In this document: piece by piece, positions 1 to 64,000 of the stretch
Layout of the letters: each line of letters opens with the position of its first letter
Numbering within the stretch: position 1 is the first letter of the stretch
Assembly (NCBI RefSeq): GCF_008326425.1
Contig: NZ_AP018929.1
Span: forward strand, 634,875-698,874
Source of the DNA: Sulfuracidifex tepidarius
GTDB taxonomy: Archaea; Thermoproteota; Thermoprotei_A; Sulfolobales; Sulfolobaceae
DNA length: 64,000 nt
Reading direction: 5' to 3'
The notes under the pieces: generated by a model
Told to the model about the DNA's origin: nothing
Database searches by the model: none
The model's input: the letters and a program-made list of their open reading frames with translations, nothing else
Program-made: the position numbers and the translations under genes

Positions 1-474
1 TAGACACGAGAAATGAGGGAGATGGACTTGTGCTTATGTGAAGAGAAGGTACATTCGTGTACGGTGATGAATAATAGAAAATCACATTTCCTAGTAGAGT
101 CGCATCGACGTTTTGGTCGCCCTCCTGGTGAATTACCAATGTGTATCCCATTTCCTTATACGTGAAGCTCAGAGACACCTCCCCGGACGAGTTGGTGTTC
201 CTGAGGTTATCTCGCTCCCGTTGAAGTTCACCGCTGAAATCTCCACGTCTGGGGCCGGGTCTCCGTTCGGTCGTATGGCCATGACAACGAGGTTAACGTG
301 GTCTCCTTGGACCTGAGAGAAGCCTATCACGGAGTACTTGTAATCCACTTGGGAGCCGACGTACTGGGCTGTGTAATAACCCATTCCGACTCCAACTATA
401 GCGAAGAGAACCAAGAGGAGGAGAGTGGAGACCCTCAGGAGACTCCTCTTGAATTCGAACGTCAATCTCCTCAT
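1..474 (-). pseudogene. Frameshifted ABC-2 type permease, N-terminal part, running off the left edge
   Basis: The first ~95 residues match the N-terminus of the intact permease at 48725-50173 almost residue for residue (FEFKRSLLRVSTLLLL, then VDYKYSVIGFSQVQGDHVNL, then NGDPAP). The frame then breaks near position 190. The next frame continues the same protein (TNSSGEVSLSFTYKEMGYTL, later SSPYTN) and stays open to base 1. Compared with the paralog, one base is missing. Just upstream on this strand (474-540) a short reading frame ending ELGKRFDNIGYMKK resembles the end of a partner ATPase, so the whole pair seems decayed. The family role would be the membrane subunit of a drug or lipid exporter. 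A sequencing error is possible, but the missing ATPase argues for real decay. Confidence 0.8.
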
Positions 475-2040
475 TTTTTCATGTAACCTATGTTGTCAAA
501 TCTCTTCCCGAGCTCCTTCGTTTCCCCGGTCCTCTCAACCATCCACCAGATAGAGACGTGTTAATGTCATTGCCTCGACGCTCTTCATGCCCACGTCCTA
601 ACGTAAAATGCAGGCTGAGATCTCCTCCACAATACATATCCGCGACACTACTGTAGCTACACAAGGGAGTCTTATGCCTACCGCCATCACGTTACACCTT
701 CAGCTGAACCGCCTTCCTTGGGTTGAAAACTGTTTCAAGCAAAGTATATCTCCTGTAACGTTCACTGTCGCTAAAACCTCACACTTTCCAACCACATGCG
801 TCCACTCACGATCCATAACTTTGAAACAGTGAGGAGATATACCTACATTTTCACCTTGGATCATTAGTTTTTTGCAGATAGTTAGGTTAAATACTTTTTC
901 CAAAGTGAGACATTGTGGATCTCTAACTACACAAAAATTATAGCTGAAGGCAATGTGATAATATTTATGAAGAAGGGAAGCACTCATGACCGGAGGAGTG
1001 TTCTCTTGCGCTCATCTTATTCAACAAGATGTAGTAAAAATATTAGAATAAGACGGAAATGCTTCCTTGAGAAGCAAGTACAAGTGGACATGGTGACTGA
1101 GTGAATCCTATGTTTCCTTCACGTGTTTACACTGGTGGGATCATCACGAGATGGACATGCTAAGACGAAGTATAAAACCGAGTCAGTTATACACCTTCCT
1201 ACCTTCACGTCTGGGGACTCCTCGTAGCGTTTGAGAGGACTAAGATCATCGAATCATCAGGCTACTTCATGGTGAAGAAGGGAGTGAAGTGCATGGACAG
1301 ATATCTGAGGACGAGATAGAGGTCTAGCCGAAGGCACGAGGATAGGCGTTACGGAATAGTAATGCGTTGTCGCGGGGTCGGGAAGAAGAGGGTTCCTGCT
1401 TCCTCAAGGTTAAGTAGTGATGAAGTAGACGAGTCTAGGACGGTCAAAGTTGACGTGACCACGAAGCAGATGAGGTCAATTGTGGGAAACAGTCAGGGAA
1501 CTCCAATATGAGGCACACGACCAGTTGACGACTATATCATACTGCTTTAACGAGATAAGATGAAATAGACGTGGCCGTCTACCTAAGAACCACGCGAGTA
1601 GAGTGAACCATACAGTACCACTCGACCCGTGGGTTCATGAGAATGGATATCAGGTTAGGCAGAGAAATGATCAGGTTGAGGTATATCGTCAGGCCACTCT
1701 TCTCAGCTATTAAAAAGGTAAGTCAATGAGGACAAAGACAATCCAGTTAGGTTAAGGACTCTGTGCTTAGTCAGGTTATACGCTAGATATCGCACAACGC
1801 CCCGACCTAGTGGGGAGACGGAAATCATAACCCGACCTAGATAAGCAGAATTAGTTAATAAAAAACATTCTCTTTTTTTATTTATTTATTTATATATATA
1901 TACTGTATTACTTTATATATATATATACTGTATTACTCGAGCGAAATGATTTAAGGTGATCTATCAAGCTGATGAGTTTCTTTTAAATATATATATAGAT
2001 AAGCTTTTATCTTCGAATTTTCTAAATATTATAGATAGAG
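475..2040. other. Long non-coding or decayed stretch
   Basis: There is no convincing gene in about 1.5 kb. The first 70 bases hold a probable remnant of an ABC ATPase C-terminus on the minus strand. A short plus-strand frame near 1210-1310 (ending YFMVKKGVKCMDRYLRTR) reads like protein but has no start and is bounded by stops. The rest has stops in all frames. The last 200 bases are AT-rich and hold the promoter of the following DUF973 gene. Confidence 0.5.
1890..1937. repeat. Tandem duplication of an AT-rich unit upstream of the DUF973 gene
   Basis: Two adjacent copies, 23 and 25 bases, of a unit made of TTATATATATATA followed by CTGTATTACT. They differ only in the length of the TA run. They end about 100 bases before the start codon of the next gene and contain TATA-like sequence, so they may be a duplicated promoter region. 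Confidence 0.75.
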
Positions 2041-2853
2041 ATGTCTTATAATCCAAATCCATCACTAGAGATAGACGGAATTGAGAAGTTGAGGAGGGGA
2101 ACCCTATTCTTCATTATAATTCCGCTTCTTTCCTTGTTATCGATAGCTCTAGCAGTCACTGTCGTCGGACCTATCGTCCTATCTATAATAGCCATTGTCC
2201 TCGGAATACTTGGCCTACTGAGGATAAGAGAAGGATTTTCTCTGCTCGTCCAGTCAGGGAAGCCGGTGGGGATAGGCTCGACGGGGGTAACCTTGGTCTT
2301 TGTCGGTTTAATCCTAGAAGTGTTGGGCGCAATCCTTACAGTAGTCTTGATAGGGATATTCTTGCTTCCGATAGCAGGAATAGTAGCATTCGTAGGGTAT
2401 GTGTTATTCGGGATAGGTTTGTACAGCGTGGGGTCGCAATACAACAACGGCTTAACTAAGATAGGAGGAATACTCGTAGCTACCCTCATACTGGGGTTCA
2501 TCGGCCTCATCATGGTATATGTAGGACTAGGGGAAGTACAGAAAAACGTCGGGACTTACGGGTACACTCCGCAGTCAGGACAGTCCCAGCTATACCAGGT
2601 GGGGGTTGGAACCCTAAAGGACGGAGTCGCCACTTTCACGGTATATTCCAGCCAACAGCTCATGATCTACTCTGCTTCTCTTTTGGGCACACAGTACTAC
2701 ACTAACTCAGTGACTCCTAACACGCTTAACCCGGGGAACAATAACGTCATGGTGAATTTCGGCAACGTGAGCGGATTGACACAAGGCCCATACACGATAA
2801 GGCTCACCTTGTCTAACGGGCAGAACTTGGACGTTAAAGTGAATGTCCAGTGA
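2041..2853 (+). CDS. DUF973 family membrane protein
   Basis: A 270-residue protein with an N-terminal motif typical of Sulfolobales DUF973 proteins (GIEKLRRGTLFFI). About five hydrophobic segments follow between residues 20 and 165. A C-terminal extracytoplasmic domain of about 90 residues looks beta-rich (GVGTLKDGVATFTVYSSQ, later VNFGNVSGLTQGPYTIRLTL). The function of the family is unknown. An AT-rich stretch with a TATA-like box (ATATATATA near 1988) lies close to the ATG, as in leaderless archaeal transcripts. It is the only clearly intact gene in the first 6 kb, flanked by broken ones. Confidence 0.85.
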   Translation: MSYNPNPSLEIDGIEKLRRGTLFFIIIPLLSLLSIALAVTVVGPIVLSIIAIVLGILGLLRIREGFSLLVQSGKPVGIGSTGVTLVFVGLILEVLGAILTVVLIGIFLLPIAGIVAFVGYVLFGIGLYSVGSQYNNGLTKIGGILVATLILGFIGLIMVYVGLGEVQKNVGTYGYTPQSGQSQLYQVGVGTLKDGVATFTVYSSQQLMIYSASLLGTQYYTNSVTPNTLNPGNNNVMVNFGNVSGLTQGPYTIRLTLSNGQNLDVKVNVQ

Positions 2854-3454
2854 TGATTAGAAATATTGTAAATATCATAAAGAGATAAAGGAGAACCCCC
2901 CTTCCTTTTTCTTTATCGCTTTCTTTAAGCTCCTCACGTTTTTTCATTCTCGATTAATGGACCTTGTCTACTTAAACGAGGTGAAGAGAGTTCTCTAGGT
3001 TGGAAGAAACATTCGACACGTATATTTCTCTTCCAGAACTGATATAACAATATTTAAAACTAAAATTGTACTTCGTCAGGCCTTAAAAGACGAGATTTGC
3101 GTTTCAGGTCAGGTGGTTCGAGACATTAACGTGAGACACAAAGAGGTCCCTACGTCCTGCGTCTAGGAGAGCTAATGGCGTAACAATGTGAGGAAGTACA
3201 GTTAACCTCAGACGTTACGCCTGAGTGAAGATGCCTCGCTCTTTAAAGTCTGATGAAGTATATGTAGTACGTATATATAAACATACACATGTACCTCCTT
3301 TAAACGGCTTGCGTGCTATTTCACTTACATGAGCCCACGTTTACACAGAATCCTGATTAAGCGTTTAGCTGAAATAAAGTTTCACGCTGACCGACGTTCG
3401 AGAAGTCTGTGAAGCACGTCCCTGCAATTTGGAGGTGAGGCTTGGACCTGAGTT
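2854..3454. other. Intergenic stretch without a recognised gene
   Basis: No open frame with protein character was found. A purine/pyrimidine-rich end follows the DUF973 gene. A dispersed non-coding motif (also at 20816, 22034 and 40449) sits at 3355-3390. Confidence 0.5.
3355..3390 (+). repeat. Dispersed ~36-base motif, copy 1 of 4
   Basis: Reads ATTAAGCGTTTAGCTGAA, then AAAGTTTCACGCTGA. It aligns with copies at 20816-20850, 22034-22070 and 40449-40487, all intergenic and on the plus strand, with the shared pattern ATTAARYGTTTA..TA..AGAG..TTTCACG. Its nature is unknown. Confidence 0.6.
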
Positions 3455-3514
3455 GTGTTCGCTCTTTCACACCCTGGAACTCACATTTATTTTCGACGTC
3501 TCCTCCTTGTCAAT

Positions 3515-4375
3515 CTGAAGATAGGCTACGTGTCTACAAACCGTTCACTGTGCAAGTCTGACTCGACTGTGAGGCTTGACCATCTGGAGAGAGTTAAGGA
3601 GGTAGCCACAAACAACTTGGAGTGCTTGAAGAGGACCTTAGAGTGGAACGTGGAACACGACATCTTCTTCTTCAGGATAAGCTCCAACACTATACCCTTC
3701 GCTTCCCACCCTAAGATGACCTTCAATTGGAGGGAGGAGATGAGGGGACTCTTGGGGGAGGTAGGGGACGTGATAAGGGAAAACTCAATCAGGGTATCAA
3801 TGCACCCGGGTCAGTACACTGTCCTTAACTCTGAGAGAGAGGAAGTGGTGAAGAGCTCCATAGAGGAGCTCAGGTACCACGCCGACTTGTTGGACTTAAT
3901 GGGCGTAGAAGGTAATGTACAGATACACGTGGGTAGCTCAAAGGGAGGAAAGGAGGGAGGGACCGAGAGGTTTATGGAGAACTTCTCACTGTTGCCTGAG
4001 AACGTGAAGAGCAGGTTGGTGGCAGAGAACGACGATAGAGTTTACAAGGTGAAGGACTGCTTGGAGGTATGGGGAAGGACGGGGACTCCGGTAGTCCTGG
4101 ACAACCTCCACCACTCCCTAAACAACGACGGTGAGAGGTTGGAGGAAGTGCTGAAGGAGGTGAGAGTCACATAGAAGGGTACACCCATGATGGACTACAG
4201 CTCCCAGGAGCCTGGAGAGAGGAGGGGTGTCCACGCGCACACTTTGTCAGAACCCCACTTCAGGGACTTCCTCAGCGTGGTGGAAGACGTGGACGTCATG
4301 CTGGAGGTAAAGGACAAGGAGGTCAGTGCTTTGAAGGCAGTGAAGATAGCGAAGGAGATGGGGAAGCTCGACTAG
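3515..4375 (+). pseudogene. uvsE: UV damage endonuclease (UvdE/UvsE) interrupted by an in-frame amber codon
   Basis: The protein is a TIM-barrel UV-damage endonuclease: it opens with KIGYVSTNRSLCKS, then has FFRISSNTIPFASHP, VSMHPGQYTVLNS, VQIHVGSSKGGKE, LVAENDDR and PVVLDNLHHSLN, all family blocks with metal-binding His/Glu/Asp. The frame stops at TAG 4172-4174 and resumes in the same frame (KGTPMMDYSSQEPGERRGVHAHTL to the end at 4375). The family has a Trp before this Lys-Gly, so TGG to TAG is the likely change. The expected start at 3515 reads CTG instead of ATG, with a TATA-like CATTTATTTT 25-30 bases upstream. An upstream in-frame ATG (3455) would add 20 residues foreign to the family. 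Probably inactive, unless the stop is read through. Confidence 0.88.
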
Positions 4376-4925
4376 AATGCCCCTTCAAGGGAGTTTGCAT
4401 TAATACAAACGAGGTTTTCTTCTTTTTTCAATTCCTGTGTGGCAAAACGGGAACTCCTGCTGTCAAAATTTTTCGTCTTATGTCCTGAAATAAATTTCTC
4501 ATTTTACGGTGAGGAGATTTTTTCCCACCTATAGCTTAACTATAACTATCTAATCTCCATCACGTCAGTATTAAATCATTTTAAGGTCATGTAACTCTGC
4601 AGGTTTTCCGATAAAAGCTACCTGCATATTAGAGAGTGCATGAACGACGCGGGGAGAGTGTTAGGGAGGAGGGTCAACACTGCTCCATCAGTCCAAAGTT
4701 TATACCTCATCAGACTCTAAAAAGCAAGAGGGCTTCCTCTTAGTGTCTTGATTTAAGGCCTCAAGTCCCGTGTAGACCTGAAATAAATCTTGTCCTTTAA
4801 GGCCTGAAGAAGTATAAGACTTGAAGAGGTCAAATACTACTATCATTTGGACCGCTAGTCCTATGTCCCAGACCCAGCATGTCACAAGGTTTATAATTTC
4901 ATGTCATCTAGCTTACTTAACTAGC
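4376..4925. other. Intergenic stretch with a dispersed element and the HEPN promoter
   Basis: It contains copy A of the ~180-base dispersed element (4445-4621). Near its end is a TATA-like TTTATAAT at 4889-4896, about 30 bases before the probable start of the HEPN gene. No gene was seen. Confidence 0.55.
4445..4621 (+). repeat. ~180-base dispersed non-coding element, copy A
   Basis: It aligns along its length with copies at 16790-16969 and 42561-42741. The best-kept parts are ACGGGAACTCCTG at the left, CCTATAGCTTAACTAT in the middle and TTTTCCGATAAAAGCTAC at the right end. It is more diverged in its left half than the other two. No open frame and no clear terminal inverted repeats. It lies 300 bases before the HEPN gene. 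Confidence 0.75.
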
Positions 4926-5354
4926 ATTGATCCCCCCAAATTCAGAGAATTCGCCAAAGGGTTCTACAGAGTCGCTAGGAGGGACAACGAGAGGGCTAAA
5001 AGGGCATTGGAAATTAGAGACTTCCCAGAGTGCTTCTTTTACTCGCAACAGTCTGTTGAAAAGAGCGTAAAGGCGATGTTAGAGCTAAAACTGATATACC
5101 GAAAAGAACATGACGTCATAGCTGACGCTTCCAGCAACCTACAAGACCTAGGAGAGGAGCTCGACGTGGTCCTGAACGCTTTGGACTACCTCAGTGGGGC
5201 CTGGGACATCTCCCAGTACCCGTTCTTCAACGCAGACACTGTGACCACGCCTGAGGACTTCGTGACCGAGGAGATGTGCAGGGAAGGGATAAGGTACTCT
5301 GACTAGGTGATCAGGGTCGCAGAGGATTACCTTAGAAAACATGAAGTTATTTAG
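4926..5354 (+). pseudogene. HEPN-domain protein of a HEPN-MNT pair, with a premature stop
   Basis: HEPN proteins of this kind are small all-helical partners (often RNase toxins) of MNT nucleotidyltransferases. Visible blocks are KFREFAKGFYRVARRDNERA, FFYSQQSVEKSVKAMLELK and KEHDV. The frame stops at TAG 5304-5306. The same frame then continues with VIRVAEDYLRKHEVI and ends at 5354, overlapping the ATG of the MNT gene by 14 bases. That overlap is the normal operon arrangement, so the ancestral gene very likely ran through. The expected start, 30 bases after a TATA-like box, reads ATT (4926) where ATG is expected; an ORF from an upstream ATG exists (4821). No Rx4-6H motif is clear. Only the last helix is lost, so a shortened product might still fold. 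Confidence 0.75.
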
Positions 5355-5762
5355 GAAAGCCACCTCCCTCCTGAAGAAGGACACGGTCCTGGCAATAGTG
5401 TTCTTTGGTAGCAGGGTCATAGGGAAGCACAGGGAGGGTTCAGACCTAGACGTGCTGATCCTGGTAAGGGACGAAGCAAAGGAGCCAACTTCAGTGAGGA
5501 GAGGTTGAGGTTCGTGAAAGACACAGGGGTTAGTGTGGACACTACCGTTATGACCAGGGAGGAGTTTAAGGACAACTTGACTTTAGGATCCGTGTTGATG
5601 GGAGTGTCGATAGCGTTCTGCGTGACTTATGACGAGGTAAACGTCTATGAGGAGATAGAGAGGTGGAGCAACGAGGTCAGGAAATACCACGCTGTCTTGG
5701 ATCTCCCTTACGGGAACTTCGTGGTTGGCAGAACGATCAGGAAGTGCAAGGTCATCCTTTGA
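5341..5762 (+). pseudogene. MNT-type minimal nucleotidyltransferase, frameshifted
   Basis: The start MKLFRKATSLLKKD leads to the nucleotidyltransferase motif FFGSRVIGKHREGSDLDVLI (Gly-Ser, then Asp-x-Asp for metal). The frame ends at TGA 5506-5508, but one frame over, from about 5490, the protein continues (NFSEERLRFVKDTGVSVDTT to the end at 5762). A one-base loss near 5485 explains this. In HEPN-MNT modules MNT is the antitoxin, which AMPylates HEPN or otherwise neutralises it. Here the C-terminal half is out of frame, so the antitoxin is probably lost together with the end of the toxin. Confidence 0.8.
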
Positions 5763-6105
5763 TGTTTTCATGAAAAGTGCAATGAAGTGAAGATAGTGAA
5801 GTGTAATTAAAGGAGTAATTAAGAGAGTATCAGTTAAAAACCTAAAGAATCGAGTTTGGTCTTAGAAGTAGTTGACGACTTAAAACGCTAATATGCAAAG
5901 TCAGAGAAAAACTTATAAAGATTAAAAATACTTCTTCTTGCCTTTTTCTGGAATAGTTCAATTCTACTAAGGTTAACGTCAAACTCTCTTTTAGGTAAAC
6001 ATTTGATCTAGGGAGTTAATGTTATCATGGGACTTAACACCTGAAAGAATTGAAACGTTATGCAAAACACCTTATCTAACTAGCTTTTTATTTTACTAAT
6101 TCGAG
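5763..6105. other. Intergenic stretch, AT-rich
   Basis: No gene. It holds one copy of a second dispersed motif at 6031-6071 (GACTTAACACCTGAAAGAAT, then TGAAACGTTATGCAAAACAC), also seen at 18957-19008, 19075-19109 and 24506-24544. Confidence 0.5.
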
Positions 6106-6879
6106 ATGTATATAAGGATGTCTCTGGCTGACGAGATCAAAAAGATATTGACGGAAAATCCCTCTATCATAGCAGATGTATTGACATCTAGGCCTGAAAT
6201 TCTCTACCAAGCCCTCGCGAAGCTTATGCCTTGGCAGAATTTAGCTACAAAGGATGACCTCAAGGATTTGGCTACAAAAGAGGAACTAGAGGAAATAAAG
6301 AGAGTAATGGCCACGAAGGACGACATAAAGAACATTGCCACGAAGGACGACATAAAGAACATTGCCACGAAGGACGACATAAAGAACATTGCCACGAAGG
6401 ACGACATAAAGAACATTGCCACGAAGGACGACATAAAGAACATTGCCACGAAAAAGGATATTAAGAGGTTAGAGGTCACGATTAGTGCTCTTGGGGCTAG
6501 GTGGGGGATTACAGCGGAGGACGTCTTCAGACAAGGTATTGTTGAGTTGCTAGCCGATGTCGGCTGGAAGGTCGACAGGGAGATCACCTTCGATAAGGAA
6601 GGCTTTGTTTACGGTTATCCTTCGGAGGTAGAGATCGATGTTGTCGTAAATGACGGTAAGGTAATCTTAGTAGAGCTGAATGCCTCATTGAAGAGGGGCG
6701 AGTTAGTGCAAATAAGTAAGAAAAGGGAATTTTATGAGAAGGTTAAGGGCAGAAAGGTCTCTGAAGTTATGGTAGTTACCCCCTTTATAGACGATAGAAA
6801 TGAGGAGAGGGTCGTAGCTATTGCTAACTCTTTGGGAATTAAGATAGTTAAGCCCAGTGAGCTAGATAGTCAAGATTAA
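6106..6879 (+). CDS. PD-(D/E)XK-like protein (DUF3782 type) with an expanded coiled-coil repeat
   Basis: 257 residues. Residues 1-45 are helical. Residues 46-120 are a run of 9-residue units (ATKDDIKNI), predicted coiled coil. Residues 125-250 form a nuclease-like domain. The nuclease core motif is visible as EVEIDVVV (Asp178), then KVILVELNAS (Glu190). The usual E-x-K is E-L-N here, so the catalytic Lys is missing from its normal place and activity is doubtful unless another Lys replaces it (LKRGEL follows). Genes of this family are common in Sulfolobales and cyanobacteria, often in many copies; the role is unknown. An alternative start is ATG 6118, next to an AAGG. Confidence 0.7.
   Translation: MYIRMSLADEIKKILTENPSIIADVLTSRPEILYQALAKLMPWQNLATKDDLKDLATKEELEEIKRVMATKDDIKNIATKDDIKNIATKDDIKNIATKDDIKNIATKDDIKNIATKKDIKRLEVTISALGARWGITAEDVFRQGIVELLADVGWKVDREITFDKEGFVYGYPSEVEIDVVVNDGKVILVELNASLKRGELVQISKKREFYEKVKGRKVSEVMVVTPFIDDRNEERVVAIANSLGIKIVKPSELDSQD
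6310..6444 (+). repeat. Five identical 27-base tandem repeats inside the coiled-coil gene
   Basis: The unit runs from GCCACGAAGG to AGAACATT and encodes ATKDDIKNI. Five copies are identical at every base, including silent sites, so the expansion is recent or kept uniform by recombination. A sixth, degenerate copy starts at 6445. Confidence 0.95.
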
Positions 6880-7497
6880 ATCCTTTCACTTGCCTTTGGT
6901 TTAAAGTAACAGTCCTCGTCTAAGTTTGTATAAAACTTTGAGAAGCCTTTTTCTTTTTTAAATGTGAAATTTAAGTATATGTATATTATGTTTTATAAAT
7001 GTGAAAAGACCTCCTTGAACCGTGAATTGCATGTACATTATCATGAATTTGAGAGGAAGTAAGAGAGGGAAAAGAGAGATTAAAATCCTGCCTTATAGTT
7101 ATGAACTCAACTGAGGCTAGTCGTATCCACCCCTGGGGAAATGAAACCCTCTTTTAGCTAATCGTCAGATTTGAATTTCGGTGTAGACCGAAGGAATCAG
7201 CATCTAGAGAAATCGAAGTGCTACATAATTCAGACTGAGATAGAGGAGTTTTAAAAAAAGACTCATTGAAGATAAAGCTAACTAGCTTTCAATTTCGGAG
7301 TTTATAGAGGAGACTAAGGGGCTAGGAAAAGCCCTTTCACTTTTCAAATGCATAGCTCTACTGAAAAAAGGGGGAAAAGAAGTAGTGATACATGTTTTTT
7401 CCGTCATCTATCTCACATTATTTAGTATTAAAGTGATGATCTATTGAAAAAAGGAAATTACATGGCCCTCTTTGAGGGTTTCTACTTCGTCTTCATT
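6880..7497. other. Intergenic stretch without a recognised gene
   Basis: 618 bases with stops in all frames. No tRNA, box C/D RNA or repeat could be shown. The convergent gene at 7498 ends here, so the stretch holds two 3' ends. Confidence 0.5.
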
Positions 7498-8922
7498 TCA
7501 CTTACTCTCCTGAATGTCTTCCTTCTCTCTCCCTCCGACCTTCTCGAACATCTGCGCAATTTCCTCTACGCTTAGTCCCTTAGTTTCAGGCAACATGAAC
7601 ATGAACAATGCCCACGCTATGAAGGAGAGTGCTGCAAAGGTCAACATCACGTATCCCAGCCCAACTGCCTTGTCCCAAGCCGGGAATATCTCAATAAGTG
7701 CGAAGTTGGACATCCAGTTTATGAACGCTAGGATGGAAGCCATAGTCCCCCTCACGTGAGTCGGAAAGTACTCTCCCTGAATTGTCCACCCTATTCCGCC
7801 CACTCCGAGTCCGAAGAATATCATGAAACCTATGAACGCCACTATCAGGCTTACTATCTTACTGAACCCACTCAGGTAAATGAATGAGAGCCCTCCAATT
7901 ACCATGAATAACGCCATTCCAAAGTAGCCTATCTTCCCAAGCCCCCTCCTTCCTATCTTGTCAACGTACTTCAACGCTGCCAGGACTATCAAAGTCTGAG
8001 TCGCTGAGATAACTAAGGTGGCTAGGATACCGTCTGTGATCCCGCTGAGTCCAGACCCACTCCCGAACAGCGGAGCGAATATCTTAGGGCCGTAGTAGAA
8101 AGGAATGTTTATCCCTGTTATTTGCTGGAACATCATCCACAGCCCCGCAACCAGGAGTGCCCTCTTTATGCCCGGGGAGAACTCAGGTCTCTTGCTGTCC
8201 CTCTTGACCTCCTCGGTTATCCTCTTGATCTCGTCGTCGTTTACGTCCCTTATGCCGAGGAAAGCGAGGGTAGACTTCAGCTTCTCCGTCTTCCCCTTTA
8301 ACATAAGCCACCTAGGCGACTCCGGCATCTTAGTCCTATATATCAGCCCTATGATGGCAGGAATAGCTGCCAGTCCCAGGATGATCCTCCAGTCGTCGTT
8401 AAAGGCTAGAGAAGGGAGGGAGAAGAGGACCGCGAAGCCTATTATGTAGGAGATTGTCTGGGCAAAGGTGATCATCCACTCCTGTAACATCTCAAGGGAG
8501 CCTCTCTTATCCTTCGGCGCATACTCCGCTATGTAGGCTGTGGCTATCGCGGAGTCAGCTCCCACAGCTAGCCCTATGAACGTCCTAGCCACTAAAAGGA
8601 CGTCTGCATTCACGGTGAGCGCTGAGACCACGGCACCTATAGCGTATATTAAAGCGTCAACTATCAGGATAGACTTCCTACCGTACTTGTCAGTCAACGG
8701 CCCCGCTACTATCGCACCTATAGCTGCACCCAGGGACGCTCCTGCAACTAGGTAACCTAAGGCGAAAGCTGAAAGATGGTAAGGAATTAAGTCCAAGGCA
8801 GTTCCTATGTCAGCTGTGTCGTATCCGAAGAGGAACCCTCCCACCGTTGCGAGGAGGGTCAAAGACCAATAAATTTTGTTCGCAGAGTTTGAATCCATCT
8901 TCTTTAGTAATTCATCTTCCAT
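7498..8922 (-). CDS. MFS transporter, sugar porter family
   Basis: 474 residues with about 12 membrane segments. Sugar-porter signatures are present: [13 protein letters not shown] in segment 1, DKYGRKS in loop 2-3, [22 protein letters not shown] after segment 6, DKIGRRG in loop 8-9 and [16 protein letters not shown] at the C-terminus. It should move sugars or other organic substrates with protons across the cytoplasmic membrane. The start codon follows a TTTAAATAA box by about 25 bases. It is a single gene with no operon partner. Confidence 0.93.
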
Positions 8923-9096
8923 AGAGAGCTTTTCTATACTTATGTTATTTAAACTTCTCTACTATTTTTCGCAAAATTTAGATAGAGTTAAATCTTCTAA
9001 GTGATTTTATGTAAACTATCAGTTATGTAAGTGAAATATATTTTAATTTATACCCTTTTTTTCTTACAGGAAGTGTTAACTAATTTCTGTTCAGCT

Positions 9097-9126
9097 GTTT
9101 CAAACCATCTAAGGATTACTACAAAC
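9097..9126 (+). repeat. Solitary CRISPR repeat, 1.46 kb from the array
   Basis: 28 of 30 bases match the repeat of the array that starts at 10586. It begins GTTTCAAACC and ends TACTACAAAC; the changes are C to A at repeat position 11 and C to T at position 21. No second repeat lies at the expected 66-base spacing. It sits 51 bases before the gene at 9178. Confidence 0.95.
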
Positions 9127-9177
9127 CTAGTTACAGAATGACTGTTAATCTTTCCTGGTCAAGAAGAATATCTGTCA

Positions 9178-9681
9178 ATGAGTTATTATGGCCAAGACGG
9201 GTACGCTGCAGTAGGAGGTTTGAGAGGACAGCCTGCCATATTTTTCCCCGTAACTTATGACTACGGCAACTATAAGTATGTCATTCAAACTAATGGATAT
9301 TTTAGTGACGGCAACGGAGTCAATCCGTCCTTCGCCATAGAAGGAACGTACACAGCAACTCCTCCATTCAATAATACGGGTTGGGATGCAATGTATGTTA
9401 GCGGAGTTGCAGTAACTGATATAAACGCTGTAGCAGGCCACTCATCAGCAACTGGAGTAGGAGGTAATTCACCAATTCCTTCATACTATGCTGAATCTGG
9501 GCTCACCTTATTTCATGAACATAATAGCTTCCTGAACCTCTGGGGATACCCTTACGCTTGGTACTTCAGCATAGGAACTCCCTCTTCCTATAGTGGGCTT
9601 AACTACAAACAGCTATCAGAAGGACAGAGCTACGACACGATAAACGGTCTTAACTACGCTGTGAACTGGATATCACCATAA
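9178..9681 (+). CDS. Hypothetical protein, probably the C-terminal part of a surface protein
   Basis: 167 residues, rich in Gly, Tyr, Ser and Asn (SYYGQDGYAAVGG, later GVGGNSPIPSYYAE), without a signal peptide or membrane segment. The composition is that of an extracellular protein. The same frame is open upstream for another 12 codons (LLIFPGQEEYLS) without a start, back to a stop at 9139. This suggests a truncated gene that lost its 5' end where the solitary CRISPR repeat now stands. It is followed after 31 bases by the next gene. Confidence 0.5.
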   Translation: MSYYGQDGYAAVGGLRGQPAIFFPVTYDYGNYKYVIQTNGYFSDGNGVNPSFAIEGTYTATPPFNNTGWDAMYVSGVAVTDINAVAGHSSATGVGGNSPIPSYYAESGLTLFHEHNSFLNLWGYPYAWYFSIGTPSSYSGLNYKQLSEGQSYDTINGLNYAVNWISP

Positions 9682-9712
9682 AGTATTTATTAAAGCAAAA
9701 TGGTTTTTTACC

Positions 9713-10057
9713 ATGATCTTCCCTTCCCTATTAGTTTTCGTTTCCGGAGTAGTTACGGCTTTGCTAACCCTCTATTTCTCTTGGGGAAGACCTAGGTTGA
9801 ATAAAAGGAACTTGTCAGTCATATTTTCCTCAATACTCCTTGAAGGGATAGGCTTATGGCTGTTTTCCATTGACCACCCTGCATACATTTTCAAACCTAT
9901 ACCGTTACCTCCAAACGTTACTTATTATGGCCCCGGAGGGGAAACAATAATAATTCCTCCTCCATCATATGCGTCGTTATGGCCTTATCCTCTTATAATA
10001 GGGATAGCCTCATTAGTTGTACTCCTCTTATTACGTAAAGCAGGCGTAATTCCATGA
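9713..10057 (+). CDS. Small membrane protein, unknown function
   Basis: 114 residues with three hydrophobic segments (about 2-22, 33-50 and 90-107). A short external loop is rich in Pro and Gly (PIPLPPNVTYYGPGGETI). Its stop overlaps the start of the next gene (ATGA at 10054), so the two are co-transcribed. Not recognised. Confidence 0.6.
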   Translation: MIFPSLLVFVSGVVTALLTLYFSWGRPRLNKRNLSVIFSSILLEGIGLWLFSIDHPAYIFKPIPLPPNVTYYGPGGETIIIPPPSYASLWPYPLIIGIASLVVLLLLRKAGVIP

Positions 10058-10392
10058 ACAAGGTAAAACTTCTATGGGTCATAATTATAGTAGGCAATTT
10101 AATAGATTACGCAGAGACCCTCTTCTTTTCTCACCTAGAGATATTGCAGTGTGACTACAACCCCTTGATATTAGGTAATACGGCTTTCCTGAACGTCTTC
10201 ATGGTATTGACTGGGGTGAAGTTGCTATCTCTGAGCGGGATCTATTGGTTCACCAGACTCTTTGATTACTTAAAAGTGAATGCATACAAGTGGATAGGGC
10301 TCTTGCCTTTCGCTGGAGGAACTGTCTTTATATTAAGTTGGAACCTTGTTGCGGTTTTGACTTCTGGCTATTTACAAGCTATGGGCCTTTAA
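10054..10392 (+). CDS. Small membrane protein, unknown function
   Basis: 112 residues with three or four hydrophobic segments. It starts MNKVKLLWVIIIVGNLIDYA. The layout resembles DUF5658-type small membrane proteins (an early Asn-x-x-Asp followed by a NPLI block), but this is only a resemblance. It is translationally coupled to the gene before it. The pair plus the gene at 9178 fill the gap between the solitary repeat and the array. Confidence 0.6.
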   Translation: MNKVKLLWVIIIVGNLIDYAETLFFSHLEILQCDYNPLILGNTAFLNVFMVLTGVKLLSLSGIYWFTRLFDYLKVNAYKWIGLLPFAGGTVFILSWNLVAVLTSGYLQAMGL

Positions 10393-10585
10393 GTATCAGC
10401 TGCCCGCATATGTAACCCTTATAGCAGTGACCACAGAGACCACCTCCTCTTCCCCGGGCGAAGACTTGGATTCAGAGTCGTGGCTTTGTCCAGCGTATGT
10501 GTCGGTATCGGGTTCAGAGCTGCAAATATTGCCTGCTAGGAATACACTCAGGACAGCGCTTCCTTTTCACTGTCTTTCCTCTTCC

Positions 10586-13500
10586 AGTTCAAACCCTCTA
10601 AGGATCACTACAAACCCGCTACGAATAGACTATTGACTTGATCCGAATCATTGTTTCAAACCCTCTAAGGATCACTACAAACTTTGCGGGGGCTTGATTC
10701 TCTTTTGCCTTCTCTTTTGCGTTTCAAACCCTCTAAGGATCACTACAAACTCTCAGCAGCTCCGAGCATGCTCAGTGCGACTTGTTCGGGTTTCAAACCC
10801 TCTAAGGATCACTACAAACGATAGGTGAAAAAAAGTGGCAACACAAGGAAACCCAGTTTCAAACCCTCTAAGGATCACTACAAACCTATGTTGCCAATCG
10901 CTACTTTGACGAATTGCAGATGAGTTTCAAACCCTCTAAGGATCACTACAAACCTCCTTTGCGAAGGCTTGGGAAATCATAGCGGAGAAGTTTCAAACCC
11001 TCTAAGGATCACTACAAACTTCAGCAGCACCGTCACAGGCTACGCCTCCGCAGCAAAGTTTCAAACCCTCTAAGGATCACTACAAACCGTACACATTCGT
11101 GGGCCCTGTAATATTGAACTCTAGTTTCAAACCCTCTAAGGATCACTACAAACAAGCTTCGGGACAGATCCCGAAGAAGAAGATCGTCAGTTTCAAACCC
11201 TCTAAGGATCACTACAAACCGGGGCTATCAGGGTAGCAGTGATGAGAGAGTACTCCTTGTTTCAAACCCTCTAAGGATCACTACAAACGAGTCCTGTCAC
11301 AAATAATACTTGTTAAGTCATTCTGTTTCAAACCCTCTAAGGATCACTACAAACACAGAGCGGGCCCAGAGGATTGACGAAATTACGCAGAGTTTCAAAC
11401 CCTCTAAGGATCACTACAAACATTCACCTATGAATCATAAATGATTCACTAATATTGTTTCAAACCCTCTAAGGATCACTACAAACCAGAACAAAGATGC
11501 GTTTGGTCTCAGGTCTCGTATCGTTTCAAACCCTCTAAGGATCACTACAAACTAGGCTGGTAGATGCGCTAGAAGAAATCCCTGCGACGTTTCAAACCCT
11601 CTAAGGATCACTACAAACCCGCATGGAGAGCCCAAGTAAAGAAAGACGGTAAAGGTTTCAAACCCTCTAAGGATCACTACAAACCGAATTTCTTTTTCTA
11701 CACCTTTTTTTACCCCTTTGTTTCAAACCCTCTAAGGATCACTACAAACGTCTTATGGTTACTCAGGTAATTTTTGTTACCTGAGTGTTTCAAACCCTCT
11801 AAGGATCACTACAAACCATGCCGTTCGCTTTCATACTTTACGCTGTAGGACTGTGTTTCAAACCCTCTAAGGATCACTACAAACCCCTCTTTACAGGCAC
11901 AGTTACTTCTAGGATCTTTGTGTTTCAAACCCTCTAAGGATCACTACAAACTCGTGGCAAGTGAGCGGTGGATGTTCTACAGCTTAGTCGTTTCAAACCC
12001 TCTAAGGATCACTACAAACCGTGTTAAAGGATAAATTGCCGTTTCAAGTGCCGTAGTTTCAAACCCTCTAAGGATCACTACAAACTAGTATTAGAAATAG
12101 GTTTTTAGACTTTTATTCTGAGGGTTTCAAACCCTCTAAGGATCACTACAAACAAAATGAGAAAAACGAGAATAATATAAACGCTATCAGAGGTTTCAAA
12201 CCCTCTAAGGATCACTACAAACTAAATTGTCAGAAAAAAACGATCTAGATGATTTCATGTTTCAAACCCTCTAAGGATCACTACAAACGTGGGCGTAACG
12301 CTGAGAAGATTAAAGCCCTCATGGGTTTCAAACCCTCTAAGGATCACTACAAACGATTTCAAAGGACATCGAAGGCAACATAGACCAGTTAGGTGTTTCA
12401 AACCCTCTAAGGATCACTACAAACAAGAAGAAAATTGGCGTAACAACTAAAGTACGAAGTGTTTCAAACCCTCTAAGGATCACTACAAACTAGTGAACAA
12501 TGAGGGGTTCTTGGTTGACCCAGAAAGTTTCAAACCCTCTAAGGATCACTACAAACCTCCTCCCTGTCTCTCCTTAGCTCTCCGTTCTCATCCTGTTTCA
12601 AACCCTCTAAGGATCACTACAAACGTGTTGTTAGCATATGAAAAAGTAGGAGAAAAGCATTGTTTCAAACCCTCTAAGGATCACTACAAACATAAGTACC
12701 GTTAGACTTTTCTGGCTTGTACATTGTTTCAAACCCTCTAAGGATCACTACAAACCTATCACCGGAATCTTATTCGTCCCTGATTGAAGATTAGTTTCAA
12801 ACCCTCTAAGGATCACTACAAACTGCATCTTCTACACACTCCGGCGTTAATTTCTCATGTTTCAAACCCTCTAAGGATCACTACAAACTCTCCAAATGGC
12901 AAAAAGAACTAGTTGAGAACGCAATGTTTCAAACCCTCTAAGGATCACTACAAACAGAAGTTAGTTTCAGAAATAGAAAGAATACGACAACGTTTCAAAC
13001 CCTCTAAGGATCACTACAAACTGGCTTTGTTCCTCTCTCTTCTTACGCTGTCTCAGAGCGTTTCAAACCCTCTAAGGATCACTACAAACTAGTCCTACGT
13101 ACATTCACGTGAGAGTGAGCCCTTGTTTGGTTTCAAACCCTCTAAGGATCACTACAAACCGAAGAACTGTTTATTACGTATACTAATTGTCTCTTGGTTT
13201 CAAACCCTCTAAGGATCACTACAAACACGTGGCTAACTGCCATGATGGAGGAGGGGGAAAAGAAGTTTCAAACCCTCTAAGGATCACTACAAACAAGTGT
13301 AATTCTTCTATAACGTCTTGCTCCATTCCTTTGTTTCAAACCCTCTAAGGATCACTACAAACTACCCGAGGCTGAAACGTTGGATCGCCCTGATCGAGAT
13401 GTTTCAAACCCTCTAAGGATCACTACAAACACGTGGGTAAGAGTGCGGGCAACGAAGTCAGTGAAATGGTTTCAAACCCTCTAAGGATCACTACAAACGT

Positions 13501-16422
13501 ATGGCATCAATTTGGACTTATTGTTTCCAGATCTTTGTTTCAAACCCTCTAAGGATCACTACAAACAGATACTTCCTCATGAGGAATTAGGCGTTAAAAA
13601 ATGTTTCAAACCCTCTAAGGATCACTACAAACATGCCCTGTCTGGATATTTTTGCTTCAGCTCTCTACGTTTCAAACCCTCTAAGGATCACTACAAACAT
13701 CTCCTGGCTGTTCGCCTTTATGAAACATCTTGCACAGTTTCAAACCCTCTAAGGATCACTACAAACATTCCGCTTTACTATATTCCTTACTTTGCATTAG
13801 CCCGTTTCAAACCCTCTAAGGATCACTACAAACTGGTATTACAGCTATATCTACTATGTATATTCTTGGGTTTCAAACCCTCTAAGGATCACTACAAACC
13901 AGTAAAGTGAGAGGGCATGAGATACCTTGGTATTTGTTTCAAACCCTCTAAGGATCACTACAAACGCTTTAATCGATAGTACAAACGGCCCAAGCAATGT
14001 AAGTTTCAAACCCTCTAAGGATCACTACAAACGCTCCATTATTGAAATTAGCAGAACCTATGTTAGTATGTTTCAAACCCTCTAAGGATCACTACAAACT
14101 TGTACTTCACCGTGAACATGGCGACGGAGTAGATTGTTTCAAACCCTCTAAGGATCACTACAAACCGAAATAATATTCAGGAAATGGCGCGAATACGAAG
14201 AGTTTCAAACCCTCTAAGGATCACTACAAACACCACATGAACCGGAACTACTTTCACTTTGGTAAGGTTTCAAACCCTCTAAGGATCACTACAAACATAC
14301 GAGAGTCAGTTTAAGACACCGGGTGAGGTTCATGTTTCAAACCCTCTAAGGATCACTACAAACTCCCATTTTTGTCTTATCGAATCTATGTTCTTCTCGT
14401 TTCAAACCCTCTAAGGATCACTACAAACACGGAGTCCCCCCATTTTTTAGGTACCACTATGCTGGTTTCAAACCCTCTAAGGATCACTACAAACCTCTTT
14501 TAATGCCGTTGAATTCACTAATCCTTTCGATGTTTCAAACCCTCTAAGGATCACTACAAACTAGAAAAAGAAATTCGGTACCGAACTATGAGAAAAAGTT
14601 TCAAACCCTCTAAGGATCACTACAAACATCGAATTGAATAAAGACGTTAGTGATGAGGAAATAGGTTTCAAACCCTCTAAGGATCACTACAAACTGAGAG
14701 CGAATCCATGACTAGCAGTACTTATGAAAGGTTTCAAACCCTCTAAGGATCACTACAAACAACATGAGAACGAAATAAATCCTTACTTTTTTAGAAGTTT
14801 CAAACCCTCTAAGGATCACTACAAACTATTTATAAATGACCTCGATAAGTATTGGGTAGGTGGTTTCAAACCCTCTAAGGATCACTACAAACATATGTGT
14901 CAGAATGATCGCCGTTGAAGACATACTGTTTCAAACCCTCTAAGGATCACTACAAACCTTTTTTCACCTATCTACTAGTTTCTCACACTAGTATAGTTTC
15001 AAACCCTCTAAGGATCACTACAAACGCTTCGGGACAGATCCCGAAGAAGAAGGTTATATTGTGTTTCAAACCCTCTAAGGATCACTACAAACATAGCATT
15101 CGTTCACGGTATGGTCGTCGTCCTCTCTAGTTTCAAACCCTCTAAGGATCACTACAAACGTATTGGGTAGGTGCAAAAATGAGCAGAAATAATAAGGTTT
15201 CAAACCCTCTAAGGATCACTACAAACCATTCCACGAATGCGTTTCTTCTCCTTTCTCCTGTCTGTTTCAAACCCTCTAAGGATCACTACAAACGTGAAAG
15301 TTGCAGGTGAAACGAAGTTAGCTTTTACCTGTTTCAAACCCTCTAAGGATCACTACAAACGCACTATGGATGCAAACATTCCCTCCTTTTCTTATTCGTT
15401 TCAAACCCTCTAAGGATCACTACAAACTCATATGACATGCGATTTCGAAAAGGTATTCGAAAAGGGTTTCAAACCCTCTAAGGATCACTACAAACAGAAC
15501 ATTACGTCCTTCACCTTCAACCCTGCTTTTTCGTTTCAAACCCTCTAAGGATCACTACAAACTAAAATAAGTTGAATAAATCGTGCTTCTGGAAATGGTT
15601 TCAAACCCTCTAAGGATCACTACAAACCAGACATAAGAGCTACGAATTTATTTTTGAAAAAGTTAGTTTCAAACCCTCTAAGGATCACTACAAACCGACT
15701 ATGAGGAGGGTGAGGTGGATGAGTGAAACATGTTTCAAACCCTCTAAGGATCACTACAAACCCTCAGGCTCGAGAGGGCCATAGACATTCACACCAGTTT
15801 CAAACCCTCTAAGGATCACTACAAACGGAACGAGGTGGCAGGTCAGTGAGGGTCATAACGTTGTTTCAAACCCTCTAAGGATCACTACAAACTGGCAATC
15901 ACAATTTCGAATAGAGATCCGACTAGGTTTCAAACCCTCTAAGGATCACTACAAACTACTAAATGGCGTGTTTAATTACCCGCCATCCTATGTTTCAAAC
16001 CCTCTAAGGATCACTACAAACCATTATCTCTTCCTCAGGAACCACGTTCCCGCCTTTAGTTTCAAACCCTCTAAGGATCACTACAAACTTATTTGATATT
16101 ATTTCTATCTTGTCTTTGAGATGAGTTTCAAACCCTCTAAGGATCACTACAAACGAGGGGACTGGGGGTATTGTCCGTTGTCGGGATCATGTTTCAAACC
16201 CTCTAAGGATCACTACAAACAAATCGTGTCATGTACTTTGTTAGAACTGTCATTGAGTTTCAAACCCTCTAAGGATCACTACAAACTGAACTGAAAGCCT
16301 CGCCCTTCCAGGGCGTGGAGCAAGGTTTCAAACCCTCTAAGGATCACTACAAACCTCAGCGTCACTGAAACCACTGATTGAAACATAGTCGTGTTTCAAA
16401 CCCTCTAAGGATCACTACAAAC
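10586..16422. CRISPR. CRISPR array, 88 repeats and 87 spacers
   Basis: The repeat is 30 bases, begins GTTTCAAACC, has CTCTAAGGAT in the middle and ends CACTACAAAC. I counted 88 copies by their start positions (10586, 10653, 10721 and so on to 16393), at a mean spacing of 66.7. Spacers are 34-40 bases and all but two pairs look unrelated. Only the first repeat (10586) is altered, at its first two bases, which marks the left as the old, distal end. The leader should then be at the right, with transcription leftward. On that strand the repeat ends TTTGAAAC, like the 5' tag of many archaeal crRNAs. No cas genes for adaptation or interference lie in the window, so the array must be served in trans. 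Open frames across repeats are artefacts. Confidence 0.99.
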
Positions 16423-16620
16423 CCTGCTTAATATTATGTAAAAACCCCCTAAAAAACGTTACTCTGAATTCGGCAGTGAAGTCGCACCATCAACTTCCCT
16501 TTCACTGCCGAGGGAGTTTTACGTGAAAAATAATATGTTTTGAAAAACATATTTCGTTCTCCCTTTCACTGCCGAATTTTTGACTTCCTTCTACTATCTG
16601 AAATAAACAATAAAGATGCA
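16423..16620 (-). promoter_or_regulatory. Probable CRISPR leader with nested inverted repeats
   Basis: This AT-rich stretch abuts the last, perfect repeat. A 14-base inverted repeat (AATTCGGCAGTGAA at 16467-16480, TTCACTGCCGAATT at 16564-16577) encloses a third TTCACTGCCGA (16501-16511) and a 10-base palindrome (AATATGTTTT, GA, AAAACATATT at 16532-16553). Directly repeated CCCTTTCACTGCCGA starts at 16497 and 16561. Leader assignment rests on the degenerate repeat being at the opposite end. The inverted repeats could be regulator sites or a small inserted element. Confidence 0.6.
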
Positions 16621-17390
16621 TAAATACATAATTACAACATCTCTTTTAACTTTATTAATTTATAATTTCCTCTAAAAGAGAGGTTTATTGAACTATCACG
16701 CCCTTGGGAATGAGGTTGTTCAATTTCGGTTATTTAGTGTCATGTCCCATCTTTCTAAATGACTTAACAGCTTCCCTGAACTAGGAAGGCAGTTTACGGG
16801 AATTCCTGTGGCTTAAATATTTTCATCTAGTAGTGTTATAAAATAAATTTTATCTATTTAGCATTGAGGAAGACTTCGGATCTATAGCTAATTATTTAAT
16901 CTCTATCCTCTCATTATTAAATTATTTTTAAGGTCACGTAAACCTGCAGGGTTTTCCGATAAAAGCTATAGGAAGAGTAATACCTTTACATAGTCACGCG
17001 TCGAACTTCCTTTTCTGAAGTGTTTTCTACTTTATCTCAAAAAACACTATTTCTTAAGGAGGTGTACCGCAGATCATCACTTACCTTTTCAAATGATCTC
17101 TCTGTTAGCTTGTAACCTTTCTCTTTCTCAATTATTATATATGAACTAGCCTTCTTCCGATCCTATTTACTCCAACCCTACGTCCTTGACCATGGTTTTT
17201 CGAACCTAGAAATGAAGAGAAGGAACAGGGAGCTCTCAGGGTCTCCTTCTCCCTATCCTTTTTCTTTTATCTGAAAATCGATGATTTTATCTTTTTCCTA
17301 ACTTTTAAACTTACAATGTGATTTATCAGATTTCTTGCTTTCTTTTAGTTAAAATGGCTTAAAAAATCACGTGGCATCTCTCTTAGTGCA
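16621..17390. other. Intergenic stretch between the CRISPR leader and an MFS gene
   Basis: No gene. It contains copy B of the ~180-base dispersed element (16790-16969) and the promoter region of the next gene. Confidence 0.5.
16790..16969 (+). repeat. ~180-base dispersed non-coding element, copy B
   Basis: Close to copy C at 42561-42741 along its whole length: CAGTTTACGGGAATTCCTGT, then TCTAGTAGTGTTATAAAA, CTATAGCTAATTATTTAA and TTTTCCGATAAAAGCTAT. By eye about four in five bases agree with copy C. Copy A at 4445 is more diverged. No coding frame is shared. Confidence 0.85.
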
Positions 17391-18743
17391 ATGTCAAAGG
17401 AAAAGTCTAAGGTAAACGTTTTGGGCAGGATGGAGAGACTCCCGTTAAGCAGAATACACTACAAGTTCCTCATGCTTGTCATGGGAGGAGAGTGGGTGGA
17501 GACGTTAATGTTGTTGGGTAACGGAGGGATAGCCACGGTGTTGTCTACAGTCCTCTTCTCAAGTCTGTCAATAGCTGTTACGGCTATAACTACTGCTTTC
17601 TTCCTGGGTGAGACATTAGGTAGTGTGCTGTTCGGCCTCCTCTCAGACATGAAAGGCAGGAGGACTGTCTTCTTGGTCAACCTGCTCCTTTTCGGGGTAG
17701 GTATGTTGATAGCAGGTTTCATGAGCAACTTTTACGCTATCTCAGCGCTGATATTTGTTGCAGGGATAGGTGTGGGAGGTGAATTCCCCCTAGTGGACAG
17801 TTACACCTCAGAGATGATGCCCGGGAAGTTCAGGGGGAGGGGTGTTGCCCTAGTGTACACGCTTGCAGTTACCTCTGCCCCCGTCATTGCTATAGTAACG
17901 TACTTGTCTTCCCACCCTCTGGAGTACTACTCGTGGAGGATACCTCTCTGGTTCATGGGTGTAGCAGCGCTAGTTGTGTGGGCTTTAAGGACTAGGTTAG
18001 ACGAGTCCCCCAGGTGGTTGGAGACCAAGGGGAGAGTGGAGGAAGCTGACGAAATAGTGAGGAAGTGGGAGGACTCTGTAGTCAGGGAGGGTAAGGAGTT
18101 ACCTGACGCTGAGGAGGTCGATGTGGAGGAGAAACGCTCCAGCGTGAGAGAGCTGTTCTCGAAGGAGCTCAGGAAGAGGACTATCATGATGTTGGTCTTC
18201 CAGTTCTTCCAGTCTGGGATATTCTACGGTTTCGTGGTACTGACACCGTCCTTTCTGTTAGCTAAGGGAATAAGCTTAGTGAACACCTTGCTCTTTTCCA
18301 TCGTTATAGACACCGGCTTCCTGGCAGGTAGCGTGATAAACTACTTCGTGATAGACAAGGTCGACAGGAAGTACGGGATAATAGGTTCTTCTGTACTGGC
18401 TGGGGTACTTGGGACTGCGTTCGCTCTCGCACCTAACGTACCCTTGACCGTCGCGCTCGGGTTCCTCGTTGCAGCTACACTTTGGAACTTCTCCAACTTC
18501 TTCCATACATATCAAGCTGAGATATTCCCCACGAGGGTGAGGTCGACAGGTGCGGGGCTGGTGTACAGCGTCAGTAGGTTCTCTACGTCTATACTGGTGT
18601 TGCTGATCGCTGCGTTCTTCCTTCCAAGGGGGTTGCTGGCCACTTTCGGGATAATATGGGTCTTCATAGCCATAGTGTCCCTAGACATAGGCCTGCTGGG
18701 CCCCAGGACTACCGGGAGGAAATTGGAGGACATATCGAAGTGA
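17391..18743 (+). CDS. MFS transporter, metabolite:proton symporter type
   Basis: 450 residues with about 12 membrane segments. The MFS loop 2-3 motif is GLLSDMKGRR, followed by GIGVGGEFPL in segment 4 and DESPRWLETKGRVEEA after segment 6. The central cytoplasmic loop (about 205-250) is charged. It resembles archaeal sugar or organic-acid symporters. It is a single gene; the substrate cannot be named. Confidence 0.92.
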   Translation: MSKEKSKVNVLGRMERLPLSRIHYKFLMLVMGGEWVETLMLLGNGGIATVLSTVLFSSLSIAVTAITTAFFLGETLGSVLFGLLSDMKGRRTVFLVNLLLFGVGMLIAGFMSNFYAISALIFVAGIGVGGEFPLVDSYTSEMMPGKFRGRGVALVYTLAVTSAPVIAIVTYLSSHPLEYYSWRIPLWFMGVAALVVWALRTRLDESPRWLETKGRVEEADEIVRKWEDSVVREGKELPDAEEVDVEEKRSSVRELFSKELRKRTIMMLVFQFFQSGIFYGFVVLTPSFLLAKGISLVNTLLFSIVIDTGFLAGSVINYFVIDKVDRKYGIIGSSVLAGVLGTAFALAPNVPLTVALGFLVAATLWNFSNFFHTYQAEIFPTRVRSTGAGLVYSVSRFSTSILVLLIAAFFLPRGLLATFGIIWVFIAIVSLDIGLLGPRTTGRKLEDISK

Positions 18744-19199
18744 CACGCTCGCCTCTATATCAAGAGAGATTTACCACCGTAAGTCGCTTGTCTTTCCAGA
18801 TGATGAGAACCTATCCTTTTTTATTAAATTCAGAGTCCAGCATCAATATTTTCCATAAATTTTATTAGAGGTAACATAATTTCTATAAAAGTGAAACGAT
18901 AACGCAAAGATAGTCGAATGAGAGGCCAATGTTGTCTTATCATTCATATGAAATAACTCAGTGAACTACTGCTTTGTTTGTCCCTTCAATTCCTTTAGGT
19001 GTTAAGTCTGTTGGTTTTAATAATTCGAAATTAGACGTTATATTAAAAGTAGGTTTTACGTTAACTTTGATAAAAATTGAAGCGTCCCACAAAGCAGTGA
19101 ACCACTAGGGAGGCTTCGCATGGACTCTGAGAAGAGCCCGATTAGTCCGAAAAGGCCTTATCAATTATCCTCCTTCCCTCTCTTTTTATTTTATTTTGT
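18744..19199. other. Intergenic stretch with a MITE-like inverted-repeat element
   Basis: No coding sequence. It holds the inverted-repeat element at 18957-19109. Confidence 0.5.
18957..19109. repeat. MITE-like element with imperfect ~35-base inverted ends
   Basis: The left arm 18957-18991 and the right arm 19075-19109 are inverted copies. They share the perfect blocks ACTGCTTTGT / ACAAAGCAGT and CTTCAATT / AATTGAAG, with mismatches between. The interior is about 80 bases of AT-rich sequence without a frame. Single related arms occur at 6031-6071 and 24506-24544. No target-site duplication could be defined. Confidence 0.6.
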
Positions 19200-19571
19200 T
19201 CATGAACAGTTCATGGGATTACTTAAGTCCATGCAAGAACCCACTTGTGTTTTATTCGTTATGTCGTAAATCGACATAATAGGTATCGGTATATCTATTA
19301 CAATCTCGATTGCACCTCCTCCGAACTTGCCAGATGGTTTCACGATGCCAGAATACTTTATGTGTGTCGGGTCTACATCAGATAAACGGAATCCGCCTAT
19401 CCTAAAAATCTCTTTTTTATTTATCGCAAGCCAATTCTTAGCAATTGAAGGTGAATCTGTAAAAAGCGTAGTCCAGTAGGTCCCTCTAGGACTCCTCGTA
19501 GAGTAAACTATACCATTTTTCAGGACGAAACATACTCCGCCTCGTCCACGTATCTGTAGAGATAACCGGAA
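19200..19571 (-). pseudogene. Gene fragment without a start, unknown function
   Basis: An open frame of about 123 codons with clear protein character (CFVLKNGIVYSTRSPRGTYW, FRIGGFRLSDVDPTHIKYSG, GGGAIEIVIDIPIPIMSIYD). It ends at TGA 19200-19202 and begins right after an in-frame stop, with no ATG, GTG or TTG near the front. It is therefore a 5'-truncated or frameshifted gene. It lies just downstream of the damaged gene at 19612 on the same strand. Not recognised. Confidence 0.55.
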
Positions 19572-19611
19572 TCATATATGAATACCATGAAGAGAATTAA
19601 GCAATGTTATT

Positions 19612-20102
19612 TTAAAATCTTTCCCTAAGTAGTTGAAAACAGTAATTTAATATTTCAGATATTATATTTGCTACCTTGTTCGCGTCTTTATCAATACTAC
19701 CAAGTGAAAGAGTGACGTCAAACATCATGTTCTCCATAACTGGGGTGACTTTGGTTCTGTAAACTTCAGTGCTCACGCCTACTAAAGGTCCGTTCCACGT
19801 GAAACAGTATACATCTCCTACAAGCCTATTCTCCTCTTCTATCTTAAGGTTTTCAATAGATAGAGAATAAGTTCTTGCCTCCCGGGAGTGTGTGTTTCCT
19901 CTTCGTCGCTCTCTTCTATCTTTCTATTACTTGCCGTAATTACTACCCTCCCAGAGTCGAAGGGATATAGTTCGTACTCTACATGGAGAAAACCCTTATC
20001 TTCCTTAAGCCTACTTTCAACTTGGTGTAAAGCTAATTCGAAAACCTTCGTTAAATACTTCAAATTGTTACTCTTTAAGATGGGTAGTGATATCTTTTCC
20101 AT
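19612..20102 (-). pseudogene. Frameshifted gene of unknown function
   Basis: It starts at ATG 20102 (MEKISLPILKSNNLKYLTKV), about 25 bases after a TTTATATATATA box, and reads well to about 19872 (EESDEEETHTPGR). The next frame then continues (TYSLSIENLKIEEENRLVGD, VYCFTWNGPLVGV, DKDANKVANIISEILNYC) to TAA at 19612. The joined product would be about 163 residues. No family is recognised. The gene and its downstream neighbour look like one decaying locus. Confidence 0.6.
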
Positions 20103-20930
20103 TAATAAAATACTTTTAGTCGTTATATATATATAAACTACTGTTCCTCTCACTGAGTCATTCAGGTCTCTACTGGTAATTGTAATATTCTCAAGACATG
20201 AAAGAAAGTTTAATAGATTGTATGGACTAAATTTCTATAAAAAATTAACTGTTAGTTATTTTTCCTCGATAAAAACGAGATATGCTGAACATTAACTAAA
20301 GTATAAGCCGAAATTAATTTAAAATTATAAATTATAACGATAGATTAACGGGCGTGGAATGAACACCTTACATGAATTACACTAGAAAACTAGTTAAATA
20401 GGGAGGAGAATGAGAGACTGAGATGAAAAACCAAAAATCCCTAAAAGTCAAGAGAGGAGGGGTCTTCCCTAAAAATCAAGGAGGTGATGGAATTTGTACT
20501 CGTGAATGAGGATCTGACTCCGTTTGCAGAGCCCCCTCTAAAAGGTTTCGGATAGTTTAACCTCTACTTTTCCTGATCCTGAGATTACTTTTTCATGTCT
20601 CTCTTTTAACCTCTAGACTCAAAACCTTAGGAATTGAGACTTAAAAACGGTCGGGTTATTTGATGGCCTCTCGAGTACACTAGTAAGGAATAACTATGAC
20701 GGTGGCTAATCCTCCTTTAACCCATAATTGGGATCCATTTCACAGTCACGAGATGTATGAAGTCTCCGAATACCTCGTCGCTTTATACTGAACCGTTTAG
20801 CGTTGAGTCCTAAGTAATAAAGCATTTAACTAAAAGAGACTTTCACGTTAGTGAGGACCAGGGTTGAAGCGGAATGAAGCGGATTTCATGCTTTTATCTT
20901 AAATATTCTTGATATACGAAGATAGAAACA
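20103..20930. other. Intergenic stretch without a recognised gene
   Basis: About 800 bases. At 20478 there is a tiny frame of 22 codons (MEFVLVNEDLTPFAEPPLK and so on) next to GGAGGTG, but the spacing is too tight to be a normal ribosome site. A dispersed motif is at 20816-20850. Confidence 0.45.
20816..20850 (+). repeat. Dispersed ~36-base motif, copy 2 of 4
   Basis: Reads AATAAAGCATTTAACTAA, then AAGAGACTTTCACGTTAG. Same family as 3355-3390. Confidence 0.55.
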
Positions 20931-20937
20931 TTTAAAA

Positions 20938-20954
20938 ATTAGGGTTACCCTAAT
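20938..20954. promoter_or_regulatory. Palindromic operator in the promoter of the 20971 gene
   Basis: ATTAGGGT, one T, ACCCTAAT: two perfect 8-base arms. It lies directly after a TATA-like TTTAAAAA (20931-20938) and ends 16 bases before the ATG at 20971. A protein bound here would cover the region between TATA box and transcription start, as an archaeal repressor does. The regulated gene resembles a metal permease, so a metal-responsive repressor is a fair guess. Confidence 0.7.
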
Positions 20955-20970
20955 ATCTTCAGATGGTAAA

Positions 20971-21927
20971 ATGGTGACCATAAACCTTTGGAACCCTCAG
21001 GACGTAGACGTGATAAGTGCTTTGATAATAGCTTACCTGCTGGGCATACTGCATGGTGTGACTCCTGATGAGCACACTTGGCCTATCACTTTCTCGTACT
21101 CTGTGGGAACTTTCAGCAGTAAAGGAGGAGCCAAGACTGGTTTGATCTTTTCGTCGGGTTTCACACTACAGAGGTCGATCCTCTCCGAGCTTGCCTACTT
21201 GGCTCTAGCAGGGGTTTTCATGACCACCCTCGCGTTCGGATTGACTTACATCGTGGTCGGTATAGCGATGGTAGGAGCAGGGATATACATTGCGAGGAAG
21301 GGAAGTTATCTGCACTGGCACTTCTTAGAGAGGAAATTGGGCGAGGCTACAGGGATTCACAGGAAAGGAAGCGAGTTGCAGGAAGAGGAACTGTCTCACA
21401 GGATAAATCCGGCTTACGTGGACGAGAGCGACCTCGTTAGGCCTGTCCCGACGAAGTTAGCGTTCATCCACGGCTTCATTGCAGGCTTCGGGTTCGGTGC
21501 TTTCGCACTTATAATATACACGGTCCTGGCTCCCAGTATGCCTAACGCTTTCCTAGGGTGGGTACCCGGTGCACTCTTTGGGTTAGGAACGTTGACAGCA
21601 CAAGTGCTGTTCGGGACAATGTTCGGGACGTGGTTGAGCAGAATGAAGGGTTTGACTCAACAGGGGATAGCCTTGGTGGGAAAGACGATAACCAAGACCG
21701 TGTTGGAGTACGGAGGGTTAGCGTTCATCGTTGGTGGAATTGCGGTCTTGCTTTATCCTCCCCTGCTCACGTACAACATCATCACGCCGGTGAAAGTCCA
21801 TAACTTGCACTCGTTGGGTATAGGTTTCTTCCTAGTGATAGTGAGTGTAGTGATATTCGGAATTTACGGATACAGACAGGGGATAAAGAACGCTAAGAAG
21901 ATGGGGCTAACCAAAGAGGCAAAGTAA
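20971..21927 (+). CDS. Polytopic membrane protein with an HGVTPDEH motif, probable metal transporter
   Basis: 318 residues with seven or eight membrane segments. Segment 1 ends in GILHGVTPDEHTWP, which recalls the His/Asp-rich metal motif of Ni/Co permeases (HX4DH) and of NicO/RcnA-type exporters. A cytoplasmic loop of about 60 residues after segment 3 contains His (YLHWHF, GIHRKG, ELSHR), followed by FIHGFIAGFGFG, which repeats the His-Gly theme. The motif is seen; the substrate is inferred. The gene has its own operator (20938-20954) and lies next to the divergently placed SBP56 operon, whose family includes metal-dependent methanethiol oxidases. Confidence 0.65.
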   Translation: MVTINLWNPQDVDVISALIIAYLLGILHGVTPDEHTWPITFSYSVGTFSSKGGAKTGLIFSSGFTLQRSILSELAYLALAGVFMTTLAFGLTYIVVGIAMVGAGIYIARKGSYLHWHFLERKLGEATGIHRKGSELQEEELSHRINPAYVDESDLVRPVPTKLAFIHGFIAGFGFGAFALIIYTVLAPSMPNAFLGWVPGALFGLGTLTAQVLFGTMFGTWLSRMKGLTQQGIALVGKTITKTVLEYGGLAFIVGGIAVLLYPPLLTYNIITPVKVHNLHSLGIGFFLVIVSVVIFGIYGYRQGIKNAKKMGLTKEAK

Positions 21928-22388
21928 CGTCACGGTTTTTCCTTTTCACCAGTTTTCAAACCTTTTTTACTCTTTTTTTAAAAAAAAACTTAAATTCATT
22001 AGATGTTGAGTCCATCAATCCATGTTTAATTCCAAATTAAACGTTTACTTAGAGAGAATTTCACGTGAGAGGTTAATGATATAGAGCGACCAATAACTCC
22101 CATGCTAGGCCTTTACTTGAACAAAGGGGAGAGGAAGAGGAGAGAATTTTTTAACCTTCAGACCTAAAGGGCAAGATACTCTAGGTGTTGAAGTCAAGAA
22201 TAATTCTACCTATCTTCTTGTCATCTGTTTTCCCTCTTCTCGATTCGGAAAAAAGAGACTTGTTTCTTAAGAACTGAAAACAAAAATAGTAATAAAGAAG
22301 GAAAAAATTAAGACCAAGAGAGGAGAATATTTTTTGTTGTCGTCTTTTTTATCCTTGTATGGCCTCTTTTCTCCCACATCTCTCGTTA
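21928..22388. other. Intergenic stretch between convergent genes
   Basis: A T-rich stretch at 21962-21988 fits termination of the gene before it. A dispersed motif is at 22034-22070. No gene was seen. Confidence 0.5.
22034..22070 (+). repeat. Dispersed ~36-base motif, copy 3 of 4
   Basis: Reads AAATTAAACGTTTACTTAG, then AGAGAATTTCACGTGAG. Similarity to copy 4 (40449) continues on both sides (CGACCAATAACTCCC here, TGACCTATAAGTCCC there). Confidence 0.6.
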
Positions 22389-22931
22389 TCAGATATAACT
22401 GGCTACAAATGTCAAGCCCATGATCATCCCGAGGATTGAACTGATTCCATCCATATTCATTATTGCCAACTTCCTTATCTTGTTGTCGTCTAGGAAAGAG
22501 GAGACTACCCTAGTTGAGATGAGAGACGTGAGGAAGAGCAGTAAGTAACTTTGCCCCGCCACCGCTAAAAGGACGGGTAGGAGGAAGTCCATTCCTAAAA
22601 ACGTGTTCATGGTCAACTGTTTCGCTACGCACGAAAACTCAGGTCTGAAGCTCAGCGAAACGTGATGGTATCTCCAGAACAGAAACTTAACCCCGTATAC
22701 ACTGCAGATTATGACCCCTACGACTACCGGCTCAATCACGAATTGCCGAAAGAGGACTGCCCAGGACACCAGCCCTACTGTAAGGAAAGGGATAGCGTAA
22801 CTCTCCTTCCTCTTGTTGAACTTCCTGAGGTAAAGGGAGTAGAGCGGTCCGCTGTAAGCGTCCATCCCCTGAGTGGTCCCTATCATGAGGCTAAGGATAG
22901 CAATAGGAATCTGAACTTGCATCTCCACCAC
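22389..22931 (-). CDS. Membrane protein in the SBP56 operon
   Basis: 180 residues with about five hydrophobic segments. It starts MVEMQVQIPIAILSLMIGTT. It overlaps the end of the SBP56 gene by about 40 bases on the same strand, so the two are co-transcribed. Conserved-looking polar points inside segments are GTTQGMDAYSGPLYSLYLRK and FLGMDFLLP. The family is not recognised. The coupling suggests a membrane partner of the SBP56 protein. Confidence 0.75.
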   Translation of the reverse strand: MVEMQVQIPIAILSLMIGTTQGMDAYSGPLYSLYLRKFNKRKESYAIPFLTVGLVSWAVLFRQFVIEPVVVGVIICSVYGVKFLFWRYHHVSLSFRPEFSCVAKQLTMNTFLGMDFLLPVLLAVAGQSYLLLFLTSLISTRVVSSFLDDNKIRKLAIMNMDGISSILGMIMGLTFVASYI

Positions 22932-24264
22932 TGAGCCTGGTCTGGTGGGATCGCGCTTCCCCGAACTCCACCAGGAAGTCCTTGTCCAAGGTAAGTCCGT
23001 CCTCAGCGTTGAGTTTGATCATCCACCCTTTCATCCCGTCAGGGTAGAACTCGTTGTCCCATGAACTGTAAAGGGAGTTAGTGACGTAAACCCTCTTCCC
23101 ATCCCTGCTCACCTCGAGCATCTGCGGGGCACCACTCATCTCTTTCCCCGATGGGTGCGGATGGCGTGGTATCCCACCCACTTTCACTTTCCCTGCGAGA
23201 ACCGGGTGGAAGGGGTCGCTCACGTCGTACTTCCTCACTTCTCCTGCCCCCCAACAGCTGACGAAGAGGAACTTATCATCAAGGGAAAGATCTATGTCTG
23301 TCACTAGCGGAGGTATCATCCCGAAACCTTTGAGGACATCAGGTAGACCTCCGTCTCCTTTCTCTGCAGGTATGTCTATTACCTTCTCAGCGTTCCACTT
23401 CCCTCCCTCCTTATACCATAACCAGATGGAGCTACTCAAGTCCTTTAAGCTCAACACCACGTTCACGTAACCCATGGTCTTGGTCGGGTCGTGGAAAGGT
23501 CTCAACTCCAACGCCATCCTGTTCTCATCACCCAGAGTAAGGGACTGAACCTTTTTTCTCTTCATTAAGTCCCAGAAGTGTATCCTGTTTCCGTATCTCT
23601 CCTTTAGGTGTTCCAACTTCAGACCTCCCTCTATCGTGTTGGGGACTCCCCACTCACTTGTGACCATAATCTCGTTGGGCAAGTTCCACCAGAAGTCGTA
23701 TGAGAAGTATTGGTCTCCCCTGTCTATTTCCCACCTCCCCAGCACCTCGAAGGTATAGTGATCGAGAACCAGGATTCCTCCAGGTCCTTCGCCTTCCCCA
23801 TTTCCGAACGCGCTTACGTAAATCCCGTTTGGACCGCAGTGAACTGTATGAAGCCTGCTATAACCGGTTTTCTCCATAATTTCTTGAGGTTGGATTGTCT
23901 TCACTATTTCAGGATTCCTAGGGTCCCTCTTAACGTCTATGATGTACAGACGGGACGACCTCAGCCCAGGCACCACGAGGTATCTCCTCTCGACACCTGG
24001 GGAGCCGTTAGGGCACAGAGCTGAACTGCACGCATTCCAACCGAAATGGTGTAATTCATCGCCGATGTAAGGGAGTTCCACCCTTCCGACCACTTTAGAG
24101 TAAGAAGGCGACGATGGGTTCACGTCCACCACAGCTATGTGATCCGGTCTTTCTATGCCGGTCCCTTCGTAAAGGCAAGCCACATACGCTAGGTCTTCAG
24201 GTTTACCCCTCATTGCAGACTTCGGCGAAGGATAGAACGTAGGATCTGACTTGAACGAAATCAT
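22891..24264 (-). CDS. Selenium-binding protein 56 family (SBP56 / methanethiol oxidase)
   Basis: 457 residues, the usual length of the family. Diagnostic blocks are ELHHFGWNACSSALCPNG, VERRYLVVPGLRSSRLYIID, LHTVHCGPNGIYVSAFGN, YDFWWNLPNEIMVTSEWGVP, TDIDLSLDDKFLFVSCWGAG and GAPQMLEVSRDGKRVYVTNS. The fold is a beta-propeller. Characterised members oxidise methanethiol to formaldehyde, sulfide and peroxide with a metal (copper in a bacterial enzyme). The His and Cys residues of the first blocks are the likely metal and substrate positions. No signal peptide is seen, so it is probably cytoplasmic. A TTTAAAAA box precedes the gene. Confidence 0.95.
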   Translation of the reverse strand: MISFKSDPTFYPSPKSAMRGKPEDLAYVACLYEGTGIERPDHIAVVDVNPSSPSYSKVVGRVELPYIGDELHHFGWNACSSALCPNGSPGVERRYLVVPGLRSSRLYIIDVKRDPRNPEIVKTIQPQEIMEKTGYSRLHTVHCGPNGIYVSAFGNGEGEGPGGILVLDHYTFEVLGRWEIDRGDQYFSYDFWWNLPNEIMVTSEWGVPNTIEGGLKLEHLKERYGNRIHFWDLMKRKKVQSLTLGDENRMALELRPFHDPTKTMGYVNVVLSLKDLSSSIWLWYKEGGKWNAEKVIDIPAEKGDGGLPDVLKGFGMIPPLVTDIDLSLDDKFLFVSCWGAGEVRKYDVSDPFHPVLAGKVKVGGIPRHPHPSGKEMSGAPQMLEVSRDGKRVYVTNSLYSSWDNEFYPDGMKGWMIKLNAEDGLTLDKDFLVEFGEARSHQTRLSGGDASSDSYCYP

Positions 24265-24700
24265 GTTTTTTCTACCTATCTATCTTTCTCTCCTTACGTT
24301 TTTAAATCTATTTTCATGTGCAATTTTTACATTTAAATATTCTTACATTATTATAGATTATATAGAAATAAGAAGAACATGAAAATAGCCTTTCCATGTG
24401 AGTTGGGGATTCGTTTGCTCCGTTAACCTCTATCTAGTTATTATCAGCGTCCCCGTGAAACCTCTTTTTTTAACATTTAATTTTAGAATCTAGTGTGAGT
24501 AAGCTGATTTAACACTTGAAGGAATTAAAGTGTTTCACAAAACGGTCTTCGTCCAAACGCGTAAGGTTATGTCATCCATTTGAGACCAAGAGAAAGAATT
24601 GTATTTTTAATTTTTTGATAGAAAGTAATAATGTCTTTTTTTCTTTCCTTTCCATTTCCCTTTTATCTTCCCGCTAAAATGCGTGTGGTTTCCGTTAATG
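24265..24700. other. Intergenic stretch
   Basis: The promoter of the SBP56 gene is at its left. A dispersed motif (24506-24544) related to the ends of the MITE-like element lies inside. No gene was seen. Confidence 0.5.
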
Positions 24701-25063
24701 TCACGTTTGAAAAGAAATGTCTCTTCCTTTGCTGTCGCTCTTATCTCCTTTACGCATTTGGGCCTCAAATAGCGAGAAGTACCTCTCCACCATCTCCTTC
24801 CCCTTAGGAGTTATCTGTATTATTGTGCGGGGTCTGGTGAGGGTTATCACGTCCTTTATCGTGATGACTTGGTTCTCCTCTAGGACCTTCAAGTGAACGT
24901 AAAGTGAGGACTTAGGGATATCAACTGAACGTAAAAGGTCTGTGAAGGTGATCTTGTCTACTCCAAGGAGCACTAATAGGATTCCTACTCTGGCAGAACT
25001 GGAGAAGACAGGGGACTTGACCAGATCCATGAAGTCCTTGAATTCGTCCTCCAAACATTTCAC
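24701..25063 (-). CDS. Winged-helix transcriptional regulator
   Basis: 120 residues. The wHTH is visible as ARVGILLVLLGVDKITFTDL followed by the recognition helix DIPKSSLYVHLKVLEENQVI and the wing ITLTRPRTIIQITPKGKEMV. It is of the ArsR/PadR-like archaeal type. Its ATG overlaps the stop of the membrane gene upstream (25060-25063), so it is the last gene of the ABC operon and probably controls it. The effector is unknown. Confidence 0.88.
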   Translation of the reverse strand: MKCLEDEFKDFMDLVKSPVFSSSARVGILLVLLGVDKITFTDLLRSVDIPKSSLYVHLKVLEENQVITIKDVITLTRPRTIIQITPKGKEMVERYFSLFEAQMRKGDKSDSKGRDISFQT

Positions 25064-25701
25064 CTGTATTTCAGAATTATGTAAATCCCGGCAGACGCCC
25101 AGGAGGCGAAGAAGATCAAGAACGGGATTATTCCGATGAACGTACCTCCCACCAGTCCTATTACTGCCCCGGCTAAAGCCAAGTAGTCTGGGACGCTCGG
25201 TTTATCGACGTTCAGCACTGAAAAGATCTTGTGAAAATACCAAATAATTGCAAGGAGGACGAACAGGTTGCCTATGTTACCTATTAACTCGCCCGTCTCC
25301 CCTTGAATAACCCACGACAGGAGGTACGAGATTGTCACTCCTATTATCGACAGACGCGCGTAGGTCAAGCCTGAAAGTCTCTTTGGCCTTCCGTTCTCTC
25401 TCAATTTTTTAATTCTCTCCATTACACTGGGAATCCTATTTAGCTTCAGTAGGAGGGAGGACGAAACCAAAACATAAATTGCGTAGAGCGCTGGAGAGAA
25501 TATGAAAACGTGGAGAAAGGTGGAGACTAAAGGGACCTTCGAGAACAAGTAAAGGTAAGCTAACTCCAGCCCTAACTCTAGGGGAAGGTATGTCGACACG
25601 AACAAGTAGAAGATTCCTATGGAGAGCCTCACCTTCCTGAGGTAAACCTTTCGTGCGAACTCCTCTCCCTCCCTTAAGACGGAGAAATGATCTTTATCCA
25701 T
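25060..25701 (-). CDS. Membrane protein of an ABC export system
   Basis: 213 residues with five or six hydrophobic segments (for example RLSIGIFYLFVSTYLPLELG and YLALAGAVIGLVGGTFIGII). It sits between a second membrane protein (one base before its start) and the regulator (ATGA overlap). The three-gene run, opposite an ABC ATPase gene, makes it a likely permease half or accessory subunit. Not assigned to a family. Confidence 0.75.
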   Translation of the reverse strand: MDKDHFSVLREGEEFARKVYLRKVRLSIGIFYLFVSTYLPLELGLELAYLYLFSKVPLVSTFLHVFIFSPALYAIYVLVSSSLLLKLNRIPSVMERIKKLRENGRPKRLSGLTYARLSIIGVTISYLLSWVIQGETGELIGNIGNLFVLLAIIWYFHKIFSVLNVDKPSVPDYLALAGAVIGLVGGTFIGIIPFLIFFASWASAGIYIILKYR

Positions 25702-25702
25702 G

Positions 25703-26506
25703 TTAAACTACCCTTTCCTCTTCTTCTGGTGTTAAATATATTCCTTTCAGGATGAATGCGTCCAACAACATTAGGGAGGTGACCCAGGATACGACTGAGA
25801 TAACGCTCAGGAGGAGGTTCACTGTATAAGGTGTAGAGACGTTGAACCAAAACGAAGAAGTCCCGCCATAAGCATTGATCATGAGGTAGGTAGAGGAAAG
25901 GAACGGAGACATGTAGAACTCTGAACCGTGTGCTCCTCCCTCTATGATAGCCCAGTCGAAGGTGAAGTACAAGAAAACAGGGAGAAACTGGATGAAGTTC
26001 AAGTTCCTCCTTCCTTGGAACTTGAGGACCAACTGGTCTACAACCAAGGTTGTCCCTAAAATCGACATTCCTCCCAGCATGGAAAAGAGAACCAGTTCAG
26101 CTAAGTTACGAGGAAAAACTAAGGTCGAGTACTTCATGTCGAACATGAAGACGGTAAAGAGGACGAAGAGTCCTGAGAGGATTATGTACACTGTTGCTAC
26201 TCCTCCAACAAGCTGAATGAGATATGACTTTCCGTTCATCTTGGAGAACCTAAAGATGTATCCGAAGGATCTCGACTGTTCCACGAAGGATCTACCTATT
26301 GCCACGGAGGAGAAAGCCATGGACATCATTAACATCAAGGAATACATCAGTCCTGACGCTTGTCTAACTAAGCCTGCGTTAATGTCATTCATTCGATTTA
26401 AATAAAAGATAGAGAAGAACTCCAAGGAGAGGGAAAAGAAAACGGACCAAGTTAACGTCCTTCTATCCCTCAAAAGGGACTTCAACACGTATTTCAAGAA
26501 CTTCAT
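25703..26506 (-). CDS. ABC-2-like permease subunit
   Basis: 267 residues. The N-terminus MKFLKYVLKSLLRDRRTLTW is the amphipathic start typical of ABC-2 type permeases. Six hydrophobic segments follow. It is first in the operon 25703-25060-24701 and divergent from the ATPase at 26603, with a 96-base shared promoter region. It probably forms the membrane part of an exporter with that ATPase. Confidence 0.75.
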   Translation of the reverse strand: MKFLKYVLKSLLRDRRTLTWSVFFSLSLEFFSIFYLNRMNDINAGLVRQASGLMYSLMLMMSMAFSSVAIGRSFVEQSRSFGYIFRFSKMNGKSYLIQLVGGVATVYIILSGLFVLFTVFMFDMKYSTLVFPRNLAELVLFSMLGGMSILGTTLVVDQLVLKFQGRRNLNFIQFLPVFLYFTFDWAIIEGGAHGSEFYMSPFLSSTYLMINAYGGTSSFWFNVSTPYTVNLLLSVISVVSWVTSLMLLDAFILKGIYLTPEEEERVV

Positions 26507-26602
26507 GAATTAAGGTCAATTTCCCAGAATTTAAGGAGGGTGGAAAGGTACAATTTATGAACAAAGAGGTCTTATTATTTTCCCGGTCTTCCACAGTAAC
26601 TT

Positions 26603-27355
26603 ATGATCGAAGGTTTAAGTTTACAAGTGAAGGTGAAAGGAAGACCTATATTAAAGGACGTAAACTTCAAGATCGATGATAAGGTCCTCGTCCTCGGCCC
26701 TAACGGTTCAGGGAAGACCACACTGCTGAGAGTATTGAGCGGTCTCTACAAGTATGAGGGAAGCGTGAAGCTTAACGGAGTAGAATTGAGGAACATCAGC
26801 GATTTCCCGTCCTTTTCCTCCAATTTACCTGAAGTGTACCACATAGCAATGAAGACCGAGGACCTGGTCTCCATACTAAGCGAGATAAAGGAATGCAGTG
26901 AGGATATTTTCTCTCACATGATGAACGAGGCTGGTGTCAACCCCACTGGGAGGAATCCTTCCTCTCTGTCCCTCGGCGAGAGAACTGTGGTTTTCACTGC
27001 CCTCGCACTATGCTCGAAACCGGAAATAATAGCTATAGACGAACCGTTCGAGAACTTGGACAAGAGGAGAAAAGGGCTCATGAAGAGGTGGCTCAGCGAA
27101 TACGGTAAGGAAGGGTTTGTGGTGACTCACGAAATGAACGTGTTAAAGGAATTCGGTTCTTGGAAGGCGTTCCTCATGATAGAGGGTAGGCTTTACGGCC
27201 CTATGGTGGTTGGTGATTTCCTCAGAAGCAAGATAGTGGAAGGGGAAAGGGATGGATCCGTGGTAATTGAAATAGCAGGGAAATTGTACTCATTGATAGT
27301 TTCCAATGAAGGTCAGGAGATAACGGATTGGAATAGGTTGTACGACTTGGTGTAA
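26603..27355 (+). CDS. ABC transporter ATPase
   Basis: 250 residues. Walker A GPNGSGKTTLL (about residue 34), signature SLSLGERTVV (about 124), Walker B IIAIDEPFENLD (about 145) and the switch His in VVTHEMN. The signature reads LSLGE instead of LSGGQ, an acceptable variant. A C-terminal extension of about 60 residues follows the ATPase core. It is divergent from the membrane genes at 25703 and 25060, its likely partners. Confidence 0.92.
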   Translation: MIEGLSLQVKVKGRPILKDVNFKIDDKVLVLGPNGSGKTTLLRVLSGLYKYEGSVKLNGVELRNISDFPSFSSNLPEVYHIAMKTEDLVSILSEIKECSEDIFSHMMNEAGVNPTGRNPSSLSLGERTVVFTALALCSKPEIIAIDEPFENLDKRRKGLMKRWLSEYGKEGFVVTHEMNVLKEFGSWKAFLMIEGRLYGPMVVGDFLRSKIVEGERDGSVVIEIAGKLYSLIVSNEGQEITDWNRLYDLV

Positions 27356-27524
27356 GGGAAAGCGGACTCAAGACAACATAATAAGAGTTGTGTACTCAGA
27401 TCTTATCAAAGTGCTGGACAGTATAAAATATAGTTCATATCAATAGGACGGATATACAAAGGAAGGAACAAGAAAAATCCTTTTAAAAATGAAGAGGTCA
27501 AGTCAGCGTCATGAGGGGCTTACT

Positions 27525-29771
27525 TTACCTCCTATCTTTCATCGCCTTGTATATTTCCTCTGGGGTCACCGGAGTCTTGTTGAACCTCTTCCCTACAGCG
27601 TCCTCTATTGCCCTAACTATCGCAGCGGGTCCGACTATGAGTGCTGCCTCTCCTACTCCCTTCGTGCCTGTAGTATACTTAGACTGGAACGGATTCTCGG
27701 TGAAGTAAGAGACGTACCTCGGACTCTCCACCATGGTTGGAACGAAGTACTCCGCGTAGCTGACCCCCAGCTGTCCGTTGTCTTCTATCCTAGCCTCCTC
27801 ATAAAGTGCTTGGCCTACCCCCTGCATGGCACCTCCGTGTATCTGAGCCTCAGCTAAGGCAGGGTTAATTACCCTTCCTATATCGTCACACGCGCGGTAT
27901 TCCTTGACCTTAGCGATCCCCGTCTCGTCTACCTCTACCACAGCTAGGTGAAGCCCGTAAGGGAAAGTGACGTCTCCCTCCAAGGTAACTGAAGAGTAAA
28001 GTCCGGGGTCGTTCCCGGTGTAAGCCATCCTGGCTACATCGTTCCAGCTCAACTTCCTCCCGTCCTTGTGGATGAACTCTCCTGAAGAATAGCTAACCTC
28101 CTCCACGTCGGCCTTCAGCATCCTCGCAGCTATCCTCTTCATTTTCTCTAGGACCTGAGACGAGGCTATCTTGACAGCGCTACCCGCTATTGAGATAGTC
28201 CTGGAACCGTAAGTCCCAGTCCCTGAGGCAACTACCTGCGTGTCGCCCCAGACCACGTTCACCCTCGAGATATCTACTTGCAGTTCATCAGCCACGAGTT
28301 GCGCCAAGCCGGTGTCGGTCCCCTGACCGTGGGGAGTCCCACCGGTGATCACGGTAACGTCTCCCATTTCATCTACTCTGACCTCGCCGTATTCCCAAGG
28401 ACCGAAGGCAGAGATCTCTAGGTAGAAGGCAGTACCGACTCCCACCATTTTCCCTTTCTTCCTCTCCTCCTCAGCCCATTTCTTCATTTCAGCGTACTTC
28501 AGCTTCTCCTTTGCCTCCCTCATGAAGGACAAGTAGTCCCCAGAGTCATACGTGAGCCCGAACGGGTTCTTGTAGGGCATCTCGTCCGCCCTCACGAGGT
28601 TCCTCTCCCTCAACTCCAGATCGTCCATGTGGAGCTCGTCCGCTACTGTACTCATGATCCTCTCTATGATGAACGTTGCCTCCGGCCTGCTGGCTCCTCT
28701 GTACATTGTAATCGGAGGAGTGTTAGTGTAGACCGCTGTACTCGTCAGACGAAGGTTCTTAACCCTGTAAGGACCTGGTACCATCAATGGGATAATGGCG
28801 GGCTGAAGTCCCTCAGTGTAAGTTAGGTAAGCTCCTAAGTCGACCAGGAGTTCTCCCCTGATTCCCAGGAGAGTACCGTCGTTCTTAACTGCCACCTCTC
28901 CCTTGAAAGAGTTGTGTCTGGAGTTAGAGGATATCATCTCCTCGCTTCTCGTCGCAGTCCACCTAACTGTCCTGCCCAACTTTATGGACGAAGCAACTAC
29001 CGCCAAGTCCTCTGAGATGAAGTGCGCCTTGCTCCCGAAGGCTCCTCCCACGTCGGGCATGATGACCCTTATCCTGCTCGACGGAATCCCGAAGTCCTTG
29101 CTGAACTCCTCCCTTGCGAAGTGGGGTATCTGGGTAGAGTACCACACAGTCAAGGATCCGCTCTCATACCTCACCACTATTCCCCTCGGTTCCATGGGAG
29201 AGGGGATCAGCCTGCTATTGGAGGCCTCCACGGGGATTACCTTGTCTGCAGACTTGAACGCAGTCTCCACGTTCCCCGCGATGAAGTCCTTCCTATACCC
29301 AACGTTAGTGCCTAGCTCCTTGTGGACCATGGATTTGTCGCTGAGCGCGTCCTCCATCTTGGTCACTGCCGGTAACTCCTCATAGTCCACGTTTACCTTG
29401 TCGACCGCGTCAGCAACGGAGTACCTATCCACCCCCAGCACGATAGCTACGGGGTCACCGACGTACCTTGGTTCCTCAGCCAGAGCCCTTCTGGGCACGT
29501 ACTTCCAGTCCTTGGGGTCTATGTATGTGACCCACGGCCCTGGGCCGTCCTTCAACATGGGGTTCAAGTCCTTACCCGTAAATATCGCGACTACCCCCCT
29601 GGTCTTGAGCGCGTCAGACAAGTCAATAGACCTGATCCTGGCGTGAGCGTAAGGACTCCTCACGAAACCTGCGTGTAGGGAGGACGTCTGTATGTCGTCC
29701 ACATATTGGCTCTTCCCTGACACGAACTTCTTATCATTGATCCTCTTGACCGGTTTACCTACGTAGTTCAT
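27525..29771 (-). CDS. cutA: Aldehyde oxidoreductase, molybdopterin-binding large subunit
   Basis: 748 residues, xanthine oxidase family. Domain order: N-terminal aldehyde oxidase a/b hammerhead ([20 protein letters not shown]), then Moco-binding domains ([16 protein letters not shown], later [20 protein letters not shown]). The active-site loop is [12 protein letters not shown], not the Cys-containing loop of CO dehydrogenase, so it is no CODH. The catalytic Glu is in [15 protein letters not shown] near the C-terminus. In Sulfolobus the orthologous CutABC is glyceraldehyde oxidoreductase of the branched Entner-Doudoroff pathway; that function is by family. It is last of the operon, with ATGA overlap to the 2Fe-2S subunit. 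Confidence 0.93.
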
Positions 29772-30244
29772 GGTCTCACCTTCGATGCCTCCTTCACTGC
29801 GTTAATGATGTTCTGATACCCTGTGCACCTGCAGATGTTCCCGTGCATTCCGTCCCTTATTTCCTCTTCGGAGGGATTAGGGTTCTCCTTGAGGAGGGAG
29901 TAAGCCTGCATTATCATCCCAGGAGTACAGAACCCACACTGTAACGCAAAGTTGTTGGAGAACGCCTCCTGTATTGGGTGGAGCTTTCCGTTCCCTATCC
30001 CCTCTATGGTCGTGATTTCGCCACCGTCTGCTTGGACAGCGAGGACGGTACAAGATTTCACCGACTTCCCGTTCAAGAGGACAGTGCAAGCTCCGCACGT
30101 TGAGGTATCGCACCCTACCTTAGTCCCGGTGAATCCCAAATCCCTCAAGAAGTGGACAAGGAGCTTCCTGGGGCTCATCTCCTCTTCGTATTCCACTCCG
30201 TTTATCTTGACCCTTACTTTAGCTTTCTCTCCCGGTTTAACCAT
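29768..30244 (-). CDS. cutC: Aldehyde oxidoreductase, [2Fe-2S] small subunit
   Basis: About 158 residues from the start ATG at 30244. The plant-type cluster is held by the Cys in [20 protein letters not shown] plus KSC, and the second cluster by [17 protein letters not shown] and [12 protein letters not shown]. The reading frame is open for 20 more codons upstream, but ATG 30244 ([20 protein letters not shown]) gives the normal length and overlaps the stop of the FAD subunit in a TGATG. It passes electrons from Moco to FAD. Confidence 0.93.
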
Positions 30245-31083
30245 CACGGCTGACCACCTAATGCCTTCATGGTTATGACCTTCATCACTTCCCTCCTGTA
30301 CCAAGAGCTTCCCCTTACGTCAGAAGGGGGGTTGACAGCTGAAGAGGCTGCTTCAGCTACCTCCTTCACGTTCTCCCGTGTGATCTCCTTCCCCACTAAG
30401 AGCTTCTCAGCTTCCCTCGCCCTATAAGGAGTGTCAGACACTCCGGAGTATGCTAGCCTGAGGTCTTCAACTTTACCATCTTTCACCTTCAATGCTAACG
30501 CTAGTGATACCATCGCGTAGTCTCCTGCCCTCCTCACCACCTTAACGTACTTGGTGGTGTAACCTGAGAGCTTGGGAAACACCACTTCCTTCACCACTTC
30601 CCCTCTCCTGATGTCTGGGTTGAAAGGTCCCTTGAAGAAGTGTGCTGAGTCGACATCCCTTGTGCCCTGACCTGACTCCAGGACTACTTTAGCGTCCAGT
30701 GCTGTCAAGACCGAAGGGTAGTCCGCTGCCGGATCAGCGTTAGATATGCTACCCCCTATGGTCCCCATGTTCCTGACCTGAAAGTCCCCCACCTGCCTCG
30801 CGGCGTCGTAGAGGAGGGGAACCGAACTCTTCACGTGGTCCTTTGTCAGTTCGGCGTGTCTAGTCAGCGAACCTATCCTCACCTTGTCACCCTCGTCTTT
30901 AACGTATGACAGCGAAGGGATCCCGTTGAGGTCAACTAGGTATTTGCTTGAAATCACCCTCAACTTCAACATTGGTATCAGGCTTTGCCCTCCAGCTAGA
31001 GGTCTGGCGTCCTCTTCCTCGAGGAAGTCCAACGCTTCCTTCAAGCTATCAGGCTTGAAATAACCAAATTCAGACGGATACAT
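30244..31083 (-). CDS. cutB: Aldehyde oxidoreductase, FAD-binding medium subunit
   Basis: 279 residues. FAD-binding motifs of the CO dehydrogenase medium subunit family are [15 protein letters not shown] (about residue 35) and [20 protein letters not shown] (about 106). It is first of the cutBCA operon. Upstream on this strand is a TTTAAAGG box and a small palindrome CTTGAAAAACAAG about 15 bases before the start. The electron acceptor from FAD is not known. Confidence 0.93.
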
Positions 31084-31709
31084 AACACTTCTTGTTTTTC
31101 AAGAAATTTAAGTATATCCCTTTAAAATCGATTCCAAAATTCTTAAATTAATTATGTGTTAATGGTAATATATTGATTAAGGCCTATAGAGATATCATTT
31201 CAGGGAGAGACAGGCGACGAGTTAAGGTAAGTAATCCTTTCTTTTCCTACCCTAAATAAAGAGCTAGAGAGGACATATCTACTCCACTTCACGGACTTCG
31301 TTGTTCTCGTAATGTAATTTCTCTTTATCCGGACTGGCATAGGGAAGGTTAAAAGCTAGCTTCAAGACTTGAATGAAACACGAAGTCCTTTATCAATATT
31401 CACGTCCCTAGAGCGAAGTTACCAACCTAACACTAGTGGTTTCAAAGCGACGTAAACCTTAATCAAAGCAAATACGGAAGGTATTAGATGTATGAGACTG
31501 ACGAAACCCGTAGGTAACCTTAGTTTTCACGCCCGTTATGAGATAGAGATGGCACATTCAACTTCAAGCCTTATCTTTCAATGCCATTGACGTGGGCCAT
31601 AAAAACATGTTAAAAAAGTTTTTAAATGTTTAATATAACTATTTTATTATGTTATCAATCAAAACTTTCTTAATTAATTTTAATTTAATATTATCTTTTA
31701 TTTAGAAAG
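31084..31709. other. Divergent intergenic stretch
   Basis: Holds the promoters of cutB (left) and of the oxidase-like gene (right). The last 100 bases are extremely AT-rich. No gene or repeat was recognised. Confidence 0.5.
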
Positions 31710-33077
31710 GTGAGACCCGTGAGACTGAAAGAGATAGATCCAAGGGTCTTATACTTCCTTGGAGGAATATCCTGGTTAGGTATAACGGGAGTAGGGGCTA
31801 TGAACTTGAGGACGTATCTCCTCAATGAAGGGTCTGAGAACTTCGACGGGGTTTACTACTTCATGTTAACGCTTCACGGAGATTCCGGCATGATCGCTTT
31901 CGTGGAGTTCTCAGCCATAGCCTTGATCCTTTACTTGAACAAGATAGAAGGAAGAAAAACGATCATGAACGTGACATTTCTGACCTCCAATCTGGGCTTA
32001 TTGATCTTCTTTCTTGGGGGGCCGATTACGGGGTGGTACATGCTCTACCCCCTTTCAGTGCAACCGATCAGCTTCATAGGCATCTATCAAGACTACTGGA
32101 TAAGTTACGTAGGACTCCTGATCGAATCGTTCTCCATGGAGATATGTTCTCTCTATCTGTTTACAAAGGCTAAGGGTTTCTCTAGGATCCCCGCCGCGTT
32201 GATGACCTTCTCCATTCCCTTCTTGGCCTTGGTGAGCCTGCTGTACATCCTAGCTTCAAACGGTTACTCTTTCCCTCCCTTGATAGTCGATACTCTCTTC
32301 TGGGAATACGGTTCTCCCGCCACTTATTTCCTCACCTATTCGATCATAGCGCTCCTGTATTCAAGCATGAGGTCTTACAGCGAAAGGTGGAGGAAGTGGA
32401 CTGTGATCCCTCTGGCTGTCCTCCCCTTCATGATATTTGCTAACCATTTGCAGACGTGGCCTATCCCTGACTGGGTGAGGGAACTGTCAGACTTCTCAAC
32501 CATGTTCCTGACCGGGTTCCTAGGGATCACGTTCCTCAATATGGTCATACCCATCACCACAGAGAGAGGAAGATCCATCAAGGATTTCCTGAACAAGGTC
32601 ACTCTCCTAGGCTTCGCCGTATCTTCAGCTCCCTCGGTGATCTTACCGTTCAGCTTCTTTGATCCTGAAGTGCATGACACCTACTTCGTAGTAGGTAGCT
32701 TCCATTCCATAGTGTGGGACTTCCTGGTACTAGGGTTTCTAGCTTGTTTCGCTTCCTTCGTTAGTGATAGAGTCGAGATCGGCAAAGGAGAAACGTTGGT
32801 AAAGGTGGGTGCTTTAACGTGGTTGGGGTCGTCTACTCTCCTAAGTTATGTCATGATGGCTGCAGGCCTCTACGGACTCATAAGGAGAGAGATACATTTC
32901 CCCTTGGTTTTCATTCCGTACATGGATTTAATGAGTTGGCTCGCCTTTATTGCTTTATCCGGGATCTCCTTAGCTTTCTCGGTATTACTGATCAGGCTAG
33001 CCTCAAGCTCAAAGATGAAGTTAGACAGCCCAACTAAAAGAATAGAGAACTTTCTAACTATACTGAAGAGAAAATGA
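31710..33077 (+). CDS. Haem-copper oxidase subunit I-like protein without the O2-reducing site
   Basis: 455 residues with about 12 membrane segments, in a frame that starts at GTG. The subunit I landmarks are in order but altered. LTLHGDSGM has the low-spin haem His (His56). The Cu_B block, normally GHPEVY, reads FWEYGSPATY, with Ser202 in place of His. The HH pair reads ANHLQTW with one His (His246). The block normally VVAHFHY is HDTYFVVGSFHSIV: the high-spin haem ligand is Ser330, the low-spin ligand His332 stays. Thus a low-spin haem b can bind but the haem-Cu_B centre cannot. It lies between cutABC and the fdh genes, so a role as haem- or quinone-linked membrane anchor for one of them is possible (inference). 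No subunit II gene is nearby. Confidence 0.82.
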   Translation: MRPVRLKEIDPRVLYFLGGISWLGITGVGAMNLRTYLLNEGSENFDGVYYFMLTLHGDSGMIAFVEFSAIALILYLNKIEGRKTIMNVTFLTSNLGLLIFFLGGPITGWYMLYPLSVQPISFIGIYQDYWISYVGLLIESFSMEICSLYLFTKAKGFSRIPAALMTFSIPFLALVSLLYILASNGYSFPPLIVDTLFWEYGSPATYFLTYSIIALLYSSMRSYSERWRKWTVIPLAVLPFMIFANHLQTWPIPDWVRELSDFSTMFLTGFLGITFLNMVIPITTERGRSIKDFLNKVTLLGFAVSSAPSVILPFSFFDPEVHDTYFVVGSFHSIVWDFLVLGFLACFASFVSDRVEIGKGETLVKVGALTWLGSSTLLSYVMMAAGLYGLIRREIHFPLVFIPYMDLMSWLAFIALSGISLAFSVLLIRLASSSKMKLDSPTKRIENFLTILKRK

Positions 33078-33341
33078 AGAACAACTGAAATCCTTATTTA
33101 TTTGTTTTATATTGTTTTATTTTGTTTTTTTAAAAAAAGAAATTCTTCTCATCTTCGGAGATCAAGTAGTAAATAATCTCTTTCTCTTTTTTACTGTTAA
33201 ACTCTATCAACATAAAAATTGGAGAAAAGCTCTTATTTTTTAGAAATAACTAAAATGGAAAATGAAGAGAGGAGCGTGGTGCTAGCCTCGATACCAAGAT
33301 GATTCCTTGTCTCCCCTCTATCCATGTCTTTTACCATGCCT

Positions 33342-34112
33342 TCAGTTTAAGTCGAAAACTATGCGTTCTGGATGGGAATACACGTTCAGCCTTCCCTCCC
33401 TGACGAAGCCGACGAGGGATATGCCCGCGATGTGGGAGAGTTCCACTGCTGAACTAGTGGGAGCTGAGATAGCGGAGACCACTGGGAATCCTATCATGGC
33501 TGCCTTCTGGATTATTTCGTAACCCACTCTACCGCTAACTTGGAGTATAAGATCGTGGGCGTCTTTACCCGCCTTGAGCAGTTTTCCTATGACCTTGTCT
33601 ACGGCGTTGTGCCTCCCTACGTCCTCTGCTATGAACAGGGGATTGCCATTCACGTCAAACACACAGGAAGCGTGCATACCTCCGGTCTCCAGGAAGGCCC
33701 TCTGAAACGACCTCATCTTCCTCGGTAGATCCATCAACACGCTCGACCTGACCTTCAAGGTTTCGTCCTGCCTGAACTGAACGAAAGGAATAGAGGAGGA
33801 ACTGCACACTCCGCAACTGGAGTTCACCATGGTGTCCCTGAGCTGAAACGGGCTTCTCACCTTCACCTTGACTGAGTTATCGTGGAGTTGCATGAGCTCT
33901 ATGTCGTCAATCCCCCTGATTGCGCCCTGAGTGAAGAGGAACCCTAGGACGAGGAAGTCGTCGTCCCCCGGTGTCCTCATGATGTAGATAGACCTTGAGG
34001 TTTCCCCGTGTACTACCGTGAGTTTCAGCGGCTCCTCACTCGCTATTTCGTCCTCCTGAACCCACGACTTTCCTTCCTCATACCTTAGGACCTCAACTCT
34101 CCTCTCACTCAT
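33342..34112 (-). CDS. fdhD: FdhD, sulfur carrier for formate dehydrogenase
   Basis: About 256 residues from ATG 34112 ([14 protein letters not shown]); this start overlaps the stop of the gene before it. The functional cysteines are in NSSCGVCSSSSIPF (CxxC), followed by GGMHASCVFD and AEDVGRHNAVDKVIGKLLKA, all FdhD signatures. FdhD passes sulfur from a cysteine desulfurase to the bis-MGD cofactor of formate dehydrogenase. It is third gene of the fdh operon. Confidence 0.95.
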   Translation of the reverse strand: MSERRVEVLRYEEGKSWVQEDEIASEEPLKLTVVHGETSRSIYIMRTPGDDDFLVLGFLFTQGAIRGIDDIELMQLHDNSVKVKVRSPFQLRDTMVNSSCGVCSSSSIPFVQFRQDETLKVRSSVLMDLPRKMRSFQRAFLETGGMHASCVFDVNGNPLFIAEDVGRHNAVDKVIGKLLKAGKDAHDLILQVSGRVGYEIIQKAAMIGFPVVSAISAPTSSAVELSHIAGISLVGFVREGRLNVYSHPERIVFDLN

Positions 34113-34425
34113 GCAGTGTCTCACCTATGGACTTCATCAGGGAGAGGAAGAAAGATATGCCAGCCAACACGTCGGGGTCCCTCAACATCTTGAGTAGGTC
34201 AGTCAAAGTCTCGGCCTTCTTCAACGAGTCGGGATCGAGTTTACTCATAGCCGCCATGAGTGTGGACATGTTCTTCATCACGTTTGAGTTGTTCTGCAAC
34301 CAGTTCGCTACCTCTAGCAGGACTCCTTGTCTGCTCTTAAGCAGGGAGTTGAGGATGTCCAACACGCCAGCCTCGTCCATCTGCCTCATAATTTCCATTA
34401 TTTTCTCTATCTCACTGTCGCTCAT
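34105..34425 (-). CDS. DUF1641 family protein
   Basis: 106 residues, all helical ([20 protein letters not shown], later [20 protein letters not shown]). The family is small and often stands beside FdhF-type formate dehydrogenases in bacteria and archaea, as here: its start overlaps the stop of the fdh gene by four bases and its stop overlaps fdhD. The precise role is unknown; an assembly or membrane-association role is commonly assumed. Confidence 0.85.
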
Positions 34426-37337
34426 TGGTCTACCACCTTTTCATAGTCCTTCCTTTCCCACTTCCTCTCTACCATGACCCCGCGTTGAGGGGTCCTCTCA
34501 GCGTTCCTCGGGTTCCACCTAGGTAAAGGTGGCTCACACGTGGAACATGACTCTATCTTCTCTATCTTCACCGGTATCTCCTTGTATGCAGGAGTTCTAG
34601 CTGTGGGGTCCTTCTCGTTGAGGGTGACGATGTTCACGTTCATATCCTTGTCGTCGTGGATTGAGAGGAAGACCTTATTCCCGGATACCCTACCACTGAC
34701 GAGAACCTTAGTCCTCAATTTTCCGGTCTCCGACATCACCATCACTGTGTCACCGTCCTTCAGATCGTAACTCTCAGCGGTATGTGGGGATACCTCGAGG
34801 AAGGTCTCTGGTACTTTATACATGATCCCTTGGGTTTTACCGGTCATCCTCATCCAGTGGAAGTGTTCCAGCATCCTTCCGTTCACTAGGTACAAGTTAT
34901 ACTCTTGATCGGTCTTCACAGGAGGTATCTCCTTGGTCACGTAAAACTTAGCCTTCCCGTCGGGGAAAGGAAACCTCTCCTCGTACAGGAAGCGAGAGTC
35001 CTTGTTCCCTTCCAGAGGCCAGAGGACGCTCTTGAACCCCTCCAACTTGTCGTACGTAACTCCCGCGTAGATAGGAACAGTAGAGGATATCTCCTCCATA
35101 ATCTGGGAGGGGTGAACGTAGTTCCATCCAGCGCCCATCTGGTTTGCTACCATCTGTATAATCTCCCAGTCGGGTTTAGACTCACCTAACGGTTCCATGA
35201 CCTTGTATAACCTCTGAATCCTCCTCTCGGTGTTGGTGAAAGTACCTTCCTTCTCTAGGAAGGCTGCTGCTGGCAGGATCACGTGAGCGTATTTAGCTGT
35301 CTCGGTGAAGAACATGTCCTGAACTACGAGGAAGTCCAGCTTGCTCAACGCCTCCCTTGTCTTGCTCTGGTCGGAGTCAGCTAAGACCTTGTCCTCACCC
35401 ATGATGTACACTGCGTGAATCTTCCCCTGGAGAATTGCGTCCACCATGTCCGTACTTGTAAGACCTGGTTCCCTGGGTATTTTCGTTCCCCACGCGTCCT
35501 CCAATCTCCTGATCGCCTCATCACTATAAGGCTGATATCCCGGTAGGTAATTGGGGAGGGCACCTACGTCGCCTACTCCCTGAACGTTTGCGTGTCCCCT
35601 GAGCGGAAAAGCGCCTGAACAAGGCTTTCCGTAGTTGCCCGTCAACAAGAGGAGGTTCGAGATAGCTGTAGAGGTTTCGCTTCCGTCCTGGTGCTGTGTC
35701 ACCCCCATAGCCCAAGCTATCGCAAGTGTCCCACTCTCATGTATCATCTTAGCTATCTCCTCAACTACGTCTCCCTTGACTCCGGTGACCTTCTCCACGT
35801 ACTCAGTGGTATACTTTTCCAAACTCTTCCTATAGACCTCAAAGCCGTTAGTCCTCCTCTCTATAAACTCCTTGTCCTCCCACCCGTGGTCTAGGATAGC
35901 CTTAGCAATCCCGTTTATCAACACTACGTCGGTTCCTAAGTTAGGTGTTACGAAGAGGTCGGCCCTCTCTGCCATTTCGTGCTTCCTTACGTCGATTACA
36001 ACCAGCTTCTTTCCTTCCAGTTTGTGAGCCCTCTTTATCTTCCCAGCGATGACTGGGTGAGCCTCTGCCGTGTTGGTCCCGATGAGGATCACTAGGTTCG
36101 CACAAGCTAGGTCGTCTGAGGAGCCGCTGTCAGCTCCGTACCCCACTGTCCTTATCAGACCCGTTGTGGCTGGGGACTGACAATACCTCGCACAGTTATC
36201 GACGTTGTTGGTCCCTATCACTGCCCTCGCGAACTTCTGTGCCAAGTAACCTTCCTCGTTTGTGGAAGTACAAGACGCGATTACTCCTACCGAATCGGGT
36301 CCGAACTTTTCTTTAACCTCCCGAAGCTTACTCGCGACCAGACGTATAGCTTCCTCCCACGAGGTCTCCCTGAAATGGTCACCCTCTCTCACTAGAGGTT
36401 TAGTTAACCTTTCACCACTGTTTACGAAGTTCAGCCCGAACTTCCCTTTGATACAAGTCGCGACACCGTTAGCAGGGGACTCGGGCTTGGGCTCTACCTT
36501 CAGGATCTTTCTCCCCTTAGTCCAGACCTCGAACGAACAGCCGGTACCACAGAATGTGCACACGGTCTTGGTCTTCTTTATCAAGGAATTCCTCATCCTC
36601 TTATCGATATCACTTATCAACATGAAGGGGGAGAAGTCCTTCTCGCCCGCCTTTGCTGCGTCGATTAGCTTGTCCTTAACCTCCTTGTTTATCCCTGTAA
36701 AGTAACCTGCCTCTCCAAGGATGGACTTCTCCATTAGTGCGTTAACCGGACAGACGGTGACGCATGTACCGCAAGAGACGCAGGAGGAATAATCCACGGT
36801 TTTACCGTTGCTCCATACAACCCTGGGAGGGTTCAAGTCCCAGTTTATCCTGATTACCTCGTTCACCACTACGTCCTGGCAAGCTTCAACGCACCTCCCG
36901 CAGAGTATGCACTGTTTAGGGTCGTACACGTAGAAAGGATTAGAGTCATCTACCTCGTAGGGCTTGGGGACGAAGTGTTGTGAGTAAACCCCCTCCCTTG
37001 ATACCGCTTCGTGGAGCTCACAGTCAACGTTGTTGTCGCAAAACGTACAGTACAAGTTGTGGTTCTTGAGCACAGTGTCAAAAGCCTTCCTTCTAACTCC
37101 CTTGACTTTTTCATTATCAGTGTTCACTACCATTCCTTGCTCCACTTTCGTTTCACATGATCTTACAATCTTTCCGTTTGCCTCAACGAGACATAAATCG
37201 CAAGTCCTAATGGGACCTAACCGGGGGTTATAACATACGTGAGGAACGTAAATCCCGTTCCTCTCTAGGACGGTTAAAATCGTGTCTCCCTCTTCTGCTG
37301 TAACTTCCCTATTATTTAGTTTAATTCGAAGAGGCAT
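34422..37337 (-). CDS. fdhF: Formate dehydrogenase alpha subunit with NuoG-like ferredoxin N-terminus
   Basis: 971 residues. Residues 1-80 form a [2Fe-2S] ferredoxin domain (C35, C46, C49, C61). Residues 90-110 carry the HxxxCxxCxxxxxC cluster motif (H93, C97, C100, C106), and 143-196 a 2x[4Fe-4S] domain. The molybdopterin oxidoreductase part follows, with its own [4Fe-4S] site (C260, C263, C267, C295). The Mo ligand is Cys386 in [18 protein letters not shown], but the next residue, His in known formate dehydrogenases, is Gln387. The substrate Arg is present in [20 protein letters not shown]. The operon context (DUF1641, FdhD) supports a formate dehydrogenase. The missing His leaves room for another substrate. 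No signal peptide: cytoplasmic. Confidence 0.9.
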
Positions 37338-37499
37338 GAAAAATAAGTATCAACTAACTTTTAAAAAGTTTTGTTAGAGTGAAAATTTAGTAGATATTAG
37401 ATGAAAAATCTAAATTGTATAAAAACTTATTTTAAGTTTTATAGCTTAATTAGATAAATCAAGATAGCTTTTTATACTTTAGAAAATAAGTTTAAACAC
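37338..37499. promoter_or_regulatory. Divergent promoter region of the fdh operon and the YaaH-like transporter
   Basis: 162 AT-rich bases between two divergent starts. It contains TTTTTATACTTTA about 25 bases before the right-hand ATG and several TTTAAA-like boxes leftward. There are two small palindromes: AACTTTTAAAAAGTT near 37355 and TTAGAT, GAAAA, ATCTAA near 37397. A shared regulator is plausible. Confidence 0.5.
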
Positions 37500-38078
37500 A
37501 TGGTAGGTCCTCTTCCACCCTTAGCGGTCGGATTCTTCGGGCTAGGAACAGGATATTATATATACGGTGGTACTGAATTTTTTAGGTTCCCAAAGGACGG
37601 AGGCACTGCCCTTAACCATTCGCTGGGACAATGGGGCATATGGATGCCGGGTTTCCTTCAGTTCTTGACTGGGACTTATTTATGGCTCGGGCTTACCGTG
37701 TTTAAAGCGTTCCAGTCAAGTCCAGTAACCTACATGGCTGCACTTGCGTTCACTGCGTACGGTGTCCATTGGTTCGCACTCGGAATCAACAAATATATAG
37801 GCGGAGATAGCAGGGTCGACGGTTACATGGCTATAGCTTTCCTGTGGATATCCATTATAGGAGCTACCGTGTTCGGCTATGCTAAAGATTACCCTGTAAT
37901 GGTATTATTCATTTTGCTGGCTTTAGTTTACATTTCCGATATCCCGGCAAGCTTGCTACAATCACCCTCATGGACTAGGGTAAAAGGATTTTGGCATCTG
38001 ATTACGGGAACATGGCTTATGTACCTTACATTCGCCGCGGCATTAAACTTCGGCTTAGGATTCACTCTCCCACTGTGA
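37500..38078 (+). CDS. GPR1/FUN34/YaaH family carboxylate transporter
   Basis: 192 residues with six membrane segments, the family's usual size. The N-terminus PLPPLAVGFFGLGTGYYIYG matches the position of the NPAPLGL motif in a changed form; LGQWGIWMPGFLQFLTGTYL and AYGVHWFALGINKYIGG follow. Members carry acetate, succinate or other small acids across the membrane. Its position, divergent from the formate dehydrogenase with a shared promoter region, suggests formate or another short acid as substrate (inference). Confidence 0.85.
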   Translation: MVGPLPPLAVGFFGLGTGYYIYGGTEFFRFPKDGGTALNHSLGQWGIWMPGFLQFLTGTYLWLGLTVFKAFQSSPVTYMAALAFTAYGVHWFALGINKYIGGDSRVDGYMAIAFLWISIIGATVFGYAKDYPVMVLFILLALVYISDIPASLLQSPSWTRVKGFWHLITGTWLMYLTFAAALNFGLGFTLPL

Positions 38079-38823
38079 AATTTATCACAGAAACACCGTT
38101 GTTGCTTTTGAAAATTGAGATTTTTAAAAAAGTCTACTTTTTTCTTTTCCCATTCTTTTTACTGATTATATATATTTCATAATTAATACAAATGAAGCCT
38201 CTTCTGTTGTTCATGTTCAGTATAATGTTGTTTTTAAATAAGCAGTCATTATCAAGAGTTCCGTATTTAGGTTGGACTCTGTAAAATCTAGTTCCCTGAA
38301 CTATTTGTAAAGTGATTTTAGGTCTACCGTAAAGAGGAGCTTACCCCTACAAGACTTCACAAATGAAGGTTCGTCGAATATACATCTAACGTCCAATTAA
38401 AGAGACACTCAATGGATTTATCAATGCTAGAAGGAAAATAGAGGTTTTCACCACTTTTAACTGCCATGAGAGCCTCTATATGACCCTGCTACTAGACCTC
38501 TAAAATTTGTTTAACTTCAGGTAGATTATAGTTGTTATATTGATAATATATAAGGTAGTGAGAAAGCATAAAAAACACAAGAATTTATTAGGATAAAACT
38601 CTTTACAAGACATATTACATTCTGCTTTCATGTAAACAAAGGTATAAACTTGGATTAAATTAGGCGATTTTTTAAGATAAATCGGATGTTTTTCTACCTA
38701 ATTTAAACAGTTTCCTATATACACATTAGAAAAATATTCGTTTTAGCCACCGTACTGTGAAGCGTGATATATAAAGTGGTTAGATTCCGAATAAAATAAT
38801 ATTAACGATGGAGTATATTATCC
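38079..38823. other. AT-rich intergenic stretch
   Basis: 745 bases without a gene. Pyrimidine-rich runs right after the transporter gene (38125-38160) may serve termination. No repeat was recognised. Confidence 0.5.
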
Positions 38824-39675
38824 ATGGGAGTAGAGATGAAAGTGGGAGTGATAGGACTTGGCAGAATGGGCTCTGGCATGTCCAACAACTTGATCAGGAA
38901 AGGACACGAAGTTTACGGTTTTGACGTAAACCAAGAGTCGTACAATAGGTGTAAGGCCATACCCATGCAACCGCAGGAGATGGCCAAGAGGGCTGACGTG
39001 ATCATCCTCTCCCTTCCCACGGGGAACGAAGTCAAGGAAGCACTGAACCTATTGAAGGACTTCAGGGGTACGATAATTGACACGACCACCCTCAGCGTAG
39101 ACGAGGTGTTGCAGGTCCTGGACCAGGCAAGCATAAATCTGGATTACTTCACGTGTAGGCTGGAGAGGGGCCCGAAGGAAGCCAACGAGGGAACTCTTGC
39201 CATTTACTGTGGTGGGGACAGAAAGACATACGAGAAACTGAACCCTCTCCTTAACGACATGGGGGAACACGTGTATCTTGGGAGCCACGTGCAGGCTACA
39301 ATGCTGAAGTTGTTGGGGAACATAATAGGCACTGTAATCGTGGCGCTCAACGCTGAGGTCTCAACTGTCATGAGGACTTTAGACTTGGATCCAGAGACCG
39401 CAGTTAAGGCCCTTTCCATGGGCGGGGCCAACAACGCTCAACTTTTCAGGCTAATATGGCAAGCTAAAGGGCAACATCATGAGTCGTTCTCTCTGGACTT
39501 AGCACAACACGTCGTGGAGATGGCAATAAACTCGTGTAAAAGGTACGGAGTCAAATACCTACCTCTCGCGGAGCTGACTAACGGTATGATGCTCACGGCT
39601 AAGTCGTTAGGCATAGGGAAAAGGGACGTGTCAGAAATATCGAAGTTGCTTGACATGATCAACTCCTCAAAGTGA
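38824..39675 (+). CDS. 3-hydroxyisobutyrate dehydrogenase family NAD(P)-dependent oxidoreductase
   Basis: 283 residues. The Rossmann motif is KVGVIGLGRMGSGMSNNLIR (about 6-25), followed by DVIILSLPTGNEVK and IIDTTTLSVDEV. The catalytic Lys is in MLKLLGNIIGTVIVALNAE, with the expected Lys-x3-Asn. The substrate loop, normally DAPVSGG, reads TCRLERGPKEANEGTL, so the hydroxyacid bound is probably not the standard one. It could act on a beta-hydroxyacid such as tartronate semialdehyde or a relative, or on succinate semialdehyde. A second in-frame ATG (38836) is a possible start. Single gene. Confidence 0.85.
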   Translation: MGVEMKVGVIGLGRMGSGMSNNLIRKGHEVYGFDVNQESYNRCKAIPMQPQEMAKRADVIILSLPTGNEVKEALNLLKDFRGTIIDTTTLSVDEVLQVLDQASINLDYFTCRLERGPKEANEGTLAIYCGGDRKTYEKLNPLLNDMGEHVYLGSHVQATMLKLLGNIIGTVIVALNAEVSTVMRTLDLDPETAVKALSMGGANNAQLFRLIWQAKGQHHESFSLDLAQHVVEMAINSCKRYGVKYLPLAELTNGMMLTAKSLGIGKRDVSEISKLLDMINSSK

Positions 39676-40563
39676 TCTAGTGAAAATCATGAAATCTCTT
39701 CATCTTAGTAAAATATAGTAGTGATAAAAGAACACATAGATAGTCCACTAGGCTTGAACGATAGAGACGCCGAGATACTTATGAAGTCAGTGAGATTTAA
39801 AAATTTCATAGGCAAGATTTTTGAAAACATGTAAATATATCTACGTTGTCAGCCTTTCGCTCGATGAAACTTTCAGATGAACTGAATAGAGAAATTAACT
39901 TACATCTAGGCCTTTCAATAATATATTGAGTGAATTTCCGCTTATTTCTCTGAACTTCTACTTGAAAGTGGAGCATCGAAACATCTAATGTAATGGAAGT
40001 GGAACTAGATAGGTAGATTTATTCATCCATTTTTAAGCACCGTCACTTTTTATCAATACGTCATATAAAATAAGATAAGTTCTATGTCTCAACGCTATCG
40101 TTTCGGCTGAACTGCAAAGCCCAGATTTCACACTGACCCATTCCTGGCTGGCCATACCTATAATATCTGAAACGACTATGTTAGCTATGAGGAACATCAC
40201 TACCTTCTTGTTGAACTTAACCTCCATGGTTTTCTTCCTTATCCGGAACTATTCTATTACCCCATTCATCCCCTAAGAGGTAAAGGATGGAGCTCCACAA
40301 TAGATTAATCGCTGTTAAACGGAAATTTAGCTCAACCTCCAGAGATTATCATTTAATGTATATTTTAGTTGACTTATGCATTACATGAATACTTCATGTA
40401 ATCTTTAATTTCCTTAGGTAACGAGCTTCTCGGTTCCCACCAAATTCTAAATTAAGTGTTTAGCTAAGAGAGGGTTTTCGCGTAGCCTCGATAAGACTTG
40501 AAATGACCTATAAGTCCCTCAACAAGAGTTAATAGAAGATTAGGCTTGTAACATACGATAAAC
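39676..40563. other. Intergenic stretch with one doubtful small ORF
   Basis: 888 bases. A 64-codon frame on the minus strand (40033-40227, MEVKFNKKVVMFLIANIVVS) begins with one hydrophobic segment but has no family and no context; I do not call it. A dispersed motif is at 40449-40487. Confidence 0.45.
40449..40487 (+). repeat. Dispersed ~36-base motif, copy 4 of 4
   Basis: Reads AAATTAAGTGTTTAGCTAAG, then AGAGGGTTTTCGCGTAGCC. It lies about 75 bases before the thermopsin gene. Same family as 3355, 20816 and 22034. Confidence 0.6.
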
Positions 40564-42398
40564 ATGAAAATAAGAGGGATCTTAATCTTTATTCTATTTC
40601 TAGCCTCACTTATCCTATTGCCGGGGTTTGGAGCTCAGACCCACGGGCAAGAGTACGAGTACACTTTACCTCAAGGTTACTTCGAATACTTTAAACTAAA
40701 CCTTAACGGAAGTTACGCACTGATCTACGGAGTTAAGGCTAACTCCTCAGTTACTGTTGACATAATGAACGCAGACCAGTTCATGTGTTTCAATACCACA
40801 GGGGTTCAGAGAGAGATCTATCAACAGAACTCATCACAAGTTGTTAATGGGCTTTTGGTCACACCAGGGACGTACTACCTGGTGGTTTACTCTCCCTTTT
40901 ACCCTTCCGCATTTAACGTGTACCTCAACTGGACCTCGTTACAGTTCGTGAAATCTACAGAGGTAGCCCAGGAGGAAGTAACTATACCGTCTCAGGAATA
41001 TTTCTTCACCAGGCTACATTTAACTACCATGGGTTCTCCCTTCACCCTTAACTTAGAAGGTTTAAGCAACGAGTCCGTGTCCTACGTCATCTGGAACTCG
41101 TCGACCGTCTTCAACTCCAGTGACGTCACGATCACGCTAGGTCAAAACTACTCTTTCGGTTACAACATTCATCTCTCGCCTGGGGTCTACTACCTCAATA
41201 TAACTAACCCTCACTCGGAGAGTGCATTGGCCTACTTTTACTACAAGATAGACCCAGAGTACGTTAACCCTTACCTAACCAGTTTGAATAGGGACGACTC
41301 CTTCACCATGGGACTAGCGTCCTACGGGTATCTAACTCGTCCAACATCTCGACATATTCCCTGAAGTTCAACGAGATTGCAGGTTTCTTCAATTTCTCAG
41401 AGATAAAAGCCTTTAACGCGTCAGGATATCTGGATAACGTAAGCGACTATGGGGCATCATTACAGATGAATGCGGTAGTCAGCCTGAATGGGTCGGTGTA
41501 TTGGCCCCAAGACGTTCTTATATTCATAACTAACGAGTCTGGAGTGTTCCTTCACGACAACGTGTTCAACCTCTCCTCTGACAACGCGACTCTGACCAAC
41601 CAGTCCATAACCTCACCCTCAGGGTTCGTGCTTGGGACAGGTCACAACGCGTACTACGGGAACTACAACTCCTCTATCTTCCTCAGTTACAGCCTCTCCT
41701 TTGCAGGTTACATGATCATGAAAGTGGAGAACTCCTCATCCGGCACTCTGATTAAATTCGGGGTGTTGATCCTGCAGAACGGAACTTACACCCACGAGAT
41801 GTTCTGGTTCAATAACGTCACGATCCATCAACGCGGTGATCCTTATTTCCTGGTGAACGGTACTGAGTACACTCCCGCTGGGATATACTTTTACATGGGG
41901 TCTTACTACGACGCAGAGCTAGTGCTGGCAGGCGAAGCGAATGGAGAGTCTACGAGTTTCACATCCCTCCACGGGAAGTTAGGGCTATTTTACGTGGTGG
42001 ACAACAAGTTGTATTCATTCCCATCATACTATACCTTCGGGGCTGATACTGGGGAGTCCACCAATGACGTTTATGTTTCCTATGACGGGGCTGTGCAGGT
42101 AAATTCAGGTCAATTAGACCTCACCGACTTCGGTCAATTGAACGCTTCTCAATATCCTCCGCTGACTTTCGAGGTTACTAGTCAGAGTTCTCCCCACGCG
42201 ACCCAGAGCTCCACAGGGAGTTCATCTCAACCTCCCTCACAATCGAGCGTAACTTCTAACGAGCAGTCAACCATGACCCACAATGTGTCAGGGAGTCAGA
42301 CTTCCAACACTGGGTCAAGTGACATAGACTATTCCTTCTTAGGGGGAATAGTGATAGTTATAGCAATGCTAATAGCGTCGAGAATGAAGAAGAAATGA
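40564..42398 (+). pseudogene. Thermopsin-family (A5) acid protease, frameshifted
   Basis: A signal peptide (KIRGILIFILFLASLILLPG) is followed by a thermopsin body. YVNPYLTSL and MGLASYG match the second thermopsin at 44337 (YVNPFVV, MGLASYG). The frame breaks at about 41330: after ASYG the base run has three G where four are needed to read on. The other frame then gives VSNSSNISTYSLKFNEIAGF and joins the ORF that ends at 42398. The end has a Ser/Thr/Gln-rich stalk (residues ~540-580) and one membrane segment (YSFLGGIVIVIAMLIAS). Thermopsins are secreted, acid- and heat-stable proteases. One base in a G run is also the commonest type of sequencing error, so the gene may be intact in the cell. 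Confidence 0.85.
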
Positions 42399-42784
42399 AA
42401 GAAACTTACCAAGGTATGCTCTTGAAGGAAAAAGGGCACTAAGTTCAAAACATGTGTGTTATACATATTAATACTTCAACCTCTTTTTTCTTTTCCTCCC
42501 ACTTTCATTTCGCTTTCCCCTTTCTCAGCCTTTTTCCGTCCTTCTGATTTAACCTCGGAGCAGTTTCACGGGAATTCATGTGACTTAAATGTTTTCACCT
42601 AGTAGTATTATAAAAAAAACAAATTTTATCCATTTTGCAGTGAGGAGGTTCTAGAACCTATAGCTAATTATTTGACCTCTATCACGTCGCTATTAATTTT
42701 AGGGTCATGTAAATCTGCAAGGATTTTCTGATAAGAGCTACTCGATGAAAGGAGAATCGTCATTACCTGCATTTAATACTCGTT
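42399..42784. other. Intergenic stretch holding element copy C
   Basis: It contains the ~180-base dispersed element (42561-42741), which ends about 43 bases before the CARF-HEPN gene, so the gene's promoter overlaps or abuts its right end. Confidence 0.55.
42561..42741 (+). repeat. ~180-base dispersed non-coding element, copy C
   Basis: It aligns with copy B (16790) from end to end: CAGTTTCACGGGAATTCATG, CCTAGTAGTATTATAAAA, CCTATAGCTAATTATTTG, TCATGTAAATCTGCA and TTTTCTGATAAGAGCTAC. Same orientation as the other copies. Confidence 0.85.
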
Positions 42785-43759
42785 ATGAGATATACAATCA
42801 TGGAACCGACTTACGTCCTCCTATTCCGCCCGCTTCACGAGAGGGTTAAGTTCCGATGTAAAGAGGTTCTACAAGGCACCCCCCACGAAGTAGTAAGCGA
42901 GTGTTTTAATATAGAGAAAGGGGTGACCACTGAGGAAGTGTCAGGGCTTCCGTTCCCCACTGTTTCCGTCAACCCAACTTTAAGCGGGATATATGATGAA
43001 ATCAAGGGAAGGGACGTCATCGTGATCTTACCAAGGGAATTGGACTCCTCCCTCCTTTTCATCACTTGCTCTTTCTTATCCAAGTCACGTGTCTTCTACG
43101 TGGACGGTGAATGGCTCAAGGAATGGGACTTGAACCCCATCTACCTTTCAATGGGGTTGAGGTTTCTAGATGACAGACTGATCCCGGACTCCCTTCCCGA
43201 GGTGAAGAGGTCCCTGTGGTACTTCAGGAACGGGATCACCTTCCTCTCCTTAAAGGAAATGGAGAACCTGAGGTCTCTCACAATGGACGACCTCTCGAGG
43301 GAGATGCTGAGTACCATCCTACTACCATCAGGCGACGACGTAACTAAGATAGAGGAGATGGTAAGGCTGTACATCAGGGCGGGTTACTACGACAAGGCTA
43401 TCTCGTTAGGACGCGAGCTACCCGTAATCTACTGCATGAGGGACAGAGGGTACGGAAAACTTCAATTCGACGAAAAGGACAGGAAGAGCGTATACATGAC
43501 GTGCAGGAGGGCGTTAAGGAAGGTCTTGAGGGAGTTCTACCCGGACTTCTTGGACCTCAGGAACTACCTGATGCATATGGGGCTATCAGCGTCCTTTGAC
43601 GTAGAAATGAGGGAAGGGTTCATGAGCTTAAGCGAGGAAAGACAGAAGATGATAAGTGAGGAGAACGTGAAGGAAGTAGCTGAAAACGTGTTGAACCTCG
43701 CTAAGGAAATACACGAGAGGGCTGAGGAGATTCTCTCGTCTGAGGGAGGAGAGGACTAG
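42785..43759 (+). CDS. Probable CARF-HEPN (Csx1/Csm6-like) protein
   Basis: 324 residues. The C-terminal part has the two HEPN landmarks: a helix MVRLYIRAGYYDKAISLGRE (about 192-211) and the catalytic R-x4-H of HEPN RNases in DLRNYLMHMG (Arg259, His264). The N-terminal ~110 residues look Rossmann-like, with RDVIVILPRELDSSLLFITC and RVFYVDGEWLKE at the positions of a CARF sensor. The usual nucleotide-binding TGGTK-type motif is not there. CARF-HEPN proteins cut RNA when type III CRISPR complexes make cyclic oligoadenylate. No cas genes stand beside it; the window's array is 26 kb away. Two starts are possible (42785 or ATG 42800). Its 3' end overlaps the convergent gene at 43701 by 59 bases. 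HEPN assignment is fairly sure; CARF is inferred. Confidence 0.62.
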   Translation: MRYTIMEPTYVLLFRPLHERVKFRCKEVLQGTPHEVVSECFNIEKGVTTEEVSGLPFPTVSVNPTLSGIYDEIKGRDVIVILPRELDSSLLFITCSFLSKSRVFYVDGEWLKEWDLNPIYLSMGLRFLDDRLIPDSLPEVKRSLWYFRNGITFLSLKEMENLRSLTMDDLSREMLSTILLPSGDDVTKIEEMVRLYIRAGYYDKAISLGRELPVIYCMRDRGYGKLQFDEKDRKSVYMTCRRALRKVLREFYPDFLDLRNYLMHMGLSASFDVEMREGFMSLSEERQKMISEENVKEVAENVLNLAKEIHERAEEILSSEGGED

Positions 43760-44147
43760 AATAGATGTTGATATACTTTACGCTGTAACTTTCCTCACCC
43801 CCGTTCTGAAAGACCAAGTTTACAACGTAATAAGTATCGTTCTTCAGTGTAGCCTTGAACGTGGTACATAGTATCACTTTCCCTTGAGAGTCCAGAAGCT
43901 TCACGGGAGACGTGTTATAGTACTTAGTCCCGTTAATGTCCAGGTAGGCCCCTTTGACTGTAGGGATCTTACTGAATTGCATGTTGAGGTAAACTCCATG
44001 CGTACTGAAGTCAGGCGTAAGTTCACCGGAGATCACCCTTATTATAGGTTCGTCCTTCGGGGGGTGATATAACGATGTAGATATCAAAGCTAGGGTCAAA
44101 ACTGCAAAGAAGGCTATTGTGAAGCCTATGACTAGCCTTTTGTTCAT
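43701..44147 (-). CDS. Membrane-anchored secreted protein, unknown function
   Basis: 148 residues. One N-terminal membrane segment (VIGFTIAFFAVLTLALIST) is followed by an outside beta-rich domain (VYLNMQFSKIPTVKGAYLDI, later ATLKNDTYYVVNLVFQN). The last ~19 codons overlap the convergent CARF-HEPN gene. It lies between two thermopsins; nothing more can be said about its role. Confidence 0.65.
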   Translation of the reverse strand: MNKRLVIGFTIAFFAVLTLALISTSLYHPPKDEPIIRVISGELTPDFSTHGVYLNMQFSKIPTVKGAYLDINGTKYYNTSPVKLLDSQGKVILCTTFKATLKNDTYYVVNLVFQNGGEESYSVKYINIYSSPLLPQTRESPQPSRVFP

Positions 44148-44336
44148 ATACCTAATTTAAGACGAGGCTCTTAAAAAGCATCTGACAAATACTCATAATA
44201 CCCCCCACTCGATTCCCTGGAAGTTTTACACCTATTAGGTTTACATACTTGGAAATCGAGACTATCACTTCTTTCAATGAGTTCGTAATCTCAATTTATT
44301 TCCTCTTTCCTTTAAAGAAAAATAAACTTATCATCC

Positions 44337-45884
44337 TTACTTCCCCCTAGATGATCTGAATTTAAGGACTGCCACTATAGCCACTACTCCTGACAGGACG
44401 GACACCAAGGCAAGCTCAATCTCCATGTTATCTCCGCTATGGATCAACGTAGTAGTATTAGGAAAGCGTGTTGAGTTGATCTTCTCGAAGCCGAATACCT
44501 TAGGAAGGGGAAACGGTGTCCCTTCTGGCTTCAATTCTCTCAAGTTCTCCTTCCCAGTGTAACTGTATGCCTCACCTGAACCTAAATAGACTACGTGCAT
44601 GTTGTCCACCCCCTCCTTAGTATCTGCCCCAAAGGAGTAGTAAGACGGAAACGGGACGTACCTAGTTCCGTTCAGGTAAAGGAGAGCCAACCAACCGTTA
44701 TAGGACTTGAGCGAAGTCACCTCCCCGTTTCCTCCTCCGCCTATTACGAGCTCTGCGTCGTAAAATAATCCAGATCTGGATACGTTCCCTGGTGTGTAAT
44801 TCTTACCATTTACCAGGAAATCAAAGATGCCCTTCACACTGTAGTTGGAGAACCAGTAAGTCTTCTCTGAAGTCAAATTCACGAAACCCGATCTCATGAC
44901 AGACTCGCCGTTGGTTTGACTGACGTTCAGCACAAGATAACCTACAAAAGGAAATGTGAATTCCTTCACGGAAGTAGAGCTCACATATATCAATGAGTTC
45001 TCGTCAAGACTTACGTTGAATACGTTCATTGTAAGGTAGTATGTGTCATTAAATGTGTTCATGTAAATTACGTTCTGTATGAAATATTGTTGGTCGCCGT
45101 TGCTAACTACTCCGTTTAGTTGAATTGAAGCGGAGTAAGGGTTTGCCAAGTCTTGGGACGAGTTCAACGTCCTAATTTGCGATATGTTTACGTAACCCAA
45201 AAGTGACGATGTATTGATTTCATATGTGGTCACGTTTCCTGAGTCGTTCATTACTCCGTACGAGGCTAACCCCATAGGCATATCTTCATTGGCTACGACG
45301 AACGGGTTCACGTAACTTGGATCGAACACGTAGTTGAGACAGGCCTCCTCACTGTAGTTGTGAGGGTTGTTTACAACTATACCGTAGCTCCCGGGGGATA
45401 GGTGAAGGGTATCATAGGCCCACGTTTTGTTGGCTGATATCAACATAAAGGATGAGTTATAAAGATACGAATTGAAAGTCGAGTTTCCCACTACGTTCAC
45501 CGTAATCCTGAACGGAGATCCTGAAGAGTAAGGCGTGACCCACTGTATCACGCTCTGATTCGGCCCTACGACAAGCGTCTCTCCTGAGACCTTAGACCAT
45601 GAATAGTTAAGGCGTGCTTGACTCGCGTTGGACTTGATCTCGTATTCGCCCTGAGGGAGGAGAACTTTCGTGGAAGAGTTAGACGTTATTCTCAGGAAAG
45701 CTTGATTTCCAAGGTAAAGAGTAGCATATGAGGGTTCGTCTGAAGTGAAACAAATAGTGACTACCCCTAGAGACTTCACCTCAATCATGTGAACGTATTC
45801 TGGCGAGAGGACTGCAGAAAACGAGAGGATCGGCTGAAAGAACATAATCAGGAGTATAGCTAAGGTTGTTAGTTTCTTTAGCAC
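44337..45884 (-). CDS. Thermopsin-family (A5) acid protease
   Basis: 515 residues, intact. A signal peptide (LKKLTTLAILLIMFFQPILS) leads to the thermopsin body with YVNPFVVANEDMPMGLASYG, GVVSNGDQQYFIQNVIYMNT, YDAELVIGGGGNGEVTSLKS and VPFPSYYSFGADTKEG. It carries many Asn-x-Ser/Thr sites. One C-terminal membrane segment (about 488-508) anchors the enzyme to the cell surface. It has the same layout as the frameshifted protease at 40564 and the two are paralogs. It acts on proteins outside the cell at low pH. Confidence 0.92.
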   Translation of the reverse strand: MLKKLTTLAILLIMFFQPILSFSAVLSPEYVHMIEVKSLGVVTICFTSDEPSYATLYLGNQAFLRITSNSSTKVLLPQGEYEIKSNASQARLNYSWSKVSGETLVVGPNQSVIQWVTPYSSGSPFRITVNVVGNSTFNSYLYNSSFMLISANKTWAYDTLHLSPGSYGIVVNNPHNYSEEACLNYVFDPSYVNPFVVANEDMPMGLASYGVMNDSGNVTTYEINTSSLLGYVNISQIRTLNSSQDLANPYSASIQLNGVVSNGDQQYFIQNVIYMNTFNDTYYLTMNVFNVSLDENSLIYVSSTSVKEFTFPFVGYLVLNVSQTNGESVMRSGFVNLTSEKTYWFSNYSVKGIFDFLVNGKNYTPGNVSRSGLFYDAELVIGGGGNGEVTSLKSYNGWLALLYLNGTRYVPFPSYYSFGADTKEGVDNMHVVYLGSGEAYSYTGKENLRELKPEGTPFPLPKVFGFEKINSTRFPNTTTLIHSGDNMEIELALVSVLSGVVAIVAVLKFRSSRGK

Positions 45885-46352
45885 TAGTGAGTGATGTAAT
45901 AGAGAGATTTAATTTTTTTGAGAACAAATTTCGATGTGGCTATGACCTGATTTTTCTCCTCACTTTAAAGACAAAAATAACGATAACATAGTTAAGATAA
46001 AAGAGTGACTCTTCAGATTTGTCTGGATGCGAAATCTCGTAAGATGAAGGTTTGTGGACTGCCTCGACCCCACGAATAGAGCTTCCTGCCTCACTGCTTC
46101 ACCTTACCAAGGACTGTTAGAGGGCTGAACTCTACGGGTCGTTGAGACTTGGACTTGAATATTCCACGTGTCTTGATAAGTAGAGGACAAACAAGACCTT
46201 CACTTACAAGCGTCTCGGTTACTCTTGCTCGGTCTGTGACTGCCGTTGAATATGTACGACTTTTTGCATCCAACTTTCACTACAAAGAGGCTATCCATCC
46301 CCTCACTATGGTCTTCCACCACCTTGAGCCACCATTAAGGTAAAATAACGTT
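45885..46352. other. Intergenic stretch without a supported gene
   Basis: 468 bases. A 60-codon minus-strand frame (46091-46273, ending SPLTVLGKVKQ) and GC-richer composition hint at an old gene or insertion-element remnant, but no family motif is present. Confidence 0.4.
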
Positions 46353-46652
46353 TCAAACTGTCTTGAGCCCTTCTATCAGAATAGGCGCACACTCTTCAAT
46401 TCTCCTCTTATATTTAGACTGCAGGATTCCCTTGTAATCGATGGAATGTATTTTACCTTGATTTAACTCCACCTTGCCGTAGCCGTCAGGGTTCCTGAAG
46501 ATTATCTCCACTGTCTCTATCACGGAAATCACTACCCTTACCTTTCCTTTCAGCATTATCTCTTCTCTAATCTTGAAGTCCCACTCTAGCTCGTTCACTC
46601 TCTTAACTTCTATTGCCTTACCTAAACACTTGATGAAATTTTCAATTAACAA
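46353..46652 (-). CDS. Small protein of unknown function
   Basis: 99 residues, soluble (VKRVNELEWDFKIREEIMLK, then VIETVEIIFRNPDGYGKVEL). Its start overlaps the stop of the next gene upstream by seven bases, which supports translation as a pair. Not recognised. Confidence 0.65.
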   Translation of the reverse strand: MLIENFIKCLGKAIEVKRVNELEWDFKIREEIMLKGKVRVVISVIETVEIIFRNPDGYGKVELNQGKIHSIDYKGILQSKYKRRIEECAPILIEGLKTV

Positions 46653-46960
46653 TTTAGAACCACCGTAATGTCCTCACATTTAAAGTCCTTGACAAGTAGG
46701 GGCTTTAGCTTCTTCTCTAATTCCTGCGCTATGCACTCGAGATATCCCTCATTTTCCTCGTCCACCTTACCTACCCTATACGTAAACTTAAACCTCTCAG
46801 CCTCTCTAGGCGGTTTATAACTGGATAGCTGGTTCCTCCAAACATCTACAACTAAGGTCTTGCTTGGGTTTTCGAGGACCACTATGACGTTCTTCCAATA
46901 CACGTAAGGGGTTCTCAACTTGTTGAAGGTAAACCATTCTATCTTCGGTTTAACTATCAC
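46646..46960 (-). CDS. Small protein of unknown function
   Basis: 104 residues, soluble, alternating charged strands (PYVYWKNVIVVLENPSKTLV, later ERFKFTYRVGKVDEENEGYL). It stands between a four-segment membrane protein (16 bases upstream) and the overlapping gene downstream. The three form a small operon. Not recognised. Confidence 0.65.
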   Translation of the reverse strand: MIVKPKIEWFTFNKLRTPYVYWKNVIVVLENPSKTLVVDVWRNQLSSYKPPREAERFKFTYRVGKVDEENEGYLECIAQELEKKLKPLLVKDFKCEDITVVLNC

Positions 46961-46975
46961 CTTTCAACACGCCTC

Positions 46976-47437
46976 CTACACTAACTTTTCCTCTAACTTC
47001 CTCATCCAGAGCGAAATTCCCATAGCGAACGCGTTAAAACCTATCATCGCAGAAGCCAGACCTATGACGAAAGGCCTGTTCTCAAGATCTAAAGGATCAG
47101 GCGCAGGACCATTAAGGAGGAATAGAATTGAGATTACTGCAAGTATAACTGCAGTAGACTTTATCACATTAAGAGCATAGATCCTCCTTATCATTATCTC
47201 CATTCCTATAATTACGATAGCATCAAACATTATAGAAAAGATTGGAGTCCCTACGATTAGAAACACTCTAGGATAGTTAAGCGAAACTATCTCTCCCGTC
47301 TTCACGAAATAGTATGTCTCCCTGAAGTTCAGGAGTACTATGCCAAGTGCTAAAAACATCGCACCGGAAACAGATGACAAAAGATAAGATCCGACCACTA
47401 CATACCTCATTTTTTCAATTAACTTTGAAGCGTCCAT
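46976..47437 (-). CDS. Membrane protein with four segments, unknown function
   Basis: 153 residues with four hydrophobic segments (about 12-35, 55-80, 88-110 and 120-145) and a short C-terminal tail (WMRKLEEKL). It is first gene of the operon 46976-46646-46353. TATA-like sequence is abundant upstream. Not recognised. Confidence 0.7.
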   Translation of the reverse strand: MDASKLIEKMRYVVVGSYLLSSVSGAMFLALGIVLLNFRETYYFVKTGEIVSLNYPRVFLIVGTPIFSIMFDAIVIIGMEIMIRRIYALNVIKSTAVILAVISILFLLNGPAPDPLDLENRPFVIGLASAMIGFNAFAMGISLWMRKLEEKLV

Positions 47438-47829
47438 AAGTTTCTTACATTATTTTCATTATAAGTTTATCTCTTTAAACTCTATATAAACTTTATGTTT
47501 TATATACTTCTCATTATTTTAGTTTTTATCTTAGAAAATTTTTATTTAATTTTAATTAGTGTTGAGTATTCTAATTGAATATTTTGAATATGTTATTTTG
47601 AGATGGCTCTTTAATGATGAAGTCTAAGTGACGAATTGCCTTGATATCACAGGGCTTAGATCATGTATCAAGGAGAAAAATCAAGTAAATCCGGTCTAGA
47701 GGAAAAAGAGAAGGAAATCCTGTAATGTCCTATTTCCTTTTTTCTTCAGTTCTTAGTCTCTTTGTGTTTTAATTTCATCTTATGCGGCTTTGCAAAAGGC
47801 ATTTAAACGTTATTGCATATTGAAAGTCA
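47438..47829. other. Divergent intergenic stretch
   Basis: 392 AT-rich bases with promoters for both flanking operons. No gene or repeat was recognised. Confidence 0.5.
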
Positions 47830-48744
47830 ATGATTCAAATTCAACACGTAAGTAAAACTTTCGGCCGTTTCAAGGCCCTCGACGATGAGACTTTCGACGT
47901 GCCCGACGGACAGATCACAGGCTTCGTGGGGTTGAACGGAGCGGGAAAGACGACCTCCATGAGAATAGCATCAGGGGTCATTTACCCTGACTCCGGAGAC
48001 GTCCTGGTTGACGGGTACAGTGTGATAAGGGAAAAGAAGAAGGCATCAGAGAGGCTTGCTTGGGTCCCCGAACTCCCCATCTTCGAGCTGGACGTGAAGG
48101 CGATAGACTACTTCGTGTACATAGCCGGTTACTACGGTTACTCCACCTCCGAGGCGAGGAAGCTCGGTATGGAGATGCTGGAGAAGGTTGGACTCAAGGG
48201 GGTCGAGAGGAGGAAGCTGGAGAATTACTCGCAAGGGATGAAGAGGAGATTCGCGTTAGCTGTATGTCTCATCTCAAACCCCCAGAACTACCTCTTCGAC
48301 GAAGTGTTAAATGGCCTCGATGCGCAAGGGATAGCATACTTCAGGAACCTCGCTGCTGACCTCAAGAAGGAGGGGAAGGCTGTCCTGTTCTCGTCACACA
48401 TCCTTAGCGAAGTGGAGAGCCTAGCAGACAGGGTTGTCTTCATCCACAAGGGTAAGATAGTGAAGACCATGACCATGGACGAGATAAGGAAGTTCGCAAC
48501 TCCCTCCTTGGTATTGAGGGTAGACAAGGTTGACAACAACTTGATCGACGACCTCTCCAAGTTCGGAGAACCTACAGTTAATGGGGACAAGGTCACCGTG
48601 AGGAACTTTAACGACGACCCCTCGAGGGTGAACTCCATGATCTCGTCTAGATACAAGGTGTATGAGATGAAGCTTGAGTACTCTTCCCTGGAAGAGGTGT
48701 TCTTCAGGATTATAGGTGTTGAAAATGAGGCCGTTCGTGTTTGA
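47830..48744 (+). CDS. ABC transporter ATPase (exporter type)
   Basis: 304 residues. Walker A GLNGAGKTTSMR (about residue 36), signature NYSQGMKRRFALAV (about 136), and Walker B NYLFDEVLNGLD (about 157), with Val in place of the usual Pro after the catalytic Glu. The switch His is in LFSSHILSEVE. The C-terminal ~80 residues form the accessory domain found in drug and lipid exporter ATPases. The gene overlaps the start of the permease gene by 20 bases. Confidence 0.93.
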   Translation: MIQIQHVSKTFGRFKALDDETFDVPDGQITGFVGLNGAGKTTSMRIASGVIYPDSGDVLVDGYSVIREKKKASERLAWVPELPIFELDVKAIDYFVYIAGYYGYSTSEARKLGMEMLEKVGLKGVERRKLENYSQGMKRRFALAVCLISNPQNYLFDEVLNGLDAQGIAYFRNLAADLKKEGKAVLFSSHILSEVESLADRVVFIHKGKIVKTMTMDEIRKFATPSLVLRVDKVDNNLIDDLSKFGEPTVNGDKVTVRNFNDDPSRVNSMISSRYKVYEMKLEYSSLEEVFFRIIGVENEAVRV

Positions 48745-50173
48745 CTTCAAGAGAAGTTTCCTGAGGATATCCACTCTTCTCTTCTTAGTCGTCTTCGCTG
48801 TAGCTGGAGTTGGCATAGCCTATGCTATAGATCACAGCATTGGATCCCAAGTAGATTACAAGTACTCCGTGATAGGCTTCTCTCAGGTCGAAGGAGACCA
48901 CGTTAACCTCGTCGCAATGGCTATAGGACCTAACGGAGACCCAGCCTCGGGAGTGAAAGTGTCTGCCTACGCTAACGGAGGCGAGGTAGCATCGGGCGTT
49001 ACTAACTCCTCCGGAGAGGTCTCCCTAGGCTTTACGTCTAAGGCTATGCCATATACCTTGATAGTCTATCAAGAGGACAAACAGAACGTTACAGACACTT
49101 TAGCCGGAAATGATACATTTTCTTTTCCATCTCCATATACAAATGAACTTCTCTTTTCCCCTGCTATGAGTAATACTTATTCAGGCCCATCAATTATGAT
49201 ATCTAACTATTTCCCTAATGGGAGCGTTAAGCTTTACGTCTCAACTCTGTACCCAATATCGTTGTGCTATAACGTAACCTCTCACATATCTCCGTCTACG
49301 CATGTGGGGAGCGGACCTCTTGAAAACTCCCATTTCATAGCTAATCAAAGCGAGGGTATCAAGTCCTATATAATAAAAGTGAGAGACCACCCTTCAGCTC
49401 TCTATTTCGATATCCTAGCTAAACCAATTCATTCATACAATCCCGGTGTCTATTCATATGAGGAAACAACCCAGGAGGTCACGTCCAGATCGGCTATTTC
49501 AATAGATGAGCTTGAAGGGTTTGAGAGCTCATTTTCTTTATACGCGGAGTTCTTTCCGATAATCTTCTTGTATCTAGCCTATTCCCTCTTAGCTAAGCCG
49601 AAAGGGACGGGAGCTCTGGAGTTCCTCCTCTCAAAGCCAATCACTAGAGAACAAATATTTGTAAATAGGTTCATGGGCGGGGTGATAACAGCGTTCGTCT
49701 CATCTGGAGTCTTCATGGTTATAGTCTCCCTTACCCTCCTCGCCCTCACAGGGGCGTTCGTTGGACTTATACCAACCTTGTATATATTTATTGGACTCTC
49801 GCTAAGTCTAGTCGCATTCTACTCCTTGATGTTCTTGATAGGAGGTATCGTGAACAGTTCAGGAACGTTCCTGGGTCTATCAATCCTCACTTTCGTATTC
49901 TTCCTCTTCATAGAATCAGTGTTGTTCGTCATCTTGGAATTTAACGGAATAAACATAGTCAAGTATGAAGACTACCTCTCGTTTGATTCACCTTTAGCTT
50001 TCATGGAACACTACGCTGAAGGCTCTCTTTCCTCATTATTTACCTCCGCATACTATAACGTTTCGCTGGAAGTCGTAGACGTCATCTTGTGGATATTCCT
50101 GCCAGTGATGATAGGATATGTTGTATTTACCCAGTTAATACAAAAAAGGAGGCTAACCAGTAATAGACAATGA
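48725..50173 (+). CDS. ABC-2 type permease with a large external domain
   Basis: About 482 residues from ATG 48725 (MRPFVFDFKRSFLRISTLLF), the start that matches the paralog at the left edge. After the first membrane segment an outside region of about 240 residues begins with a beta-sandwich-like part (PNGDPASGVKVSAYANGGEV, then TNSSGEVSLGF). Five or six membrane segments follow (from about residue 270), including the loop AKPKGTGALEFLLSKPITRE typical of ABC-2 permeases. It works with the ATPase at 47830. A decayed, closely similar copy is at 1-474. Confidence 0.9.
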   Translation: MRPFVFDFKRSFLRISTLLFLVVFAVAGVGIAYAIDHSIGSQVDYKYSVIGFSQVEGDHVNLVAMAIGPNGDPASGVKVSAYANGGEVASGVTNSSGEVSLGFTSKAMPYTLIVYQEDKQNVTDTLAGNDTFSFPSPYTNELLFSPAMSNTYSGPSIMISNYFPNGSVKLYVSTLYPISLCYNVTSHISPSTHVGSGPLENSHFIANQSEGIKSYIIKVRDHPSALYFDILAKPIHSYNPGVYSYEETTQEVTSRSAISIDELEGFESSFSLYAEFFPIIFLYLAYSLLAKPKGTGALEFLLSKPITREQIFVNRFMGGVITAFVSSGVFMVIVSLTLLALTGAFVGLIPTLYIFIGLSLSLVAFYSLMFLIGGIVNSSGTFLGLSILTFVFFLFIESVLFVILEFNGINIVKYEDYLSFDSPLAFMEHYAEGSLSSLFTSAYYNVSLEVVDVILWIFLPVMIGYVVFTQLIQKRRLTSNRQ

Positions 50174-50994
50174 CAACAAACAGCATATCTCTTACCTTAT
50201 TTTAACATGTATAGATTAAATTGCTTTTTTAAAAAATATTCTACATTAGTTAGATGAAAGGATAGATTTTTCCGATTTTAAAAATTATGAGCTCATAAAT
50301 ACCCTGAGGCATTTATCAGGGTGATTCAGGTCGCCATTCCAAACTGTGATTATGGTAAAAATAGATAAATAAAGGAAATTGTCAAGCGAGAATCCCCACC
50401 CAGCCCATATAACAGCGTTCAATTAAATTTATTCTATTTTAATAAATAAACTGAATTCGCAAAGGAGACGCGAATCCCTTTCATCATTTACTCCTCTCTT
50501 GCACTAGTCTGAGACGGGAGACCCAAATTTTCCCGCGCTATTCGTTGATCAAGAGATGAAAAGCCTGGACTCAACGTGGAGATAGCGTTAGACGACATCC
50601 TCATTTACCTTAATGGTGGGTTTAAAGGGAGCTTAAGACTCCAGTGAGGGAATGGATGTTTTTAACCTTTTGTATAAGTTTAGTATCGGCTCGCAGTTGA
50701 CATGTCGATGACAGTCATAGACGGGGCAAGCGTCACCGAGAGGTTTTTAAGTGATGGCCGACGTGATACCTCTGTGCTCTGACTAGAAGTCCTATAGCCT
50801 TTCACACCGACTATATTCGAGTCGGGGTCGGAACAACCCGTGCAAAGTTCCACCCTCTATCCGTGCTCTAGTTACGGGCAAGGTAGATCCATGAAGCAGG
50901 AAGTCACGTCTGTAAGTGAGTTAGTTCACGCCTAGATTAAAAGGAGGATAGATTTTAGAACAATAGTTTAAAGTTTTAAATGTTAAGGTGTTAA
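50174..50994. other. Intergenic stretch without a recognised gene
   Basis: 821 bases, stops in all frames. The last 40 bases carry the promoter of the MarR gene (TTTAAAGTTTTAAA before the start). Confidence 0.5.
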
Positions 50995-51438
50995 ATGATG
51001 TCAACTAAAGACGTGGACATTTCTATCATGAGCAGCATTGCGAAAATCCATAGGGCTTTCCAGAGGGAGTTGAACAGGAGGCTGGAATGCCTTGGAATAA
51101 GCTACTTAGATTTCCTGATCCTGAAGGCAACAAAGGAAGGAGAGATGACTATGGCTAAATTGGCTAAAAGGTTTTTCGTCACCCAATCAGCAATAACTGC
51201 GGCGGTGGATAGGCTTGAAGAGATAGGATTGGTCTCTAGGGGGAGGTCTGCAGACGATCGGAGGATAATCACGGTGAAAATAACGGAGAAAGGAGTCGAG
51301 ACTTTCATGAAAGGCATGGACATTTACCAGAGGCTAGCTAGAGAGATTTTATCTGACTTCAGAGGAAAGGAGGAGCTCTTATCGACTCTCTCAGCTGTTC
51401 TCGAGAAAATAGATAAGCTGAATACTATAAAATCATGA
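50995..51438 (+). CDS. MarR family transcriptional regulator
   Basis: 147 residues. The wHTH is clear: LGISYLDFLILKATKEGEMT, then MAKLAKRFFVTQSAITAAVD with RLEEIGLVSRGRSADDRRII (recognition helix and wing), then VKITEKGVETF. MarR proteins often answer to aromatic or toxic compounds and control nearby exporters; the MFS and EamA genes downstream fit that. Start ATG 50995 or 50998. Confidence 0.93.
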   Translation: MMSTKDVDISIMSSIAKIHRAFQRELNRRLECLGISYLDFLILKATKEGEMTMAKLAKRFFVTQSAITAAVDRLEEIGLVSRGRSADDRRIITVKITEKGVETFMKGMDIYQRLAREILSDFRGKEELLSTLSAVLEKIDKLNTIKS

Positions 51439-51493
51439 AAGGAATAACGAAAAGTTTATATAGACAAAATACGATACATTACTAAGGATCATT
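51439..51493 (+). promoter_or_regulatory. Promoter of the 51494 operon
   Basis: TTTATATA at 51455-51462 lies about 30 bases before the start codon, the spacing of a leaderless archaeal promoter. The following bases ATACGATACATTACT may hold a MarR site. Confidence 0.5.
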
Positions 51494-52234
51494 ATGTTCA
51501 ATACAACATATGAAACTAGCCTCTCCCTGAGAGTCATTGACGACATATTCATAGACGAAATAAGGATGGCTTCTACACTCGGACATTTCATCGTCCTTAG
51601 TGCATACGACAGGAAGGCAGATAAGTACGTCCCTTTGGCTGAGGCGAAGGAGAGATCAGGAAAATATATGATAGGCTTTGTAGCCCCTACCAACTCCAAA
51701 CTCGTGACCATAAGAGGTTACATGGAAGGGCCCTTGATTGAGAAGAACGTGTTATCATACACATTCAAGGTAGGAAAAGAGAAAGGGTATCTAAGAGTCT
51801 GCCCTACCACAGATGAAAGAACTACCTTAAATATAACTCTAAGCCTCCCGACCAGACTGGAAGTAAAGCTGGACGACTCTAAACGCGACGTAGACTCTCA
51901 CATTGTTATGGACCATCTAATACCTTACCTCAAGGAGGTTGAAAACAAGGAGTTCCACCACGCTCCCATCATGTCCTACAAGGTGAAGGGGAAGATGGGC
52001 GATCTGATACAGAGAGTGAAATTGATCGGAGGTAAGAAGGCAATTAAGGCAACTGTGGATGGGAAGATAGTGAAGGTATTCCTAAACGAAGGTAAGATAG
52101 ACTACTGCGTCGTTTACGAGGACGGCCAGATCTACCTGGGAGGCGAAGCTTTCACCAGGATAGACGAGGAAGCTTTTGTAGAAGCTATAATCTACTCAAT
52201 CCCGATAGAGGAAATGGTCATGACCATGGTTTAA
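51494..52234 (+). CDS. Protein of unknown function, two domains
   Basis: 246 residues without membrane segments. Residues 1-90 and about 95-235 look like two alpha/beta domains (HFIVLSAYDRKADKYVPLAE; later KVFLNEGKIDYCVVYEDGQI). It ends just before the MFS gene (35 bases) and follows the MarR gene, so it may be co-regulated with the transporters. Not recognised. Confidence 0.7.
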   Translation: MFNTTYETSLSLRVIDDIFIDEIRMASTLGHFIVLSAYDRKADKYVPLAEAKERSGKYMIGFVAPTNSKLVTIRGYMEGPLIEKNVLSYTFKVGKEKGYLRVCPTTDERTTLNITLSLPTRLEVKLDDSKRDVDSHIVMDHLIPYLKEVENKEFHHAPIMSYKVKGKMGDLIQRVKLIGGKKAIKATVDGKIVKVFLNEGKIDYCVVYEDGQIYLGGEAFTRIDEEAFVEAIIYSIPIEEMVMTMV

Positions 52235-52268
52235 CCAACGTTAAATATTTCGCCATCTGAAATATCTC

Positions 52269-53408
52269 ATGCAGTCTAAGTATCTGGGAGCAGTCTTCCT
52301 GATGCTTATATTTCTCCTTTCAGCTGTGGTCATTTACTCAATCACCTTCGAGATAAAGGACGTGGTAGAGTTAACCCACGTGCCCTACTCTTCCGCCGAA
52401 CTGGTGATCTCCCTTTCATGGATAGGGGGAGCGCTCGGAGGTCTGTTCATGGGTATCCTGGCAGACAGGATAGGGAAGAAGAATTCCCTTTTGATCTCTA
52501 TCCTGGTCTTCTCCTTGCCTGTCCTGATAAACGCTTACTTTATCCAGATAGTAGCGTTCTACGTCCTCTGGTTCATAATAGGCTTCGGGGTCAACGGCGA
52601 TAACGGGATAAGCTACGTGTATGTGAACGAACTCGCTCCTCCTAACCTAAGGTCGACGTTCGGTAGCATCATGCAGGGCTTGTACTTCCTGGGGGCAATT
52701 GTAGGGGCTGTAACTTCTTCTTTCATTTCCTTTCAGGATTACCTGATCTTCATCGGGTTACTCGGATTGATAGGGGTTCCCCTCTGGTTTTTCATACCAG
52801 AGTCGAAGTTCAAGGGAAGTAAGCTCAACGTGAAGGAGGTCTTCGGGGAGAATCTGAGGAGGACTACCCTCTTTGGGTCTTTGTTTTCAATTGGAGGGTT
52901 CCTTTACTTGGTTCCGCTCATTTCCCTGGGTGACACCCTCCTCCTTTTGCACGGCTTCAGCAAGTCCTTCTCTTCACTCTTCATCACAGTCTCTCTCCTC
53001 GTAGGACTATTGGGGTTCGCGATCGCAGGGAGGTTAGCAGACAAGTTCGGAAAGAGGAAGGTCACCCTAGCGTTCTCTGCCTTGGGACTGATCTCGGTGG
53101 TCCTATTCGCGGCTTCCCTCAGTGAAAAGTCGCTCTTGCTCATAATCTATCCCCTCATGGTGGTTTCCTCCTCCTTCTTCGCCTATCTTGGAGTATGGCT
53201 GAGTGAGCTCTACCCCCTTCCTCTGAAGGGAAGCGGGACTAACGTTAACCTCTTCTTCGGTAGGCTCATAGGGGGAGGCTTCGGAGTGTCACTCGTCGCG
53301 TTTCTCCCGTTCAGCTTATCCCTGAACCTATCTATCATACTCGTCCTGTCAATTGTCCTCATCATGATAGGAGGGTCACAGTTAAAGGAGGAAAGGGTAC
53401 AGAATTAG
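52269..53408 (+). CDS. MFS transporter
   Basis: 379 residues with about 11-12 membrane segments. Loop 2-3 motif GILADRIGKKNS, its repeat in the second half GRLADKFGKRKV, and GVNGDNGISYVYVNELAPPN in segment 4-5. It is shorter than the sugar porters of this window. It probably exports small compounds together with the EamA gene four bases downstream. The substrate is unknown. Confidence 0.9.
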   Translation: MQSKYLGAVFLMLIFLLSAVVIYSITFEIKDVVELTHVPYSSAELVISLSWIGGALGGLFMGILADRIGKKNSLLISILVFSLPVLINAYFIQIVAFYVLWFIIGFGVNGDNGISYVYVNELAPPNLRSTFGSIMQGLYFLGAIVGAVTSSFISFQDYLIFIGLLGLIGVPLWFFIPESKFKGSKLNVKEVFGENLRRTTLFGSLFSIGGFLYLVPLISLGDTLLLLHGFSKSFSSLFITVSLLVGLLGFAIAGRLADKFGKRKVTLAFSALGLISVVLFAASLSEKSLLLIIYPLMVVSSSFFAYLGVWLSELYPLPLKGSGTNVNLFFGRLIGGGFGVSLVAFLPFSLSLNLSIILVLSIVLIMIGGSQLKEERVQN

Positions 53409-53412
53409 ATAC

Positions 53413-54231
53413 GTGACAATCTTGGAGAGGAAGTTCTATTACCTCCTGCTGATATTGGGCGGAATATCCTTCGGCACAGCGTCGATCTTCATAAAAGAGT
53501 CTGGGATGACCCCAGCGTCTATAACGTTCCTCAGATTTCTCGTGGCCGGAGCTATGCTCACCAGGGGGAAGTTGAGACTAGAGCTCCGCGCGAGAGACTA
53601 CCTAGTACTGGGAGGTCTCCTGGCTTTCCACATGTTCACGTTCATAGAGGGAGTGTATCATACGACTATAATGGACGCCACAGTCCTGGTCTCCACTTCA
53701 CCTTTCTTCGTGGTAATATTCACAGCTCTGAGAAAGAACGTAGTTCTAAGGGACGTGGAAGCTGTCCTTATAGGTTTCATCGGAGTAGTCCTCATCAACT
53801 TTCCCCTAAACGAAGGAAACTTGGTGGGAAACCTGATCTCCCTGATCTCAGCATTGTCGATCGCACTGTACACTTTCAGGCTAAGCTCGGTGAAATATGA
53901 GGACCCTCTCTCCCTCACAGCATGGATATACCTTTTCTCCTCATTGCTCTCGTTCCCGTTCTTTCTCCTTCAGGGTTTGGGAAGGGTAGACTTAACCTCA
54001 GTTCTTTCCTTGATAGGCCTCATAGCTATACCAACACTGATAGGACATACGTCAATAGTGATTTCGTCGGGAAAGGTGAAGCCTCAGCACATAGAGACCA
54101 TAGGGTTACTTGAGCCGGTTGTAGCGACAACCCTTTCAATACCCCTCTTCGGGGAAATTCCCTCAGTTCTGCAGTTAGGAGGGTCTGCTCTAGTGATCCT
54201 TTCGATTCTTTTCATAATAAAGGGTGGATAA
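53413..54231 (+). CDS. EamA/DMT family transporter
   Basis: 272 residues with ten membrane segments in two EamA repeats (LILGGISFGTASIFIKESGM in the first, NLISLISALSIALYTFRLSS at the start of the second). A GTG start four bases after the MFS stop gives tight coupling. Members export amino acids or metabolites. Confidence 0.9.
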   Translation: MTILERKFYYLLLILGGISFGTASIFIKESGMTPASITFLRFLVAGAMLTRGKLRLELRARDYLVLGGLLAFHMFTFIEGVYHTTIMDATVLVSTSPFFVVIFTALRKNVVLRDVEAVLIGFIGVVLINFPLNEGNLVGNLISLISALSIALYTFRLSSVKYEDPLSLTAWIYLFSSLLSFPFFLLQGLGRVDLTSVLSLIGLIAIPTLIGHTSIVISSGKVKPQHIETIGLLEPVVATTLSIPLFGEIPSVLQLGGSALVILSILFIIKGG

Positions 54232-54523
54232 TCTCATGTTTCTTCTAAAGGTCAGTTCTCGCTACTCTATAATACTTTTTATCGTTTTAATATAGATAAA
54301 ATTAATGTTTTCATTTATGCTCGATTAATATGACCCAAATTGCAAACATTTTTCCTAGCTTTCGTTGGAAGTTGAAACCAAGATCAATGATGAGCCCTTA
54401 AAGGAAGATACCTATATCATTTTTTTCTTTTTTTTAAATAAGAAATTATCAAACTAGATTTAACTTAAAATGTCTCAGTAAGATGAACAAAAACAATAAA
54501 TTGTCGTGATACATGGCCTCTGT

Positions 54524-55792
54524 CTAAATTACCTTGCTTAGGGGTATGGACTTCACTACACCGTTCACTCCGAATATCACGATGGTGTTCTCAGTCAACA
54601 AGGGCTCTCCCGGACCAGGCACGACCCCAGTCTTGACCACGTTTATGACCTTGCCCTGGAGGTTTATAACATACAGGAAACCTGTGTGGTTCAACACGAA
54701 GAGCAAATTACCGCTTACCGCAGGGTTGTCTATGTCTTCCCCAGTCTTTACTTTCCAGATCACGTTCCCGTTGCTGTAGTTCACAGCATAGAGGTAAGGT
54801 ACTCCTGGGGATGTCACGAAGGCGTAGCCGTCATATAAAGTAGCAGGAGGGCTCTCCAGGTCTGAAGGCGTGGGCCCTTCTCCCTCGTTCAGGCACCAGA
54901 CCAGTTGACCGTTGGTAATGTTTATTCCAACCTCCTTATAGTCCAGCGTATTGTTGCTCACTAGGTCCGTGAAACCTGTTATTACTATACCGTTGCAGAA
55001 TGAAGGTGAAGAGTCGTCTAGCCCTCCCGTGGCGTTGATCTGAGTCTCCCATATGACCTTCCCGTTAGTAACGTTAATGTCATAGAACACGTAAGGGTTA
55101 GCACCACCGAACAGGAGTTGCTCTCCCACTAACAGGGGAGAGGACATACTCACGTAAGAAGGTATCTTCGAGGCCCATACTAAGTGTCCCGTTGAGAGAT
55201 CGAGGGAACACACATAGCCTCCTCCAGTAGCCTCCACTATGTCACCTTCAAAGAAGACCGGTGTGGGCATGGACTCCCCTCTTGTCTTGTGAACCCAGAT
55301 CACATGGCCTTGTTCATTTAGGGCAACTATCTCGTTAACGCCGGTGCCTCTAAACGACTGGTTCACGAACATGTTGTTCCCCACACCTACTACGATTATC
55401 CCGTTTACGACTAGAGGTTGAGTCATCACCATGTTGGGAAAGCTCTCGTTCCAGACGACCTTCCCGTTCTCAGCGTTCACGGCATAAACTCCCCCAACAC
55501 AAACCATGTTAAGAGTCCCATTGGAGACAGTCCCGCTCGTCGTGAAAAGGATCGTGTGGCTTCCTACAAGCGCTGTGGGTGTAACTATTACAGCACTAGG
55601 GAAGCTCAGGTTGAAGGAAGACGCGTAGATCGAAGGCTGATATACGTGATTAGGACCTCCTTCAAACATGTAAACTTCGGTCTGAAACGTCCTCTTACTC
55701 AACAATGTGCCCTGATCCGAAACTAACACGAGCAAGAAAATGAAAATCAACATGATTGCACTCAAAACCAGAAAATGTCTTTTTTCCACCAT
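54524..55792 (-). CDS. Secreted PQQ-type beta-propeller protein
   Basis: 422 residues. One N-terminal membrane segment (RHFLVLSAIMLIFIFLLVLV) is followed by about seven blades with the repeat pattern Ala/Leu-x-x-G-x-V/I-x-W (GKVVWNESFPN, GHVIWVHKTRG, GHLVWASKIPS, GKVIWETQINA, GQLVWCLNEGE, GNVIWKVKTGE). It lies outside the cell, tethered. The PQQ repeat does not prove PQQ binding; no catalytic Asp or Cys pair was seen. It may present or bind a ligand for the nearby ABC importer (inference). Confidence 0.88.
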   Translation of the reverse strand: MVEKRHFLVLSAIMLIFIFLLVLVSDQGTLLSKRTFQTEVYMFEGGPNHVYQPSIYASSFNLSFPSAVIVTPTALVGSHTILFTTSGTVSNGTLNMVCVGGVYAVNAENGKVVWNESFPNMVMTQPLVVNGIIVVGVGNNMFVNQSFRGTGVNEIVALNEQGHVIWVHKTRGESMPTPVFFEGDIVEATGGGYVCSLDLSTGHLVWASKIPSYVSMSSPLLVGEQLLFGGANPYVFYDINVTNGKVIWETQINATGGLDDSSPSFCNGIVITGFTDLVSNNTLDYKEVGINITNGQLVWCLNEGEGPTPSDLESPPATLYDGYAFVTSPGVPYLYAVNYSNGNVIWKVKTGEDIDNPAVSGNLLFVLNHTGFLYVINLQGKVINVVKTGVVPGPGEPLLTENTIVIFGVNGVVKSIPLSKVI

Positions 55793-55907
55793 TGAATCAT
55801 CATCTTTCTGCTTAAAAATCTATCCAGGAATTCAATGAAACTTTTTTAAAAAGGCATACTGTCTCCACGTGGTTTATTTAAAAAGTGAATTATTAACTCA
55901 CGTTACG

Positions 55908-56408
55908 TCAAGCTTTATTTTCACCACTTGATCGGGAGTTCCTGGACAATAGATAACCGAATTCCTTGAGGTATAGGTCTTCATTGACAACGCTCCACAC
56001 GAAATACTTCTTTATCCTATCTCCTACTCGGGATTCCAGCGCTCTCACGACCGGGATCTCCAAAACCAAGGAGAAAGGTATTCCCATGACGAAACCCAAC
56101 GCTGCTATTAAGTTGATGGGAACTGGAAGGAGGAAGAGAAGTATCAACGGAAAGAATATCTCAGCCAGGAGGAAACCCCGATCTTCTGCGTTCCTCTTCC
56201 TTGAAGTGCTCTTCCTCGGTACGAAGGTGACCTTACCCTTGTATTTGAGATCTCTCATGTAAAATAATACATACCTAATTCTGAAGAGGAGTATACCACC
56301 AGAGAAAATTGAAAGAAAGAGTAAATAGCTCAGGGGAGAAACGAACAACATGAAAACTACTGTGACTAAAACTAGGGAGACGGAAATGGAGAGATCCCTC
56401 TTACTCAC
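55908..56408 (-). CDS. Membrane protein downstream of the opp operon
   Basis: About 166 residues from GTG 56408 (start VSKRDLSISVSLVLVTVVFM). The frame is open further upstream, but that part lies over the end of the ATPase gene and is an artefact; GAGG sits about 12 bases before the GTG. Four hydrophobic segments in two pairs enclose a basic loop (RKSTSRKRN). It follows the ATPase by about 16 bases and is probably the last gene of the importer operon. Not recognised. Confidence 0.65.
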   Translation of the reverse strand: MSKRDLSISVSLVLVTVVFMLFVSPLSYLLFLSIFSGGILLFRIRYVLFYMRDLKYKGKVTFVPRKSTSRKRNAEDRGFLLAEIFFPLILLFLLPVPINLIAALGFVMGIPFSLVLEIPVVRALESRVGDRIKKYFVWSVVNEDLYLKEFGYLLSRNSRSSGENKA

Positions 56409-56424
56409 CTTGACTAGGTCCTCT

Positions 56425-57348
56425 TCAGTATAGATAACATGCGACTTCGTGTCCGGGCTCAACTTGTACCATCTCGGGCTCGGAGGTCCTACACTTGTCC
56501 ATCCTGAAGGGACACCTCGGGTATAGTGGACAACCAACCTTAGGAACCGGGGAGTCTTCATCCTTCAACTTAGGCTCTATCTTGTACCCCGGTTCGGGAA
56601 CCGGTATCGACGAGATCAACGCTTGAGTGTAAGGGTGCTTTGGGTTCTCCACTATCTGTGAGGTAAGCCCACTCTCTACTATTTTACCTAGATACATGAT
56701 ATATATCCTATCAGACACATAAGCCACAGTGGACAAGTCGTGAGTTATCATGAGAGTGCTCGTTCCCTTAGACTTGAGCTGGTTAAATATCTCCAAGATC
56801 CCTGCCCTTATAGACATGTCCAACATGGAGACCGGTTCGTCAGCTACTATGAACTCCGGGTTCATCACTAGAGTCCTAGCTATCGCTACCCTCTGGAGCT
56901 GACCTCCTGAGAGCTGGGTCGGGTAGACGTTGGCGAACTGTTCCGGGGGATTCAAGCCTACGAGTTTAAGGGACTCCATTACAGAATCTCTGATCTCCTG
57001 TTTGCTTCCCTCATGGTGTATCCTGAGGCCTTCCGCTATTACGTCAAATACCTTCAACCTTATGTCTATAGCGTCGAATGGGTCTTGGTATACGATCTGG
57101 TTTTTCCTCCTGAATTCCTTCATTTCCTTTCCTTTGATCTTGGTTACGTCCTTCCCGTTCCATATGACCTGTCCTCGAAACTTCTGAAGGAGGAGGATTG
57201 CCCTACCCAGAGTAGTCTTCCCGCTCCCAGACTCACCTGCAAGTCCCACTACCTCTCCTTTGCCTACCTTTATGTTAACTCTCTTCAAGGCTTGGAAATC
57301 CCTTCCGTTAACCTTGAACTTCACGCTTAGTGACTTACCTTCAATCAC
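56425..57348 (-). CDS. oppF: Peptide/sugar ABC transporter ATPase (OppF/DppF type)
   Basis: 307 residues. Walker A GLAGESGSGKTTLG, signature LSGGQLQRVAIA, Walker B FIVADEPVSMLD and switch His in LMITHDLS. The C-terminal oligopeptide extension carries the cysteine cluster VGCPLYPRCPFRMDKC. Overlaps the preceding oppD gene by four bases. It forms a heterodimer with OppD. Confidence 0.95.
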   Translation of the reverse strand: MIEGKSLSVKFKVNGRDFQALKRVNIKVGKGEVVGLAGESGSGKTTLGRAILLLQKFRGQVIWNGKDVTKIKGKEMKEFRRKNQIVYQDPFDAIDIRLKVFDVIAEGLRIHHEGSKQEIRDSVMESLKLVGLNPPEQFANVYPTQLSGGQLQRVAIARTLVMNPEFIVADEPVSMLDMSIRAGILEIFNQLKSKGTSTLMITHDLSTVAYVSDRIYIMYLGKIVESGLTSQIVENPKHPYTQALISSIPVPEPGYKIEPKLKDEDSPVPKVGCPLYPRCPFRMDKCRTSEPEMVQVEPGHEVACYLY

Positions 57349-58334
57349 TTCTTATCACCGACTAAATGACACGCTACCACATGACCTCCCTTGAGAGTAA
57401 CCGGTTCGGGGACTTTATCCTTGCATATCTCCATAGCGAATGGACACCTAGTCCTGAACCTGCAACCCGAGGGAGGGTTCTCCAGGTTAGGGGGTTCTCC
57501 TGGGATGGAGTAAAGCTTCCTCTCCTTCCATTTCCTTATGTCTGGGATAGACTTAAGGAGGAGTTTAGTGTAAGGGTGTTCTGGGCTCTTGAAAAGAGTC
57601 TCGGCCGTCCCCGTCTCTGCCAGCTGTCCAGCGTACATCACTGTTACAGCGTCAGCCATGGTAGCTAGAAGTGAGAGGTCATGGGTCACGAATATCATGG
57701 AGAAACCCATCTCCTTCTTCTTTCTTGTCAAGAGGTCAACTATCGAAGCCTGAGTTACTACGTCCAAGGCTGTGGTAGGCTCGTCTGCTATCACTAGCCT
57801 CGGGTTGAGGAGGAGAGCCATGGCAATTATGACCCTCTGTTTCTGACCTCCAGAAAGTTCGTGGGGGTACTTCTCCGCTATTTCGGGGTTAAGCTTCACC
57901 GACTCCAGTGCTTGGTAACTCCTTTCAGCGGCCTCGGCCTTGCTCACGTCCTCGTGGGTTAGGATCGTCTCCATCATTTGGTTTTTCACGGTATAAAGGG
58001 GATCTAGAGAGTCCATGGAGACTTGAGGGATCCATGAGATCTTCTTCCACCTTATCTCTTCCTTGAACTTCTTCTCGTCCATGGAGAGAATGTCTTTCTC
58101 CTCGAAAGTTATCTTCCCTCCCTTCACCTCTCCGTTTATTGGCAGAACCCTGAAGATCGTGGTCACAACGGTTGATTTACCAGAACCAGATTCCCCTGCT
58201 AGCCCCATGATTTGACCTTTCTTGACAGACATGGAGAAGTCGTCTACAGCCCTAACGTACCCAGCCTTCGTTCTGAAGTAAGTCTTGAGCTTATCGATAG
58301 TGATTTCCTCTTCCATTCCTTGTTCCATCATCAC
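57345..58334 (-). CDS. oppD: Peptide/sugar ABC transporter ATPase (OppD/DppD type)
   Basis: 329 residues. Walker A GLAGESGSGKSTVV, signature LSGGQKQRVIIA, Walker B LVIADEPTTALD, switch His in FVTHDLS, and the C-terminal cluster GCRFRTRCPFAMEIC. Its start overlaps the stop of the permease gene upstream by four bases. Confidence 0.95.
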   Translation of the reverse strand: MMMEQGMEEEITIDKLKTYFRTKAGYVRAVDDFSMSVKKGQIMGLAGESGSGKSTVVTTIFRVLPINGEVKGGKITFEEKDILSMDEKKFKEEIRWKKISWIPQVSMDSLDPLYTVKNQMMETILTHEDVSKAEAAERSYQALESVKLNPEIAEKYPHELSGGQKQRVIIAMALLLNPRLVIADEPTTALDVVTQASIVDLLTRKKKEMGFSMIFVTHDLSLLATMADAVTVMYAGQLAETGTAETLFKSPEHPYTKLLLKSIPDIRKWKERKLYSIPGEPPNLENPPSGCRFRTRCPFAMEICKDKVPEPVTLKGGHVVACHLVGDKK

Positions 58335-59815
58335 ACCTCGCCTCTTGTCTTGTAAGGGCTCAATACATCCCTAAGTGCTGTTCCTATGAAGTAGAACGCT
58401 ACGGATAAAAGGATTATACCTAGCCCAGGGGGTAGTATCCACCACCACACGAAGCCATTAGAGGCCGTTAATTCATGAGACGCGTAACCCAACATGTTAC
58501 CCCATGTAGGGAAAGAGGTTATCCCGAGGCCTAGGAAGTCGAGCCCTGACTCTACCAATATCACGGTGGGAACATCATAAGCTATCTGTGCTACTATTAT
58601 TCCGAGAAGGTTTGGTATGAGGTGTTTTGAGAGGATGTGGAAGCTACCTCCTCCTAAAGCTCTCGACGCCTCAACGAAAGTCCTGCTCTTGAGAGTGAAC
58701 GTAGCTGACCTTATGATCTTCATTGTAGCCATCCACGAAAGGAATGCAATCAGAGTGAAGATAATGAAGGCCTTATTAACATTCAGGATGAGGTTAGTAG
58801 CCACAAGAACAGCCTCCAACACTATCAGCAGGGGAAGTGTAGGTATGGTCAAGAAGAAGTCCGTCACGGAATTTAACACGGTATCTGTCTTCCCTCCTTT
58901 GTAACCAGCCAATAACCCCATTATCAGTCCTATCCCAACTATAACCAGTGAAGTGACTACGCTGAGCTCCAGGTCGAACCTAGCTCCTAACACGAACTCT
59001 GCGAATACGGATGAACCCCTGAAGTCTGTCCCTAATATGCCGTATAGGTAGCCCTCGTTCTTCAGTTTCGGAGGTGAGATATATGCCTTCACTGGAGTTC
59101 CGGATAAGTCCTTCACTGAAACCATGACTTTGTAAGATGAAGGCTCTCCCTTGAATATCAAGGAAGGAATCAGGATTCCTCCCTCCAGCCTAGCCGATCC
59201 CGAAAGGGAGTTAATGTAAGGGCTATTCACGAAATTTAGGCCTCCCGACACTATCGAGAAATTGGAGACAGTGTTCTCAGGAAGAGGGCAGGTAGGATAT
59301 AGGAAGTCAAACGAATAGGCTGTGGGAGTGAAGCTCTCCAGGAAGTACGTCTCGTTACCGTGAATTATGTAAACATTAACCTGAACGTCTGTAGAACTCG
59401 ATGCCTTAATTAAAGCAGTGAAGTTAAGGGAGAAGGAGGATGGAGCTTCCTTATATGCAGGAGAGTTATATGTGAAAGGATAGCTCACGTTTAGATAAGA
59501 TCCGTCACCTCCTAGCTCACCTACAACATAGGTTGAATTCTCGGTATAAGTCACGTTACCTTCCTCTTGAATCATAGCCTGGGAAGTAGTGAAATGATAA
59601 GCAACAGTCGGAGGAAGACCGCTATATTGAGGGAAAATAGATGCCCATTCGGGTGGGGAGTATGGGTTAGCTACATACTCCTGGTTGAACTCGTAAGGGT
59701 TTGTGTAAGGTGTTAGCAAGTTTGCCGTCGCCGAGATGATCACGAAAAACATTAATATTGCAAACGATATTACGAAAGACTTTCTCCTGAATAATGCCTT
59801 TAACGTCTTATTCAA
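58331..59815 (-). CDS. dppC: ABC importer permease (DppC type) with a large external domain
   Basis: 494 residues, much longer than the usual ~300. After the first membrane segment (about 13-33) an outside domain of about 220 residues is inserted (rich in Ser, Tyr and Asn sites). The permease core follows with the EAA-like loop EASRALGGGSFHILSKHLIP. The long loop is of the kind seen in archaeal Opp/Dpp permeases and may touch the binding protein. Overlaps dppB by four bases. Confidence 0.92.
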   Translation of the reverse strand: MNKTLKALFRRKSFVISFAILMFFVIISATANLLTPYTNPYEFNQEYVANPYSPPEWASIFPQYSGLPPTVAYHFTTSQAMIQEEGNVTYTENSTYVVGELGGDGSYLNVSYPFTYNSPAYKEAPSSFSLNFTALIKASSSTDVQVNVYIIHGNETYFLESFTPTAYSFDFLYPTCPLPENTVSNFSIVSGGLNFVNSPYINSLSGSARLEGGILIPSLIFKGEPSSYKVMVSVKDLSGTPVKAYISPPKLKNEGYLYGILGTDFRGSSVFAEFVLGARFDLELSVVTSLVIVGIGLIMGLLAGYKGGKTDTVLNSVTDFFLTIPTLPLLIVLEAVLVATNLILNVNKAFIIFTLIAFLSWMATMKIIRSATFTLKSRTFVEASRALGGGSFHILSKHLIPNLLGIIVAQIAYDVPTVILVESGLDFLGLGITSFPTWGNMLGYASHELTASNGFVWWWILPPGLGIILLSVAFYFIGTALRDVLSPYKTRGEV

Positions 59816-60891
59816 TCATACTTCACCCTAGGATCTATGAAAGGATAGACTAAATCTAAGAGAAAGAGCACCACTACTATATAAAGGGTTATTATAAAGA
59901 AGGCTGCTCCTAGTACGGGTATGTTTAGGCTTTCCGCGGCATCTAGAAGAAGGTAACCTATCCCTTGGAAGTTGAATATCTCCTCCACGAAAACCGACCC
60001 GGTTATTATGAAAGCGAAGTCTACTCCCATTCTCGTGAGGGCGGGGATTATCGAGTTCCTCATGACGTGCCTGAAGACTACCCTCGATTCAGGGATTCCT
60101 CTAGCCCTGAGATAGGTAACGAAGTGACTACTCATGACCTCCACTGCGCTTGCCTTGGTGAGGATCATTCTGACCCCGTAGGATAGTAGAGTGAGGAGTA
60201 TTATGGGAAGTGCGGAGAACTTGAGTAGACCCGCGACATATGCGAATCCCTTCAAAGGTTCGCCGTTGGGAGCCGTCAATGCTTCTACAATGTTTGTTGG
60301 AAAGATGCCCAAAGTGAAACCTAGGTAATCTAAGACTATTGTGAAGACCCAGAAAGCGGGAATAAAATACGTTATGATAGCGGCATTTGAATTTACTACA
60401 TCAGAGAGTTTCCCATATCTTAAGGCAGAGAACAGTCCCAGGAAAACCGCAAGCAATGTGCTCAAAATGAGGGACGGCACAAGTATCAGCAGATCTATGG
60501 GCAGGTGTGAAATTATGAGTTGAGTTATGCTTTCGTCATATATCAGTGAGTAGCCGAAGTGGAACGTAAGCATTGACCTCACGTAATCCACGTATTGTAC
60601 ATAAAGTGGCCTATCGAAACCGAACTGTCTGTCAAGTCCAGCTATCTCTGAAGCCCTGTTGGCGTTCTTGTAGTCTAACGGGATGTAAAGCTCAGCCGGA
60701 TTCAGATGGGCTATATAAAGTGTGAATATCCAGAAGAGGAAGAAAAGGAAGTTAACAATAGCAAACACGAGCAAAAATCTCTCTACTAATCTCTTTACTA
60801 TATATCTTAAAGATAACCTAGACGAAATTCTAGAAAGCAAAGAGGATTTAGGATGTCTTAGTTCATCCTTGTTTAGTTTAGTCTTAGACAT
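59812..60891 (-). CDS. dppB: ABC importer permease (DppB type)
   Basis: 359 residues. Six membrane segments after a basic, cytoplasmic N-terminus of about 25 residues. The EAA-like loop is TYLRARGIPESRVVFRHVMR. First gene of the operon dppB-dppC-oppD-oppF. The binding protein gene lies on the other strand at 62578. Confidence 0.94.
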   Translation of the reverse strand: MSKTKLNKDELRHPKSSLLSRISSRLSLRYIVKRLVERFLLVFAIVNFLFFLFWIFTLYIAHLNPAELYIPLDYKNANRASEIAGLDRQFGFDRPLYVQYVDYVRSMLTFHFGYSLIYDESITQLIISHLPIDLLILVPSLILSTLLAVFLGLFSALRYGKLSDVVNSNAAIITYFIPAFWVFTIVLDYLGFTLGIFPTNIVEALTAPNGEPLKGFAYVAGLLKFSALPIILLTLLSYGVRMILTKASAVEVMSSHFVTYLRARGIPESRVVFRHVMRNSIIPALTRMGVDFAFIITGSVFVEEIFNFQGIGYLLLDAAESLNIPVLGAAFFIITLYIVVVLFLLDLVYPFIDPRVKYD

Positions 60892-60937
60892 CAGTTAAAA
60901 CTTCTCATAATATTTAAAAAACTTGTCAGTTTATCTT

Positions 60938-62152
60938 ATGTTAAAAGGAAAGTTAAAATCCTATGTTTGGTATGAGTTTTTTAATAATGCATCAAAAGAG
61001 GGCTCGAAAAGAATGACATTTTTAAACAGAATTAGTAGAAGAAACAAAAAAATATTGGTTATATTAACATCGTTAATCATTATTTTAGGATTGTATTCAT
61101 ATTTAACAAGCACAAACCGTGAAAACGTTGAGATCGTAAAACTGCCGGAATTCACCAAAATATTTTCCGGAGTTTATCTAGGAGATGACCGGGTCCTTCT
61201 GGCTGGAACTGGCCAGAACGGAGGTGAGGTGGGAATACTGTTCCTCAGCAACATGTCCTTCCAGAGCATAGACTTAGGTAGCTACTTCAAGGGTGGGAGT
61301 GTCCTAAGTGTTGGATACAATGGGTCCTCTATCATGCTGGGAGGATACTCCTATCACGGTACTCTCGACACTTGTTTGGTTACCCTTCAAGACGGGAAAG
61401 TAATGAACCAGAGTTCTCTTGTCAGAAACTTGAGCAGTTACGGAGAGGTTGAAGGAGTGACGTGGTACAAAGGGAGCTGGATAGTGGGAGGTTCAATGTT
61501 GATGAAGCTAGAGACAGGAGAAGGTGTATCCCTACCCCTTCTCTTGGAAATGCTGGGGAACGGAACGGTAGACAATCTATGTCCTAAGTTACCTCCCTAT
61601 TTCACCCCGCAGGAGGGAGGGTTAGTGATAAACGTGAACGGTGTCATCAGTTCCCCTGAAGGTGTGGGAGTGGTAGGAGACAACGTCCAGAACGCTTCGT
61701 TCACCGTCTTCGACGGAAGCTCTTTCCAGAACTATTCAGTGAAAGGTTATGATCAGGGCTTTTTCTTCTCAGCTTCTTTCACTCCTTATGGTTGGCTAGT
61801 GGGAGGAGCTCTGAGTTTCCCGAGTCACTTCTCTACTTACATGATTGACTTCTCCAACTCGTCGATTACCAACGTCACTTTACCTTATCATGTAGGTCTC
61901 GTAGATTCAATCTTGTATAACGGCGAAATATTCGCATCCCTGATAATTCCTTTCTATCCAACATCGGGATCAAGCACTTTGGTGAACGGGACAGTCATTC
62001 TCGAGGGGAGTTCTCCTTCATCTTTACACCAAGTCTTCATAAAAGAAGGAGTAATAGTGTATTATCTCCTTCAGGCTAAAGGCGAGACTCTAGGTGTAGG
62101 GTATATAGAGAAAGGAGGAGAGGATGAAGGTACCTTATTCATAGTAAAATGA
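60938..62152 (+). CDS. Membrane-anchored beta-propeller-like protein
   Basis: About 404 residues from ATG 60938; a TTG at 60923 or ATG 61013 (before the membrane segment) are other options. One membrane segment (KKILVILTSLIIILGLYSYL) is followed by an outside part with repeated short beta motifs (RVLLAGTGQNGGEVGILFLS, GSSIMLGGYSYHG, GWLVGGALSFPSHFSTYMID), probably a propeller. It lies between the permease operon and the binding protein gene, so a helper role in uptake is possible. Not recognised. Confidence 0.7.
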   Translation: MLKGKLKSYVWYEFFNNASKEGSKRMTFLNRISRRNKKILVILTSLIIILGLYSYLTSTNRENVEIVKLPEFTKIFSGVYLGDDRVLLAGTGQNGGEVGILFLSNMSFQSIDLGSYFKGGSVLSVGYNGSSIMLGGYSYHGTLDTCLVTLQDGKVMNQSSLVRNLSSYGEVEGVTWYKGSWIVGGSMLMKLETGEGVSLPLLLEMLGNGTVDNLCPKLPPYFTPQEGGLVINVNGVISSPEGVGVVGDNVQNASFTVFDGSSFQNYSVKGYDQGFFFSASFTPYGWLVGGALSFPSHFSTYMIDFSNSSITNVTLPYHVGLVDSILYNGEIFASLIIPFYPTSGSSTLVNGTVILEGSSPSSLHQVFIKEGVIVYYLLQAKGETLGVGYIEKGGEDEGTLFIVK

Positions 62153-62577
62153 TTTCTTGTCCTCCAAAGTGAGAAAAATAGTGGAGTGTTCTCTTAGACC
62201 AATTCAATTTTTATGTTTTCTAACTTATCTAACTTCTCTCTTCTCAGTATAATGTTCGAGTGAACATAAAACTTCAGAGGGAAGAGATAAGATAGCCATT
62301 CAGGGATTCATTGCAAATTCAGTTTATTTATAGAAATAGAATGAACTTAATTGAGTATTCTAGTATGGACTAAGTGAAGATTCTCGCTTCGCAATTTCCT
62401 TTATTCTAGCTGTTTTTGCCATAATTACAATCTGCAATGAGACCCGAATCGACTACAAGGTAGGAGAGTTAAAAAGTGAAGAGAAAGTAAAATATAATTA
62501 TAATTTTTTAATATTTATCATTCTAAAAATTGTAGAGATATAAATCTTTATATATTACTGTTATAAAAAGCTCAGTT
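62153..62577. other. Intergenic stretch before the binding-protein gene
   Basis: 425 bases, AT-rich towards the right with TATA-like sequence (TCTTTATATATTA near 62545), about 30 bases before the ATG at 62578. No gene was seen. Confidence 0.5.
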
Positions 62578-64000
62578 ATGCAGAGCAAGTCAAAAGTGTT
62601 AAGCGTATTACTAGTAGGAATAATGCTGTTTTCAATGATAATAGATGTAGGAATATCCACTAACGCTGCATATGTCTCAGCTACAGCTAATGAACCGGTT
62701 ATAAACTGGTACCAAGTGAGCTATACATGTCCGTGGGTTGGTAGCATAGAATACATATTTTCGATAAGTACCCACACAGCCGAGTTCTCAGCTCTCCAAA
62801 AGGGACAAATAGACTTCGCTACAATAACCCACCAGTCTGACTTCGAGACTGGACAGAAGGATTCAAACTTGTGGGTTAACACGTCAGTTCAGGAATCATT
62901 CGGATTGCTAGCGTTCGCCTTCGGAAACCCGCTTACCGCTAACGTCAACTTCAGGTATGCAATATCTAACCTGCTGAACTATCAAGTAATAACAGACAAA
63001 ATTAATGACGATGGGCTCTTAGGTATAGGCACTCCCTACTATCTGTTCCCAGGGATACCCTTCTATAAGCCATTCATAAGCGAAAACGCCTCTCTCTGGT
63101 ATCAGAAATACGAGTCCTACAACCTAAGCATGGCAGTATACCACTTAGAGCAAATACCAAACGTGACTCACGTCAATGGACAATGGTATTATCAAGGGAA
63201 GCCCCTTAAGCTCACTTTCACATATCCTTCAGGAGACACTCCCGCAGAGAAGTTAGCCACTTACTTGCAAGACCAAGCTGCAAGCATAAACCTCACTATA
63301 GTCCCCGTTCAAACTACTTTCGCTCAGTTGATTGAGGCAGCTACAACTCCTCCATACAATGCATTTAACATCACGACGTTCGGGTGGGTCAACTTAGGAC
63401 CGTTCGCTGAATCGTGGATGCAGGGAATATACACCAGCCCTTCAAACACTGGAGGATTTTCCAACTCTACGATAGATACCCTTCTAGATAAAGCGTCATT
63501 AGCCCCTTCACTGACACAAGCAGAAGTATACGTCAGAGAAGCTGACTTTTACCTACAACAGCAGTTACCATACATCATTACCTCCTGGTCAAATGCTGTA
63601 GACGGAATTTACTTGCCGGGTTGGGCTGACTACATATATCTAAACGTCACTTCAGAGTATGCATATTCAATAATTAATGTACATCCAAGGGGAAGCTTCC
63701 TAAACGGAACTTTCATATACTCCTCAGTGTCCTCGAGCGCTCCCAGACACATCAACCCGTACGCCAGCGCTTCAGTTTACGCATTCAATGTTCTAGGAGA
63801 CATATACCCAGGTCTAGTAAGTTATGAGTACGCGAACCAGACAGCTTTGTTACCTCTGCTAGCTAAGTCGTGGAATTTACAGTTGATACCCAAAGAGACC
63901 CTTCCGAACGGAGACTTGATAGTTAATGGTTCGGTGTTGACAGTTAACTTGGTGCACAACGCAACATGGGATAACGGAGTCCCGGTCACTGCGTATGATG
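62578..64000 (+). CDS. ABC importer substrate-binding protein (SBP family 5), partial, with two modules
   Basis: The frame is open from ATG 62578 to the window's end (474 codons). A signal peptide (VLSVLLVGIMLFSMIIDVGI) is followed by a module that resembles the middle and C-terminal part of family 5 binding proteins (FSALQKGQIDFATI, FGNPLTANVNFRYAISNLLN, LQQQLPYIITSWSNAVDGIY). After about residue 375 a new beginning of the same family appears (RHINPYASASVYAFNVLGDI, YPGLVSYEYAN, LLAKSWNL). So the first module lacks its N-terminal lobe and a second module starts near the edge. It binds peptides or sugars at the cell surface for DppBC-OppDF. Confidence 0.88.
   Translation, partial: MQSKSKVLSVLLVGIMLFSMIIDVGISTNAAYVSATANEPVINWYQVSYTCPWVGSIEYIFSISTHTAEFSALQKGQIDFATITHQSDFETGQKDSNLWVNTSVQESFGLLAFAFGNPLTANVNFRYAISNLLNYQVITDKINDDGLLGIGTPYYLFPGIPFYKPFISENASLWYQKYESYNLSMAVYHLEQIPNVTHVNGQWYYQGKPLKLTFTYPSGDTPAEKLATYLQDQAASINLTIVPVQTTFAQLIEAATTPPYNAFNITTFGWVNLGPFAESWMQGIYTSPSNTGGFSNSTIDTLLDKASLAPSLTQAEVYVREADFYLQQQLPYIITSWSNAVDGIYLPGWADYIYLNVTSEYAYSIINVHPRGSFLNGTFIYSSVSSSAPRHINPYASASVYAFNVLGDIYPGLVSYEYANQTALLPLLAKSWNLQLIPKETLPNGDLIVNGSVLTVNLVHNATWDNGVPVTAYD

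Follow-up and report, generated by a model that had tools for sequence, protein, structure and literature searches.

The window, a stretch of 64,000 nucleotides from Sulfuracidifex tepidarius, carries between cutBCA and fdhD a gene for a 455-aa homolog of haem-copper oxidase subunit I. Its features are given below, with ligand positions taken from alignments with Sulfolobales SoxB/DoxB proteins and solved COX1 structures (PDB 5z62, 7jro), and with the codons read.

31601..31709, + strand, 5' block (about 110 bases before the start) conserved with the orthologue of Sulfolobus sp. UBA167
31710..33077, + strand, pseudo-oxidase subunit I ORF, SoxB-derived (GTG start, 455 aa)
31875..31877, + strand, His56, low-spin haem ligand kept (alignment, codon)
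32313..32315, + strand, Ser202, replacing the first Cu_B His (GHPVVY to GSPATY; alignment, codon)
32442..32447, + strand, Asn245-His246, replacing the Cu_B HH pair (alignment, codons)
32511..32525, + strand, helix VIII, ASGSG to TGFLG, residues 268-272 (alignment)
32673..32675, + strand, His322, conserved outer-side His, equivalent to His368 of mitochondrial COX1 (alignment, codon)
32697..32699, + strand, Ser330, replacing the high-spin haem His (GHFH to GSFH; alignment, codon)
32703..32705, + strand, His332, second low-spin haem ligand kept (alignment, codon)
32883..32888, + strand, Arg392-Arg393, haem-propionate arginine pair kept (alignment, codons)

The initial annotation of this gene as a subunit I homolog is borne out by the Pfam COX1 profile, which matches the protein with 107 bits (cut-off 34.8) over profile positions 4-435 of 436 and places it by homology in the haem-copper oxidase superfamily. 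The closest NCBIfam family is SoxB (NF041075), although the score of 251.7 bits is far under the equivalog cut-off of 700, whereas a true SoxB from the same genome reaches 729 bits. When compared to the B-type SoxB/DoxB quinol oxidase subunits I of Sulfolobales, the protein has the same fold (~32% identity over nearly full length), low-spin His pair, Arg pair and outer-side His, but three of the four active-site His are gone, helix VIII is bulkier, the helix IV-VI loops are shorter, and neither a subunit II gene nor any other oxidase gene adjoins it. Five further COX1 genes (222-262 bits) are found in the window genome, a single contig of 2.56 Mb whose only two COX2 matches lie at ~329 kb and ~1,880 kb, far from the pseudo-oxidase gene at 667 kb. 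The earlier observation that the gene is without a subunit II thus stands, and the adjacent subunit II gene of a SoxABC-type quinol oxidase complex is missing.

Two haems and Cu_B together require six ligand His, and the whole protein contains five (56, 246, 322, 332 and 396), four of them at matching positions in the orthologue. The two low-spin haem His are present as His56 and His332. The high-spin haem His of a functional haem-copper oxygen or NO reductase is replaced by Ser330, and the three Cu_B (or Fe_B) His are represented by Ser202, Asn245 and the single remaining His246. Every ligand statement of the initial annotation is correct. Because the protein has only five His, no substitute lies near the lost Cu_B and high-spin ligands, and a misalignment in the earlier reading can be rejected, as the Sulfolobales and PDB alignments both agree with it. 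In the comparison with mitochondrial/A-type COX1 (PDB 5z62, 7jro), the ligand helices align residue by residue, with Ser, Asn and Ser standing at the positions of His240, His290 and His376 of the mitochondrial protein. In helix VIII, Phe270 and Leu271 stand for a Gly and a Ser that are invariant in SoxB, while Arg34, Trp198, Tyr206 and His246 are kept in the alignment. The same ligands are intact in 29/29 SoxB/DoxB-like relatives compared, and losses of this kind are absent from the other COX1 proteins read, a subset of the ~150 COX1 matches in the family. Judged from these residues, the 455-aa protein is without a usable oxygen-reduction centre, and all of the sequence evidence backs the earlier proposal that it cannot reduce oxygen but could carry one haem b, the latter as a possible retention. 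An AlphaFold2 model of the protein built from two sequences has a pLDDT of 33.

Among 229 genomes of the class, we find one intact orthologue (80% identity), that of Sulfolobus sp. UBA167 (G202), which belongs to the same genus as the window genome, and two broken remnants in two further genera (genomes G179 and G203). The G179 remnant is a C-terminal half with stop codons that reads FANHL*TW ... HNTYYVVGSFHA; it has the same Asn and Ser as the window protein at positions 245 and 330, and the Phe-Leu pair of helix VIII. Ser330 is also found in the UBA167 orthologue. The G203 remnant is an N-terminal piece carrying His56. In the tree, all four copies form one clade with 100/100 support on a long stem beside SoxB, the nearest clade, although the branching inside it is unreliable, as the remnants are partial. 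The ex-oxidase clade is, by this placement, a diverged SoxB-derived branch spanning three genera. The shared Asn/Ser state in the remnant and the single clade imply that catalysis was apparently lost before at least two of these genera separated, unless a degenerate gene moved between them. Searches of the genome contigs returned no further members with one sequence as query and only UBA167 with two; a SoxB alignment query found no member in viral contigs, and a plasmid search gave only a 25% cbb3-type match. The genome of S. metallicus is also without the gene.

Several other loci are of note. The low-scoring COX1 genes of Saccharolobus, considered as a second degenerate type, were rejected as such, being qNOR-like with all ligands present; these homologues (541-718 aa, active-site His complete) occur in 4/7 genomes of genus g7, which is probably Saccharolobus (L114-L117). 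A CoxG-like identity for the neighbour of the G179 remnant was likewise dropped, as the protein has no Pfam or NCBIfam match, and a nucleotidyltransferase/HEPN pair adjoins the G203 remnant (L037 8561-9293). S. metallicus has an ordinary SoxB in which every ligand is present but the coding sequence falls into two overlapping ORFs (L038 8761-10364), owing to a frameshift or an assembly error. On the same contig region, two adjacent blue-copper-like proteins (L038 6282-6959 and 7093-7710) differ in their N-termini and are identical in their C-terminal halves, which suggests a recent duplication or gene conversion.

The distribution of retained residues bears on whether a haem is still held. The pseudo-oxidase retains 70 of the 135 positions that do not vary among 29 SoxB/DoxB-like proteins, with 31/43 kept in helices I-III, XI and XII, the low-spin haem side, versus 31/73 in helices IV-IX, the former binuclear side (Fisher p = 0.002; helix borders were drawn by hand after alignment inspection). 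A rival explanation is that the protein is a haem-free regulatory or structural pseudo-subunit that acts by protein contact, as many pseudoenzymes do, for example by pairing with SoxB-type oxidases or helping in their assembly. The high-spin cavity appears to be filled by Phe270 and Leu271 and there is no linked subunit II, both of which would suit such a role. Against it, the low-spin His pair, Arg34, the Arg pair and most of the low-spin-haem invariants are kept, in the remnants too where these are covered, and we therefore regard a haem-free subunit as unlikely, if still a serious contender.

The two intact genes differ with dN 0.116 and dS 1.53 (NG86), giving a dN/dS of ~0.08 that rests on two sequences and a dS close to saturation. 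For the same genome pair, dN/dS is 0.03 for SoxB, 0.04 for CutA and 0.06 for CutB, such that the pseudo-oxidase value exceeds the SoxB value two- to threefold. The 5' block shared with UBA167 includes a TATA/BRE-like box, AAAAAAGTTTTTAAATG, at 31612, while the rest of the adjoining intergenic region has diverged between the two genomes. Within the protein, identity between the orthologues is higher in windows around the former ligands (97/109, 89%) than elsewhere (264/346, 76%; p = 0.004), the core windows again being drawn by hand after alignment inspection. Both conservation tests fit a protein in which the former active-site half would have been reshaped and the new form then fixed, while the low-spin haem half was preserved. 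The low dN/dS, the conserved promoter block and the strong conservation of the ex-catalytic core indicate that the intact gene is, in at least one genus, under purifying selection and not simply decaying. These observations weigh on the view that the gene is a functionless relic of an inactive oxidase paralogue heading to loss. Such a relic would account for the stops or truncation in the G179 and G203 remnants, for the missing gene in S. metallicus and for a rate of evolution faster than that of SoxB, but the gene is full-length in both Sulfuracidifex-type genomes, its changes avoid the ex-catalytic core, and the G179 remnant already has the Asn/Ser state, so that loss of catalysis preceded its decay. 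We consider simple decay to be decidedly unlikely.

The surroundings of the gene had led to a further proposal in the initial annotation, that the protein is a membrane or quinone anchor for the formate dehydrogenase FdhF or for CutABC, the latter a glyceraldehyde dehydrogenase by NCBIfam. The description of the gene as beside a formate dehydrogenase operon is correct in distance, but the gene is not part of that operon, as it lies on the opposite strand. Because cutBCA is transcribed away from it and fdhD towards it, it is predicted to be its own transcription unit, outside the fdhD operon. The block at 33342-38078 of the window, consisting of fdhD-DUF1641-fdhF and a divergent 192-aa membrane protein with a weak acetate-transporter match, is missing in its entirety at the UBA167 locus and thus behaves like an insertion/deletion module.

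Comparison across genomes also separates the gene from its neighbours. At the UBA167 locus, cutBCA is again a neighbour of the gene, but the entire fdh block is missing and the 3' neighbour is a hydroxyisobutyrate-dehydrogenase-like gene, equivalent to that at 38824 of the window; the absence at the locus is direct, while absence of fdh elsewhere in this genome is unsure at 71% completeness. As the genome is of the same genus, the recurrence of the cut neighbourhood is not independent. In S. metallicus, by contrast, fdhF-DUF1641-fdhD adjoin cutBCA and an unrelated 392-aa ORF fills the place of the pseudo-oxidase. The fdhF of the complete S. metallicus genome (G201) itself is in three frameshifted pieces (L108 1504-4411), with DUF1641 and fdhD intact, and may be a pseudogene or reflect sequencing errors. 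Among 31 Sulfolobaceae genomes, ForC-type fdhF is found in 27 and fdhD in 28, and the window genome is the only one of the 27 fdhF-bearing genomes with an intact pseudo-oxidase gene. ForC-type fdhF and fdhD were not found in 2/4 genomes that carry an intact or broken copy (UBA167 and G179). The closest glyceraldehyde-dehydrogenase-type CutA homologues (at least 63% identity) occur in 27/31 genomes, 25 of which lack an intact pseudo-oxidase. The gene is thus unlinked to fdh, and the co-transcription and co-occurrence with a catalytic subunit that characterize an FdnI-like cytochrome b are not seen here.

In haem-copper oxidases, moreover, the low-spin haem sits close to the outer face, where electrons from cytoplasmic enzymes would not readily reach it. 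The window FdhF has YCQ (385) and RGH (580) motifs and a DUF1641 partner, which is the ForCE arrangement, with the CQ and RGH motifs of the ForCE-type formate dehydrogenase (PMC8808070). In Bacillus ForCE, electrons from formate pass through the DUF1641 subunit to menaquinone, and no haem or transmembrane helix takes part (PMC8808070); this type of enzyme, here a separate convergent unit, needs no membrane haem protein, and its own quinone coupling makes an additional anchor unnecessary. The neighbourhood in the window is what favours an anchor; with the related fdhF and CutA genomes nearly all without the gene, we consider this role very improbable and do not retain the proposal. Less probable still is a new enzyme with a remodelled pocket (Ser202, Asn245, His246, Tyr206 and Ser330) holding a different metal or substrate, since, although the orthologues agree best in the pocket windows and Trp198, Tyr206 and His246 are retained, few metal ligands are left, helix VIII is filled by Phe and Leu, and there is no candidate substrate.

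The reading we favour, with a probability of roughly 45%, is that the gene encodes a free-standing pseudo-oxidase of SoxB origin and that this is probably a membrane cytochrome b with one haem, serving as an electron relay or regulator. Such a protein would no longer reduce oxygen, but it retains the subunit I fold together with the two His that would bind a single low-spin haem close to the outer side of the membrane. In this scheme, a SoxB-type subunit I paralogue has lost its haem-copper centre and the resulting protein would still bind one haem b. Its electron donor would be caldariellaquinol or a carrier on the outer face, and the electrons would be relayed or sensed, perhaps while the protein is bound to one of the cell's intact terminal oxidases; it would not anchor the adjoining formate or aldehyde dehydrogenase. 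An oxidase copy that has no oxygen site and is still under selection probably has some job other than respiration. The favoured reading is weakened by the breakage of 2/4 known copies, which shows that some lineages can do without the function, and by a dN/dS two- to threefold above the SoxB value. A further, tentative proposition, which we rate as less likely than not, is that losing the binuclear centre was by itself enough to turn the haem-copper oxidase fold into a one-haem membrane cytochrome b that stands free and has taken on a new role in electron transfer or sensing in Sulfolobales.

The haem-copper centre is taken as the defining feature of oxidase subunit I, and a full-text literature search of partial coverage yielded no description of a maintained subunit I without these ligands. 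Within the literature so covered, the pseudo-oxidase branch of the SoxB lineage is new. A COX1 domain match does not always denote a terminal oxidase. If the reading is true, a maintained, ancient pseudo-oxidase would mean that the half of the fold around the low-spin haem is usable alone, and it would offer a natural test of the role of this half without oxygen chemistry.

Follow-up and report, generated by a model that had tools for sequence, protein, structure and literature searches.

A divergent Csx1-type HEPN protein with a reduced sensor domain, encoded apart from the type III CRISPR-Cas locus in Sulfuracidifex

A Csx1-type HEPN protein is encoded on the + strand of Sulfuracidifex tepidarius contig NZ_AP018929.1, at positions 42785-43759 of the 64,000-nucleotide stretch analysed here (the window). 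This open reading frame of 324 codons, with R259-N-Y-L-M-H264 in its product, is as an earlier note, made from the letters of the DNA, had described it. The sole full-length ortholog found is in Sulfuracidifex metallicus (52% identical overall), and we refer to the two genes as the orphans. The true start is perhaps the second in-frame ATG, at 42800 on the + strand, which would yield a protein of 319 aa. This start is favoured because the N-terminus of the ortholog is shorter and because a TATA-like box (TTTAATA, 42772-42778, + strand) can be read ∼25 bases 5' of it, the box owing its meaning to the spacing of archaeal promoters. The orphan gene is flanked by thermopsin, by genes of unknown kind and, in S. 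metallicus, by hypA, and it lies outside any type III CRISPR-Cas locus. In the window, a thermopsin-like gene at 40564-42398 is frameshifted, being divided between two reading frames, and is adjoined by an intact thermopsin gene at 44337-45884 on the opposite strand. At 46353-46960, on the - strand, a pair of small ORFs that overlap each other (99 and 104 aa) had no match in Pfam or PADLOC. As the earlier note had stated, the CRISPR feature of the window nearest to the ORF is an array 26 kb off (10586-16422), which consists of 88 repeats of GTTTCAAACCCTCTAAGGATCACTACAAAC; a single degenerate repeat lies near it at 9097-9126. The three ORFs just before the array (9178-10392) had no Pfam or PADLOC match and no cas gene was recognised among them. 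Likewise, Pfam and PADLOC scans of part of the window's ORFs, in overlapping sets of 8, 8 and 7, revealed no cas gene.

The C-terminal half of the protein is readily placed. The PADLOC family CARF_HEPN PDLC01952 matches the window protein with an E-value of 2e-30, the best stretch being residues 179-309 only, and SisCsx1 was its PDB match (E 2e-17, best stretch residues 162-272). Judged by sequence, the HEPN identity is thus far above chance; in Pfam nothing matched up to E 1, and NCBIfam gave only a chance match (0.19). AlphaFold modelled ten-residue blocks from 181 to 320 with pLDDT values of 77-96, and Foldseek, run on this model, ranked SisCsx1 (6qzt) first. From PADLOC, AlphaFold and Foldseek we delimit the HEPN RNase domain core at residues 179-310 (43319-43714, + strand), in agreement with the Csx1-type HEPN domain that had been read from the sequence earlier.

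The R-x4-H of HEPN domains is present as R259 and H264, within a predicted catalytic RNYLMH (residues 259-264; 43559-43576, + strand) that corresponds to R399...H404 of SisCsx1; the SisCsx1 numbering was transferred via the PDB-match alignment of the window protein. In an alignment with 14 canonical Csx1 proteins of the Sulfolobales, the equivalents of R354, C361, C380, R399, N400 and H404 were identical in both orphans and in 14/14 canonical sequences, and that of M403 in both orphans and 13/14. Outside these 14 stand an identical copy of L002 (L003), a protein of 300 aa without the N-terminal part (L014), a fragment (L018) and the broken gene of S. metallicus (L019), which was used in the tree only. 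The mutation H404A abolishes cleavage by SisCsx1 (PMC6754442), while D410 lies near the bases in a docking model of that enzyme (PMC6754442). The D410 position holds D in 13 of the 14 canonical sequences, whereas the two orphans have S there; their preferred RNA sequence may therefore differ. The idea that the orphan has a more basic RNA cleft was dropped, as two canonical sequences are equally basic.

The earlier description of the gene as an orphan without cas neighbours holds for its position and neighbourhood only, since the genome as a whole does carry a type III locus ∼1.4 Mb from it. This locus, near 2.08 Mb, encodes a GGDD Cas10, Cas6, four RAMP-family proteins, a canonical Csx1 of 480 aa and a Cas_APE2256 CARF protein; the palm domain of the Cas10 hits PF22335 with 1e-5, which narrowly misses the curated cut-off. 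A second, identical copy of the canonical csx1 lies at 0.83 Mb, so that this one genome holds an identical intact pair (L034:9199-10860, G000 near 0.83 Mb, and L035:7490-8932). The one that lies away from the type III genes shares 218 identical upstream bases; beside it are a TnpB-type fragment (PF07282) and an inverted repeat rich in GC, which would fit a move by an IS200/IS605-type element. The type III locus of S. metallicus contains Cas10 (GGDD) and a Csx1 that is intact and matches the standard CARF and HEPN families of Pfam. The same organism has a canonical csx1 of the hexameric type (L036:9474-10721), the CARF part of which is broken by several stops; its HEPN part stays open (260 aa), and a TnpB-type gene (PF07282) lies just downstream. 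Our Cas10 search, with half the protein of one subtype as query, picked up 3 of 31 genomes; as it missed the S. metallicus Cas10 in L036, which Pfam identifies, it does not amount to a census. With a Cas10-bearing type III locus in each organism, both probably produce cOA, and the orphan would therefore be separate in position only. A review of CRISPR systems in the Sulfolobales describes strains that carry csx1/csm6 without type III systems, and suggests functions beyond type III (PMC7694759).

The presence of canonical Csx1 in the same cell bears on the possibility that the orphan modifies the canonical enzyme, joining or blocking its hexamer via the conserved HEPN insertion. Both cysteines of the insertion bridge (C361-C380 in SisCsx1) are kept as C217 and C240 in the two orphans, as they are in 14/14 canonical sequences, AlphaFold predicts the insertion helix at 236-251 of the window protein, and the two identical intact csx1 copies would offer a partner. 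Against such a role, the orphan has been retained in S. metallicus though the hexameric-type csx1 there is broken. Moreover, both orphans have A243 at the position of I383, a residue of SisCsx1 that, when mutated together with two others, disrupts the hexamer (PMC6754442); A occurs there in 0/14 canonical rows, which themselves vary at this position. We therefore consider a modifier role very improbable. To present the orphan as a natural hexamer breaker was likewise dropped as a main argument: E250 also occurs in 3 of the 14 canonical sequences and position 251 is variable, so that among A243, E250 and position 251 only A243 is confined to the orphans.

The N-terminal half is another matter. 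Between it and the HEPN domain we predict a linker of the HTH type at residues ∼115-165 (43127-43279, + strand), with LWYFRNG at 144-150. In phmmer, residues 116-166 align ungapped with SisCsx1 230-280 in a weak match of 5.4 bits, and in hhalign residues 115-150 match canonical Csx1 at E 0.006 with a probability of 6%; both of these weak matches pair the same LNP and RNG ends. Upstream of the linker, the ∼115 N-terminal residues resemble no CARF domain by sequence, and residues 1-162 of the window protein alone matched nothing in PADLOC. The canonical Csx1 encoded in this genome, taken as control, does match Csx1_CARF of Pfam, at 3e-12. Against a profile built from the CARF part of canonical proteins, the window protein obtained no score and the ortholog -1.7 bits, which is below about half of its scored shuffles. 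Outside 115-150, hhalign of the orphan N-terminal part against canonical Csx1 reached a probability of 0.3%, and among 28 pairwise comparisons of the N-domain with CARF domains a single one was conspicuous (3.4 sd). Residues 103-135 can be aligned without gaps to the last CARF strand, but this alignment was rejected as not going beyond shuffles (p 0.19 and 0.29). In each orphan it ranks as the top diagonal of 33 residues, with a shared register (z 4.1 and 3.1) that was chosen after looking; MAFFT prefers another. A profile of the N-domain matched 9 of 31 genomes at E up to 1, only the two orphans falling below 0.001; the next-best match (0.015, L042) was set aside as chance, since to the eye it resembles a V-type ATPase subunit. 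The earlier note had spoken of an unusual sensor motif. The canonical motifs are indeed absent, as shown below, but the change reaches further than that: the sensor as a whole is reduced to about half the usual length.

Structure prediction adds to this picture. In the window protein's own AlphaFold model, for which full canonical sequences were in the alignment, residues 1-134 stayed below pLDDT 50. For the S. metallicus ortholog the canonical rows were trimmed to the HEPN domain plus the end of the linker before it, and no CARF sequence could therefore shape the prediction. Here AlphaFold gives a small Rossmann domain resembling CARF at residues 1-102. The five models have mean pLDDT values of 66-77, with 77 for the best, in which pLDDT is 64-83 over residues 1-70, falls to 48-53 over 71-90 (the PDNGKLS loop and the next helix), is 70 over 91-100 and 49 over 101-110. 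The elements follow one another as strands 2-6, 13-17 and 20-24, helix 26-33, strand 36-42, helix 54-60, strand 65-69, helix 75-85 and strands 89-94 and 97-101. In the model these last two strands adjoin, and a hairpin of the last two strands is a CARF trait. Compared with canonical Csx1, and judged by strand order, the small N-domain seems to have no third strand and no large insertion.

With the whole ortholog chain, VIA-align placed SisCsx1 first (Z 15.5, rmsd 10.1, 291 residues), aligning residues 1-302 to 1-454 of 6qzt. With residues ∼1-102 the matches were mainly CARF domains (Z 5.7-7.1, rmsd 2.5-3.3), namely 2i71, Can2, ToCsm6, Card1, Cad1 and TtCsm6. Of the 17 rows at ranks 5-21, 16 were CARF proteins, if one includes 2i71, which we take to be a Csx1, the entry itself being titled 'unknown function'. 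An unrelated Rossmann protein, 3nkl, tied with the CARF matches at Z 6.6 and unrelated proteins were common from 5.6 down; with this tool, Z values under 8, such as the ∼5-7 of the N-domain, may reflect a mere common arrangement. The 1000 chains compared had been preselected by Foldseek on the whole ortholog model, which favours CARF-HEPN entries, but Can2, Card1 and Cad1 are among the N-domain matches despite not being such entries. From these models the N-domain is likely a Rossmann domain, and CARF, while not proven, is the natural reading because of its neighbours in the chain. We thus mark a predicted, reduced CARF-like Rossmann domain at residues 6 to ∼114 of the window protein (42800-43126, + strand), on the strength of a model of an ortholog that is 36% identical there and has low pLDDT at the key loop. 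The CARF-HEPN architecture and Rossmann-like N-terminal part proposed earlier, with structure prediction as the check, have met with a divided outcome. The HEPN fold is predicted as expected, the CARF-like Rossmann fold appears in the ortholog's model and not in the window protein's own, and, because the ortholog's model gives this small CARF-resembling domain, the architecture probably holds.

The residues by which SisCsx1 recognises its ligand are gone. Contacts of SisCsx1 with cA4 include D10, Y14, Y19, S51, T154, H155, G156 and N158 (PMC6754442). The motifs AG[DN], L[LV]PDSL and DLTHGTN, which carry most of them (D10, S51, T154, H155, G156, N158), were each found in 14/14 canonical Csx1 proteins and in neither orphan. 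The PRELDSS to which the earlier note had drawn attention (residues 83-89; 43031-43051, + strand) does appear, by strand order, to occupy the position of the DLTHGTN ligand loop. As a conserved motif it fails: the ortholog has a non-conserved PDNGKLS at this place, and for that reason the PRELDSS stretch looks, on comparison of the two proteins, more like the loss of a motif than the gain of one. A general CARF signature, [DN]x[ST]xxx[RK], follows strand 4 (PMC4012209). Neither the window protein, in residues 1-115, nor the ortholog, in 1-102, contains it, but only 5/14 canonical proteins have it, never at the DLTHGTN loop, which makes it a weak test in this family.

These motifs are central to the question whether the orphan is still a cOA effector, activated by cOA from the distant type III locus through a small CARF domain that binds cA4 or another ring in a rebuilt pocket. 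A type III locus that includes a GGDD Cas10 is present in both genomes, the CARF-HTH-HEPN layout seems to be kept in the models, a basic residue remains in the loop (R84; K in PDNGKLS), and in S. metallicus the orphan is intact where the CARF part of the hexameric-type csx1 is broken. Despite the loss of the SisCsx1 motifs, cOA may also be bound in some other way. On the other hand, these motifs are missing from both orphans and the loop is unlike between them, the orphan gene stands outside the type III locus, and for cOA S. metallicus can rely on a further Csx1 that is intact. We regard continued service as a cOA effector as rather unlikely.

The orphan is confined, as far as we could trace it, to the genus. 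In the 31 family genomes, 16 had a match and 2 of these were full length; a phylum sample of 398 genomes gave 11 with a match, again 2 full length. None was found beyond the genus in genome, viral, plasmid and phage collections, from which records near the source are perhaps absent, and a third genome of the genus (71% complete) yielded neither the orphan nor the neighbour protein of 132-148 aa described here. In both species the same side of the orphan carries thermopsin (50%) and this 132-148 aa protein (49%), which matched only these two of the 31 family genomes. The opposite side differs, with the frameshifted thermopsin gene in the window and hypA in S. metallicus. Identity between the two orphans is 36% in residues 1-117 and 70% in 179-310. 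Synonymous sites are saturated (pS 0.80; 12 of 46 fourfold sites identical), whereas pN is 0.32 overall, 0.45 in residues 1-115 and 0.25 in HEPN. Because pN is this low while synonymous sites are saturated, the protein has been under long-term constraint, and the same codon data disfavour a pseudogene. A tree built on the HEPN part separates the orphans, as a single group, from all 15 canonical rows (100/100, branch 1.91), their exact place being tentative since the tree is midpoint-rooted with two long rows. A recent duplication of the genus's own csx1 is disfavoured too, because the two canonical genes group together (100/100), and these and two rows of another genus stand apart from the orphans (97/98).

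The rates also bear on a further explanation, in which the HEPN RNase is basally or weakly active and its CARF domain a structural remnant without a ligand. The N-domain is pared down and is the fastest evolving part (pN 0.45 against 0.25 in HEPN), and VC1899, with its weak cA4-independent RNase activity, is a precedent. Yet the ORF is intact in two species despite saturated synonymous sites, the N-domain is itself constrained, its pN of 0.45 not being saturated, and an unregulated HEPN RNase would presumably be costly to the cell. Such a remnant thus seems improbable.

Taking the observed HEPN homology, catalytic residues, missing ligand motifs, one-sided synteny and constraint together with the CARF-like fold predicted in the ortholog, we favour the reading that the orphan is a divergent, long-retained Csx1-type RNase of Sulfuracidifex that is switched by something other than cA4, and give it a probability of about 0.5. 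An activator other than cA4 is most likely because the cA4-binding motifs of SisCsx1 are absent. The chromosomal gene would encode, in the genus Sulfuracidifex, a protein of the layout reduced CARF - HTH - HEPN. Two subunits would pair, each contributing R259 and H264 to a single composite RNase site, and this site may cut single-stranded RNA. The N-terminal Rossmann domain would act as the switch, its signal being passed through the HTH, and the activator could be a different small ligand, the ends of RNAs or a protein partner. A role in the response to stress or viruses is conceivable. So are the two roles that the earlier note had suggested, the sensing of a different nucleotide and service as a stand-alone defence protein. 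The more specific proposal, that a CRISPR-derived RNase was co-opted outside CRISPR in a genus of thermoacidophilic archaea and that its Rossmann core of ∼100 residues senses a non-cOA ligand and so controls HEPN, we put forward tentatively, at something short of even odds. What is new is an RNase of a known kind with a reduced sensor. In titles and the openings of abstracts, with full texts and subscription papers covered in part, we noticed no orphan Csx1 of Sulfuracidifex. Should the sensor no longer read cA4, one cell would hold a natural pair, a canonical cA4-type Csx1 and its relative, which would share the type of cutting domain and differ in the switch. The minimal size of a CARF domain would then become testable, as would the recruitment of archaeal CARF-HEPN proteins outside CRISPR signalling, which VC1899 and RtcR suggest likewise elsewhere.

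Among known systems, SisCsx1 of S. islandicus (PDB 6qzq/6qzt; PADLOC CARF9 CARF_HEPN PDLC01952) has in common with the orphan the R-N-x3-H of HEPN, the bridge cysteines, a probable HTH linker and the order of domains. The orphan differs from it in an N-domain of about half the length, without DLTHGTN, L[LV]PDSL and AG[DN], in the S at D410, and in the location of its gene away from cas genes. The second Csx1 of S. metallicus (L036:11917-13167; PF22230 and PF09455) is a CARF-HEPN RNase from the same genus, but it has standard CARF and HEPN matches in Pfam and its gene adjoins the type III Cas10. RtcR likewise has a divergent domain of the CARF superfamily outside CRISPR (PMC4012209), which is fused to an AAA+ ATPase and an HTH rather than to HEPN. 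By analogy, the nearest precedent is VC1899, a CARF protein that is likewise an orphan and is described as having weak RNase activity, without regulation by cA4, and as perhaps 'cast adrift' (PMC7969007). VC1899 (DUF1887) belongs to the Can2 family and is not a HEPN protein, whereas the orphan of Sulfuracidifex joins its reduced sensor to HEPN in a host with type III loci elsewhere in the genome.
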